DNA of 45,434 nt from contig JAWXBP010000359.1 in assembly GCA_034440135.1 (NCBI GenBank), positions 1 through 45,434 of the forward strand, given 5' to 3'. Each line of letters opens with the position of its first letter. Position 1 is the first letter of the stretch. The stretch comes from Planctomycetia bacterium. Its GTDB lineage: Bacteria; Planctomycetota; Planctomycetia; Pirellulales; JALHLM01. This document shows positions 1 through 45,434 of this stretch, in pieces. Made by a program: the position numbers and the translations under genes. The notes beneath the pieces were generated by a model. The model did not search any database. It was not told where the DNA came from and saw only the letters and a program-made list of their open reading frames with translations.

Positions 1-126
<126 letters not shown>

Positions 127-136
127 AATGGATTGC

Positions 137-365
137 GTCGCAGCGAATGCATCAGCCCCGGAGGGGCGGCAGATAATAGCCAGGCGTGCCAACGCCTGGA
201 AACGTTCGCCAACAAATCAAATGAGCCCCAACGGGGCGACACTGGTCTCCACAGTGTCGCCCCGTTGGGGCTCAAACCTTATTGCGTCCGTTTCCAGGGG
301 TTGCGCTGCGCTTCACCCCTGGCTATTGTCTGTCGCCCCTCCGGGGCTGATGCAATCGCTGCGAC
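137..365. repeat. Nested inverted-repeat locus (AGCCCC/GGGGCG family), copy 1
   Basis: An outer pair of 47-nt arms (137-183 and 319-365) is inverted with three mismatches. Each arm contains AGCCCCGGAGGGGCG followed by an AATAGCCAG tail. Inside lies a perfect 23-bp inverted repeat (222-244 and 252-274) separated by only 7 nt. Between them are CCAGGCG/CGCCTGG and CCAGGGG/CCCCTGG hairpins. The same order of parts recurs at about 44245-44457. This looks like a REP/BIME-like or miniature mobile palindromic element. No coding potential is apparent. Confidence 0.9.
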
Positions 366-411
366 ATCAGACTGCCCACCTACGCCATAACTCCTTTGCT
401 CCTCTCCACCC

Positions 412-1416
<1,005 letters not shown>

Positions 1417-1781
1417 CTGACTTGGCTCCAGCAGGTCTGTCCATTCGACTTCGACAGATTCTAGAAGCTGACCGAAATCGAAGTGTCACGTGCCAGTCCA
1501 GCAAGTGTAAAACTACGGTCAAATTCCTCCCCCCTTGTGTCGCAACACGCCCATGGCGTCCACAACTCAAGGTAGCCAAGTAGTTTACGGCGATACGTCT
1601 CTGCGCCAAGCCCAGCCACAGTCGCCTTGCGTACCGCGAAAGGAGGCGATGTGCTGACTCTGCGCACTCCTCCGCCCTGGCTGCGCGATTGCGGCTTGTG
1701 GCGAGACTGCGCGGAAATAAGCTGAAGGATTACAATAGGGGCGGTGTCGCCCCTTCCTGACGTTTGCCCTCGCCGTTCGCT
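1417..1781. other. Divergent intergenic region
   Basis: These 365 nt separate the desaturase (minus) from the Rieske oxygenase (plus), so both promoters should lie here. I see no convincing sigma-70 boxes, operator palindrome or coding region. No clear PhoB-type direct repeat stands out by eye, although one would be of interest for a phosphonate cluster. Confidence 0.5.
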
Positions 1782-3062
1782 ATGCGCCTACTCGAGCCGC
1801 TTCATCGCCAACGCATCGCCACGAAAGTTGGCGAACACAAGTCTGGACGGACGCTCGACCGGTGTTTCTACGCGGACGAGGCCGTCTACCAGGCCGAGTT
1901 GAACGCCTTTTGGCGTTCCGGCTGGTTGTTCGCGGGGCACACCTGCCAGGTTGCCGAGCCCGGCGACTACTTCGTTTACAAGGTCGCCGGCGACGAGATC
2001 CTCATCCTCCGCGACGACGAAGGACACATCCGCGCGACGCACAATGTCTGCCGGCATCGCGGCAGCACACTCTGCCAGGAACCGGCCGGGCATGTCGGAC
2101 GGATCGTGTGCCCGTATCACCAGTGGACCTACGGCCGCGACGGTCAATTGCTCGCCTGCCGTGGGATGGGGGAGGACTTCGATAAATCGCAGTACCGCTT
2201 GAAGCCGGTCCAGCTCGAGGAGGTCGGCGGATTGATCTTTGTCTCACTCGCCGAGGAGCCGATCCCCTTCGACGCCGCCCGGGCGGAAATGGCGCCGCAG
2301 CTCGCGCCGCAAGGTTTCGACCGGGCGAAGGTGGCGAAGATCGTCGACTACACGATTCCGGCCAATTGGAAGCTCGTCTGGGAAAATAATCGCGAGTGCT
2401 ACCACTGCAACGCGAATCACCCGCAATACATTAAGGCGAACTTCGACCACTTCAACGCCGACGACACCACGCAACGCGTCCGCACCGCCATCACGTCCGC
2501 AACGGCGAAGCAAGAAGACCGCTGGGCCGCGCAAGGGCTCGCCGCGACGCACACCGCGACCGGCATGTGCGTTTTCCCGGACGCCGCGAACAAGATCTGG
2601 TTCGCGGCGAATCGCACGCCATTGGTCGACGGCTATGTGAGCGAAACGATGGACGGCCGCCAGGTCGCGCCGCTGATGGGCGATTACCAAGCGCCCGACG
2701 TTGGCACGCTGCGGATGCGCACGCTGCCGAACTTCTGGAATCACTCCAGTTGCGATCACGGCGTCAGCACCCGTTTGACGCCGCTCGGACATTTCGCCAC
2801 GGAAGCCCGCGTGATCTGGCTCGTCGATCGCGACGCGAAAGAAGGCGTCGACTACCGCCTGGACGAAATCATGCCGTTCTGGCAACTGACATCCGAGCAA
2901 GATTGGGAACTCTGCGAACTGGCCCAGCGCGGCGTCACCAGTAGCGGCTACCAGCCAGGCCCGCTCTCGCCGGTCAAAGAATACAACGTGATGGGTTTCC
3001 TGAAATGGTACTTAGATGTACTAGGCGATTGGGCAGGCAAAACGCCGGGAGCGGTTGATTGA
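1782..3062 (+). CDS. Rieske non-haem iron oxygenase, alpha subunit (N-demethylase-like; phosphonate cluster)
   Basis: This is a ring-hydroxylating-type oxygenase of about 426 residues from the ATG. A TTG at 1764 would give 432, and the residue numbers here use that longer form. The Rieske [2Fe-2S] ligands are C96 and H98 (CRHRG) and C116 and H119 (CPYH). The mononuclear iron site follows at NWKLVWENN, with H214 and H219 in a HxxxxH arrangement. The layout matches single-component-alpha oxygenases acting on quaternary or methylated amines (GbcA, stachydrine demethylase and carnitine oxygenase relatives) more than aromatic dioxygenases. No reductase is encoded in the window, so electrons must come from an unlinked partner. 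The stop overlaps the TTG start of the flavoenzyme by 4 nt. From this context I infer oxidative N-demethylation of an N-methylated aminoethylphosphonate. The family call is firm, the substrate is not. Confidence 0.85.
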   Translation: MRLLEPLHRQRIATKVGEHKSGRTLDRCFYADEAVYQAELNAFWRSGWLFAGHTCQVAEPGDYFVYKVAGDEILILRDDEGHIRATHNVCRHRGSTLCQEPAGHVGRIVCPYHQWTYGRDGQLLACRGMGEDFDKSQYRLKPVQLEEVGGLIFVSLAEEPIPFDAARAEMAPQLAPQGFDRAKVAKIVDYTIPANWKLVWENNRECYHCNANHPQYIKANFDHFNADDTTQRVRTAITSATAKQEDRWAAQGLAATHTATGMCVFPDAANKIWFAANRTPLVDGYVSETMDGRQVAPLMGDYQAPDVGTLRMRTLPNFWNHSSCDHGVSTRLTPLGHFATEARVIWLVDRDAKEGVDYRLDEIMPFWQLTSEQDWELCELAQRGVTSSGYQPGPLSPVKEYNVMGFLKWYLDVLGDWAGKTPGAVD

Positions 3063-4303
3063 GCCTAAATGATGCGGAAATCGTAATCGTCGGCGGCGGC
3101 GCGGTCGGCTGCGCGATGGCCTACGCACTCACGCATGCCGGGCAGCGCGACGTGCTGCTCATTGAAAAGCAGTCTGGGCTGGGCGAAGTGACGACGGCGC
3201 AAGGCGCCGGGCTCTGCGGCCAGGTGCGCGATACGGCGGAGCGCACGCGATTGGCGATGGTCTCCGCAAAAACCTTCGCACAATTGCAGCGCGACGCCGA
3301 CGTCCGACCCGACTGGCACGCCGTGGGAAGCATCCGCATCGCGGAATCCGCCGCGAACGCCGCACGCTTTCGCGAACTGAAGACAGTGGCCGATGAGGCC
3401 AAACTCGAAACCGAATTACTCGATCGCGCGGAAGCGTCGAAGCTTTGGCCGGCGATCGACTTTCGCCGCGCTGAAGCAATCCTCTGGTGCCCGACCGACG
3501 GCTACATGCGTCCCAAGGACGTGGTGAACACGTATCGCCATCACGCTGAAAAGTCCGGCGCAAAGTTCGCAACCGACGTTGCGGTCGAAGGCTTCGACTT
3601 GGTGAATGGACGCATCGACGGCGTCCGCACAAATCAAGGGCGCATCGCCTGCAAGACGGTCATCAATGCCGCCGGCGCGCATGCCTATCACATTGCCAAG
3701 CTCGCGGGGATTGAATTGCCGATCGTGCCCGTGCGTCACGAGTACTTCATTTCGGTGCCGATGCCCGGCCTGCGACCTGATCTGCCCTGCTTCCGCGTGC
3801 CGGACACAGGACTTTACGGCCGCTGCGAACACGATCGACTGCTGCTCGGCGGCTGGGAAACGAAAGCCCTGCGCACCGATCCGCGCTCCTACGATTTGCC
3901 CGGTGCGCCGCCGCCAGTTGAACCGGACTGGCTGGTGCTCAAGCAGTTCGCGCAGGACTTCACCGGACTGTTGCCGGGCACTTCGGAAGTGAAAATGGAC
4001 CGCGTCGGACGCGGTTGGCCGACATTCACGCCCGACGGCCGCTTCATCCTCGGCCCAAGTTGCCGGGTGCCAGGCTTTGTCATGGCCGGCGGCTGCAACG
4101 CCCACGGCATCTCCGGCTCGCCCGGCCTGGGGCAACTGCTGGTCGAGGCGATGTTCGAAAAACAGCCATCGGAATATGTGAGCAGCCTGAGCCCGGATCG
4201 CTTCACGGAAACCAAGTGGGACTGGCAAACGGCGGGCGTCGCCGCCCAACGCGTGTACGAGACGTACTACGGGGCAAGGGAATCCTCCGCGGCAGGCGTG
4301 TGA
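3059..4303 (+). CDS. FAD-dependent amine oxidoreductase (DAO family; probable aminophosphonate oxidase)
   Basis: This 414-residue protein is of the glycine/sarcosine oxidase (DAO) type. It has an N-terminal Rossmann FAD motif, VGGGAVG at 11-17, with an acidic residue ending the second strand (LLIEK, E36). A C-terminal FTPDGRFILG and GGCNAHGISGSPGLG segment is typical of the family's flavin-binding end. The start is TTG, sharing TTGA with the stop of the Rieske gene, which implies translational coupling. FAD oxidases of this class are known in bacterial phosphonate clusters, where they convert N-methyl-2-aminoethylphosphonate, and sometimes the unmethylated compound, to phosphonoacetaldehyde. 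With PhnA and PhnY downstream and no PhnW present, that role fits here. Plain sarcosine or dimethylglycine oxidation is the alternative. Confidence 0.85.
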   Translation: MSLNDAEIVIVGGGAVGCAMAYALTHAGQRDVLLIEKQSGLGEVTTAQGAGLCGQVRDTAERTRLAMVSAKTFAQLQRDADVRPDWHAVGSIRIAESAANAARFRELKTVADEAKLETELLDRAEASKLWPAIDFRRAEAILWCPTDGYMRPKDVVNTYRHHAEKSGAKFATDVAVEGFDLVNGRIDGVRTNQGRIACKTVINAAGAHAYHIAKLAGIELPIVPVRHEYFISVPMPGLRPDLPCFRVPDTGLYGRCEHDRLLLGGWETKALRTDPRSYDLPGAPPPVEPDWLVLKQFAQDFTGLLPGTSEVKMDRVGRGWPTFTPDGRFILGPSCRVPGFVMAGGCNAHGISGSPGLGQLLVEAMFEKQPSEYVSSLSPDRFTETKWDWQTAGVAAQRVYETYYGARESSAAGV

Positions 4304-4389
4304 GAGGATTTCACCTCGGAGCAACATTCAATCATTCGTCAATCGAGCTTAATTCGACATTCGGATTTCGAGCTTCGACATCCCCGCTC

Positions 4390-4424
4390 CCCCTCCGTGT
4401 CCTCCGTGACTCCGTGGTGAAAAA
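4390..4424. repeat. Intergenic CTCCGTG-type repeat, copy 1
   Basis: A degenerate run of CCTCCGTG units ends in CTCCGTGGTGAAA. Similar runs occur at about 25607-25640 and 26829-26875. It sits in the 153-nt gap between the flavoenzyme and phnA, the only sizeable gap in the cluster, and could interrupt or modulate co-transcription. No gene is present. Confidence 0.7.
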
Positions 4425-4456
4425 CGAACAGAACGATTTTCGAGAAGAGGCGTTAA

Positions 4457-5704
4457 GTGGCTGAAACGATTGCTTCCGTTCCCTTTGCGGTGAATGGGCG
4501 GAACTATGCTCCGCCTGGGCGGCCAGTCGTCGTGATCTGCATCGACGGTTGTGGGGACGAGTACCTCTCCACGTCGATCGCCCATGGAAAGATGCCGCAT
4601 GTGGCGCGGCTGGCGCGGGATGGTTACCGCGGGTTCGTGCGCGGGGCGTTGCCGTCGTTTACGAATGTGAACAACGCCGCGATCTGCACCGGGTTGCCTC
4701 CCTCGGGCACCGGCATCGCCGGCAATTACTTTCTCGACCCGGAAACCGGCGAGGAAGTGATGATGAACTCGTCGAAGTACCTCCGCGCTCCGACAATTCT
4801 GGCCGCCGCCGCGAACGCCGGTCGCAAAGTGGCGATGGTCACCGCGAAAGAAAAGCTGCGCGACATTCTCTCGCACAAAATGCGGGGCATCGCCTTCTCC
4901 TCGGAAAAGGCAAATCAGGCCAAGCTCGAAACGCATGGCATCGACGACGTGGAACAACTCGTCGGTGCGCCGACGCCCGAGATCTACAGCGGCGAGGCCA
5001 GTCTGTACGTGCTCCGCGCCGGCGTGGCGTTGATCGCCGCCGAGCGATCAGATTTCCTTTACTTGTCGCTCACCGACTACATGCAGCATAAGTACGCGCC
5101 GGAAGCCCGCGAGTCGCTCGAGTTCTACGCCGGCATCGACGCTCAGATTGGTCACATGTTGGAACTCGGCGCAATTGTCGGTGCCACGGCCGATCACGGC
5201 ATGAACGCCAAGACCGACGCCGACGGCAAGCCGAACGTGATCTTCCTAGAGTCCGCGCTGAACAAGCAATTCGGTGGCGGCTACCGCGTAGTCTGCCCGA
5301 TCACCGATCCGTATGTCGTACATCACGGCGCGCTCGGCAGCGCGGTCGTCGTCCATCTGTCGCATGGCGCCGATCCCGCTCCGGTCGAGCGCTGGCTCTG
5401 GGAACAACCGGGCGTCACCGAGGTCTACGATCGCCGCTTAGCGGCGCTCAAGTTGGAACTGCCGGCCGATCGAATCGGCGATTTCTTCGTGATGAGCGCT
5501 CGCGACGTCGTGCTAGGCCGCACGCCGGAACATCACGATCTGTCGGCGCTCAAGGCGCAGCTCCGCTCGCACGGCGGGCGCTACGAGGAGCTTGTCCCGA
5601 TGGTACTCTCCGCGCCGCTCAAGCCCGAGTATCGCGCGAAAGCCGCCGGCGATCCGCGCAATTTCGATATTTTTGACTTCACCTGCAACGGAATCGAAGG
5701 ATGA
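4457..5704 (+). CDS. phnA: Phosphonoacetate hydrolase
   Basis: PhnA hydrolyses the C-P bond of phosphonoacetate to acetate and phosphate, using two metal ions in an alkaline-phosphatase-superfamily fold. The 415-residue protein shows the expected residues. D30 lies in VVVICIDGCGDEY and the nucleophile T69 in LPSFTNVNNA. D207 and H211 lie in SLTDYMQH, D246 and H247 in TADHGMN, and H372 in SHGGRYEE. These sit four to five positions or fewer from their counterparts in the characterised Sinorhizobium meliloti enzyme, as I recall its numbering. The start is GTG at 4457, preceded by an AGAAGAGG ribosome-binding site about 6 nt upstream. The stop overlaps the phnY ATG (ATGA). A generic type I phosphodiesterase/nucleotide pyrophosphatase is the alternative, but the phnY neighbour makes PhnA much more likely. 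Confidence 0.93.
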   Translation: MAETIASVPFAVNGRNYAPPGRPVVVICIDGCGDEYLSTSIAHGKMPHVARLARDGYRGFVRGALPSFTNVNNAAICTGLPPSGTGIAGNYFLDPETGEEVMMNSSKYLRAPTILAAAANAGRKVAMVTAKEKLRDILSHKMRGIAFSSEKANQAKLETHGIDDVEQLVGAPTPEIYSGEASLYVLRAGVALIAAERSDFLYLSLTDYMQHKYAPEARESLEFYAGIDAQIGHMLELGAIVGATADHGMNAKTDADGKPNVIFLESALNKQFGGGYRVVCPITDPYVVHHGALGSAVVVHLSHGADPAPVERWLWEQPGVTEVYDRRLAALKLELPADRIGDFFVMSARDVVLGRTPEHHDLSALKAQLRSHGGRYEELVPMVLSAPLKPEYRAKAAGDPRNFDIFDFTCNGIEG

Positions 5705-7137
5705 CGGAACAAACGCTCGAGGCCTTGGATCTGCCCAGTTACATTGCCGGCCAACCGTACGCGAAGGGCCGCAAGCTGGAAGTGCGTTATCCCTACACGG
5801 ACGAAGTCATCGGCACAGTGGCCACGATCGGGCCGCACGAGTTGGAAACCGCCATCTCGAAAACGCTCCAAGGCGGCGAGCCGCTCAGCCGTTACCAGCG
5901 CTACGAGATCCTCGACCGCGCGCGGCGGATGTTGCTGGAGCGCCGTGACGAATTCGCCGACCTGATCCGCCTCGAATCCGGGCTTTGCATGCGTGAGACG
6001 ACCTACGAAGTCGGCCGCGCGCAGGACGTGTTGCAGTTCGCTTCGATGGAGGCCCTCCGCGACGACGGGCAGATTTTTTCCTGCGACGTCTCACCGCAAG
6101 GGAAGAATCGCAAGATCTTTACGCTCCGTGAACCGCTGCGCTTGGTCGCCGCCATCACGCCGTTCAATCACCCGCTGAATCAAGTCGCGCACAAGCTGGC
6201 GCCGGCGATCGCGGCCGGCGCGCCGATGTTGCTCAAGCCTTCGGAAAAGACGCCGCTCACGGCAATTCGCTTCGCGGAACTGCTCTACGAGGCTGGCCTG
6301 CCCGGCTGGATGCTGAGCGTCTTCGTCGGCGGCATCGAGGATGTGATTGAACCGCTGATTTGCGACGAGCGCGTCGAACTGGTCACCTTCACCGGCAGCG
6401 TCAAGATTGGCAAACGAATCGCCTCGATCGCCGGCTACAAGAAGCTCTGCCTGGAATTGGGCGGCAACTCCCCGTTGATCGTGCTCGACGACGCCGACCT
6501 GGACTTAGCCGTCACGCTCGGCGCCGAGGGCAGCTACCGTAATTCCGGCCAGCGTTGCACAGCCGTCAAGCGGTTGCTGATTCACGAAAAACTCGCCGAC
6601 GAATTCACGGAACGATTCGTTGCCAAGACCAAGGAATACCTCTGCGGCGACCCGGCCGATCCGGAAACCCGCGTGGGCACCGTGATCGACGAACCGGCCG
6701 CGAAGCTGCTAGAAGAACGCATCGACAAAGCGGTCGCGCAAGGCGCGAAGGTCCTCGCGGGCGGCGCGCGGCGCGGCGCCCAATTGGAACCGACCGTCAT
6801 CGCCGACGTGCCGCGTAACGCTGAGATGGTGGTGCAGGAATCGTTCGGGCCGCTCTCGCCGATTCTGCGCATTCGCGATCTGGACGACGCGATTCAACTC
6901 GCCAACGGCACCGCGTATGGCCTCTCTACCGGCGTGGTGACGAACAACATGGCCGCCGCGCTCGAATGCGTCAAACGCATCCGCACCGGCACCGTGAACA
7001 TCAATCAGATCCCGGGCTTCCGCATCGAGTCGTCCCCCTTTGGCGGCGTCAAAGACTCCGGGCTCGGTGTCAAAGAAGGGGTCATCGAGGCGATCAAGTA
7101 CATGACGTACGTGAAGACGTTCTCACTGCCTTGGTAG
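5701..7137 (+). CDS. phnY: Phosphonoacetaldehyde dehydrogenase
   Basis: This 478-residue NAD(P)-dependent aldehyde dehydrogenase is predicted to oxidise phosphonoacetaldehyde to phosphonoacetate, the PhnA substrate. Catalytic features are C286 in NSGQRCTAV, the general base E252 in LELGGN, FTGS at 230-233, the oxyanion N156 in FNHP, and K179 in LLKPSEKTP. R106, H157 and R285 occupy positions that resemble the phosphonate-binding residues reported for S. meliloti PhnY; I match these from memory. The ATG overlaps the phnA stop by 4 nt, so the two are almost certainly co-translated. The cluster ends here, facing a convergent minus-strand gene 8 nt away. Assignment as a generic succinate-semialdehyde-type dehydrogenase is possible but less likely next to phnA. 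Confidence 0.92.
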   Translation: MTEQTLEALDLPSYIAGQPYAKGRKLEVRYPYTDEVIGTVATIGPHELETAISKTLQGGEPLSRYQRYEILDRARRMLLERRDEFADLIRLESGLCMRETTYEVGRAQDVLQFASMEALRDDGQIFSCDVSPQGKNRKIFTLREPLRLVAAITPFNHPLNQVAHKLAPAIAAGAPMLLKPSEKTPLTAIRFAELLYEAGLPGWMLSVFVGGIEDVIEPLICDERVELVTFTGSVKIGKRIASIAGYKKLCLELGGNSPLIVLDDADLDLAVTLGAEGSYRNSGQRCTAVKRLLIHEKLADEFTERFVAKTKEYLCGDPADPETRVGTVIDEPAAKLLEERIDKAVAQGAKVLAGGARRGAQLEPTVIADVPRNAEMVVQESFGPLSPILRIRDLDDAIQLANGTAYGLSTGVVTNNMAAALECVKRIRTGTVNINQIPGFRIESSPFGGVKDSGLGVKEGVIEAIKYMTYVKTFSLPW

Positions 7138-7145
7138 ACGCGACG

Positions 7146-8279
7146 CTACCAACGGACTTCCAAGCCCGCGGTCGCGCCGTGATAGAACACGTCTCCGTTC
7201 GCGTCGATGCCGGCACGTGCTTGCAACGGAGCGTTGATCACGGCGAATTCGTTGAGCGGCAACTGGTCCGGCGTTAAAGCGACGGAATCGACGTGCAGCA
7301 CCTGGTAGCCGCCGCGCAGCCAGACGAAATCCCACAGGCGAATCGATCCGGTGATGCCGGCTTCTCCCGCGAACGCCGCTCGCTGGGCATTGGCCGACAG
7401 CAACTGATTCTGCGGCGCAAATGCAAAGATGCCGCTCGGGTCGGCGGTTTCCGCCACGGCGTCGTTATTGAAAATTCCGGCGCGGACGAATCCGGCAATC
7501 TCGATGCGGCTGTTCCGCACGAGCTGCCAGTCAGCCCCCAATTGGAAGCCGTACAGGCGGTTATCGGTACTCACTTCATAAATGCGCGTCAGAAACGTCG
7601 ACGTGCTGAACCATTCTTCGAGTTGCAGGGAGCGAAAGCCGCCGAGGACTGAGAGCCGATTGTTGACCTCGCGCCGTAGATTGAATTCCTGGCTGCCCAG
7701 CGTGGAGCGCTGGTCAATCAACGGCGAAGTCGCCAAGGCGAACTCATTCGCATCCGGCGGACCCGATAGTCGCAACAACTGCGGCCCCGGGATCAGCGCC
7801 TGCGCGCGCCAGCCGTCGACGCCGAAGATGCCGAATTCAAACGCCCAGCGACGTCCGAGCGGACCTTGAATGCGAAACCTCGGACCGAGTTCACCACTGA
7901 AAGAGAGGTCGCTGGCGTTCAGCAGTTCGTCGCCGGTCGTCGCGTCGCGCACTAACGTCAAGTCGTTCGGGTCCGAGCGAGACAAGATCAGCATCTCGAT
8001 GCTGGCTTTCCAACCTCGCTGCGGACAAGGCGCGAATGGGCGCAGCCATTCCGACCCGCGCCAACAATACTCCGGACCGACTTGATGAGCCGATTTGCCG
8101 GTGAGAACGCCGAGGTAGTCCTGCTCCGGCGATACGTCGCCATCGGAGACGACGACGGCGTCCTCATGGATCGCGTCCGGCAGCTCCTGGCCAAAGGCAA
8201 TGCCGACCGACAGCAGGATCATGCACGGCATGACCAAGTTCAGCAGCCAGCGCCGTCGCCCCATGCTCAAATCCCCCAT
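7146..8279 (-). CDS. BBP7-like outer membrane beta-barrel protein
   Basis: This 377-residue secreted protein has an N-terminal signal peptide: a basic start (GRRRW), a hydrophobic core at about 12-28 and likely cleavage after FGQ at about 31. The mature part has alternating amphipathic strands with many Trp/Phe/Gly residues, including WKASIEMLIL, the GPRFRIQGPLGRRWAFEFG region and a C-terminal GLEVRW ending suited to barrel insertion. The pattern matches the planctomycete BBP7 family of putative porins, whose function is unknown. A second possible start is Met6. It is convergent with phnY and probably monocistronic. Confidence 0.75.
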   Translation of the reverse strand: MGDLSMGRRRWLLNLVMPCMILLSVGIAFGQELPDAIHEDAVVVSDGDVSPEQDYLGVLTGKSAHQVGPEYCWRGSEWLRPFAPCPQRGWKASIEMLILSRSDPNDLTLVRDATTGDELLNASDLSFSGELGPRFRIQGPLGRRWAFEFGIFGVDGWRAQALIPGPQLLRLSGPPDANEFALATSPLIDQRSTLGSQEFNLRREVNNRLSVLGGFRSLQLEEWFSTSTFLTRIYEVSTDNRLYGFQLGADWQLVRNSRIEIAGFVRAGIFNNDAVAETADPSGIFAFAPQNQLLSANAQRAAFAGEAGITGSIRLWDFVWLRGGYQVLHVDSVALTPDQLPLNEFAVINAPLQARAGIDANGDVFYHGATAGLEVRW

Positions 8280-8607
8280 TCGCCGCGCGGCAAGCGCGCT
8301 ACCCGAACGCCTGCAGCGCCCCTGGCGCCGAGCCGTCTGTTTCTCTATCGGCTGGGCAAGTGGATTTGGTTACGACGAGAACTCCCGATTCAAGGGAAAT
8401 GCCGACCAGGAAAAATGGGCGAGTGAGTTAACGGCGCGCGCGCAGCGAAGGCCGCCCGCGAAAAAACGCGGGTTACGCCCCTCAGGAACCGTTAGAAAAG
8501 TTGGCAAGGCCCGGACCGGAACGAAGTCCATCCCCATCGGATGGGGATTTGTCACAGGGCCAAGCCAGTCGTTCGCTGGAATTCGCGACGTCGGACGAGC
8601 AATCGAA
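8280..8607. other. Intergenic region without recognised gene
   Basis: These 328 nt lie upstream of the barrel protein and downstream of the cold-shock gene. Long open frames cross the region, but they are antisense or out of phase with the neighbours and resemble no family. The barrel-protein promoter should be here, but no clear boxes are visible. Confidence 0.5.
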
Positions 8608-8808
8608 CTAGGCGGGGCGGACGTTTTCCGCGCACGGACCCTTCGGCCCCTGACCTTCGGTGTAGGTCACGCGCTGACCTTCGTGCAGGTCGTCGAATTG
8701 CACGTCGACGAGGCTGGACATGTGGAAGAACAAGTCCTTGCCGCCGCTCTCCGTCTTGATGAAACCAAAACCCTTGTCCGTCAACTTCTTGATGCTGCCT
8801 TCGGCCAT
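8608..8808 (-). CDS. Cold-shock domain protein (CspA family)
   Basis: This is a 66-residue single cold-shock domain, an OB-fold that binds single-stranded RNA/DNA. It has RNP1 KGFGFI at 12-17 and RNP2 DLFFHMS at 25-31, and it ends at the usual length with the GPKGPCAENV strand. The ATG at 8808 is preceded by AAGGTAAG. A longer in-frame extension upstream looks like untranslated leader, not protein. It probably acts as an RNA chaperone. A GC hairpin and a TACAAT box lie just upstream. Confidence 0.95.
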   Translation of the reverse strand: MAEGSIKKLTDKGFGFIKTESGGKDLFFHMSSLVDVQFDDLHEGQRVTYTEGQGPKGPCAENVRPA

Positions 8809-8844
8809 TTGCTTACCTTCACTTTGAATCGCTGCTGAAAATCG

Positions 8845-8878
8845 CCGGCGGCAGTACCGCCGGAAGCTAAACATTGTA
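8845..8878 (-). promoter_or_regulatory. Candidate cold-shock gene promoter -10 and leader hairpin
   Basis: On the minus strand a TACAAT box (8878-8873) lies about 65 nt before the ATG. It is followed in the leader by a perfect 7-bp GC stem (8857-8863 with 8845-8851) around a 5-nt loop. No good -35 box is seen at 17-nt spacing. A structured leader is common for cold-shock genes, but whether this one senses temperature is inference. Confidence 0.35.
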
Positions 8879-8946
8879 ACCGATTTCCAGGCGCGAGGAA
8901 CTAGTCCCTGGCCAGCCATTTCGGCAAAAAAAGTGCGATCTTCGTT

Positions 8947-9009
8947 AAGCCCAGGGAAGGCCCCTCAAAACCTTTCCATCACCCTCGATTGCGCCGGCCT
9001 TCCCTGGGA
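8947..9009. repeat. AAGCCCAGGGAAGGCC hairpin element, copy 1
   Basis: The arms AAGCCCAGGGAAGGCC (8947-8962) and GGCCTTCCCTGGGA (8996-9009) are inverted and enclose an unrelated loop of about 33 nt. The same arms recur at 9041-9103 and 12011-12076. No coding potential is apparent. Confidence 0.9.
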
Positions 9010-9040
9010 CTGGAAGTTCTGCTTTGCCGGCCAAGTCGAA

Positions 9041-9103
9041 TCCCAGGGAAGGCCCTCGATGTTCTCCCTATCAGCCACGACTCAACTAGCCTTCCCTGGG
9101 CTT
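9041..9103. repeat. AAGCCCAGGGAAGGCC hairpin element, copy 2
   Basis: The arms TCCCAGGGAAGGCC (9041-9054) and GCCTTCCCTGGGCTT (9089-9103) enclose a loop unlike that of copy 1. Its span is 63 nt, the same as copy 1. The remaining gap to the next gene (9104-9379) holds nothing I recognise. Confidence 0.9.
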
Positions 9104-9379
9104 GAAACGACATTGGCCTGCTTGTCAGCCATGTTCCACCGGACTACATTGGGGGCACACGTGGGATTTGCGGCCGCTTGCAGCCACCAACTGCTAAAGA
9201 GCCATCGCCCCCGCTGCGTGGTTCCGTTAGGGGACTTTGCCCGGGCGATTATTCATGGAACCGCTTGGCCGTGGTCCTGCCGTGCAAAGGAGGGGACTGC
9301 GGCCGCGTTCGTTTTCGCGGCCCCCGCAGGCCCCGTCGCCTCGATGTGACCGCCGCGAAAAGGGAAGGCCAGCGCCGCC

Positions 9380-10591
9380 ATGAATGAGCTCCATCTGCCG
9401 GACGACGACTCTATCCAGCAACTGGGCATTTCCACCCTCGCGGTGCATGCCGGCGAGTCGCACTTGAAGCCCGGAAACGCCATCACCGATCCCATTTTCT
9501 GCGCCTCGACGTACACCTTTCCCGACACGCAGTCGGTGATCGATTTCATCGAGCAGAAACTGCCGCGGGAAGAGTACGGCCGCTACGGCAACCCCAGCGA
9601 GAAGATCGTCGAGCGCAAACTCGCGGCCCTCGACGGCGGCGAAGATGCGCTGCTCTATGCGTCCGGGATGGCGGCCATCGTCGGCCTGCTGATGACCAAG
9701 CTCAACGCCGGCGACGAGGTGATTTTCTTTGACGAGTGTTACCATCGCAGCCGGGAGTTCTGCACCAAGCACCTGGCGCGGTTCGGCGTCGTCACGCGCC
9801 AGGTGAAAGCCTGCGACTACGAAGCGATGGAGGCCGCCATCACGCCTGCCACCAAGTTACTAGTCAGCGAATCGCCGACGAACCCGCACCTGAGCGTCGT
9901 CGATTTGGAACGCTTCGCCGAGATCGGTCGCCGGTGCGGCGTCAAGACGTTGATCGACGCCACGCTGGGCACGCCCTACAACTTGCGTCCAATCGCCGCA
10001 GGCGTGGACTACGTGTTGCACTCCGCGACGAAGTATCTCGCCGGGCACAACGATTTGCTCGCGGGCGTGCTCGTCGGCGGCAAAGAACAGTTGGAGCCGG
10101 TCCGCAAACTGCGCGGCATCATGGGCGCGATCAATTCCCCGCACAACATCTACTTGTTGCTCCGCGGCCTGAAAACCTTCGAACTACGGATGGAACGCCA
10201 CAACCAGAACGGACTCGCGGTGGCGCAGTTTCTCGCGAACCACCCGCGGATCGAACGCGTCTTCTACCCGGGCCTGCCTACGCATCCGTATCACGAAGTG
10301 GCGAAGCGGACGATGCGCGGCTTTGGCGGCCTCGTGACTTTCTTGGTCAAGGACGCCGATTGGCGCGCCACGGCCCGCGTGGTCGACGCGGCCCGCATCC
10401 CGCGCATCGGGCCGAGCTTGGGCGGCGTGGAATCGCTGATCGAACAGCCGCTGGTAATGAGCTACTACGAATGCAGCGTCGAAGACCGCCAACGCTTCGG
10501 CATCCCCGACAACATGATCCGCCTGGCCTGTGGCATCGAGAATACGGACGACTTGATCGCGGATTTAAAGCAAGCGCTGGATCGGGTTTGA
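9380..10591 (+). CDS. Cys/Met metabolism PLP-dependent enzyme (cystathionine gamma-synthase/lyase-like)
   Basis: This 403-residue fold-type I PLP enzyme belongs to the transsulfuration family. The PLP lysine is K218 in LHSATKYLAGHND. SGMAA at 95-99 binds the phosphate, and YGRYGNPS at 66-73 supplies the neighbouring-subunit Tyr/Arg. The usual VDNTFATP segment reads LIDATLGTP, and the YGGTYR segment reads CYHRSREF, so this paralogue differs at substrate-facing positions from the second enzyme downstream. The ATG is preceded by GGAAGG. It likely acts in methionine/cysteine interconversion. Synthase, lyase and O-acylhomoserine sulfhydrylase cannot be told apart by eye. A nested palindrome separates it from its paralogue. 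Confidence 0.88.
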   Translation: MNELHLPDDDSIQQLGISTLAVHAGESHLKPGNAITDPIFCASTYTFPDTQSVIDFIEQKLPREEYGRYGNPSEKIVERKLAALDGGEDALLYASGMAAIVGLLMTKLNAGDEVIFFDECYHRSREFCTKHLARFGVVTRQVKACDYEAMEAAITPATKLLVSESPTNPHLSVVDLERFAEIGRRCGVKTLIDATLGTPYNLRPIAAGVDYVLHSATKYLAGHNDLLAGVLVGGKEQLEPVRKLRGIMGAINSPHNIYLLLRGLKTFELRMERHNQNGLAVAQFLANHPRIERVFYPGLPTHPYHEVAKRTMRGFGGLVTFLVKDADWRATARVVDAARIPRIGPSLGGVESLIEQPLVMSYYECSVEDRQRFGIPDNMIRLACGIENTDDLIADLKQALDRV

Positions 10592-10608
10592 AGTTTTTGG
10601 ACAAGTTT

Positions 10609-10810
10609 GAAGTTTTCAGTGTTCAGTTTTCAGTGTTTCTTAACGAAGTGTTGATCGCTAATTCCATAAACGAAACAACGACACCAGCCCGACGCGCCAG
10701 CGAGGGGGAGTAATCGTCGAACGTCGCGCGGCGTTTACTCCCCCTCGCTGGCGCGTCGGGCTGGTGTACGCTTGGTGCGCTCTCACTGAAAACTGAACAC
10801 TGAAAACTTC
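10609..10810. repeat. Nested palindromic element with two perfect arm pairs
   Basis: The inner arms of 33 nt (10681-10713 and 10735-10767) are perfectly complementary around a 21-nt loop. They contain CCCGACGCGCCAGCGAGG. The outer arms of 27 nt (10609-10635 and 10784-10810) are also perfect and are made of GTTTTCAGTGTTCAG-type sequence. Together they form a roughly 200-bp structure between two transsulfuration genes. The 60 perfectly paired positions imply recent insertion, gene conversion or selection on structure. No ORF is contained. Confidence 0.95.
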
Positions 10811-10839
10811 TCACTTCCCCGAAAACTTCAAACTCTCCC

Positions 10840-11982
10840 ATGCATTTCCGTACCCGCGCGATTCATATCGGCCAGGAACGCGATCCCACAACGGGGGCCG
10901 TCGTGCCGCCGATTTACGTTGCCAGCACGTTCGCGCAACCCGGGGCCGGAGTGTGGGGAGAATACGACTACTCACGCTCCGGCAACCCGACGCGGAAGAA
11001 CTTCGAGACAACAATCGCCTCATTGGAAGGCGGACTCAAGGCGTTGGCCTTCGCCACCGGCATGGCGGCCACGCATTGCGCGTCGATGCTGTTCGGGCCC
11101 GGCGATGAAATCGTGGCTGGCGCCGATATCTACGGCGGCACTTACCGGTTGCTGCACAAGGTGACGGCGCGCAACCAGGTGCGCATCGCGCTCGTCGATT
11201 CGACGGATCTCACGGCAATTGCCGCGGCCATGCGGCCCGGTGTGAAATTGCTGTGGATCGAGAGCCCCGGCAACCCGCTGATGTCGATCACCGATCTTGC
11301 TGCGTGCGCCGCGATCGCCCACCGGCATGGCGCGCTGCTGGGAGTCGACAACACCTTCGCGACGCCGGCGCTGACGCGCCCGCTGGAGTTAGGCGCCGAC
11401 ATCGTCATGCATTCCGCCACCAAATACATCGGCGGGCACAGTGACCTGACTGGCGGCGTGCTCGTGGTGCGCGATCAGGAGTTGTTCGATCGGCTTTACT
11501 TCTTGCAGAACGCCACCGGCGCGGTGATGGGCCCGTGGGAATCGCACCTCTGTTCGCGTGGACTCAAGACGCTCGACCTGCGCGTGCGGGAACACTGCCG
11601 CACCGCTCAGCAACTTGCCGAGCACTTGTCCCGGCATCCGCGCGTCAATCGCGTACTTTATCCGGGCTTGGCGAGCCATCCAGGACATGAACTTGCCGCG
11701 CGTCAGATGCAAGGCGGCTTTGGCGGCATGCTTACAATCGAAGTCAAAGGAGACCTCGTCGCGGCCAAGCGCGTCTGCGAGAGTACCAAGCTGTTCCAAC
11801 TCGCGGTCAGCCTCGGGGCGGCGGAATCCTTAATCGAGCAACCCGCCACGATGTCCCACGCCAGCTATGACCGCGCAGACCGCCTCGCCCACGGCATCAC
11901 CGACGGCCTCGTCCGGCTCAGCGTGGGGCTGGAAGCGTTTGACGATCTACGGGACGACCTGGACCAGGCGCTAGCTGGCTAA
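10840..11982 (+). CDS. Cystathionine gamma-synthase/gamma-lyase (transsulfuration PLP enzyme)
   Basis: This 380-residue PLP enzyme has the full canonical family set. Y98 lies in DIYGGTYR, ESPGNP is at 141-146, D170 and N171 are in VDNTFATP, and the Schiff-base K195 is in HSATKYIGGHSD. SLGAAESLIEQPATMSH near the C terminus is the usual substrate-carboxylate loop. It likely catalyses gamma-replacement or gamma-elimination in cysteine/methionine metabolism. It lies in the same direction as its paralogue 250 nt upstream, and the pair may act as synthase plus lyase. The palindrome between them could act as a partial terminator. Direction of catalysis is not determined by sequence. Confidence 0.9.
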   Translation: MHFRTRAIHIGQERDPTTGAVVPPIYVASTFAQPGAGVWGEYDYSRSGNPTRKNFETTIASLEGGLKALAFATGMAATHCASMLFGPGDEIVAGADIYGGTYRLLHKVTARNQVRIALVDSTDLTAIAAAMRPGVKLLWIESPGNPLMSITDLAACAAIAHRHGALLGVDNTFATPALTRPLELGADIVMHSATKYIGGHSDLTGGVLVVRDQELFDRLYFLQNATGAVMGPWESHLCSRGLKTLDLRVREHCRTAQQLAEHLSRHPRVNRVLYPGLASHPGHELAARQMQGGFGGMLTIEVKGDLVAAKRVCESTKLFQLAVSLGAAESLIEQPATMSHASYDRADRLAHGITDGLVRLSVGLEAFDDLRDDLDQALAG

Positions 11983-12010
11983 CCTATCGGCGATCGCTCA
12001 CTTTCTCTCC

Positions 12011-12076
12011 AAGCCCAGGGAAGGCCACCCATACGTTCTGCCAATGGTGACGTCTCCGAGGGCCTTCCCTGGGCTT
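12011..12076. repeat. AAGCCCAGGGAAGGCC hairpin element, copy 3
   Basis: Perfect 16-bp arms (12011-12026 and 12061-12076) flank a 34-nt loop unlike the loops of the two copies at 8947-9103. It is located 28 nt after the second PLP gene, so it may act as a transcript-end structure. No T-tract follows. Confidence 0.92.
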
Positions 12077-12243
12077 AACGGCGACCAACGACGTAAAAAT
12101 AAGCAAGCTGCGCAAACTTTTCTAATTATCTCGACTTTAACGAAAGAACCAACCTTAGCGATTCCGATACTTTGGCTGGATCAATCGCCTCTAGGCTGCG
12201 CCCTCGTGGCCAGGCGTCGTGACCAGATCGAGGTTGAGTCGCT

Positions 12244-13818
12244 ATGTGCGGTAAACGGACATCGCCCGCGAGAATTGCCGTCGCCCTGTTCTTAGGATGC
12301 GCGCTGAGCGGAGCGGCCGCCCCGGCGGTTGCGCAGCAGTCCAGCCGCTCAATCTACGCCAAGCAGGGGCAGTTCGCCGCGCGGACGACAAATTACTCGC
12401 CGGCCTGGCGCGTCCACCCGAAGGTGCGCCAACCAGGGCCTGTCGCGCGAACGGCGCAGCAGGGCGGTGTGCGACAAGCACGGCACCAACAGGAAGTTTT
12501 AGAGCCCCCCTTCGCCGACGACGAGTCCGGCGTGCCGTCCTTTGAGGACTCCGCCCCGGCCGAAGAAATCCCCGCGGCGCAGCCCACGCTGAGTCCTCGA
12601 GCAACGGCACAGGAACCCGTCTACGAAGTGGCGCCCTCATATGAGACAGCGCCGCAAACCGTGGCGCCTCGCGCCGCGCCGCGGAACAACGGCCGACGGT
12701 CGCCAACACTGGCGCCGCCGCGCATGGAAAACGAAATCGCCCCGGGCGCCGGGCGCTATGAGCAGCTCCCGGCGCCGCGCGGCGTCCAGCGAGTGCAGCC
12801 GGACTTCGATTACGAGATCACGGAACAATACGGCCCGGAAGAGTACGTCGAAGAGGGCGAGTATTACGACGACGGGATGTCCAGTTGTCCCGATTGCGGG
12901 CAGGTCGGCAACTACTGCGAATGCGGTCCGCCCAACGTCTGCGACGATTCCTGGCCCTGCTGGCACGCGCGTCAGCAATGGCGTAACTTCCGCTTGTTTG
13001 GGGGCGGCTGGGACATTGGCTGCCCCTGGAATTGGTGGGATGAGCTTTCGTTGTCCTTTGGCCCGCACTCCTTCAAAGGCCCGCTCGATCAGGGGCAGAA
13101 CGGAAATTTCGGATTCCAAGAGGCTGTCAATTGGGGCGGTCCCCTGTCGCATTGCCGCGGCATCGGCTTTCAACTCGGTGCGCAGGGCGTCCAAAGTAAC
13201 TTTGCCGGCGACGCCGTCAACGGCGGCAGCGACGACAACCGCAACCAGGTCTTTGCCACGGCCGCCATCTTTGCGCGAGCGCCGAACAATCATGGCTGGC
13301 AAATTGGCGTGGCGTTCGACTGGCTGGAAGACGACTACTACGTCGACGTCTCGCTCAACCAGGTTCGCGCGGAATTGGGCTACGTCACCTTCTGCGGCAG
13401 TGAAGTCGGCGCGTGGATCACGAGCAGTTCCGATTCGACAGAGGACGTCGACACGGGCATCCTCTACGAAGCCACGGACATGTACGCCTTCTACTTCCGG
13501 CAATGCATGCCGTCCGGCGGCGAAGGACGCATCTGGGGCGGCGGAACTGGCGACGGCAATGGGCTGGTTGGCGCTGACTTCCGCGTCCCGCTCACGAATC
13601 GCTGGTCGCTCAATGGCGCCGTGAACTACGTCATCCCACAAGACGGCACGGGCCAGGACGGGCTGAATCAAGAGGCCTTTGGCATGACGATGAACCTGGT
13701 CTGGTACCCGTTCCGCCCCCGCACCGGTCCCCCCTGCAACAACGGCCCTTATCGCCCGTTGTTCAACGTCGCGGACAACAACATGTTCATGGTCGACCGA
13801 GTCATGGCAGGCGAGTAG
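12244..13818 (+). CDS. Secreted barrel-like protein with Pro/Gln-rich linker, unknown function
   Basis: This is a 524-residue protein. The signal peptide has a hydrophobic core at about 10-26 and an AVAQQ cleavage region. Residues 30-200 are low-complexity, rich in Pro, Ala, Arg and Glu, with an acidic stretch ending YVEEGEYYDDG. A Cys-rich knot follows (SSCPDCGQVGNYCECG and a CDDSWPC motif), which could bind metal or form disulfides. The last about 270 residues alternate strand-forming and turn segments, such as WWDELSLSFGPHSFKG and HGWQIGVAFDWLEDDYYVD, suggesting an outer-membrane or surface barrel. It resembles uncharacterised planctomycete families, possibly DUF6666, but I cannot confirm this. 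Function unknown. Confidence 0.75.
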   Translation: MCGKRTSPARIAVALFLGCALSGAAAPAVAQQSSRSIYAKQGQFAARTTNYSPAWRVHPKVRQPGPVARTAQQGGVRQARHQQEVLEPPFADDESGVPSFEDSAPAEEIPAAQPTLSPRATAQEPVYEVAPSYETAPQTVAPRAAPRNNGRRSPTLAPPRMENEIAPGAGRYEQLPAPRGVQRVQPDFDYEITEQYGPEEYVEEGEYYDDGMSSCPDCGQVGNYCECGPPNVCDDSWPCWHARQQWRNFRLFGGGWDIGCPWNWWDELSLSFGPHSFKGPLDQGQNGNFGFQEAVNWGGPLSHCRGIGFQLGAQGVQSNFAGDAVNGGSDDNRNQVFATAAIFARAPNNHGWQIGVAFDWLEDDYYVDVSLNQVRAELGYVTFCGSEVGAWITSSSDSTEDVDTGILYEATDMYAFYFRQCMPSGGEGRIWGGGTGDGNGLVGADFRVPLTNRWSLNGAVNYVIPQDGTGQDGLNQEAFGMTMNLVWYPFRPRTGPPCNNGPYRPLFNVADNNMFMVDRVMAGE

Positions 13819-13906
13819 GAAATGATGAAGGATGAATGTTGAGCGACGTATACCTCTCTCAATTCATCATTCATCACTAAGTACACCCGCAGAAAGTTTG
13901 GTGTGG

Positions 13907-13995
13907 GGTGCCACTGGCGGCTTGTCCGCCAGTGCTGGAGTTGGGACAGCCGGCAAGACTAAAACCGCACTGGCAGACAAGCCGCCGGCGGCACC
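13907..13995. repeat. Inverted repeat GGTGCCACTGGCGGCTTG type
   Basis: The arms at 13907-13935 and 13967-13995 pair with three mismatches over 29 nt. The left arm is itself a hairpin (ACTGGCGG/CCGCCAGT). It lies between the convergent ends of the secreted protein and the adenylate cyclase gene, a typical place for palindromic intergenic repeats. Confidence 0.9.
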
Positions 13996-14030
13996 CATCG
14001 CTTTATTTCTTCCGCGTGCGCACTTCGCCC

Positions 14031-15821
14031 TTACCCCTTGCTCTTCAGCGCGATCACTCCGTCCCAATCGGCTGGCGGAATGCGATTGTGCTGGCCGATG
14101 AAGACGGTCAGGAAGTCTTTCGCCTGATCGTGCGCCGGCACCTCTTGAAGGTGCTGTAAGGCTTCCGTCCAGCGACCCGCCAAGAGCGCATCCACCGCGC
14201 GTTCGTAGGCCGCGAGATGCGCGTCGGTAAGTTGCGGGTACTCCGCTGCCGGCGGCAGCAATTCCGTCACCATCACCGGTGTTTCCAATCCGTAGGGCCG
14301 CACGAGCGCCAAGCGACGGAACCTCGCGACGTCCGGACCTACTGAAGCGCGCAGCGCATCGGCCGTGGGGCCGTCCATCAGAATCGGCGCGTGCAGCAAT
14401 TTGGTCATGCCCTCCAGGCGCGACGCGAGGTTCACGACGGGCCCGAAGACCGTCACCTTGGTCTGATCAAATGTGCCGATCTTGCCCGCCACGGCGCGCC
14501 CGGTGGCCAGGCCGATGCCCACCTGAAAATCAGCCAGCGAATGCTCCGGCTGGAGCGCGGCCGCGGCGTATTCCTTGCGAATCGCGAGCGCCGCGGCACA
14601 GGCTCGCGCTGCGGCGTCCGGTTGCGGCAGCGGCCAACCCCAGAAGCCCATCGCCGCGTCGCCGTGAAAATCGCCGACGACGCCGCCGCGCGACAGAATG
14701 TGATGCGTCAGTACGCCGAGCGCCTCGCTGACGCGTTTAAGTAAGCCGAGCAAGTCCTGAGCTGATTTCTCCGACGCGCGTGAGAAGCCTCGCAGATCGC
14801 AGAACAACACGGAGACCTCGGTCTCGCGCGGCGCGAGCGCCTCGTCCGGGTCTTCAACCTCGAGCGCTTCCAATACCGCGGGGGAAAGAAACTGGCCGAG
14901 ACTCGATTTCTGGCGTTGCAAGCGTTTCAGTTCGCGCAGAGAGCCGAGCGCGCCGCCGACCATCTCGGCGAACTTGAGATCGTCCTTGATCTCCGCGCCA
15001 TCGGTCGGTGTGTTGCGCGGCGTATGGGGCTCGAAGCGACCCGCCACGTACACCGACCAGCCGCCGCTCGGCTTGCCCAGCACTGGCGTGCAAAAGGCCC
15101 AATCGTAGTTCTCGCTCGCCGTGAATGTCTGGGGCGATGCGCGGCGACTGGGTTCCCAGACATGCAACACGCTTTGCCGGCGCTCGATTGCGGCTCGGAC
15201 CAGGGCCGTGCTCGGCTGAAATGCCTCACCGGGAGCAACGCGGCTGTCCCAATACAGAATCCGCGTCTGCCGCAATTCCAACGCCGCTTCGGCAGGTTCC
15301 AAGGCCACGATCGCGGCGGCGGTAGCGCGTGGGATGCCGCTCAGCAACATGTTCACGAGCCGGACGAACAACTCGTGATCGCTCGCCGCGTTCTCAATCA
15401 CCTGCGGCAATCGGCTCAGCACTTCAATGCGATGATCCGGGTTGCGAAACCGCAGTTCTTGCAGATACTGCGCGGTAAAGGTCTGCTCCTCAACCGGTAT
15501 CGGCGTTTCCAGCGCCGTCACCGCCGGCTCGTTCACCAGGCTGAAGCGCGTCCTCCCGATCACGAAATGCTCGCCCGGCTTCAGTTCGAAACGTTGCTCC
15601 TCGCGGCCGCGGAAAAACACCGGGTTGCGCGCCGCGGGCAGCATGCGCACTTGTAGTCGATCGTCTTGCCAAAGCAGCTCCACGTGCCGCCGCGAGATGC
15701 GGTCGTCCCAGGGAACGCTCCACGGACCGGCCGATCGTCCAATCGTTACGGCGGCGCCCGGCGCGAGCGTCTGCCGCCAACGTTGTTCGTTTTCCGGCCC
15801 TTGAACGATGAGGTATGCCAT
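14031..15821 (-). CDS. FHA-GAF-class III adenylate/guanylate cyclase
   Basis: This 596-residue soluble signalling protein has an N-terminal FHA domain (about 20-100) with VTIGRS and RISRRHVEL, the phosphothreonine-binding signature. A GAF-like sensor lies at about 125-290 and a short coiled linker at 291-312. The class III cyclase domain is at about 333-510. The metal-binding aspartates are D342 (LFCDLRGF) and D388 (GDAAMGF). Transition-state residues N464 and R468 lie in VNLASRLEG. The tail (525-575) looks TPR-like. The enzyme should make cAMP or cGMP in response to a ligand at the GAF domain and a phosphoprotein at the FHA domain. It lies 71 nt downstream of the MCE gene on the same strand, so they may be co-transcribed. 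Nucleotide preference is not assigned. Confidence 0.9.
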   Translation of the reverse strand: MAYLIVQGPENEQRWRQTLAPGAAVTIGRSAGPWSVPWDDRISRRHVELLWQDDRLQVRMLPAARNPVFFRGREEQRFELKPGEHFVIGRTRFSLVNEPAVTALETPIPVEEQTFTAQYLQELRFRNPDHRIEVLSRLPQVIENAASDHELFVRLVNMLLSGIPRATAAAIVALEPAEAALELRQTRILYWDSRVAPGEAFQPSTALVRAAIERRQSVLHVWEPSRRASPQTFTASENYDWAFCTPVLGKPSGGWSVYVAGRFEPHTPRNTPTDGAEIKDDLKFAEMVGGALGSLRELKRLQRQKSSLGQFLSPAVLEALEVEDPDEALAPRETEVSVLFCDLRGFSRASEKSAQDLLGLLKRVSEALGVLTHHILSRGGVVGDFHGDAAMGFWGWPLPQPDAAARACAAALAIRKEYAAAALQPEHSLADFQVGIGLATGRAVAGKIGTFDQTKVTVFGPVVNLASRLEGMTKLLHAPILMDGPTADALRASVGPDVARFRRLALVRPYGLETPVMVTELLPPAAEYPQLTDAHLAAYERAVDALLAGRWTEALQHLQEVPAHDQAKDFLTVFIGQHNRIPPADWDGVIALKSKG

Positions 15822-15892
15822 GGGCGGAGCGTGAAGAGGCCTCGTGACACCAACCCGAGGTGCTCGCTAGCGCTTCGGGGTGGTATTGTACG

Positions 15893-17386
15893 CTACTCCT
15901 TCTTCTCGGGCGGCGCGGCGCTCCTGAGCGGCACGATTTCCGCGTGATCCTCTTGCCAACTCAGAAACCCGATCAAATTGCCGTCGCGCACCGCTAGCAC
16001 GGCCGCGCCATGCCAATCGGCGTCGATATGCACCACGGGGTCGACGCGCCAGACGGTGCGTTGATCTTCGCAACGCGCCGCGGCGATCGGCCGCGGCTCG
16101 CCCGTCGAGCTGATGAACGCCAGCGTATCTTCCGGCGTCGTGGGATTGCGAATCCGATCCGCTGGCCAGGGAGATGTTTTTTCCTTGCTGTTCTTCTCCA
16201 GCGGCAGCAGCGCCAGCGAATCGTAGAGCCGCTTCGCCTCGCCGTTCACCGGATATGCCGTGCCCGCGACCGCGACCTGGGCGGTGTCCGCGAACGACTG
16301 CTCCGGCGCGGTCAGCAAATCCGCCAGTCCCAGGAAGCCCTCCGGCACGCGCAACACATACCCTTCGCGCCGCCGCTCGGGATTGCGAAAAGTACCGTTG
16401 TGCTTCCAGGTCAACACCGCGCGCATCGGCGCTGGCGCCGGCTGCGATGGACCAAGTACCTGCCCTGCCAACGGCAGCGACGGCGACCAATCGTGCCAAT
16501 CTTCTTCCGCCTTCTTGGCGACCGCGAAACGATGGCCGTCCACGACGAGCGCGCCTCCGTCGTCAGGCGTGGCGAACGCGACGCCGCCGCGCAGCAAATC
16601 CTCGGCGGTCGAGACCTCCAACGACACGCCCGATAGCCAGCCCGCGTCCAATTCAATCCCGCCCACGTTCCAGAACTGCGATCGCTCCCGCACCAATTCG
16701 CGGTACGCAGGTCGCACGTAGGCTCGTGCTTCAACGGCGCTGCCATCCGCGGCCAGTCCGACGGTTAGGATCGTGCCAACGCGAATCTGCCGATAGTAAA
16801 CGGCCGCGCCGGGGCGCAAGCCGCCGCGCTCCGTCGCTTGCAGAACGACTTCGACGCCGCCCGGCTCAATGCGTTCCGTGAGCGGCGCTTCCTCGTGCCC
16901 GGTGAATTCCATTTGCGCGGGGCCGTCGCCGGGCAAGACCGCGACGTAATGCGGGCCGATGAGGGTGTCCAGGCCTTCCAAGGCCGCGAAATCAATCCGC
17001 GGCCGGACAATCCAAAAGCGGCTGCCGTGACGCGCGATCGGCGCGGCTTCGTGCCGCAGGTCGACGGCGACGTCGATGTGGCTCAAGTCAGGAGCAATGA
17101 TCACCTCGCGCACTTCGCCCACCACGACCCCGCGATGCCGCAACACATCGCCGGGCTTGAGGCCGTGCCCTTCGGCGAAATGAATTAGCAGCGTCGGCCC
17201 GGCCGGTTGCCAGGATTGGTACGCCAAAAACGCGACGAAGGCCGCCGCGGCTAGCGGCGCCAACCAGGCCCAACTCCAGCGGCGCTCACGAACGATCCGC
17301 GCACGCGGCGGCGTCGGGCCCGCCGGCGGCGCGGTCTCCGGCGGGCGGGGGGATTCCGGCGGAACCTCCGGGGAAGGATTGTCCAT
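15893..17386 (-). CDS. PqiB-like MCE domain protein
   Basis: This 497-residue protein has a Pro-rich cytoplasmic start, one transmembrane helix (about 39-57) and two periplasmic MCE domains (about 64-155 and 177-275). The first reads EGHGLKPGD, RHRGVVVGEV, FWIVRPRI and GLDTLIGPHYVAVLPG, which is very close to PqiB-type lipid-transport modules. PqiB has three MCE domains and a coiled coil. Here the remaining 220 residues are not recognisably MCE, lack a long coiled coil and look like a separate globular domain of unknown type. No PqiA or PqiC neighbour is present. It probably takes part in lipid traffic between inner and outer membranes. Confidence 0.82.
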   Translation of the reverse strand: MDNPSPEVPPESPRPPETAPPAGPTPPRARIVRERRWSWAWLAPLAAAAFVAFLAYQSWQPAGPTLLIHFAEGHGLKPGDVLRHRGVVVGEVREVIIAPDLSHIDVAVDLRHEAAPIARHGSRFWIVRPRIDFAALEGLDTLIGPHYVAVLPGDGPAQMEFTGHEEAPLTERIEPGGVEVVLQATERGGLRPGAAVYYRQIRVGTILTVGLAADGSAVEARAYVRPAYRELVRERSQFWNVGGIELDAGWLSGVSLEVSTAEDLLRGGVAFATPDDGGALVVDGHRFAVAKKAEEDWHDWSPSLPLAGQVLGPSQPAPAPMRAVLTWKHNGTFRNPERRREGYVLRVPEGFLGLADLLTAPEQSFADTAQVAVAGTAYPVNGEAKRLYDSLALLPLEKNSKEKTSPWPADRIRNPTTPEDTLAFISSTGEPRPIAAARCEDQRTVWRVDPVVHIDADWHGAAVLAVRDGNLIGFLSWQEDHAEIVPLRSAAPPEKKE

Positions 17387-17483
17387 CAGAGAGCTATTCG
17401 CCGGGAAGCAGGAAATCTAGCGCACAGCGACTCACTTTACTGTGCCGGATGGTTCACTGGCAAATGCGCTATGCGAGCGGATT

Positions 17484-17585
17484 TGTGGGAGGCGTCTCCG
17501 ACGCCGATTGTTCGACGTTGTTGCTGATTCGACGGTGGGTCCATCCGAGGCGCCTGCTCCATCGGCGTCGGAGACGCCCCCCACA
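17484..17585. repeat. Inverted repeat GGCGTCTCCGACGCCGAT type
   Basis: The 25-nt arms (17484-17508 and 17561-17585) are inverted with one mismatch around a 52-nt loop. The left arm contains GGCGTC/GACGCC, so each arm can also fold alone. The element lies between the sugar transferase 3' end and the MCE gene start. Confidence 0.92.
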
Positions 17586-17611
17586 GTCCTGCAATAACTC
17601 GCGCGGCGCTT

Positions 17612-18307
17612 TCAATACGCCCCGCGTCGCGAGAGTACGCTCAACGGCGTTTTCCAGATCAACTGCAGGTCGGTCCACAGGTTCTGATGGCGGGAGTACC
17701 AAAGGTCCATCCGCACCCAATCTTCGAAGCCGATCTCGCTGCGGCCGCTGACTTGCCACAAGCACGTGAGCCCTGGCTGGATGGCCAGCCGGCGGCGTTG
17801 CCAGGGTGCATAGTTGATGACTTCGCTGGCGATCGGCGGGCGCGGTCCCACGAGCGCCATGTCCCCCTTCAACACGTTGAACAACTGCGGCAGCTCGTCG
17901 ATGCTGGTCGAGCGAAGGAAGCGGCCGATGCGCGTGATCCGCGGGTCGCGACGGTTCTTGAAAATAGGCCCAGAGTGCTCGTTCGACACCAAATGCTGGA
18001 ACTTCGCCGCGTCCATCCGCATCGAGCGGAACTTGTACATGCGGAACCGCCGGCCGCAGTAGCCAATGCGTTCCTGGACGAAGATGGCATTCCCCCTGGT
18101 CGTGATCGTCAAGGCGACGAACACCAGCAGCATCAGCGGCCCGAAGAGCGCAATCGCCGCCACGGCGCCGAGGATATCGAGGGCGCGCTTGAGCGCTCGA
18201 TATCCGTGAGATTCATTTCCCTCCGGTTGAACCAACGGATGTCCCGATTCGACCCAACGAGTCAGTACGTCGCGCCGGGCGGCCGGCGCAAAGGTGGTGT
18301 GTGACAT
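17612..18307 (-). CDS. Sugar transferase (polyprenyl-phosphate hexose-1-phosphate transferase)
   Basis: A bacterial sugar-transferase domain of about 231 residues. These enzymes load the first sugar-1-phosphate onto undecaprenyl phosphate for exopolysaccharide or O-antigen synthesis. It has KRALDI before a single re-entrant/membrane helix, then VQERIGYCGRRFRMYKFRSMR, DPRITRIGRFLR, SIDELPQLFNVLKGDM and LVGPRPP, all hallmark motifs. The end has GLTCLWQVSGR and DLWY. This is the short WcaJ-C/EpsL-like form without the extra N-terminal membrane domain. I chose ATG 18307 because an upstream in-frame ATG at 18373 adds 22 residues that match no family feature. No other glycan genes adjoin. Confidence 0.93.
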   Translation of the reverse strand: MSHTTFAPAARRDVLTRWVESGHPLVQPEGNESHGYRALKRALDILGAVAAIALFGPLMLLVFVALTITTRGNAIFVQERIGYCGRRFRMYKFRSMRMDAAKFQHLVSNEHSGPIFKNRRDPRITRIGRFLRSTSIDELPQLFNVLKGDMALVGPRPPIASEVINYAPWQRRRLAIQPGLTCLWQVSGRSEIGFEDWVRMDLWYSRHQNLWTDLQLIWKTPLSVLSRRGAY

Positions 18308-18644
18308 GTAGCGTTTGCCCCTGGTACGCGTGGTGTCTCGATGTAACCAGATTGCGAACGCCATGCCGGGCAAACTCGAGACGGCCGTGTCGGCACTAAG
18401 TCGCTATGAACACACAACTTACGAAATGCTCGCAGGCAGGAGGACAAATCGGCTGTGGCGATTTCGCAACACCTTCCGGGGAGAACGGTCATCATCGCAC
18501 CGGTGCGGAAATAAACCGCGCCTGTAAAAGTTCCCAAGCGACTGGCGGCGCCAAGTGGCAGGCCAAATTCGGTCCCGGAGATTGGGGCGGGCCCTTCGAG
18601 GCGCCCCAGATCAATCTACTTGCTGGTGTTCCCAGCCAGTCCAA
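18308..18644. other. Intergenic region, no recognised gene
   Basis: These 337 nt lie upstream of the sugar transferase and downstream of the small membrane protein gene. An 80-codon frame on the plus strand has no family resemblance or good start context. No clear terminator or operator is seen. Confidence 0.5.
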
Positions 18645-18836
18645 TTAGCCGCGCCACGCGAGCCAGCCGAGCACCGCGAGCCAACTCGCCAGGCAGACCC
18701 CGCTGACCAACAGCCAAATCGGCCGCGCCATCGGCGCGCGAGATCGACTCGACGCTTCCGCCGCATCCCTAGCTCCGTCCCGCGCCGCGGCGTTGGGCTG
18801 GCGACGGGCGTTTTGCGGCGCGCGGTCGGATTTCAT
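18645..18836 (-). CDS. Small single-helix membrane protein, hypothetical
   Basis: A 63-residue frame follows the Minf_1886-type gene after 9 nt in the same direction. The first 37 residues are polar and rich in Arg and Ala. The last 25 form one hydrophobic helix (PIWLLVSGVCLASWLAVLGW) ending WRG, giving a tail-anchored look. I recognise no family. Gene order and the well-formed helix support it, the small size argues for caution. Confidence 0.5.
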   Translation of the reverse strand: MKSDRAPQNARRQPNAAARDGARDAAEASSRSRAPMARPIWLLVSGVCLASWLAVLGWLAWRG

Positions 18837-18845
18837 GCGACAAGG

Positions 18846-19331
18846 CTATTCCGGCATCGTGATCTTGAATTGACCGTGCAGATCTTCATTGAAATCGAAG
18901 ACGTTATCGAAATCTTCGCGGCGATCATCCGGCGTTTTGCACATCTGGCCAATGCGAATCAGGTTGAACACGATCTCGCCAAAGTCGCCCGTTTCATGGA
19001 TGCCCCAATTATTGAGGACGCACTTTGCCATGTACCCGAATTGCTCCATGGCGTAGTGGCGAATCGCCTCGCATAGTTCCTGGCCGGTCAAGTGACGGTC
19101 GCCAACCTTGGGACGTTCCTCGCCTTCGGCCTCTTCGTCGAACGGCGTCGGCTCCGTCGGCTTCGCTTGCCCCATGCCCAGGTTCGACTGCGCGTATTCC
19201 AGCGCCTCGGTGACGAAGCGGTAGGCCGCTGGCGGGAAACGAGGATCGTCCCGCAACAGTTGAGCGAAGCGTTCGGCGCGTTCAGCGGGGTCTGTCATAG
19301 CGGTGGGAGTCTTGGTTCTGCGAGTGGCCAT
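18846..19331 (-). CDS. Minf_1886 family protein
   Basis: This protein of about 161 residues (150 if started at Met12) shows RFPPAAYRFVTEALEYAQ near the N terminus and HLTGQELCEAIRHYAMEQFG, VLNNWGIHETGDFGEIVFNLI and DFDNVFDFNEDL later, the conserved core of a family widespread in Planctomycetota and Verrucomicrobiota. The function is unknown. It has no signal peptide or membrane helix and is likely cytosolic. It lies 26 nt after the PSP1-domain gene on the same strand, a linkage that suggests joint expression and perhaps a shared role in RNA or regulatory biology. Confidence 0.88.
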   Translation of the reverse strand: MATRRTKTPTAMTDPAERAERFAQLLRDDPRFPPAAYRFVTEALEYAQSNLGMGQAKPTEPTPFDEEAEGEERPKVGDRHLTGQELCEAIRHYAMEQFGYMAKCVLNNWGIHETGDFGEIVFNLIRIGQMCKTPDDRREDFDNVFDFNEDLHGQFKITMPE

Positions 19332-19357
19332 TCATGCCTGCGATTCGAACATCGTGG

Positions 19358-20179
19358 TCATTTGTTACTCGACTTGCTCAACACGGTGAGCACTTCCGAA
19401 GCCGGTATCATCACCCGCCGGCGGTCTTCCGTCTCGATCAGCAATTGCCCTGCGAGGATTTCCTGAGCCAGCACCCGCGCGCGGCCCTTGGCGGTGATGA
19501 TGTCGACCCCGACAGGCGGCAAATCCTTCTGTAATTCCTCGTAAACGTCGTATTCGTAACGTAGGCAGCATTTCAGCCGTCCGCAGCGCCCGGAGATTTT
19601 CGTCGGGTCGAGCGTGGCTTTTTGCAGCTTCGCCATTTTCATGCTGACCGGCGGCATTTCGGACAGATGCGTGTTGCAGCAGACCGGTTTCCCGCAGTCG
19701 CCGTAGTCCGCCAGCAATTTGGCTTCATCGCGCACGCCAATCTGGCGCATTTCGATCCGCGTCTGAAATTCCGACGCCAACTTCTTCACCAGTTCGCGGA
19801 AATCGACGCGGATTTCGGACAGGTAATAGACGACGACCCGCTCGCCGCCCAGGATGTGCTCGACGTCGATCAGCCGCATATCGAGTTGCATCTCGGCGAT
19901 GACACGCTCGCAGATGGCGAATTCATTGCGCTCTTGGCCGTGCATTTGTTCCAAGTCGCGCTCATCGTCGCCGCTCATCGCACGCAGCAATTGACCGCGC
20001 TTCGGGTCCTGCAAATGCTCCACGGCTTCGTCCGTGGCCTCGCACAGCACCACCCCGGCCTCCAGACCACGGTCGGAGCGAACCACCACCCGGGCTTCGC
20101 GCAAATAATGCTCCCCTTCGCGGGAGGCAAAGACCCCCAACGAGCGCATCACCCCACAGCGAACCACATATTTGGGCAT
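19358..20179 (-). CDS. PSP1 C-terminal domain protein (RicT/YaaT-like)
   Basis: This 273-residue protein is related to Bacillus RicT/YaaT, part of a complex that modulates RNase Y-dependent mRNA processing and phosphorelay. The N-terminal part (YVVRCGVMRSLGVF) is followed by the PSP1 domain, with LIDVEHILGGERVVVYYLSE and VDFRELVKKLA at about 104-135. The Cys-rich signature is complete: C162, C167 and C168 in DCGKPVCC, and C199, C204 and C205 in RCGRLKCC. In RicT the equivalent cysteines help hold a [4Fe-4S] cluster. It is first in a three-gene minus-strand cluster. RicA and RicF partners are not in the window. Confidence 0.92.
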   Translation of the reverse strand: MPKYVVRCGVMRSLGVFASREGEHYLREARVVVRSDRGLEAGVVLCEATDEAVEHLQDPKRGQLLRAMSGDDERDLEQMHGQERNEFAICERVIAEMQLDMRLIDVEHILGGERVVVYYLSEIRVDFRELVKKLASEFQTRIEMRQIGVRDEAKLLADYGDCGKPVCCNTHLSEMPPVSMKMAKLQKATLDPTKISGRCGRLKCCLRYEYDVYEELQKDLPPVGVDIITAKGRARVLAQEILAGQLLIETEDRRRVMIPASEVLTVLSKSSNK

Positions 20180-20448
20180 AACAGCAGGCTGGGAAGGAGA
20201 ACGACAGGAACGCTCGGGACCGCGTGGCGCAAGAGGCAGGAACGCCGCCGGATTCCCAAGGTGGGACCTGCGATTGAATATAGTCGGCGCGCCCCAAACG
20301 CGAAAGGACGGTCCGGCGAGCGAGCCTCCCGGGTGCTTTCGCTGCGCGGCAATGCTCTAGGAACCCTTGCCGCCGACCGCGCTTGGGCTTACCCTAAGCC
20401 GTGCAAGATGGGGTGAAGACGTACTGTTGTGAAATTGGGGGAATGAAA

Positions 20449-20862
20449 ATGCGGCAAAGGTCGGTCGAGCGGAGCGTTGGATTGCGCGGAGTGGCGGTGT
20501 TCGTCCTGATGTCACTCCTTTACATTCCCGGCTGCGGAGACGGCCCCGTAGACCAGTTGGACACGAGTACGGAGACCGGTGCCATCAATCTGGTGTTGAC
20601 GAAATTAGTCGATGCCGCGGGCAGTCAGCGGCTGACCGAAGAGTTGTGGGTCAAGTCATCCATTCCCAAGCCCGCGGATCGCGCGAAATTCCGCAACTAC
20701 AACGGCTTTATTGCCACGGAAACGCTGGTCGAAGGGGACACGGCGAAAGTCAAGGTCGAAGTCTACGGCAAGGATGGCACGGTCGTCTCGACGCAAGACT
20801 GGGTGATGAGCAAAGCCGATGGGACCTGGAGAGTCCAGTCCGCGCCGCTGCCCGCGAAGTGA
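20449..20862 (+). CDS. Predicted lipoprotein, unknown function
   Basis: A protein of about 137 residues. The ATG at 20449 is chosen because GGGGGA lies 6 nt upstream and a signal sequence starts immediately (basic MRQRSVERS, then a hydrophobic core). The lipobox is YIPGC, with lipidation at the Cys. The rest is a small alpha/beta domain with an ending (VVSTQDWVMSKADGTWRV) reminiscent of NTF2-like or DUF4878-type lipoproteins, where a final Trp strand is typical. That fold is a guess. It is followed by a TIM-barrel gene after 78 nt. The 269 nt upstream hold no recognised gene. Confidence 0.75.
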   Translation: MRQRSVERSVGLRGVAVFVLMSLLYIPGCGDGPVDQLDTSTETGAINLVLTKLVDAAGSQRLTEELWVKSSIPKPADRAKFRNYNGFIATETLVEGDTAKVKVEVYGKDGTVVSTQDWVMSKADGTWRVQSAPLPAK

Positions 20863-20940
20863 TGCTCACTCCTGTCGACTGAAGGCGACCTGTGGCAACG
20901 AACAAACCCGTCGCCGCGAAGGCTCAGTAGTCGCGCCGCG

Positions 20941-21780
20941 ATGAATAACCCACTCGCTCGCCCAGCCATTCTCGCTCGCCTCCGCGCCAAGGTTGCGCGC
21001 GGCGAGCCGATCCTGGGCGCAGGTGCTGGCACGGGCATCTCCGCCAAGTGCGAGGAAGCCGGCGGCGTCGATCTCATTGTGATCTACAACTCCGGTCGCT
21101 TCCGCATGGCCGGGCGCGGTTCGCTCGCCGGGCTCATGCCGTACGGCAACGCCAATCAGATCGTCCGCGAGATGGCCCCCGAAGTCCTCACGGCAGTGCG
21201 CCATACGCCGATCCTTGCCGGCGTCTGCGGGACCGATCCCTTTCTCTTGCGCGATCCCTTCCTCCGCGAGCTCAAGCACCTCGGCTTCGCCGGCATCCAA
21301 AATTTCCCCACCGTCGGTCTCATCGACGGCCTCTTCCGGGAGAACCTGGAAGAAACCGGCATGGGCTTCGATCTCGAAGTCGAACTCATCGCCGCGGCGC
21401 GCGAGCTTGATTTACTGACCACGCCGTACGCGTTCGATCCCGAGCAAGGCCGCCAGCTCACGGAAGCCGGCGCCGACATTGTCGTCGCCCACATGGGGCT
21501 CACGACCAAAGGGACGATCGGCGCCCGCACCGCGCGCTCGCTCGATGATTGCGTCCGCGACGTAACTGCGATCGCCACTTCCTGCAAGCAAGTCCGCGCC
21601 GACGTCCTCGTCCTCTGCCACGGCGGGCCGATCGCCATGCCGGACGACGCGCAATACGTTCTGGAACGCGTCCCCAACATCGAAGGCTTCTACGGCGCGA
21701 GTTCCATGGAACGCCTGCCGACGGAAGTGGCGATCACCGAGCAAGTCCGTGAATTCTCACGGCTGCGGCTGAAGCGCTAA
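20941..21780 (+). CDS. Phosphoenolpyruvate hydrolase family TIM-barrel protein
   Basis: This 279-residue protein of the PEP-hydrolase-like/TIM-barrel signal-transduction type (PF09370-like) has characteristic strands: [53 protein letters not shown] and [31 protein letters not shown] and [10 protein letters not shown] follow, and the C terminus is [12 protein letters not shown]. The fold resembles class II aldolase/PEP mutase barrels. Members are annotated as PEP hydrolases or as the N-terminal part of regulators, and some Tm-1 plant proteins share the fold. Here it is the stand-alone form. The substrate is unproven. No recognisable catabolic genes adjoin. Confidence 0.88.
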
Positions 21781-22216
21781 CGCGCCACGGCCTGCAAGAC
21801 CGCGCCAATTGATTCGGGTCGCGCCACGTATCCAGGTCTATGGATGCATCGGCTCTTGCGGACAACCGCGTCACGAACTCATTGGTCGATATTTGCTCTC
21901 GTGTCGCCTCAGGTAGCCGTGCATCGCTTCGCCTGGCGCAAGTCGCCCCTCCCGGGGCGATCATCCATAGCGCAGGTCCACAACTCTTCACGGCACGAAT
22001 TCTTGTGACGTACACTTTGACGGCTGCGACCGTCACGACTGACAACTTGCACCGTAACAAGGATGACCTTGTCGGAACTGGGCAATCCGGCGTCCGTCGC
22101 TGGATTCTTAGCGTTGAAATGTCGCCAGTGAGTTGAAGTCGTTCTGTACCGGGGTTATAAGTTCCGGAAACTGGCACACCTTCGCGCGCTCCCATTTTGT
22201 TCTTGGAGACAACTCA
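21781..22216. other. Intergenic region with a small GGGGCGA hairpin
   Basis: These 436 nt precede the sulfatase. They contain TCGCCCC/GGGGCGA (21943-21960) with a 4-nt loop, a short relative of the AGCCCC/GGGGCG repeats at both window ends. No coding region is recognisable. The sulfatase promoter should lie near 22150-22200, but no boxes are convincing. Confidence 0.55.
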
Positions 22217-23965
22217 GTGAAACGAAATCAGTTATACACCCTCGCGGCGCTGGCGCTCGGCGCCATGCTCGGCTGGGCCGCGGCGACGGAGCGACTATCG
22301 TTCTCGCCGACCGCGCGGGCGGAATCGGAGACGATCACGTCGTCGTCCGAGGCGACGCCCGCCGGACAAAAGTCATGTTGTGTCGATGGCGCTGTGTCAA
22401 AGAACGTCTTCGCCCTCGCCAGTTACAAGGTTCAAAACAACCAGGCCGCCGCGCAGCCCGCGTCCGGCAAGAAGCCCAACATCCTCGTCATCTGGGGCGA
22501 CGACATCGGCACCTGGAATATCAGTCACAACAACCGCGGCATGATGGGCTACATGACGCCGAACATCGATCGCATTGCCCGCGAAGGCGTCGCCTTCACC
22601 GATTATTATGCCCAGCAAAGCTGCACGGCCGGTCGCGCCGCCTTCATCAGCGGTAGCGTTCCGGTTCGCTCCGGCATGACCAAGGTCGGAATGCCTGGCG
22701 CGAAAGAAGGCTGGCAGAAGACCGACGTGACTATGGCGACCGTTTTGAAGAGCCAGGGTTACGCCACCGGCCAGTTCGGCAAGAACCACCAAGGTGATCG
22801 TGACGAACACCTGCCGACGATGCACGGGTTCGACGAATTCCTCGGCAGCCTCTATCACTTGAACGCCGAAGAAGAGCCCGAAAACCGCGACTACCCTCGC
22901 GATATGAAACTGCCGAACGGTAAGACATTCCTCGAGCAATTCGGTCCGCGCGGGATTATCAAAAGTAAAGCAGACGGCAAAGGCGGGCAAACGATTGAGA
23001 ATCTGGGTCCGCTGACCAAGAAGCACATGGAGACGATTGACGATGAAACCCTGGCCGCGGCCAAGGACTTCATCACCCGTCAGTCGAAGGCCGGCCAACC
23101 CTTCTTCTGCTGGTGGAACGGCACGCGGATGCACTTCCGCACCCACGTGAAGCCCGAGCACATCGGCATTTCCGGCCAGGACGAATACAGCGACGGCATG
23201 GTCGAACACGATATGCACGTTGGCGAACTGCTCAAGTTGATCGACGAACTCGGTCTCGCCGACAACACGATCGTCCAGTACTCAACCGACAACGGCCCGC
23301 ATTACAACACCTGGCCCGACGCCGGCACCACGCCGTTCCGCAGTGAAAAGAACTCCAACTGGGAAGGCGCGTTTCGCGTGCCTTGCTTTATCCGTTGGCC
23401 GGGACATTTTCCCGCCGGCACGACGCTCAACGGCATCATCTCCCACGAGGACTGGTTGCCGACGTTCGCCGCCATCGCCGGCGCTCCGGACGTGAAGGAG
23501 AAGCTGCTTAAGGGCGTGGAACTGAACGGCCGGACCTACAAGAACCACATCGACGGCCACAATCTGCTGGACTACCTCAGTGGCAAGACGAAGGAGTCGC
23601 CGCGCAAGTCGTTCATCTATGTGGGCGACGATGGCAATGTGATGTCGATCCGTGTGGGAGATTGGAAGGCGACGTACCGGGAAAACCGCGCCGAGCAATT
23701 GCAGGTATGGCGCGAGCCCCTCGTCCACTTGCGTCTACCGCTGCTGTTCAACCTGCGCCGCGACCCGTTCGAGAAGTCTCAGCACAACTCCAACACGTAT
23801 CACGACTGGATGATCGATCGGGCGTTCGTACTGGTGCCTCTGCAGGCGGTCGCCAGCGAATTTCTGATGAGCATGAAGGAATTCCCGCCCAGCCAGAAGC
23901 CGGGCGACTGGAGCCTGGACACGCTTGAGCAGCAAATCAAGAGCATGACTGTCGGCGGAGAGTAG
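22217..23965 (+). CDS. Secreted arylsulfatase
   Basis: A formylglycine-dependent sulfatase of about 582 residues, exported by an N-terminal signal segment (about 1-24). The GTG at 22217 has GGAGA about 8 nt upstream. Starting 28 codons earlier would bury the signal peptide. The maturation motif is CTAGR with C136 and R140, fitting CxAxR for formylglycine-generating enzyme. Metal ligands include D95 and D96 (WGDDIG) and a later DNG (YSTDNGPHYNTW). GKNHQGD carries the active-site Lys/His. It likely removes sulfate from organic esters, possibly from sulfated polysaccharides as is typical for planctomycetes. The C-terminal half is full length. A good intrinsic terminator follows. Confidence 0.93.
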   Translation: MKRNQLYTLAALALGAMLGWAAATERLSFSPTARAESETITSSSEATPAGQKSCCVDGAVSKNVFALASYKVQNNQAAAQPASGKKPNILVIWGDDIGTWNISHNNRGMMGYMTPNIDRIAREGVAFTDYYAQQSCTAGRAAFISGSVPVRSGMTKVGMPGAKEGWQKTDVTMATVLKSQGYATGQFGKNHQGDRDEHLPTMHGFDEFLGSLYHLNAEEEPENRDYPRDMKLPNGKTFLEQFGPRGIIKSKADGKGGQTIENLGPLTKKHMETIDDETLAAAKDFITRQSKAGQPFFCWWNGTRMHFRTHVKPEHIGISGQDEYSDGMVEHDMHVGELLKLIDELGLADNTIVQYSTDNGPHYNTWPDAGTTPFRSEKNSNWEGAFRVPCFIRWPGHFPAGTTLNGIISHEDWLPTFAAIAGAPDVKEKLLKGVELNGRTYKNHIDGHNLLDYLSGKTKESPRKSFIYVGDDGNVMSIRVGDWKATYRENRAEQLQVWREPLVHLRLPLLFNLRRDPFEKSQHNSNTYHDWMIDRAFVLVPLQAVASEFLMSMKEFPPSQKPGDWSLDTLEQQIKSMTVGGE

Positions 23966-23982
23966 TCCGCCAGCTGATTCAA

Positions 23983-24020
23983 GGGGGCGCCGGCCGAAAA
24001 GCCGGCGTCCCCTATTTTGT
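23983..24020 (+). terminator. Intrinsic terminator after the sulfatase
   Basis: A 12-bp stem (23983-23994 with 24001-24012, including one G-U pair) closes a CGAAAA loop and is followed by TATTTTGT. It begins 17 nt after the sulfatase stop, so the sulfatase is probably the end of its transcript. Confidence 0.8.
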
Positions 24021-24241
24021 TGCGCTGGAAGCGACTGGCACAGACGCCAAGTTTGCCAAGTCCACGCAATCGCTACATGCGGCATCATGTCACGCCGTGC
24101 GCGGCCTCCGCGGGCGCTTCCAGCGGTCAATACCGCCGCATCTTTGCCGATCAATCATTTGTGGCGAGCGTGCCGCGGCGCGGCTGCCGGACTGAACGAA
24201 TGGAAAGTCGTCGTACCTTCGACCGCGCGAAAAGAACTGCC

Positions 24242-25090
24242 ATGCGACGCGCACTTTTGACTATCGCAGTTGTGCTATCGCAGTGGCTAAGCGCCGCCAC
24301 ATCGGCTGTCGCGCAATTGGACCAGGCCGACGTCGAAGTCGAGGCCGAGCCAGCAGAGGAGGAAGCCGACGAGCTGGAAACCGACCGCGACGCCTTCACG
24401 CCCGCCACCAGCACGGTCGGGCGGTGCGTGACGGTCTTCGAGTCGTCGTATTCGTTCATCGACAATCGCGATGTCGCCGAAACGCACAGCTTTCCAGAAA
24501 TCCTCATCCGCCGCGGCCTGAGCGATCGCCTCGAATTGCGGTTTGGCTGGAACTATGAAGTCGGCGGCGCAGGCGATCTCGTGTCTGGAAACGAGGGCGG
24601 CGAAGCGCCCGCCGGCGGTGAACTGGAGCGCGAATCGCAGCTCCTATATGGCTTCAAGGCCAGCGTCACCGAACAAGACAACTGGCTGCCGCGCAGCGCA
24701 CTGATCGTGCAAGGCTATTCGCCCACCAGCGGCGAATCGAACGATACCGATCTCCTCGCGACCTATACGTTTGGCTGGGAGTTGGCGAATCGGTGGCGAC
24801 TGGATTCTTCCATTCACTACCTGACAGAGCACACGGCCGAAGACGCCTTGAACCTCTGGGCGCCGTCGGTCGTACTCCGCATCCCCATCAACGAGCGCTG
24901 GCACGCCCACGCCGAATACTTCAGCATCAACTCGCAAGGCGCTGACGAGGAATTCAACCGCGCTTTCCTCAGCCCCGGCATGCATTGCCTGGTCACAGAA
25001 AACCTCGAACTCGGCGCCCGCCTCGGCTGGGGCGTGACCGACGACGCGCCAAACTTCTTCTCGAACGTGGGCGTCGGCTGGCGGTTCTAA
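24242..25090 (+). CDS. Outer-membrane/transporter-like barrel protein (phenol MetA-pathway-like)
   Basis: This protein of about 282 residues begins with a signal peptide (MRRALLTIAVVLSQWL, cleavage near AVAQ). An acidic linker of repeated EAEPAEEEADELETDRD follows. Then come amphipathic strands, including RRGLSDRLELRFGWNYEVGG, ALIVQGYSPT and LSPGMHCLVTENLELGARLGWGV, ending GVGWRF. A C-terminal Phe is typical of proteins recognised by the BAM complex. The strand pattern resembles the transporter family named after MetA-pathway phenol degradation (PF13557). I chose ATG 24242 for the signal peptide; an ATG at 24200 is possible. Ligand unknown. Confidence 0.72.
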   Translation: MRRALLTIAVVLSQWLSAATSAVAQLDQADVEVEAEPAEEEADELETDRDAFTPATSTVGRCVTVFESSYSFIDNRDVAETHSFPEILIRRGLSDRLELRFGWNYEVGGAGDLVSGNEGGEAPAGGELERESQLLYGFKASVTEQDNWLPRSALIVQGYSPTSGESNDTDLLATYTFGWELANRWRLDSSIHYLTEHTAEDALNLWAPSVVLRIPINERWHAHAEYFSINSQGADEEFNRAFLSPGMHCLVTENLELGARLGWGVTDDAPNFFSNVGVGWRF

Positions 25091-25663
25091 GCAGAGCAGC
25101 GTGGCGCCGCAACTGCGACGTTCTGCAAGTCCGACTCTCGCGGTCTTTTTAATCTCCGTCACGACTGCGTGAGTGCGAACTTGCCTGAAAAACAGGGGCC
25201 TTCACGTTGCTTTCGCGGGGAATATCGCGTGTTTCACAAAATCCCCATTTCGCCCCTAGTCGAGCCGCCAGGCAATCGATAACCCACCTCTCCCGCCACA
25301 TGACTGCCTGACGCCGGTCGGACCAGACGCCTGGGCATCGTGTGATCGTGACCGTTGGAACCGCCTTCACGATAGCTGACACGACCGCCAATCAGCGCGC
25401 GTATCGACAGCAGAAATGACAACGGCCCGGTTGCGGGGCGCCGACCTTACGCTGCGTCGTGCTGTTCGCGCTCGCCAGCGGCACGATCCTGGAATCCACG
25501 CACATGGGTTCGCCAACATTCAAACGCGTCACTTCGTCCAGCATTATTCCCTCCAGTCCTTCACGCTCCTGGCTCCAATTCCTCCGACGCACCACTCCCT
25601 CCACTCCTCTCCGTGTTCTCCGTGCCTCCGTGGTGAAATCCTCCCTCAACCAAGAGCATCAAC
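25091..25663. other. Intergenic region with CTCCGTG-type repeat, copy 2
   Basis: These roughly 570 nt lie between convergent genes. At about 25607-25640 they hold CTCTCCGTGTTCTCCGTG followed by CCTCCGTGGTGAAATCC, a relative of copies at 4390 and 26829. No protein-coding region is convincing in the rest. Its weak short frames lack start signals or recognisable motifs. Confidence 0.6.
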
Positions 25664-25694
25664 AAAAAAAGGCCTGGCCGAAATCGGCCAGGCC
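25664..25694 (-). terminator. Intrinsic terminator of the YTV-repeat gene
   Basis: A perfect 11-bp GC-rich stem (25671-25681 with 25684-25694, GGCCTGGCCGA/TCGGCCAGGCC) has a run of seven A on its left. On the minus strand this reads as hairpin plus T7, starting about 30 nt after the stop at 25724. Confidence 0.92.
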
Positions 25695-25723
25695 CTCTGA
25701 ATTTCAACAACCGCCAGTGCCGT

Positions 25724-26593
25724 CTACCGGCAGCAGCCAACGTTCACCTGCACGGTCTTCGTGACCATCTTGCAAACCCGTACCTGAACTTCCTTCTGCA
25801 CCTGGTGCGGCGCCATCACCCGACACTGGATCGTCCTGGTCACCGGCTCCACGCGCACGCGCGTGACATTGCAGGTCTGCATAACCATCTTCGGCACGAA
25901 GATCGTCTCGGTCACCTCGCGTGTGCGTGGCTCCGCCACGTAGCGGCAAAGCTGAACCGTCTTGGTGCGCCGTTCCGGCCGGCATTCCGTCGCGTAGTAA
26001 GTGTACGTCTGCTGTTCCATCGTTGGACGCATCACCTTGACCGGTACGGTTTTCGTCACGACATGCGGCGCCCACACCCGCGCGGTGCGCGGTTCACAGC
26101 ACGTGGCGCAATCAGCGCAGGCGGCGACTTCGCGAGTTTCCCAATGCCCCTGATCCTCGCACACGGTGCGCTGGATCGTCACCGGCATCATGCGGCAAAC
26201 CGTCCGCGTCCCTGTTCGCTCCACGCGATGCGGCACGAGCACTACACATTCCCGCGTCGCCGTTTCCATCACCGGCTTCCGCACGATGTAGTTCACGGTC
26301 CGCGTGCGGTGCTGCGGAACCATCACGCAACGTTGGCGCGTCACCGTCTCGGTATAAGGCACGCAACGCATCTGCGTCACCGTCCGCGTGCGCGTTTCCG
26401 GCCGGCACTCGGTCACAGTCACGGTGCGTGTCTCGGTAGTCCATTCTGGGACGAGAATCGTACGCTCCACGGTCTGCGGCGCAGCGACGGCACAATCGCC
26501 CACGCAGCTGCTCCCGCGAAACGAAGCGCTCGCCGGCATTGCGACCGAGCAAGCCGCGCCAATCAAAAACGTCCATTGCACAATGCGTCTCAT
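25724..26593 (-). CDS. Secreted Cys-rich protein with YTV-type repeats
   Basis: A protein of about 289 residues. The ATG at 26593 follows GAGAGGTGG, a good ribosome-binding site, and starts a signal peptide (MRRIVQWTFLIGAACSVA, cleavage near ASA). The mature protein is built of short repeated strands of the type TRTVTVTECRPETRTRTVTQ, with T-V/R-T-V alternation, frequent Met-Val-Pro turns and many cysteines (CADCATCCEP in the middle, VGCC near the end). This matches the planctomycete YTV repeat, seen in secreted structural proteins of unknown role. Disulfide cross-linking in a cell wall or crateriform structure is possible. A terminator follows. Confidence 0.85.
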   Translation of the reverse strand: MRRIVQWTFLIGAACSVAMPASASFRGSSCVGDCAVAAPQTVERTILVPEWTTETRTVTVTECRPETRTRTVTQMRCVPYTETVTRQRCVMVPQHRTRTVNYIVRKPVMETATRECVVLVPHRVERTGTRTVCRMMPVTIQRTVCEDQGHWETREVAACADCATCCEPRTARVWAPHVVTKTVPVKVMRPTMEQQTYTYYATECRPERRTKTVQLCRYVAEPRTREVTETIFVPKMVMQTCNVTRVRVEPVTRTIQCRVMAPHQVQKEVQVRVCKMVTKTVQVNVGCCR

Positions 26594-26964
26594 TGGCCAC
26601 CTCTCAGGTAGAAATCTAGATGTAAAGCACGAAGTCGCGCCCAATCCTATCGCCACACGCGCCCCCAGCATACCGCCCAATTGAAGTAGGCGATCTGCAA
26701 CCAGCCAATCAAGTTCCGTGCCCTAACAAGTTCGTCCCCAGCGCAGCACCTACCTATCACGTCTCCTACATCCTTGCTCCACTTTTCGTGACTTTCGCGC
26801 CTTTCGTGGTTCCCTTTCTCCTTCCCTCCTCTCCGCGTCCTCCGTGCCTCCGTGCCTCAGTGGTGAATCCTCCGCCCAAACCGCCGGAGCTTGAAAAACC
26901 CCCGTTTTCCGGTCTAATCATTCCCAAATTCATCGCCAAACCCACGTTGGAGCTACGCGTCGCC
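26594..26964. other. Intergenic region with CTCCGTG-type repeat, copy 3
   Basis: These 371 nt lie between divergent genes. At 26829-26875 they hold CCTCCTCTCCGCGTCC and a run of CCTCCGTG units ending in CAGTGGTGAATCC. An in-frame extension of xylA runs through the repeat, but it has no family resemblance and is untranslated in all likelihood. Promoters for both genes should be here. Confidence 0.65.
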
Positions 26965-28275
26965 ATGGCCGCTTTCCCCGAAATCAGCAAAATCAAGTTC
27001 GAAGGCCCGCAATCGAAAAACCCGCTCGCTTTCCGGCACTACAACGCCGACGAAGCGGTCGAAGGCAAGAAGATGCGGGACCATTTCCGCTTCGCCGTGG
27101 CGTACTGGCACACCTTCCGCGGCGCCGGCAGCGATCCCTTCGGCCCCGGCACCATGGTCCGCCCCTGGGAAGGCCCGGTCGATAACGTCGAAAACGCGGT
27201 CAACCGCGTAAAGGTCGCCTTCGAGTTCATGGAAAAGCTCGGCGTGGAGTTCTACTGCTTCCACGACCGCGACGTCGCGCCGGAAGGCAAGACGCTGGCC
27301 GAATCCAACAAGAATCTCGACGCCGTCGTGAAAGCCCTGAAGGACGAACAGCAACGCTCCGGCATCAAACTCCTCTGGGGCACCGCCAACCTGTTCAGCA
27401 ACCCGCGCTATATGCACGGCGCCGCCACGAGTTGCAACGCCGATGCCTTCGCTTACGCCGCGGCGCAAGTCAAGAAAGCCATCGAAGTCACCAAGGAACT
27501 CGGCGGTGAGAACTACGTTTTCTGGGGCGGCCGCGAAGGTTATCAAAACCTGCTCAACACCGACATGAAGCGCGAGGTCGATCACCTCGCCCGCTTCATG
27601 CACCTGGCCGTCGACTACGCCCAGGAAATCGGCTTCACCGGCCAGTTCCTCTTCGAGCCGAAGCCCAAAGAGCCGACCAAGCACCAGTACGATTTCGACG
27701 TCGCCAACTGCATCAACTTCCTCCGCGCCTACGGCCTCGAAAAACACATCAAGATGAACATCGAGACCAACCACGCCACGCTCGCCGGCCACTCGATGCA
27801 ACACGAGTTGGAATACGCCGGCATGCAAGGCTTCCTCGGCTCGATCGACGCCAACACCGGCGACATGCTGCTCGGCTGGGACACCGATCAATTCCCCACC
27901 GACATCTACCTCACTACGCAGTGCATGCTCAGCATCCTGAAGTACGGCGGTCTCGCCCCCGGCGGCGTCAACTTCGACGCCAAAGTCCGCCGCGAAAGTT
28001 TTGAGCCCGTCGACCTCTTCCACGCCCACATCGGCGGCATGGACGCCTTCGCAAGAGGATTGAAAATCGCAGCCGCGATCCGCGCCGACGGCGAACTGGA
28101 TCAATTCGTCAAAGACCGCTACAGCAGCTTCGACACCGGCGTCGGCGCCGAAATCGAAACCGGCCAAGCCAGCTTCAAAACCCTGGAAAAATACATGCTG
28201 GAAAAGGGCGAAATCACCCCAAACAAGAGCGGCCGCCAGGAAATGCTGGAGGGGCTGGTGAACCGGTTTGTGTAG
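26965..28275 (+). CDS. xylA: Xylose isomerase
   Basis: A 436-residue xylose isomerase that interconverts D-xylose and D-xylulose with two divalent metals. Catalytic residues fall where expected for the long (class II) form: H100 and D103 (CFHDRD), E231 and K233 (LFEPKPKE), E267 and H270 (NIETNHA), D295 (DANTGD), D306 and D308 (WDTDQFP), and D338 (NFDAKVR). The WGGREGY and SMQHEL segments are also typical. The ATG at 26965 begins at the usual family N terminus (MAAFPEI). No xylulokinase or transporter lies beside it. It converges with the TOPRIM-like gene with only 10 nt between stops. Confidence 0.97.
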
Positions 28276-28285
28276 AGGGCAGTGG

Positions 28286-28906
28286 CTAAGTGATGCCGAG
28301 ATTGCCGCGCAGAGCGCTGGCGAGCTGACCAAAGCTGTTGGGATAACATTGTTCAATCAAGGCTATGTCGTTCGCGGCCGCGATCGCTGCCCCTTCGCGC
28401 TCTTGGTCGGACGGCCGCAGTTTTCCATACAGCGAAATTTTTTGCTGACGAATTGCGTTCGCGGAATCGCGCCGCGAAATCGGTTGAGACCGCCATAGCG
28501 CCTCACGGCAGTTGTTGTCGCGATGCGCCATCAGCCAAGCCTCGATGGAGGGTGGAGGAACCGCCACAAAGCATTGAATCGGCGTCGGGAACGCTGAATT
28601 TGGCTTGGCATGCCGTTCTTCTTGGTCAAGCATGCTCGATATGTCGCAGTGGCGGCATCGCGGATCGCCGCAATTGGATAAGTGCGGATAGGAATTGTCG
28701 GCATCCACGCAAGCAATCATGACCTGCGCTTCCCGACGGTAGTGCAATTGACGATATGCGACCTTGAGCGACTCCTTTGCCGCGGCAAAACCGTCGGCAG
28801 AACGTTTCAGCGTAACGACGTCGATGGGGAAGCCGAGTATCTTCGCGCAGAGAATCTTCACAATCAGGCTATCGCCAGGAGATTCGCTTACAATCGCAAT
28901 TTTCAT
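28286..28906 (-). CDS. TOPRIM-like nuclease-type protein, partner of the AAA ATPase (DUF4276/RloB-like)
   Basis: A 206-residue protein. Its first strand ends in a glutamate (MKIAIVSESPGD, E8) and a later strand carries DxD (ACVDADNS, D68 and D70). That E...DxD pattern marks a TOPRIM metal site. A SIEAWLM motif near the middle matches the RloB/DUF4276-type families that accompany AAA ATPases. A CGDPRCRHC cluster (79-87) suggests a zinc knuckle inserted after the DxD strand. The ATG overlaps the ATPase stop by 4 nt. Such ATPase plus TOPRIM pairs are known or predicted defence modules (AbiL, OLD/Gabija-like logic). Nuclease activity is inference. Motif assignment is by eye. Confidence 0.72.
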   Translation of the reverse strand: MKIAIVSESPGDSLIVKILCAKILGFPIDVVTLKRSADGFAAAKESLKVAYRQLHYRREAQVMIACVDADNSYPHLSNCGDPRCRHCDISSMLDQEERHAKPNSAFPTPIQCFVAVPPPSIEAWLMAHRDNNCREALWRSQPISRRDSANAIRQQKISLYGKLRPSDQEREGAAIAAANDIALIEQCYPNSFGQLASALRGNLGIT

Positions 28907-29886
28907 TGTGTGGGCACGCCGCCAAATACGCCCGTGTACCAGGCCTCTCCCAACGAAACGTCGCCGACGATCTCGTCATAATTGGCAATGTCCGCGAGGC
29001 GCTCGAATCGCACATTGTCCCCTTCACGATTGGCGATCACGACATCTTCCGGGCGATCACGGAAGTAGCCGAGGAGGTAGGGCGAGTGAGTGGTGGCGAT
29101 GACTTGCACGGGAACACGCGATTCGCCAAATTCCTCTGGGTGGGCCAGCCTTTGAAGAGTAAGAAACACTTCTTGCAAGAGTCGTGGGTGAATTCCACGT
29201 TCTGGTTCTTCAAGGCCAATTAATGCTGGCGCGTCGGGCAGATACGCTAGCGTGAACAAGGCAATTGACAGCAGCACGCCGTCGGAGAGATCGCGGGCCG
29301 CAATTTCACGATTTGTGCCTTTCAATCGCATCGAGAAGGTCCGATTACTAGTCCCGGACTCCACCGAAAGTCGGATTCGGTCGAATTCTGGGAACCATTC
29401 AGGCAATCTTTCGTTCAGTGTGGCCCATCGATCCTCGTATCGTGTGCTCAATCCGTCGAGAACGGCGGCAAGCCTACGTCCAGTCTGCTCAAGCACCACC
29501 CGTTCCTGTAACGGTCCAGCCTCGGCAATTGAACGCGAATCAAGTCGGTACACTCGTGAACTGTTGCACGCTTGCTCAAATTCCGGCCTCAGGGTCGCAC
29601 CTTTCGGCCGAACTTCAATATATGGCTGATTCTCGGCCGTCAGCATCAACGCGATTGAATTTCCGTCACTCCACTTGAAATCGATTTCAACTGGGGCATT
29701 TTCATTTGCTGCTGCTGAACGGCTATGCAAGAGCGAACCAGCCGAACGATTCGCCAACAATTGCAGTGACGACAGCGCCGTACTCTTCCCACTTCCATTG
29801 GGCCCGACAATCAGCGTGCAACGCCCCAGTGGAAGCGTGGCGTCTTTGAGGACTTTGAAGTTCTTGAAATGAATTGCCGTAAACAC
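28903..29886 (-). CDS. AAA family ATPase (AAA_21/OLD-like)
   Basis: An ATPase of about 327 residues in the ABC/RecF/OLD class. From the GTG at 29886, Walker A GPNGSGKST lies at 28-36. A later SDGVLLSIALF segment serves as the ABC-type signature, Walker B is LIGLEEPERGIHP with its Glu, and the His switch is IATTHSPYLL. Before Walker A it starts FTAIHFKNFKVLKDATL, the usual N terminus. GTG 29886 is preceded by GAGGG. An ATG at 29937 would add 17 polar residues. There is no C-terminal TOPRIM, because that function is in the next gene. It likely acts as the sensor/motor of the pair. Mode of activation is unknown. Confidence 0.88.
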   Translation of the reverse strand: MFTAIHFKNFKVLKDATLPLGRCTLIVGPNGSGKSTALSSLQLLANRSAGSLLHSRSAAANENAPVEIDFKWSDGNSIALMLTAENQPYIEVRPKGATLRPEFEQACNSSRVYRLDSRSIAEAGPLQERVVLEQTGRRLAAVLDGLSTRYEDRWATLNERLPEWFPEFDRIRLSVESGTSNRTFSMRLKGTNREIAARDLSDGVLLSIALFTLAYLPDAPALIGLEEPERGIHPRLLQEVFLTLQRLAHPEEFGESRVPVQVIATTHSPYLLGYFRDRPEDVVIANREGDNVRFERLADIANYDEIVGDVSLGEAWYTGVFGGVPTQ

Positions 29887-30134
29887 TTGCGCGCCCTCGG
29901 GCTGAACGATCAAATCGTGACATTGGCATTCTACCACTCGGGCGGTTTGAAGGGAGACGATTCGAATTCGCTTTCCCTACGAGTGCCTGAGCAATAGCTC
30001 GCGTGCGTCCAGCAAATTGAATCCGTCGCGGTCCCGTCGGGGAGCCGTAGTTGAATGCGAGCTTGTACATTTAGCCTCGGCGTGTTAGTGTACAAACGCA
30101 CACACTTCACCTGATTCCCTGCCCTAAGTTCCCC

Positions 30135-31190
30135 ATGTGTCACGGCTCCCAACTCGATCCGCCGAATCGGTACGACAAAACCCATTCTGCGCCGGACCTT
30201 GAGCACCTGGCGTGGGACGACGAGTATCTGCAGGAACGAACCGATCGGCCGATTCAGTATTTTGACGATGCTTCCCAATCGATTGTCAGCGAGAACGACT
30301 CGCCCGACGTCGGCTTTCGCTACAGCGTCAATCCCTACCGTGGCTGCGTGCATGGCTGTAGTTATTGCTATGCGCGGAACACGCACGAATACCTCGGACT
30401 GAACGCCGGGCTCGATTTCGAAACGAAAATCTTCGTAAAACGCGATGCGCCAAAGCTGCTGCGCGCGTTTCTCTCGAGGGACGCCTGGAAGCCGGAGCCG
30501 ATTACGTTTTGCGGCGTGACCGACTGCTACCAACCCGCCGAGCGCGAGTACCGGCTCACGCGGCAATGCCTGGAAGTAACACAGGAATGCCGGCAGCCGA
30601 TCAGCATTGTCACCAAGAATGCGCTGGTCGTGCGCGACTTGGACATCCTGCAAGAGATGGCCTCGCATCGCCTGGCACACGTGAACGTCTCGATCACCAC
30701 GCTCGATCCAGAACTTGCGCGCGAGATGGAACCGCGGACGAGCATCCCCGCGGCCAGATTGCGCGCGGTGGAAACCCTCGCACGAGCCGGCGTGCCGGTG
30801 CGCGTATTCGTGTCGCCGATCATTCCCGGTTTGAACGACCATGAAGCGCCGGCCGTGATGAAAGCCGCGCGCGACGCCGGCGCCGGCGACGTCGGTTACA
30901 TCCTGCTCCGCTTACCGCTCACTGTCGAACCGGTGTTCCGCGAATGGCTGCATCGCTCGCAGCCCCTACGCGCCGAGAAAGTGGAGAGCCTCATCCGTCA
31001 GACGCGCAGTGGAAAAATGAGCGATTCCACCTGGCGCCAACGCATGACCGGCGCCGGCGAAGTCGCCGATCAGATTCGCGCGATGTTCAAAGTGTTCCGC
31101 AAGAAACTCGGCTTCAGCGATTTACCGCCCCTGGACCGCGAGCAGTTTCAACCTTGCGCAACGCCCGGCGGCCAGCGGCGCTTGTTCTGA
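30135..31190 (+). CDS. Radical SAM protein, PA0069 family (SplB-like)
   Basis: A 351-residue radical S-adenosylmethionine enzyme. The [4Fe-4S] cluster motif is CVHGCSYC with C71, C75 and C78, preceded by SVNPYRG as in the PA0069/SplB-related group. FVKRDAPKLL, CGVTDCYQPAE and VSITTLD follow, typical of its barrel. The last residues (LDREQFQPCATPGGQRRLF) match the family's usual tail. The reaction is unknown: spore photoproduct lyase is its nearest characterised relative, but this organism does not sporulate and no substrate is known. The 248 nt upstream contain no recognised gene. Confidence 0.93.
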   Translation: MCHGSQLDPPNRYDKTHSAPDLEHLAWDDEYLQERTDRPIQYFDDASQSIVSENDSPDVGFRYSVNPYRGCVHGCSYCYARNTHEYLGLNAGLDFETKIFVKRDAPKLLRAFLSRDAWKPEPITFCGVTDCYQPAEREYRLTRQCLEVTQECRQPISIVTKNALVVRDLDILQEMASHRLAHVNVSITTLDPELAREMEPRTSIPAARLRAVETLARAGVPVRVFVSPIIPGLNDHEAPAVMKAARDAGAGDVGYILLRLPLTVEPVFREWLHRSQPLRAEKVESLIRQTRSGKMSDSTWRQRMTGAGEVADQIRAMFKVFRKKLGFSDLPPLDREQFQPCATPGGQRRLF

Positions 31191-31203
31191 ACGGCGCGCT
31201 GAC

Positions 31204-31392
31204 TTACCCCAGGATCACGCCGACCATCAGCGCCGCGGCGAGCACCGTTTCCATCAGCCCTGCCGCTTGCAACGTCCGCGCGTCGAGTTGCGAAACCAGC
31301 TCCCGAAACTGCACAGGGAAGACGCTCAAGGCGAAGCCTTCCGCCAAAAAAAGTGCGAGGGCCAAGACCATCATCCAGCGAACCGCATCCAT
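31204..31392 (-). CDS. DUF2065-like small membrane protein
   Basis: A protein of about 62 residues with two predicted transmembrane helices (VRWMMVLALALFLAEGFALS and the LMETVLAAALMVGVIL region) joined by FPVQFRELVSQLDARTLQAAG. The order resembles E. coli YjeT and other DUF2065 proteins (EGL..LFP..W..L..L...R..G). ATG 31392 or TTG 31413 could be the start. It is divergent from the PadR gene and convergent with the radical SAM gene. Confidence 0.7.
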   Translation of the reverse strand: MDAVRWMMVLALALFLAEGFALSVFPVQFRELVSQLDARTLQAAGLMETVLAAALMVGVILG

Positions 31393-31477
31393 CGAGATCA
31401 CGTTCCTTGTCAAGTTTTCGACGCCTGGAGCCGATTCCTATTGCCATGCTTTGTGGTTCTAGGTATCGTCCGACGCT

Positions 31478-31852
31478 ATGAGCAAACTGCGAACGAACCC
31501 TGATTTTCTCAACGGCGTGCCGGAGTTGGTAGTCCTCCGTCTGCTGGCCCGGCAGCCGATGTACGGCTATCAACTCGTGCAGTCGATTCGCCTGGTCAGT
31601 AATGGCGAATTGACGTTCGGCGAGGGTTCGATCTACCCGGTGTTGCACAAGCTGGAGGCCGCCGGTTGGCTATCCAGCAAGAGCGAATTGGCGGGGGGGC
31701 GCAGTCGCGTGGTGTACCGCGTGACGGCGTCGGGCACGAAACGCCTGGCCGGATCGTCCGCTGAGTGGCAGCGGATCGTCGCGGCCGTGGAACGCATTTT
31801 GCAAGGAGGCTCGGATGAATGCTCCATCACTTTCGGCGCAGTTGCGATGTGA
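31478..31852 (+). CDS. PadR family transcriptional regulator
   Basis: A 124-residue winged-helix regulator with the PadR core: VVLRLLARQPMYGYQLVQSI, EGSIYPVLHKLEAAGWL and GRSRVVYRVTASG. It likely binds an operator near its own gene and controls the overlapping membrane protein. The last 38 nt overlap the next gene's start in another frame, so its C-terminal tail is short and atypical compared with full-length PadR. It is probably autorepressing, as in related pairs, but no operator palindrome is obvious in the 85-nt divergent gap. Confidence 0.92.
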   Translation: MSKLRTNPDFLNGVPELVVLRLLARQPMYGYQLVQSIRLVSNGELTFGEGSIYPVLHKLEAAGWLSSKSELAGGRSRVVYRVTASGTKRLAGSSAEWQRIVAAVERILQGGSDECSITFGAVAM

Positions 31853-32492
31853 ACTGGTCCGTCGCCGCTTACCGCGGTTCTACGTGCATCGCGTGATGCG
31901 CGAGTTCGACGATCACTCGCAGGACATCGTCGCGGAACGGCAGACTGCGCCGGAACTCGATCGCCTCGGCGATCCCCGGCAACTCGCACAACACTTCGCC
32001 ACGGAGTTCCGCGCCCAACACTTCGCCGGGCGACACCCCTGGCTGGTGTTTACGATGGGACCGGTTCCCTGCACGATCTTGCTGTCGGCGCTGTTGTTCA
32101 CGCTCGGATTCTGGGCGCTCGAATTGCTGGGGTCATTTCAGCCTGCCGGCGCTACGAGTTGGTCGCGACAATACCTGGCGATCGTCGTCTGTCAGATCGG
32201 CATGATCGTCCCGTTGATGGCCGTCACGTTCGGATTCGGCCGCTGGGCGTTTCGGAGCGGCTGCGGCGCACGCTGGTTCTGGGTAGTCGCGGTATTGGAG
32301 TGCGCGCTGGGCGCGCTGATGCATTCACAACTCAAATTGCCCACCATGCCGGGCAACGGTACGCTCTCGATTGGGCTCAGCTATCCGCCAGCCATGAACT
32401 GGGAACTGGTCGCACTGCCGGCCTTGGTCGCTGTGGGCCTAGCCTGGCATGTCTCGCGACGCGGAGAGTCGGCGCCACTCGCAGCGGAATGA
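31815..32492 (+). CDS. PadR-linked membrane protein, unknown function
   Basis: A 225-residue protein. The N-terminal 70 residues are soluble and charged (LRCELVRRRLPRFYVHRVMREFDDH). About four transmembrane segments follow, at roughly 77-98, 115-140, 147-163 and 190-208. The ATG lies inside the end of padR and has AAGGAGG 5 nt upstream, an unusually strong site that implies efficient independent initiation. PadR with an adjacent DUF1700/DUF1048-like membrane protein is a common sensor or transporter unit. The soluble head resembles that type. The function is not known. Confidence 0.75.
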   Translation: MNAPSLSAQLRCELVRRRLPRFYVHRVMREFDDHSQDIVAERQTAPELDRLGDPRQLAQHFATEFRAQHFAGRHPWLVFTMGPVPCTILLSALLFTLGFWALELLGSFQPAGATSWSRQYLAIVVCQIGMIVPLMAVTFGFGRWAFRSGCGARWFWVVAVLECALGALMHSQLKLPTMPGNGTLSIGLSYPPAMNWELVALPALVAVGLAWHVSRRGESAPLAAE

Positions 32493-32577
32493 CGTGCCAC
32501 CGCAGCGCGATGGCGGGGCCTGCTCGGAAGGGTTACACTGCCTTCCAGCAGGCCTTATTCGTTGAAGGAGTCGCATC

Positions 32578-33453
32578 ATGATCGGGTCGCTGTCCCTCTC
32601 GTTGGCGTTGTTGGGCGCGATGTTCGCGCAGGCGCCATCCAATGATTATGTGAACCCTGAATTGTTGGTCGAGCCGGCAGCGCTCCGGCTCGGAGATTTT
32701 GTCGTGCTCGATGCCCGTCCGCGTGAGCAGTATCTCGCCGGGCATGTTCCAGGCGCACGATGGATCGACGCCGGCGAATGGGCGAAGGGCTTCGATCAAG
32801 GTCAGGACGTCGCTGGCTGGCAACAACGGATCGGCGCGCTGGGCCTGACCACAAGCGACAAACTCGTCATCTACGATGACAACCAGACCAAGGATGCCGC
32901 GCGGATGTGGTGGATCCTGCGCTATTTGGATGTCGCCGACGTACGCCTGTTGAACGGCGGCTGGAAGGGCTGGCAGGCCGCGAAACGCGAAATCGAAACG
33001 GCGCCTGCGCCTGAACCGAAAGCGACGGAACCCGAGCTACGACCGATCGCCGATCGCCTCGCCACCAAGGAAGGTCTACTGCATTCGCTGGAAACCGGCG
33101 ACCTGCAAATCATCGACACGCGCAGTGACGCTGAGTTCTGCGGCGACGACGCGTTGAAGAACAAACGCGCCGGCGCGATCCCCGGCGCGAAGCACCTCGA
33201 ATGGGTCGACCTGTTGAACGCCGACACCGGCCGTTTTCGCGAAGCGTCGGAATTGTCCCAACTGTTCGCCAAATCCGGCATCGACCTGCAACGCCCCGCG
33301 GCGACCCATTGCCAAAGCGGCGGCCGCGCCTCGGTGATGGTCTTCGGCATGGAGTTGATGGGCGCCAAGCACGTCAGCAACTACTACCGCAGCTGGCAGG
33401 AGTGGGGCAACGCCGACGACACGCCGATCGTCAAAGGCGAAAAGCAGGAATAG
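32578..33453 (+). CDS. Sulfurtransferase with two rhodanese domains (exported)
   Basis: A 291-residue thiosulfate or 3-mercaptopyruvate sulfurtransferase. An N-terminal hydrophobic segment (MIGSLSLSLALLGAMFAQA) predicts export to the periplasm. The first rhodanese domain (about 25-135) has FVVLDARPREQYLAGHVPGA and lacks a catalytic Cys. The second (about 165-285) has the persulfide-forming C245 in HCQSGGRAS. The CQSGGRA loop differs from both CRKGVT (thiosulfate type) and CGSGVTA (mercaptopyruvate type), so substrate preference is unclear. It may detoxify cyanide or deliver sulfur. It is likely transcribed alone. Confidence 0.9.
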   Translation: MIGSLSLSLALLGAMFAQAPSNDYVNPELLVEPAALRLGDFVVLDARPREQYLAGHVPGARWIDAGEWAKGFDQGQDVAGWQQRIGALGLTTSDKLVIYDDNQTKDAARMWWILRYLDVADVRLLNGGWKGWQAAKREIETAPAPEPKATEPELRPIADRLATKEGLLHSLETGDLQIIDTRSDAEFCGDDALKNKRAGAIPGAKHLEWVDLLNADTGRFREASELSQLFAKSGIDLQRPAATHCQSGGRASVMVFGMELMGAKHVSNYYRSWQEWGNADDTPIVKGEKQE

Positions 33454-33603
33454 GCGGAACGGGCAAGAGAGGCGAACCGCCTTCGCGCGGCAGGTCAGGT
33501 TGACTGCCACGCCGCACATCTCTATCGTCCCGGGTCGTCATCGGTCTTTCCGCGCGCCGAGTCCGGACCTTGGCGCGTTTCCACGGCTTACAGACGCGCA
33601 CGG

Positions 33604-34446
33604 ATGCAGCGTTTTGCCAGGCTGTTGCGCTCGATCTTGCTGCTTTTCGCGGCCGCGCTGGCGGGCTGCGCCGAGTTGCCCCAGCATAAGGGCCTCGAAT
33701 TGCAGCCGCCGAAAATGGCCGCGGACAGCGTCGTGCTGGAAGTTTTTCTAGTGCGACTGCCGCCTGGTGAGGCGGCCCAAGCGACGCCAATCTGGGCCGA
33801 GATCGACGAGCTTTCGTTGCCGGCTGAAACACGCGCCCGGCTGAGTAAACAAGGTTTCCGCGCGGGGCTCACGGCCGGGCGCATTCCCGTCGAGCTGGAG
33901 CGCTTGATGCAGCTCGGCGAGAAGTCGCCGGCCCCGGCCAGCGACGCGGTCGTCGTCGATCTTCAAGCCGAGTCCAACGTCTCGCGCCGTATTCTGCAAA
34001 TGCGCTCCGGACGTCGCGGCGAGATCATGGCCTCGCGCGTCTATGATCGGATAACGCTGTTCAATCGAACCGATCAGCAAGTCACGGGCGAGTCGTACCA
34101 GCAAGCGCAATGCTGTTTCGCAGTCAGCGGCAAGCCGCAGCCGGATGGCCGCGTGCTCTTGGAAGTCCTTTCGGAAGTCCAGCACGGCGATCCCCGCGGC
34201 ATCTTCACGCCAGGCGAAGGGCAATACACGATCGAAACGCGCCGTGAGCGCGTGGCGCTCGACGATCTGAAAATCGACGTGCCACTCCAGCCAGGCCAGA
34301 TCCTCGTGCTTGGCGGCACGTCCTCCGCCGACGGCGCTTTAGGCGGCTACTTCTTCACGGAAGACGTTTCGGGCGGCGCGACCGGCCGGCTCGTGCTCAT
34401 CCGCGTCGCACAATCGCAACAAGACGGTTTGTTCGCCACGAACTAA
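33604..34446 (+). CDS. Predicted lipoprotein, unknown function
   Basis: A 280-residue protein with a basic start (MQRFARLLR), a hydrophobic core and lipobox LAGC at 19-22. The mature part is strand-rich without recognised domains. Its end, PLQPGQILVLGGTSSADGALGGYFFTED, resembles the GQTLVLGG turn near the C terminus of secretin-type and TonB-dependent proteins, but length and absence of partners argue against a secretin. I assign no function. A GC hairpin lies about 90 nt after the stop. Confidence 0.78.
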   Translation: MQRFARLLRSILLLFAAALAGCAELPQHKGLELQPPKMAADSVVLEVFLVRLPPGEAAQATPIWAEIDELSLPAETRARLSKQGFRAGLTAGRIPVELERLMQLGEKSPAPASDAVVVDLQAESNVSRRILQMRSGRRGEIMASRVYDRITLFNRTDQQVTGESYQQAQCCFAVSGKPQPDGRVLLEVLSEVQHGDPRGIFTPGEGQYTIETRRERVALDDLKIDVPLQPGQILVLGGTSSADGALGGYFFTEDVSGGATGRLVLIRVAQSQQDGLFATN

Positions 34447-34538
34447 GCTCCCCTGCAGCCAGGCGATCGCGCTGACCGCATTTTCTTGCCTGCTTTCACA
34501 AGGCCTTCGGCAACCCCAAGCTGGCAGTCAACAAACGA

Positions 34539-34574
34539 CGCCGCCCGGGGCTCTTGCGAGTGACCCGGGCGGCG
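34539..34574. terminator. Putative bidirectional terminator hairpin
   Basis: An 11-bp perfect stem CGCCGCCCGGG/CCCGGGCGGCG (34539-34549 with 34564-34574) lies between two convergent genes. Flanking ACAAAC and GTTTGT extend the pairing after a small internal loop. The T-tracts are weak on both sides, so its terminator role is likely but not certain. Confidence 0.6.
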
Positions 34575-34605
34575 ATGGTTTGTTGCGACTTACTTATCGC
34601 GGGGA

Positions 34606-35637
34606 CTATTTCTTACCAAACCCGCTGAAGGACTTCGTCATGCTGCTGCCGCCGTGGGAGCGGCCGGACTGCGAGGACGAGTTCTTGTTCGAGCCGCCGT
34701 TCGACGATCGAAAGTGCGACGAGTTGTTGTTGTGGTTGCTGTTATGGTTGCCGTGGTTGTTGAACTTCGGCTTGAAGTTGTTGTTGAATTGGGACTGAAT
34801 TTGCTTCTGGAAGTTGTTGCCTCCGTTGAGCTGCTTGACCTGGTTCTGGAACTGCTGGGGCTTGAAGTTGCCGAACTGTCCGCCGAACCCGCCCTTACCT
34901 TGGTTCTGCATCAGGTTGCCGAGGTTGACGTTCACGCCTCCCTTGTTGAAGTTCAGGTTCATGCCCTGGCCGAGGAAGTTCAGGTTCAATCCGTTGTGGT
35001 TGTGAGCCTTGCCGTCGTGACAATGTTCCTGCCAGCAGTGGTTCAAGTACACCAGGCGGTCGTTCCAGCAGCTCACGTGGTGGCTGTGGCACTTCTCGTA
35101 GTGGTACGAGCACGGGACCACGACGATGATCTGTTCTTCATGGATGGTGAAGGCCACGTACTGCAATTCGTAGCCCGCCGCGGTCGGCCGGTAGAGCCAC
35201 ATCTCGACCTGCCCGCCGCGGCTGAACACCGCGTCGTGGATGGCCAGGCAATACTGGTCCCAACCGGTGATTTGGAACGTGTTCATCTGCACGATGATGT
35301 CGCCGGGCAGCAGGCCGACCTGTTGGGCCAGACCGCCTTCAAGAATCGCGTTGACGGCCATGCCGTAGTCGCACATCACAAACTGAAACCCGAGGCGAAC
35401 CGGGGGTTCCGGCACGACGACCGGCGACGGCATCACCACCGGTTGCGGGTAGCCGACCGGCGGGTAGCCGGCTTGCGGAAACGCGGCCGGGGTCACTGCG
35501 GCCGGCGCCACTGCGGCTTGCGGGGCGACCGGTTGGGGGTAGCCCGGCTGCGGGGGGCCGAAAGGTTGGGCTTGCGTCTTGGTGACCAGGCCGAGGGTCA
35601 AAGTCAGCAAATAGCAGAGTTGTTGGCGAGTAAACAT
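34606..35637 (-). CDS. Secreted PDZ protein with Asn/His/Gly-rich tail
   Basis: A 343-residue protein. A signal peptide (MFTRQQLCYLLTLTLGLV, cleavage near TQA) is followed by a Pro/Ala/Gln-rich region (25-80) with YPQPV-like repeats. A PDZ domain spans about 80-170, with LGFQFVMCDYGMAVNAI and AQQVGLLPGDIIVQMN as the binding-groove strand and loop. A His/Cys segment follows (HYEKCHSHHVSCWNDR and QEHCHDGKAHNHN), which could bind metal. The last 120 residues are Asn-, Gly-, Gln-, Lys- and Ser-rich, strongly biased and likely disordered. There is no protease domain. It may act as a surface or matrix protein. Function unknown. Confidence 0.8.
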   Translation of the reverse strand: MFTRQQLCYLLTLTLGLVTKTQAQPFGPPQPGYPQPVAPQAAVAPAAVTPAAFPQAGYPPVGYPQPVVMPSPVVVPEPPVRLGFQFVMCDYGMAVNAILEGGLAQQVGLLPGDIIVQMNTFQITGWDQYCLAIHDAVFSRGGQVEMWLYRPTAAGYELQYVAFTIHEEQIIVVVPCSYHYEKCHSHHVSCWNDRLVYLNHCWQEHCHDGKAHNHNGLNLNFLGQGMNLNFNKGGVNVNLGNLMQNQGKGGFGGQFGNFKPQQFQNQVKQLNGGNNFQKQIQSQFNNNFKPKFNNHGNHNSNHNNNSSHFRSSNGGSNKNSSSQSGRSHGGSSMTKSFSGFGKK

Positions 35638-35748
35638 GGGTGAATTCCCGTTGGCTTGAGTTTTTTGGTCCGACGCGTCAGTGCGTCGTTACCTTGCCAA
35701 GCGGAAGTCCACGAAATCTGTTACGGGAAAATACTTGAAATGGGAAGG

Positions 35749-35896
35749 AACCGCGAAACACGCGAAATAACGCGAAAAAGGAACGGAAGGGAAGTTCGGA
35801 ATTAGTAACTCGACAATGTCCCGTAAGCTTGGTTGAAACAAATTCAACCATTGTCCTCTCTCTTCTCTTTCGCGCCCTTTCGCGTGTTTCGCGGTT
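35749..35896. repeat. Inverted repeat AACCGCGAAACACGCGAAA
   Basis: Perfect 19-nt arms (35749-35767 and 35878-35896) face each other across about 110 nt. Extra GCGAAA units lie just inside both arms. The sequence is upstream of the PDZ gene and not coding. It resembles the CTCCGTG repeats in layout but not in sequence. Confidence 0.88.
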
Positions 35897-35959
35897 AAAT
35901 CGGTTCGGCGTTCGGCGTGGTCAAAAAAGGACCGTGAGTACATTTCTGGGGCTCGTGCG

Positions 35960-36157
35960 ATAAAGTTGATGACCAGGCTCGTCGTCGTCGGATATCGCCA
36001 TCATCGATCCTGTGGGGCAGAATCGGTTTGTGGGGTGGATGACGAGCCTGGCCATTTTTTCGCAACGAGCCCGCTCTTGCGTGTAAATCGTTGGGCGGAA
36101 ACGTGGGGCCGACGGACCGTTCTGTAGCCGATAAACGGTCCGGCGGCCTCTTTTTTT
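35960..36157 (+). ncRNA. Candidate structured RNA with tandem terminator-like hairpins
   Basis: Within a 560-nt gap between two minus-strand genes, the plus strand carries two hairpins each ending in a T run. The first pairs CCAGGCTCGTC (35973-35983) with GACGAGCCTGG (36041-36051) across a 57-nt loop and is followed by six T. The second is the strong terminator at 36107-36157. No plus-strand ORF precedes them, so a short transcript is a plausible explanation. No promoter is clearly seen and no known RNA family is recognised. Confidence 0.35.
36107..36157 (+). terminator. Strong intrinsic terminator without an upstream plus-strand gene
   Basis: A 15-bp stem with one mismatch (36107-36121 with 36134-36148) ends in TC followed by seven T. 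Its orientation is plus, yet the nearest genes on both sides are on the minus strand. It could end a small RNA, or shield the PQQ gene 3' end from antisense transcription. Confidence 0.7.
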
Positions 36158-36198
36158 ATGCGCGCTGCGGGTCACCGCATGCAGTTGCCGGCGAGCGC

Positions 36199-37479
36199 TT
36201 ATTCGCCGAAGCAGTACAGCCAGCCGTCGGAGCGAATGTAGAACTTGCCGTCGACCGCGGCGGGGCTGGCGTTGAAGACGCCGCCATCGGTGAGATCATT
36301 CGTTGCGACCAATTCGAAGCGCGGCGCTGCTTTCACCACGAACACGCGCCCTTCGCGCGTGACATAGTACAAGTGCTCTCCCGCAAGCACTGGCGACCCA
36401 TAGACCATGCCGGCGCGGTTGATCCGTTGCTCGTATAGCAGTTCGCCGGTCGCGGCGCTCGCGCAACTCGCGATGCCGAGGTTATCGTGCATCCAATAGA
36501 GTTGATCGCCAAGCAGAATCGGCGACGGGACGTTGGAGCCTTTCTTCATTGCCCAAAGTCGATGCGAAGCGGTGACATCGCCGCGGCCGCCCGCACGCAC
36601 CGCCACCGAATAACCCGGCCGGCCGCCGATGCAATAGACGATGCCATCGCGCGCGACGGCGCTCGGCGCCATGTACCATGGAATGTCCGTGGCGCAGTGC
36701 CAGAGCTGCTCGCCGTTCGCCGGATCGAAGGCCAGGACTTGCTCGATGATCGGCACGACGATTTCAGTGTCGCCTTTGTCAGTCTTCACGAGCTGCGGCG
36801 TGTTCCACGCTTCGCGGACGCCTGCCGCGCGCCACGCAACCTCGCCCGACTTGCGATCGAGCGCATAGAGCGATTCACTCTCCACACTGGCGTTGATCAA
36901 CACGACATCCTGGTGCAACACCGGCGACGCGCCCGAGCCCCAGCCGTGCGTCTGGTCACCGACCTCCGCTTGCCAAAGTTGGTTGCCGTCGTGGTCGAAG
37001 GCGAAGACGCCGGATTTGCCGAAGAACACGTACACCCGATCTGCGTCGACCACGGGCGTACTCGACGCGTAGCCGTGCGATTCACGAATGCCTTCCTGTT
37101 CGGGCAGTCGCGTGGGTATGGTCTTATCCCACATCAAATGGCCGTCGCCTCGATCGAGGCACAAGACATGGCGTTCCAAGCGCTCGATGCTCCCCTCCGG
37201 TTCGCCAGCGACCGCGTAGCCGGTGTAGGAGGTGAGAAAAATGCGATCGCCGATCAGCACCGGGCTCGAGCCGCCGGCGCCGGGAAGTTTGGTCTTCCAG
37301 AGCAGGTTTTCTTGTGGGCCAAAGCGGATCGGCACAGGGCCGTTGGCGATGCCTTCGCCCTCAGGGCCGCGAAATTGCGTCCAATCATCAGCGAACAAAT
37401 GCGCTGATGACAACGCCGCCAGGCAAGCGACCAAGGCAATCCGCAGAATTGTGGCAATGCGGCAAGCTCGAACGAACAT
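36199..37479 (-). CDS. Exported PQQ-type beta-propeller protein
   Basis: A protein of about 426 residues from ATG 37479, which has GAGGAG 9 nt upstream. An upstream in-frame ATG at 37521 would add 14 residues before the signal peptide (CRIATILRIALVACLAALSSAHLFA). The mature protein starts DWTQFRGPEGEG, typical of planctomycete PQQ-binding-like repeats. Blades repeat the pattern L-W-x and S-P-V: LLWKTKLPGAGGSSPVLIGD, GNQLWQAEVG, GEQLWHCA. It likely forms a propeller in the periplasm. No quinoprotein dehydrogenase catalytic residues or BamB partners are seen, so PQQ binding and enzyme activity are uncertain. It may share a transcript with the membrane protein gene upstream. Confidence 0.88.
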   Translation of the reverse strand: MFVRACRIATILRIALVACLAALSSAHLFADDWTQFRGPEGEGIANGPVPIRFGPQENLLWKTKLPGAGGSSPVLIGDRIFLTSYTGYAVAGEPEGSIERLERHVLCLDRGDGHLMWDKTIPTRLPEQEGIRESHGYASSTPVVDADRVYVFFGKSGVFAFDHDGNQLWQAEVGDQTHGWGSGASPVLHQDVVLINASVESESLYALDRKSGEVAWRAAGVREAWNTPQLVKTDKGDTEIVVPIIEQVLAFDPANGEQLWHCATDIPWYMAPSAVARDGIVYCIGGRPGYSVAVRAGGRGDVTASHRLWAMKKGSNVPSPILLGDQLYWMHDNLGIASCASAATGELLYEQRINRAGMVYGSPVLAGEHLYYVTREGRVFVVKAAPRFELVATNDLTDGGVFNASPAAVDGKFYIRSDGWLYCFGE

Positions 37480-37521
37480 GAGGCAAGCTCCTCGTGCCGC
37501 CTCGGCCCAGCGACGGCGCAA

Positions 37522-38847
37522 CTACGCCGCCTGTTTGAGCGTGCGGCGATAGTTTTTGAATTTCAGCAGCCAACCATCGCCCAAGGTGGTCAGTGCAATG
37601 CGATCTTCCAGATTCGGACGGAAGACGGTCAGCAACAAGAGCGGCAAGTACCAGGCCATGAATAGCCCGCCGTCCTTGGCGACCCAGAATTGCGTGCCGA
37701 GCATCAACGCCGCGGAACAGCTCATCAACGTGCCGAGGTTCTTCGGCTGCGGCCAGAGCGCCATGCTCAGCGAGAGCACCGCGAAGATGGTCATCACGGT
37801 CAACCGAAACGCCGACCATTGAACGTCCCAAAAGCCCCCGACGTCGCGAGTCTGAAAATCGGTCCAGCCGAACATCGTACGAAGCTGCGACAAGAAGGAA
37901 TCGAAGTCGCTGGAGATCCAAGCCAGGCTGCCCACCAGGAGGGCGATCATCGCCAGCGCGCCGCCGCCAAAGCGCCAGAAACCGCGCTGCCAATAAAATC
38001 CCAGCCAGAGTGGCAACAGGAACAATGGGTAGTAAATCGCGCCCGCCGCGAGCCCCATCAAGATGCCGGCGATCGCGGGCCGCCGGTAGCAAAGCAACGC
38101 CCAGACCATCAGCGCCGCGGGCAACACGTGGTCGACGCGGCCGGTCATCTGCGCGCTATACGGCAACACGAGATACACGGTCGCGGCAGCTACGCCGGTG
38201 CGAATGTTGTCGAAATGCCGGCGCCCCACGAGCACCATGCCAATCACGACTGCGAGGTGCGAAAAAATCGCCATCGTGCGCGCCGTGGCAATGGAAAGCA
38301 TGTCGAGCTGTTGCGTTTCGGGAACTTCCAGCGGCTCGATGATCGCGCGGCTCGGCATGCTGGGCAGCAAGTGCAGCAGCGGATAGCCGGGGCCAGGCGC
38401 GGCGAGTTGCGGATCATGCGTACCGGCGACCTCGTGGTCGAGCATTTTTTCCAGCCGGGGCGGACCGTCGAGATCGTTCACCGTCAATTTCTCCGTGACG
38501 ACGTTCGTCATCAAGAAGATCAACAGCGAGACGCCCATGAACGTCAACCCGCCGGTCGACAAATTCGGTTCCAGCAGCGGCCGCCGCACCATTTGAGGAT
38601 CGATCAGCAGCCGCACCAGGAAGAATCCGCCGGTAACGAACAGCAGCAGGAATCCCAACTGCGAAAGCGTGGGATCGCTGCGTTGCGCGAGCAACAGGCC
38701 GGGGCCGAACGAAATCAGGCCGACCAGATCCAGGTTCCGGACGCTCCAAAAGCGACCAAACTTAAAAAACACCGTGATCATGATCAGCGAGGATAAATAG
38801 ACCCACGTCGTGGGATGCATCTCCCAACCAGTGAGAATCTCGCGCAT
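37522..38847 (-). CDS. Multi-pass membrane protein, possible GT87/DUF2029-like
   Basis: A protein of about 441 residues with roughly nine to ten transmembrane segments. I chose ATG 38847, which has AAAGGA about 8 nt upstream and begins MREILTGWEMHPTTWVYL. The longer frame starting at 38991 adds a low-complexity, Cys-rich segment unlikely to be translated. The sequence has features of polyprenyl-dependent glycosyltransferases (alternating hydrophobic blocks; TGRVDHVLPAALMVWALL, AIYYPLFLLPLWLG and AWYLPLLLL), but no catalytic Asp motif is certain. It lies 42 nt upstream of the PQQ gene on the same strand. Function not assigned. Confidence 0.75.
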   Translation of the reverse strand: MREILTGWEMHPTTWVYLSSLIMITVFFKFGRFWSVRNLDLVGLISFGPGLLLAQRSDPTLSQLGFLLLFVTGGFFLVRLLIDPQMVRRPLLEPNLSTGGLTFMGVSLLIFLMTNVVTEKLTVNDLDGPPRLEKMLDHEVAGTHDPQLAAPGPGYPLLHLLPSMPSRAIIEPLEVPETQQLDMLSIATARTMAIFSHLAVVIGMVLVGRRHFDNIRTGVAAATVYLVLPYSAQMTGRVDHVLPAALMVWALLCYRRPAIAGILMGLAAGAIYYPLFLLPLWLGFYWQRGFWRFGGGALAMIALLVGSLAWISSDFDSFLSQLRTMFGWTDFQTRDVGGFWDVQWSAFRLTVMTIFAVLSLSMALWPQPKNLGTLMSCSAALMLGTQFWVAKDGGLFMAWYLPLLLLTVFRPNLEDRIALTTLGDGWLLKFKNYRRTLKQAA

Positions 38848-39156
38848 CAGTAGATCCTTTGTGTCAGCCGCGCCCGCCTTGCGCCGCCGTACGCTGGTCG
38901 CGTTGGCCCCTGGGGCCATGCATCCGCCCCCCGCGTGGCGGCCTAGCGCAAACGTAAAGAATACGCGCAGGCAGCGAAAATACAAGCACATCTCGAATCG
39001 TGCGCCGCCGCCTCGCAGACGCTAAATCGCATCCTCTACAAAGTTTACGACGAGCAGGCCCAGAAGCAAACGGCCAGCCCAATTGTAGGCATTTGCCGTG
39101 TCAGAACGTCAAGAAAACGCCCGGGCGGCGCTCATAAGGCATTCATTGACATGCAC
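38848..39156. other. Intergenic region, no recognised gene
   Basis: These 309 nt lie between two minus-strand genes. Frames extending the membrane protein upstream have atypical composition. A GC-rich stretch near 38900-39000 has no stable hairpin I can see, and no gene is recognised. Confidence 0.45.
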
Positions 39157-39507
39157 TTATGACGATGCATCGACATCGGAACGGCGGGCCGGGATGGCAC
39201 CAAACGCGACGACCGTCGCCCAGGCCAGGACCAGACCAAGTCCGAGCAACGACGGGAGCGCCGGTTCCGCGGTCCGTGCGAAGCACGCCGCCGCGGCCGG
39301 GCCGGCCGCTAGAGTGACGCTGACGCGGAACCATTTCGGGGCGTCGCGCGCCACGAAAAAGGCGGTCACTGTGAGCGCGCCGACAAAGGCCACGAAGGCC
39401 AACGGCGCGATGCGCCGCCCAACGGCATCGGGCGGCAGCGCGCCGACGGCCCACCACGTGGCCAAGTAGATCGCTACTGCCGCCGCTAACGAGAGATGTC
39501 GAATCAC
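39157..39507 (-). CDS. Small membrane protein downstream of lpxA
   Basis: A 116-residue protein with about four transmembrane segments (LSLAAAVAIYLATWWAVGA, APLAFVAFVGALTVTAFFVA, FRVSVTLAAGPAAAACF and SLLGLGLVLAWATVVAFG). The GTG start lies 2 nt after the lpxA stop, so it is co-translated with lpxA. I recognise no family. Context suggests a role at the inner membrane, perhaps in envelope biogenesis, but that is inference from linkage alone. Confidence 0.6.
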   Translation of the reverse strand: MIRHLSLAAAVAIYLATWWAVGALPPDAVGRRIAPLAFVAFVGALTVTAFFVARDAPKWFRVSVTLAAGPAAAACFARTAEPALPSLLGLGLVLAWATVVAFGAIPARRSDVDASS

Positions 39508-39509
39508 CG

Positions 39510-40361
39510 TTAGCCAGCCGCAGCGCGGCGCTGCTGTTCGTCCTCATTGAAATCGTGACGAATCCGGATCGTCGCGTTCGGCGGCATCCGTCGTTCCGGC
39601 GTGAAGCCGCGCTTCCCGGTGGCGAAGAACTCGCAGAACGCCGCCGCGGCGCCGGAGTTGAACTCACGGTTCAACTCTGCCATGGCGTTGTTCCAGGTCA
39701 GGCCGCTGCGATAAATCAGCCGGTAGGCTGCTTTCAGTTGCAGGACGTCGGCGGTGGTGAAGCCGCCGCGCCGTAAACCAACTTGATTCAGCCCGACAAT
39801 CAACGAACTGGTGCCGTCGATGGTGACGTAAGGCGGCACATCCTTCACGATATGCGCTTGCCCGCCGACCATCGCGTTGCGGCCGATCCGGCAGAACTGA
39901 TGGACGCCGACGGCCCCGGAAACGTAGGCGCGGTCCGCGACTTCCACATGGCCGGCCAACATTGTGTTGTTGGCGACAATCACATTGTTGCCCACCACGC
40001 AATCGTGCGCGACATGGACGTTTACCATGAACAGGTTTTGGTCCCCAATCACCGTGGGGTGTTCCGGCGTCATGCCGCGATGGACCGTGACGTTTTCACG
40101 GAAGGTGTTCCGCGCGCCGATCACCACGTCGCCGAGCGTCTCCGGCATCTTCAAATGCTGCGGCAGGCCGCCGAGGACGGCGCCTTCGAAGACCTCGTTG
40201 TTCGGCCCGAGCCGTGTGCCGGTTTTGATCACCGCCCGGCTGCCGATCTTGCATCCCTCGGCGATTTTCGCCCCGGCTTCGATCACCGCGAAGGGACCGA
40301 TTTCTACGTCCATTGCCAGGTCAGCCTGAGGGCTTACGACGGCCAGGGGATGAATCTTCAC
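39510..40361 (-). CDS. lpxA: Acyl-ACP--UDP-N-acetylglucosamine O-acyltransferase
   Basis: A 283-residue left-handed beta-helix enzyme that catalyses the first step of lipid A synthesis, moving a 3-hydroxyacyl chain from ACP to UDP-GlcNAc. Hexapeptide repeats fill residues 1-190. The catalytic His is H119 in VNVHVAHDC, matching E. coli His125, with H116 matching His122. The C-terminal helical segment (FTTADVLQLKAAYRLIYRSG) is the family's usual end. It is longer than the E. coli protein by about 20 residues, mostly a charged tail. The GTG start has GAGG upstream. It stands apart from lpxB/fabZ, at least within this window. It supports lipid A production. Confidence 0.93.
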   Translation of the reverse strand: MKIHPLAVVSPQADLAMDVEIGPFAVIEAGAKIAEGCKIGSRAVIKTGTRLGPNNEVFEGAVLGGLPQHLKMPETLGDVVIGARNTFRENVTVHRGMTPEHPTVIGDQNLFMVNVHVAHDCVVGNNVIVANNTMLAGHVEVADRAYVSGAVGVHQFCRIGRNAMVGGQAHIVKDVPPYVTIDGTSSLIVGLNQVGLRRGGFTTADVLQLKAAYRLIYRSGLTWNNAMAELNREFNSGAAAAFCEFFATGKRGFTPERRMPPNATIRIRHDFNEDEQQRRAAAG

Positions 40362-40594
40362 AGCAGGTGTCCTCGTCCTGGGGCCCTTGATGACGCTCCG
40401 ACGCTTCCGTCGAAAGGTATCGGCCTTGCCGAATGTGACACTAGAGTTGGATTGACCGGTGCTGCCGACTTTACCAGGTTTGCCGAAGTTGCCGCCGTGG
40501 TTCGCATCTCGGCCCCCTGCGCGTCACGCCGCCCAGCGGTAGAATGTGCCGAAATCCCCCGGAACACCGCCACTCTCCCGAAAGCGCCCGCGTT

Positions 40595-40930
40595 ATGCCA
40601 ACCAGTCACGAGCTCTATGACGAGGCCGATCGCCTCAAGGATCAAGGCAAACTCGATGAAGCCGCGGCGAAGATGCTGGAAATCACCGTTCAAGACCCGC
40701 CGTTCGCGTTGGCACATGCGGCGCTCGCGGTGATTCTCGGCCGCCTGGGACGCCACGAGGATGCGATCGAGCATGGCCGCAAGGTTTGCGAACTGCAGCC
40801 CGACGACGCCTTCAGCTACACGGCGCTCAGCGTCACGTACCAGCGCGCCTACGCCGGCACCGGCAACATGACGTATATCCGCGACGCCGAAGATGCGATG
40901 GCCAAGTCGCGCACGGTGCAGGGACACTGA
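40595..40930 (+). CDS. Small TPR-repeat protein
   Basis: A 111-residue protein with about two tetratricopeptide units (ELYDEADRLKDQGKLDEAAA, AHAALAVILGRLGRHEDAIE) and a partial third (AFSYTALSVTYQRAY). There is no signal peptide. The ATG at 40595 is chosen over earlier starts whose added residues are not TPR-like. It lies 10 nt upstream of the PfkB-family kinase and is divergent from lpxA across 233 nt, where both promoters should be. It probably mediates protein contacts. Target unknown. Confidence 0.82.
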   Translation: MPTSHELYDEADRLKDQGKLDEAAAKMLEITVQDPPFALAHAALAVILGRLGRHEDAIEHGRKVCELQPDDAFSYTALSVTYQRAYAGTGNMTYIRDAEDAMAKSRTVQGH

Positions 40931-40940
40931 AAGCAACGCC

Positions 40941-42002
40941 ATGATCGCGCTGGAACGACTCGCCGAATTGGTGGCCGCGTTTCCCCGGCTCACCATTGGG
41001 TTAGTCGGGGACTTGTTCCTCGATCGCTACTTGCACCTGGAGCCCGGTTGGCACGAGCTATCGATCGAGACCGGACTCGAGGCCTATCAAATCACCTCGG
41101 TGCGCAACAGCCCCGGAGCGCTCGGTACGGTGATGAATAACCTGGCGGCGCTCGGCGTTGGGCGCCTCGTGCCCACGACCGTCGTCGGAGACGACGGCGC
41201 CAGCTACGACCTGCTGAAAGAGCTGAACAAGCTGCCGGTGGAAGTCTCGCACATCGTGCGCGACGCGGAGCGGCTCACGCCGACCTACACCAAACCGTTG
41301 CGGCGCGACGAACAAGGAACGTGGCGCGAGTTGAATCGCCTCGATCTGCGCAACAACCGTCCGCTGTCGCCGGCGAGTGAAGAGCGATTACTGGCCGAAT
41401 TGGAACAAGTGTTCCGCACGACCGACGGTTTGATCGTACTCGATCAAGTCAACGAAGAAGGTTGGGGCGTGATCAACCCGCGCGTGCGCGAGCGATTGAA
41501 GGAACTGGCCGCGCGGCACCCGGACAAATTGATGTTCATCGACAGCCGTCGGCACATCGATCGCTTCACCGCCGGCGTGTTGAAGCCCAATCGCGTGGAA
41601 TGCCTGCACGCGATGGGCCTGCCGACGCCGGCCGAGGGCGCACCAATTCCGCGCGCGATCCTGGACGACGCGGCGCGCGGACTCGCGCAGCGGACCGGGC
41701 GACCGTTGTTCTGCACGATGAGCGAGGAAGGCATCCTCGTCGTGCGCCCGGACGGCGAAGCGATGCGCGTGCCGTCGTTCCCCGTTTCCGGACCGATTGA
41801 TATTGTCGGCGCAGGGGACAGTGCCACAGCCGGCATCGTGGCTTCGCTGCTTTCCGGCGCAACGCCGGTGGAAGCCGCGGCCGTGGGAAATCTGGTCGCT
41901 TCGATTACCATTCAACAGCTCGGCGCCACTGGCACGGCGACGCCGGAGCAGCTCTTGGCGCGCGGGGCGGAAGCCACGCGTCTCACGGCGCCGGCACAAT
42001 GA
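40941..42002 (+). CDS. PfkB-family sugar kinase (HldE/RfaE-like kinase domain)
   Basis: A 353-residue ribokinase/PfkB-fold kinase. The anion-hole/catalytic loop is DIVGAGDSATAG with D293 as base, and ADP-binding KPNRVEC is at 215-221. The N-terminal LVGDLFLDRYLHLEP and VRNSPGALGTVMNNLAALG segments are close to the RfaE/HldE kinase half (heptose 7-phosphate kinase) in layout. The nucleotidyltransferase half of HldE is absent. A role in ADP-heptose or other sugar supply for LPS is attractive, given divergent lpxA, but other PfkB sugars are possible. It forms an operon with the TPR gene (10 nt) and the CPBP-like gene (14 nt). Confidence 0.85.
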   Translation: MIALERLAELVAAFPRLTIGLVGDLFLDRYLHLEPGWHELSIETGLEAYQITSVRNSPGALGTVMNNLAALGVGRLVPTTVVGDDGASYDLLKELNKLPVEVSHIVRDAERLTPTYTKPLRRDEQGTWRELNRLDLRNNRPLSPASEERLLAELEQVFRTTDGLIVLDQVNEEGWGVINPRVRERLKELAARHPDKLMFIDSRRHIDRFTAGVLKPNRVECLHAMGLPTPAEGAPIPRAILDDAARGLAQRTGRPLFCTMSEEGILVVRPDGEAMRVPSFPVSGPIDIVGAGDSATAGIVASLLSGATPVEAAAVGNLVASITIQQLGATGTATPEQLLARGAEATRLTAPAQ

Positions 42003-42016
42003 GTTGAAAGCCGACC

Positions 42017-42949
42017 ATGGACCATGCCGCCTACGACCTGCGCGACGCTCAGCAGCGTTGTTTCAGTTTCGTCGGCTTCGCGTTCCTGTTGAGCTGGACC
42101 GTTTGGGCCGGACTCTGGGCGCCGGGCGTGCATCGCCTGCCGGTTGTGCCCACGGCGATCATGATCGTCGGCCTTTGGGGCCCGGCACTGGCGACGAAAC
42201 TGACGCACCTGCTGTTTCGTTCACGGCGCGCTGACGAGACGATGGAACCGGAGCCAGAACCAGCACCGCCGCGCGCTTATTGCTTGGCGATTCTGATCAC
42301 GGTGGCGTGCTGCACGGCAGCGCTCGGATGGTCGTACGTCATGGGAGGCTGCCAAATGGTCTGGAGTTGGCAGCCGACGGGCGAGTCACTGCTGTTCATC
42401 GGCGGTACAAATTATCTGCCGATCGAGTTTTACGATGTCTTGAACTACATCGGGTTGGCGGTCCAAACAATCGTCGCGGAACTGTTCTTCGCGTTCGCGG
42501 CCATGCTAATGGTCGCCGCTTCTGAGATTGGTTTCCGTGGATTGCTGCTGCCGACCGTGGTCCGCTTGGGCTTTCGCCCGTGGCTGGCGGCCGTGATGGT
42601 CGGAGCAATCTGGGGGATTTGGCTCTTCCCGCTCGCGTGGCGTGGCAACCTGACCGGGTTCTATCCGGGAGAACCCGTGCGCGGCATGGTCGTCTTGCTG
42701 GCCGCCGCGACCGCCTGGGGTGCGTTGCTGGGCTGGGTTTATTTGCGTTACTTGCGGCTTGGTCCAACCATCGCGGCCGCCACGTTCGTGGCCTGGTGGA
42801 CGTGGTCGTTGCCAAGTTTTAGCACGGCCTACGATCCCCTCCGATACGCCGATCCCCGCAGCTTCTCGTGCGCGGCAATCGTGGCCACCATAGCGGCGGT
42901 GTTCTGGTATTTCGCACCGCCGACGCCGGTGCGCCCGGCGGCCGATTGA
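42017..42949 (+). CDS. CPBP-like membrane protein, catalytic residues lost
   Basis: A 310-residue protein with about eight transmembrane segments in the CPBP (CAAX protease/bacteriocin-processing, Abi) fold. The first motif, normally EExxxR, reads SEIGFR (S169, E170, R174), so the first Glu is gone. The second motif, normally ending in His (WGLWH), reads WGIWLF, with Leu at 203. The third His motif also looks absent (AAATFVAWW). It is thus likely a non-proteolytic family member, or one with altered chemistry. It is co-directional with the kinase and with the HEAT protein downstream. Frameshift is not indicated since the frame is intact. Confidence 0.82.
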   Translation: MDHAAYDLRDAQQRCFSFVGFAFLLSWTVWAGLWAPGVHRLPVVPTAIMIVGLWGPALATKLTHLLFRSRRADETMEPEPEPAPPRAYCLAILITVACCTAALGWSYVMGGCQMVWSWQPTGESLLFIGGTNYLPIEFYDVLNYIGLAVQTIVAELFFAFAAMLMVAASEIGFRGLLLPTVVRLGFRPWLAAVMVGAIWGIWLFPLAWRGNLTGFYPGEPVRGMVVLLAAATAWGALLGWVYLRYLRLGPTIAAATFVAWWTWSLPSFSTAYDPLRYADPRSFSCAAIVATIAAVFWYFAPPTPVRPAAD

Positions 42950-43020
42950 TCTTGAGCCGCCCTGGCGCAATGGGGAGAATTCCGCCTCGCTGCGGGGGCG
43001 GCACTCAGGTTCATGCGGTC

Positions 43021-44232
43021 ATGCGATTCTCACAGTACATGCGCTATCGCCCAGGCTGGCGCGCGATGACTTCCGCCGCGACGGTTTCCGGGATCGCCGT
43101 CGGCGGCTGGTATTTGTGGACCAGCCCGCACGTCATGGATCGTTGGGTCCATTCCCAAATCGTCGGCCTGCCCGACGACGAGTTGGCGCCCTGGATGTCC
43201 GGGCTGCTCGCGCGCGACGGCACGGCCGGCATCGCGCTCGTGGTGGATGATTTAACGTCGATCCGTCAGCCCGTGCGCCGCGCTGCGAATCAGGCGCTGC
43301 GCAATGAAATCGACCGCTGGTCGACGGCCAACACGAACACCGCACCCTTACGCGCGGTTGCGATGGCCGAAGCAATTCGCAACTTACCGGACGCGACCAG
43401 GCACAGCGCCGGCGCTGAATTGGCCGCGCGAATCAAATTTTGGGCGGACCGTGCCGATTGCCCCGCCGCGACGCGCGGACGCATCGCTCTGGCGTTGAAA
43501 GAGGTTGCGCCGCCGCCGGTTGTTCGCGATGTTGCGGTCGTGCGAGCGATCAAAGACGTGTCTTCGGTAGTCGTCCAATCGAATCAAACGCCCGCGACAC
43601 AATCGCCTATCGAAGCTTCGACGAAGTTTCCGATGTCTTTGCCAGACGCAGTTGCCCTGGCGCCGCAAGCGGTCGGCAAACAATCGGGCGTCAGCGCTCC
43701 GCGTTTGCTCGTGCCACAAGGCGAACGTGCGGTGCTCGATGCTGACCACGATGCTGATTGGGATCTCTCGCCCCGGCCAGATGAAGCGCAAGCTGAACAG
43801 ACAGCGCCCAGCGTGAATGTGCCGTTAGCGCCTTGGCCAGCTTCCGACGCAGATCGCTCCGAAAACCGAAAAGCCTCCACGCGAGAATTAATCGTCGCGC
43901 TGCATGGCGAGCGTCCTGAAGAAATTGCCGCGGAACTGCGAGCGCGCGGCTTCGACGACGAGGCCATCGAACTGGCCACGCATTTGAGCGCCCGAGATCG
44001 CAAGGAACGTCTGCAATGGACGTCGTCGTTGCCGCGGATCAGCAACATCGACGCCAAGGCGTGGCTGACCTGGATGACGGAAGACCCGGACCCCGAAGTT
44101 CGCCGCACCGCGGTGACGCTGTTGGGCACGTCGATCGATGAAGCGACGTTGTCGCTGTTCCGAAAGCTCGCCGCCCGCGATCCGGATCAATCGGTGCGCC
44201 GCCTGGCGGCCGAGTTGGTGCGGCGGCAGTAG
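43021..44232 (+). CDS. HEAT-repeat protein with N-terminal membrane anchor, hypothetical
   Basis: A protein of about 403 residues from ATG 43021. The frame is open back to 42868 and overlaps the CPBP-like gene, but that extension has no conserved feature. A hydrophobic segment (AATVSGIAVGGWYLW) lies near the N terminus, likely a membrane anchor. Residues 50-160 contain HEAT-like helices (GIALVVDDLTSIRQPVRRAA). A Pro/Ala-rich linker follows, then a C-terminal HEAT pair (DPDPEVRRTAVTLLGTS and DPDQSVRRLAAELVRRQ). Helical repeat scaffolds of this type are common in planctomycetes. The function is unknown. Confidence 0.75.
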   Translation: MRFSQYMRYRPGWRAMTSAATVSGIAVGGWYLWTSPHVMDRWVHSQIVGLPDDELAPWMSGLLARDGTAGIALVVDDLTSIRQPVRRAANQALRNEIDRWSTANTNTAPLRAVAMAEAIRNLPDATRHSAGAELAARIKFWADRADCPAATRGRIALALKEVAPPPVVRDVAVVRAIKDVSSVVVQSNQTPATQSPIEASTKFPMSLPDAVALAPQAVGKQSGVSAPRLLVPQGERAVLDADHDADWDLSPRPDEAQAEQTAPSVNVPLAPWPASDADRSENRKASTRELIVALHGERPEEIAAELRARGFDDEAIELATHLSARDRKERLQWTSSLPRISNIDAKAWLTWMTEDPDPEVRRTAVTLLGTSIDEATLSLFRKLAARDPDQSVRRLAAELVRRQ

Positions 44233-44244
44233 CGGCAACAGTAT

Positions 44245-44457
44245 TCAGCCCCAACGGGGCGATAGATAATAGCCAGCGGTGCAAACCGCTGGAACCACGG
44301 TCAAATCAAAAAGTCTTTAAGCCCCATAGGGGCGCCCCAATTGAACGGATGACGTGACCAAGGGAGTGTCGCCCCGTTGGGGCTCAATTCAACTCTTTTG
44401 CGCGATTTCCAGGGGTTGGCACCCCTGACTATTACCTGTCGCCCCTATCGGGGCTGT
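44245..44457. repeat. Nested inverted-repeat locus (AGCCCC/GGGGCG family), copy 2
   Basis: The locus has the same order of parts as at 137-365. An outer pair carries CAGCCCC...GGGGCGA with AATAGCCAG or its reverse complement near the inner end. An inner GTGTCGCCCCGTTGGGGCT faces another AGCCCC/GGGGCG unit, with CCAGGGG/CCCCTG and AGCGGT/ACCGCT hairpins between. Loop sequences differ from copy 1 and pairing is less perfect. It fills most of the 228-nt gap between two genes with convergent ends. Confidence 0.85.
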
Positions 44458-44460
44458 GGC

Positions 44461-45434
44461 TTAGCGGCGCAGGACATTGTCGGTCAGCACGTCAATGCGT
44501 TCGGCCGTCAGTTGTTGCTTACTGTACGTGTGGTTGTACGCCGCCACGCCGGTAATGCCGACTTGCTTGCCGACGTAGCTCCGCAGATTCATGCCGGGTG
44601 TCGGCGTGACGAAGTACTTCACCTGGCGGTTTTCGTCGACCAACGCGAACGACGGCGCGCCGGGACGGCGCGACATCACTTGCGTCAAACGGCCCACGCC
44701 GACAAAGCCCAGTGAACGCGCCGGCGCGTCGTCCGCTGGTGGTTCACGTGGCGATGTTTCTGGCTGCGCGGCGAGTTCTGCCGGAGCAACGTCGTCGCGC
44801 GGCGCGATCGGACGCGATCGGTTCATGCCCGAGGCTTTGACATCGGCGTGTCCCTGGGCGATGTCCTCGAACCGCGCGATCTTCCGTAACAACAGCCGGC
44901 TGCGACCGCGCTCGACGGCCGTGGCGCTGCGTTCCAACAACTTTTCGGCGCGGCGGTTGATGTTGTCGAAGTCCCAATGGCTCGAATCTTGCGCCACCAT
45001 CTGCGAGAGCGCCAGTTCGATCGCGTCCAACTCGGCGCGCAGGTTGCCGGAGCGCGTCGGCGGCGCTGGCGCTGGTTGATCCCGTTTCGCGGTGCGGACC
45101 GGCGGAGTTTCTTCCGCCGCGACCGGTTCGCGCGGCGCACGGGCAGCCGGCTTGGTGCGGTTCGATGCTTCCCAGCCTTCGTCGCCAGGTTCGTTCGTTT
45201 TTGTGCGCTGACGGCGATTCGCGTCGATTTGATAAGTCGCCAATTGCGCGCCGCGCGGTTCGTCGGACTCGGCGTCGTCGGCCAATTCGGTCACGTCGGC
45301 AACTGCCGGCATGGCGTCTTCTGCTTCATCCAGCGGGCGCTCTTCGCGCGTCACGGGCAGCCGCCGCGGGCGCGGCGCTTCGCTGACGCCGTCGACGCGG
45401 CTTTCGTGAATCCAGCGGAACTCCCCGGCCGGCG
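44461..45434 (-). CDS. Protein with SH3-type GEFRW motif and C-terminal OB-like region (partial)
   Basis: At least 323 residues. The frame is open through the right window edge, so the N terminus is missing; an internal GTG at 45354 is unlikely to be the true start. The edge reads PAGEFRWIHES, a motif I associate with planctomycete SH3-like envelope proteins. A Pro/Glu/Ala-rich disordered middle follows, then a helical segment (LRAELDAIELALSQMVAQ, NINRRAEKLLERSATAVERG). A C-terminal strand-rich domain (SLGFVGVGRLTQVMSRRPG, FALVDENRQVKYFVTP, YVGKQVGITG) ends at DNVLRR and has an OB-fold look. Function unknown. It may link envelope and glycan. Confidence 0.72.
   Translation of the reverse strand, partial: PAGEFRWIHESRVDGVSEAPRPRRLPVTREERPLDEAEDAMPAVADVTELADDAESDEPRGAQLATYQIDANRRQRTKTNEPGDEGWEASNRTKPAARAPREPVAAEETPPVRTAKRDQPAPAPPTRSGNLRAELDAIELALSQMVAQDSSHWDFDNINRRAEKLLERSATAVERGRSRLLLRKIARFEDIAQGHADVKASGMNRSRPIAPRDDVAPAELAAQPETSPREPPADDAPARSLGFVGVGRLTQVMSRRPGAPSFALVDENRQVKYFVTPTPGMNLRSYVGKQVGITGVAAYNHTYSKQQLTAERIDVLTDNVLRR

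Follow-up and report, generated by a model that had tools for sequence, protein, structure and literature searches.

Paired three-hairpin elements of a Planctomycetia genome contain the RF01687 motif and are probably served in trans by an IS200-like Y1 transposase

The window analyzed here, 45,434 nucleotides in length, is the whole of contig C359 of a Planctomycetia genome (G000; 7.29 Mb in 534 contigs). It contains two copies of a symmetric element of ∼200 bp, at 154 to 348 and 44247 to 44455, each organized as hairpins A, B, and C, a spacer, and hairpins C, B, and A. The ends of the first element are sharp, falling between A and GCCCC on the left and between GGGGC and T on the right. The left arms of both elements pass the gathering score (37 bits) of the Rfam family RF01687, and the right arms are below it. 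The features are as follows, with the basis for each.

137..153 (left) and 349..365 (right), extra outer inverted repeat of element 1, 17 nt on each side; inverted-repeat search
154..348, element 1, an inverted pair of A-B-C hairpin units (REPIN-like); RF01687 match at 154-199 (minus strand, 51.4 bits) and partial match at 318-348 (plus strand), inverted repeats, alignment with 21 other pairs
155..167, minus strand, element 1 hairpin A, left arm; GCCCC/GGGGC stem, sequence and alignment
180..199, minus strand, element 1 hairpin B, left arm, with TAG at the 5' foot on the plus strand; RF01687 match and covariation
225..237, minus strand, element 1 hairpin C, left arm (A-like, inner); alignment of 44 half-elements
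259..271, plus strand, element 1 hairpin C, right arm, forming the 23-bp palindrome with left C; alignment
294..322, plus strand, element 1 hairpin B, right arm, loop enlarged; sequence and alignment
335..347, plus strand, element 1 hairpin A, right arm; sequence and the partial RF01687 match at 318-348
42868..44232, plus strand, gene 5' of element 2, ending 14 nt before it; ortholog 80% identical in the sister species (G001)
44247..44455, element 2, between two convergent genes; RF01687 match at 44247-44292 (minus strand, 41.8 bits)
44273..44292, minus strand, element 2 hairpin B, left arm; RF01687 match and alignment
44321..44333, minus strand, element 2 hairpin C, left arm; alignment
44371..44383, plus strand, element 2 hairpin C, right arm; alignment
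44409..44428, plus strand, element 2 hairpin B, right arm; alignment
44441..44454, plus strand, element 2 hairpin A, right arm; alignment
44461..45354, minus strand, convergent open reading frame with its stop 5 nt from element 2; syntenic in G001

The first-pass annotation of this DNA had described the first locus as a nested palindrome with long outer arms around a perfect 23-bp core, repeated at both ends of the window. An inverted-repeat search confirms the outer arms (137 to 188 with 314 to 365; 52 nt, 92% complementary), which recur at the other end of the window. The inner palindrome is perfect in element 1 (222 to 244 with 252 to 274; 7-nt loop) but imperfect in element 2, and the outermost repeat, at 137 to 153 and 349 to 365, was not seen flanking the other aligned pairs and is specific to the element 1 copy. 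The locus is present at both window ends, but this position is incidental because the window is a whole contig, and other contigs carry copies at many positions. Folded as single-stranded DNA, region 137 to 365 has a z-score of -20.4 and region 44245 to 44457 a z-score of -6.9, and none of 200 dinucleotide shuffles folds as well in either case. The window has no tRNA or tmRNA, and such an origin for the elements was rejected.

Other repeats are also present. Positions 1 to 126 are a hexamer array, AGGAGT and then AGGAGC, and this tandem repeat probably caused the assembly to break here, at the end of the contig. Another palindromic family, unrelated to the elements and with ACACCAGCCCGACGCGCCAGCGAGGGGGAG-like arms, is represented at 10586 to 10833, where it is nested in another inverted repeat (GTTTGAAGTTTTCAGTG...), and at 3171 to 3330 of locus L033; this latter copy has about 30 matching places in the sister genome G001, many of them on both strands. 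Inverted repeats of CGCGAAA words (AACCGCGAAA..CGCGAAA), at 35749 to 35896 of the window and at about 5260 of L014, are perhaps another recurrent intergenic family of the genus, and there are three copies of a CTCCGTGTCCTCCGTG..GGTGAA repeat (4382 to 4421, 25598 to 25637, and 26820 to 26867).

A genome-wide covariance search, as proposed with the first-pass annotation, identifies at least 78 RF01687 matches in G000 at an E value of ≤0.001, so there are more than two copies; 57 of those listed are over the family cut-off, and the total is a lower bound because 150 of 1,820 first-look candidates were scored. Among the 78 listed matches, 44 form 22 inverted (minus-plus) pairs with outer ends 186 to 349 nt apart where measured, and one pair, on contig C167, is tandem. 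With genes called by codon usage, the paired copies are intergenic in all 22 cases examined, 10 between convergent genes, 8 between tandem genes, 1 between divergent genes, and 3 in contexts that are unclassifiable. A bias of this kind toward convergent and tandem 3' ends has been published for REPs (PMC3733652).

The architecture is apparent in an alignment of 44 half-elements, taken from 20 paired loci of G000 and the two window copies. Each half is ordered as hairpin C (GTGTCGCCCCGTTGGGGCTC), a variable spacer of ∼20 nt, hairpin B (CCAGGGG, loop, CCCCTGG), the linker CTATTATCTGNC, hairpin A (GCCCC, loop, GGGGC), and a final T, with the two halves of an element facing each other over a short variable spacer. 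Hairpins A and C are alike, and the A-plus-B half of the unit corresponds to RF01687, named Acido-Lenti-1 and annotated as an sRNA. The outer ends are sharp throughout and the flanks are unrelated among copies, with a weak, post hoc lean to G (20/44) and A (19/44) in the first two bases outside the element in G000. Near-identical copies in G023 and G058 define no exact boundaries, since homology continues past the outer hairpin. Hairpin B carries nTAG or nCAG at the foot when read on the strand opposite to RF01687 (CTA after GG in 108 of 139 alignment rows, CTG in 10), and the canonical REP foot, 5' GT[AG]G, is absent there. The left and right units of an element are barely more alike than permuted pairs (similarity 0.819 versus 0.801, reached by 256 of 10,000 permutations; n = 22 elements, using a fixed 46-nt cut that is imperfect for units with 4-nt loops), so that an arm-to-arm helix of 47 nt is weakly supported as the functional unit and a set of three local hairpins in each arm looks more likely.

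The first-pass annotation had also suggested looking for a Y1 transposase, and there are five Y1_Tnp matches in G000. The top-scoring match (102 bits) is a gene of contig C231 (∼5391 to 5843, minus strand; 150 aa) that is flanked by inverted copies of the element's hairpins, with an A/C pair on one side, where hairpin B is degenerate, and C, B, A, and extra A-like hairpins on the other. The element looks like the transposase locus minus the gene. The predicted protein has the motifs DHVH, WQ, and YIENQAEHH; the HUH, WQ, and Y---Q--HH columns are invariant in 23 of 23 aligned relatives, and all three motifs, with the HUH pattern relaxed, are present in 75 of 80 named homologues, which are mostly from planctomycetes. 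By the motifs DH[IV]H, WQ, and Y---Q--HH, it classifies as an IS200-like TnpA-Y1 of subclass 1.2, and it shares with the published description of that subclass a length of about 150 aa, a conserved C-terminal segment of ∼30 residues, and low copy number (PMC6006769). It passes the NCBIfam IS200/IS605 model (73.7 bits, cut-off 55) and fails the RAYT model NF047646 (32.3 bits, cut-off 80), and the structures closest to its AlphaFold2 model (pLDDT, 90.7) are ISDra2 and IS608, with the REP-bound RAYT 4er8 at rank 30. No TnpB was seen by eye among the open reading frames of the C231 locus. A decaying copy of the gene is present at locus L076 in a Pyrinomonadaceae genome, with an in-frame stop at codon 34 and HVN in place of HVH, and its flanking units are still there.

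Units flank this type of gene widely. RF01687 lies within 1.5 kb (E ≤ 0.05) of 21 of the 28 gene loci in the host's order, and our own model, R1, for which six of these loci served as part of the input, detects units at 24, for a union of 26. The 80 named homologues span about nine phylum-level groups, as judged from record titles. Counting the top 150 R1 hits alone, at least 52 of their loci have a unit no more than 600 nt from the gene, 32 of them on both sides; 137 of these hits fall within that distance and 13 elsewhere. The innermost units among them point outward in 68 of 84 cases (left, 32 minus versus 8 plus; right, 36 plus versus 8 minus). At an E value of ≤0.01, a unit is near the gene in about 67 of the 80 loci, as read by eye, and several R1-negative loci are flanked on each side by matched hairpins of another kind (for example, L096, L110, L129, and L143). 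A sequence-light descriptor gives 129 hits in the 91.6 kb near the genes versus 9 in the other 356 kb and 2 in shuffled sequence. At four loci (L092, L067, L087, and L089), tandem arrays of units about 68 to 107 nt apart, resembling BIME arrays, are beside the transposase gene.

Other Y1 types were considered as rival mobilizers. Around 26 Y1 genes of other types, in genomes holding RF01687, there are no units at an E value of ≤0.001, the best being 0.01, and this includes the loci in genomes that have RF01687 and lack a good gene of the subclass. Six other-type loci from the other searches are also without units; of these, L063 duplicates L226, a gene already among the 26.

Gene and repeat also co-occur. 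At a gene threshold of E < 1e-18, a gap chosen after viewing the list, 26 of 57 genomes of the host's order have both, 2 have the gene only, 5 have RF01687 only, and 24 have neither (Fisher P = 3.7e-9); at a looser E ≤ 1e-3 the counts are 28, 6, 3, and 20, respectively. The corresponding counts for 61 Bryobacterales genomes are 5, 1, 2, and 53 (P = 2e-5; E < 1e-10, likewise set after viewing the list), and two of the five genes in the "both" class are fragments, as expected of decaying loci. The exceptions are of two kinds. Five of the 57 genomes of the order have RF01687 without a convincing gene, G019 and G024 being rich in such orphans; G024 is a single contig of 6.6 Mb with 20 RF01687 matches, no subclass 1.2 gene, and 15 Y1_Tnp matches without flanking units, so that either the gene has been lost or another enzyme serves the repeats. 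The gene is present without RF01687 in G041, G045, and G120, and in two of eight gene-bearing genomes searched (Geotalea and Kaistella) an RF01687 match is absent.

The pairing of gene and repeat is genome specific, with exceptions. Dispersed units compared with the units flanking the gene in their own genome give a mean of 0.743 versus 0.645 when permuted, a value reached by none of 20,000 permutations (15 genomes, 114 units). The own genome ranks first for 73 of the 114 dispersed units, or for 29 of 70 without G000, whose 43 first ranks and one second are removed. Dispersed units mismatch the flanking units compared in 5 of the 15 genomes (G002, G018, G021, G046, and G054), several of which hold more than one gene match, with the flanking units compared being part of those present.

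Comparison of G000 with its closest relative, G001, a sister species of the same genus, illustrates turnover of these elements. Element 2 is absent from the orthologous site, where both convergent flanking genes are present (83 to 86% nucleotide identity) with few bases between them; at two other syntenic sites G001 lacks, respectively, a second element (316 nt versus 31 nt) and the transposase locus (about 805 nt versus 222 nt). One further element was left out of the comparison, one of its flanks being unmatched. These differences could reflect a gain in one lineage or a loss from the other, and divergence at the empty sites is too great for exact junctions to be placed. One Bryobacterales genome carries a second copy of the whole gene-bearing locus, differently surrounded and 93% identical over 710 bp. 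The match stops at the outer edge of the right unit and runs about 66 nt beyond the left unit, and the locus seems to have been copied.

The duplicated Bryobacterales locus, the empty G001 site of the transposase locus, and the protein's score over the IS200/IS605 cut-off all favor an ordinary IS200/IS605 insertion sequence in which the complete locus transposes and the dispersed units are its MITE derivatives. Such a system would share its mechanism with the REPIN-like reading preferred here, and the two are not exclusive. The present system shares the fold and catalytic motifs of IS608 and ISDra2, but the three-hairpin arms, the single gene against at least 78 unit matches in G000, and the lack of a TnpB seen by eye are different. 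Typical IS200 ends are described as small subterminal hairpins, with near-identical copies within a genome (PMC6006769), whereas identity to the query often varies widely among the matches of one genome here. We regard an ordinary insertion sequence as the less probable account, although it is the closest competitor.

Acido-Lenti-1 could alternatively be a structured small RNA or an mRNA 3'-end element that the transposase has spread or adjoins by chance. The published, curated description is of a probable RNA from Acidobacteria and Lentisphaerae (PMC2864571), the copies are at gene 3' ends, a position in which an RNA hairpin might protect messages or terminate transcription, and the stems strongly covary. 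In 126 distinct units aligned by fitting to the model, 98.7% of pairs are standard, with 284 double-sided change cells versus 60.6 ± 10.3 in shuffles, and in an unfitted alignment of 29 gap-free units, 99.5% are standard over all helices, with 40 double-sided changes versus 6.3; arms that fail to covary, which the first-pass annotation saw as counting against a mobile or selected structure, are thus not what is found. However, DNA hairpins equally predict covariation, and stem B is nearly all Watson-Crick (1,733 cells versus 11 G.T and 6 A.C in 253 of 274 units, all model-preselected), such that G.U pairs are about 0.6% of cells, a near-absence suggestive of DNA hairpins rather than RNA. Inverted pairs, outward-facing units flanking one transposase subclass across many phyla, and copies missing at syntenic sites of the sister species also argue against a primary RNA role, which we consider improbable. 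Least probable is that these are host-selected palindromes, such as terminators or gyrase/IHF sites, spread by selection or gene conversion with no role for the transposase, which would accord with the convergent and tandem 3' ends but does not predict the flanking, co-occurrence, or genome-specific matching with one transposase subclass, and no T-run was seen by eye after the outer GGGGCT in the printed copies.

The window loci are thus very probably REPIN-like, nonautonomous mobile DNA elements served in trans by the IS200-like subclass 1.2 Y1 transposase, with RF01687 as its DNA recognition unit. Copy number, architecture, gene flanking, co-occurrence, genome-specific matching (with its exceptions), and presence or absence in the sister species are the observations, drawn from genome sequences, that point this way. 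This agrees with the REP/BIME-like mobile structure proposed at first pass and refines it, in that Rfam already lists the unit, as a supposed sRNA, and in that the transposase belongs to the IS200-like subclass 1.2 and is not a canonical RAYT. Binding, cleavage, and transposition by the enzyme are what we infer by analogy, with any RNA role secondary. The substrates of HUH/Y1 transposases with this fold are hairpins of single-stranded DNA, and base pairing with a guide at the hairpin foot determines where the enzyme cuts, CT sites being selected through A3G4 of GTAG (PMC8266576). Modeled on IS608/ISDra2 and Escherichia coli TnpA-REP, the transposase would bind hairpin B when it folds in single-stranded DNA, as on the lagging strand, and would cut nearby with the conserved AG at that hairpin's foot as its guide. 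The element would then be moved or copied, without target duplication, into intergenic DNA, mostly by gene 3' ends.

The closest known systems are REPINs or BIMEs with their RAYTs (TnpA-REP), with which these elements share a high intergenic copy number, inverted pairing of units, a Y1 gene lying between copies of the repeat's own hairpins, a genome-specific match of gene to repeat, and a convergent and tandem 3'-end bias. They differ in having three hairpins per arm and an nTAG or nCAG foot of hairpin B instead of GT[AG]G, and the transposase is under the RAYT model cut-off and over that for IS200. Subclass 1.2 is entered as REP "no," and as mostly from Cyanobacteria and Bacteroidetes, in the 2018 classification (PMC6006769); here, in contrast, most homologues (at least 52 of 80) have hairpin units beside them, and the predominant phyla are Planctomycetota, Verrucomicrobiota, and Acidobacteriota. 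RF01687 as described also differs, as it is here a DNA unit tied to a transposase and found in many more phyla. An encyclopedia note places Acido-Lenti-1 near group II introns. A Group II intron D1-D4-4 match (109 bits) is beside another Y1 gene of the genome, at 1134 to 1273 of L002.

Class 3 TnpA-Y1 genes and the TIRYTs/TIRtrons of Acidobacteria are also similar, in that Y1 genes of Acidobacteria or Planctomycetes are flanked by atypical or long inverted structures, some of them multicopy (PMC6006769; PMC3733652). Class 3 differs in its NHVH and YVxxEQ motifs and its CnGA foot (PMC6006769). Di Nocera and colleagues reported the long inverted repeats around tyrosine transposases of Acidobacteria (PMC3733652), and some TIRYT genes may be the same system seen in part. 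In the openly available literature searched, no paper was found that by title or abstract ties Acido-Lenti-1 or RF01687 to a transposase. As far as these searches show, the kind of system is known, as REPINs with RAYTs, and the variant is not previously described: a three-hairpin unit, a supposedly REP-less subclass, and an Rfam sRNA family that is its repeat.

A broader proposal, which we favor with some reserve, is that RF01687 is the recognition unit of an unrecognized REPtron class, in which subclass 1.2 Y1 transposases, thought to be REP-less, mobilize three-hairpin REPINs in about nine phylum-level groups, and in which the gene-bearing locus is still able to move whole. Such a class would be a living intermediate between IS200 insertion sequences and domesticated RAYTs. 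RF01687 hits have been reported as noncoding RNAs with regulatory roles, for example beside Tannerella forsythia protease genes, in a 2026 paper (PMC13298647), and if the unit is a transposase substrate, RF01687 noncoding RNA annotations should be re-read. It would also supply a cognate repeat for a transposase subclass described as REP-less, and the diverse natural enzyme-repeat pairs would bear on hairpin choice by Y1 enzymes and on the path from insertion sequence to RAYT.
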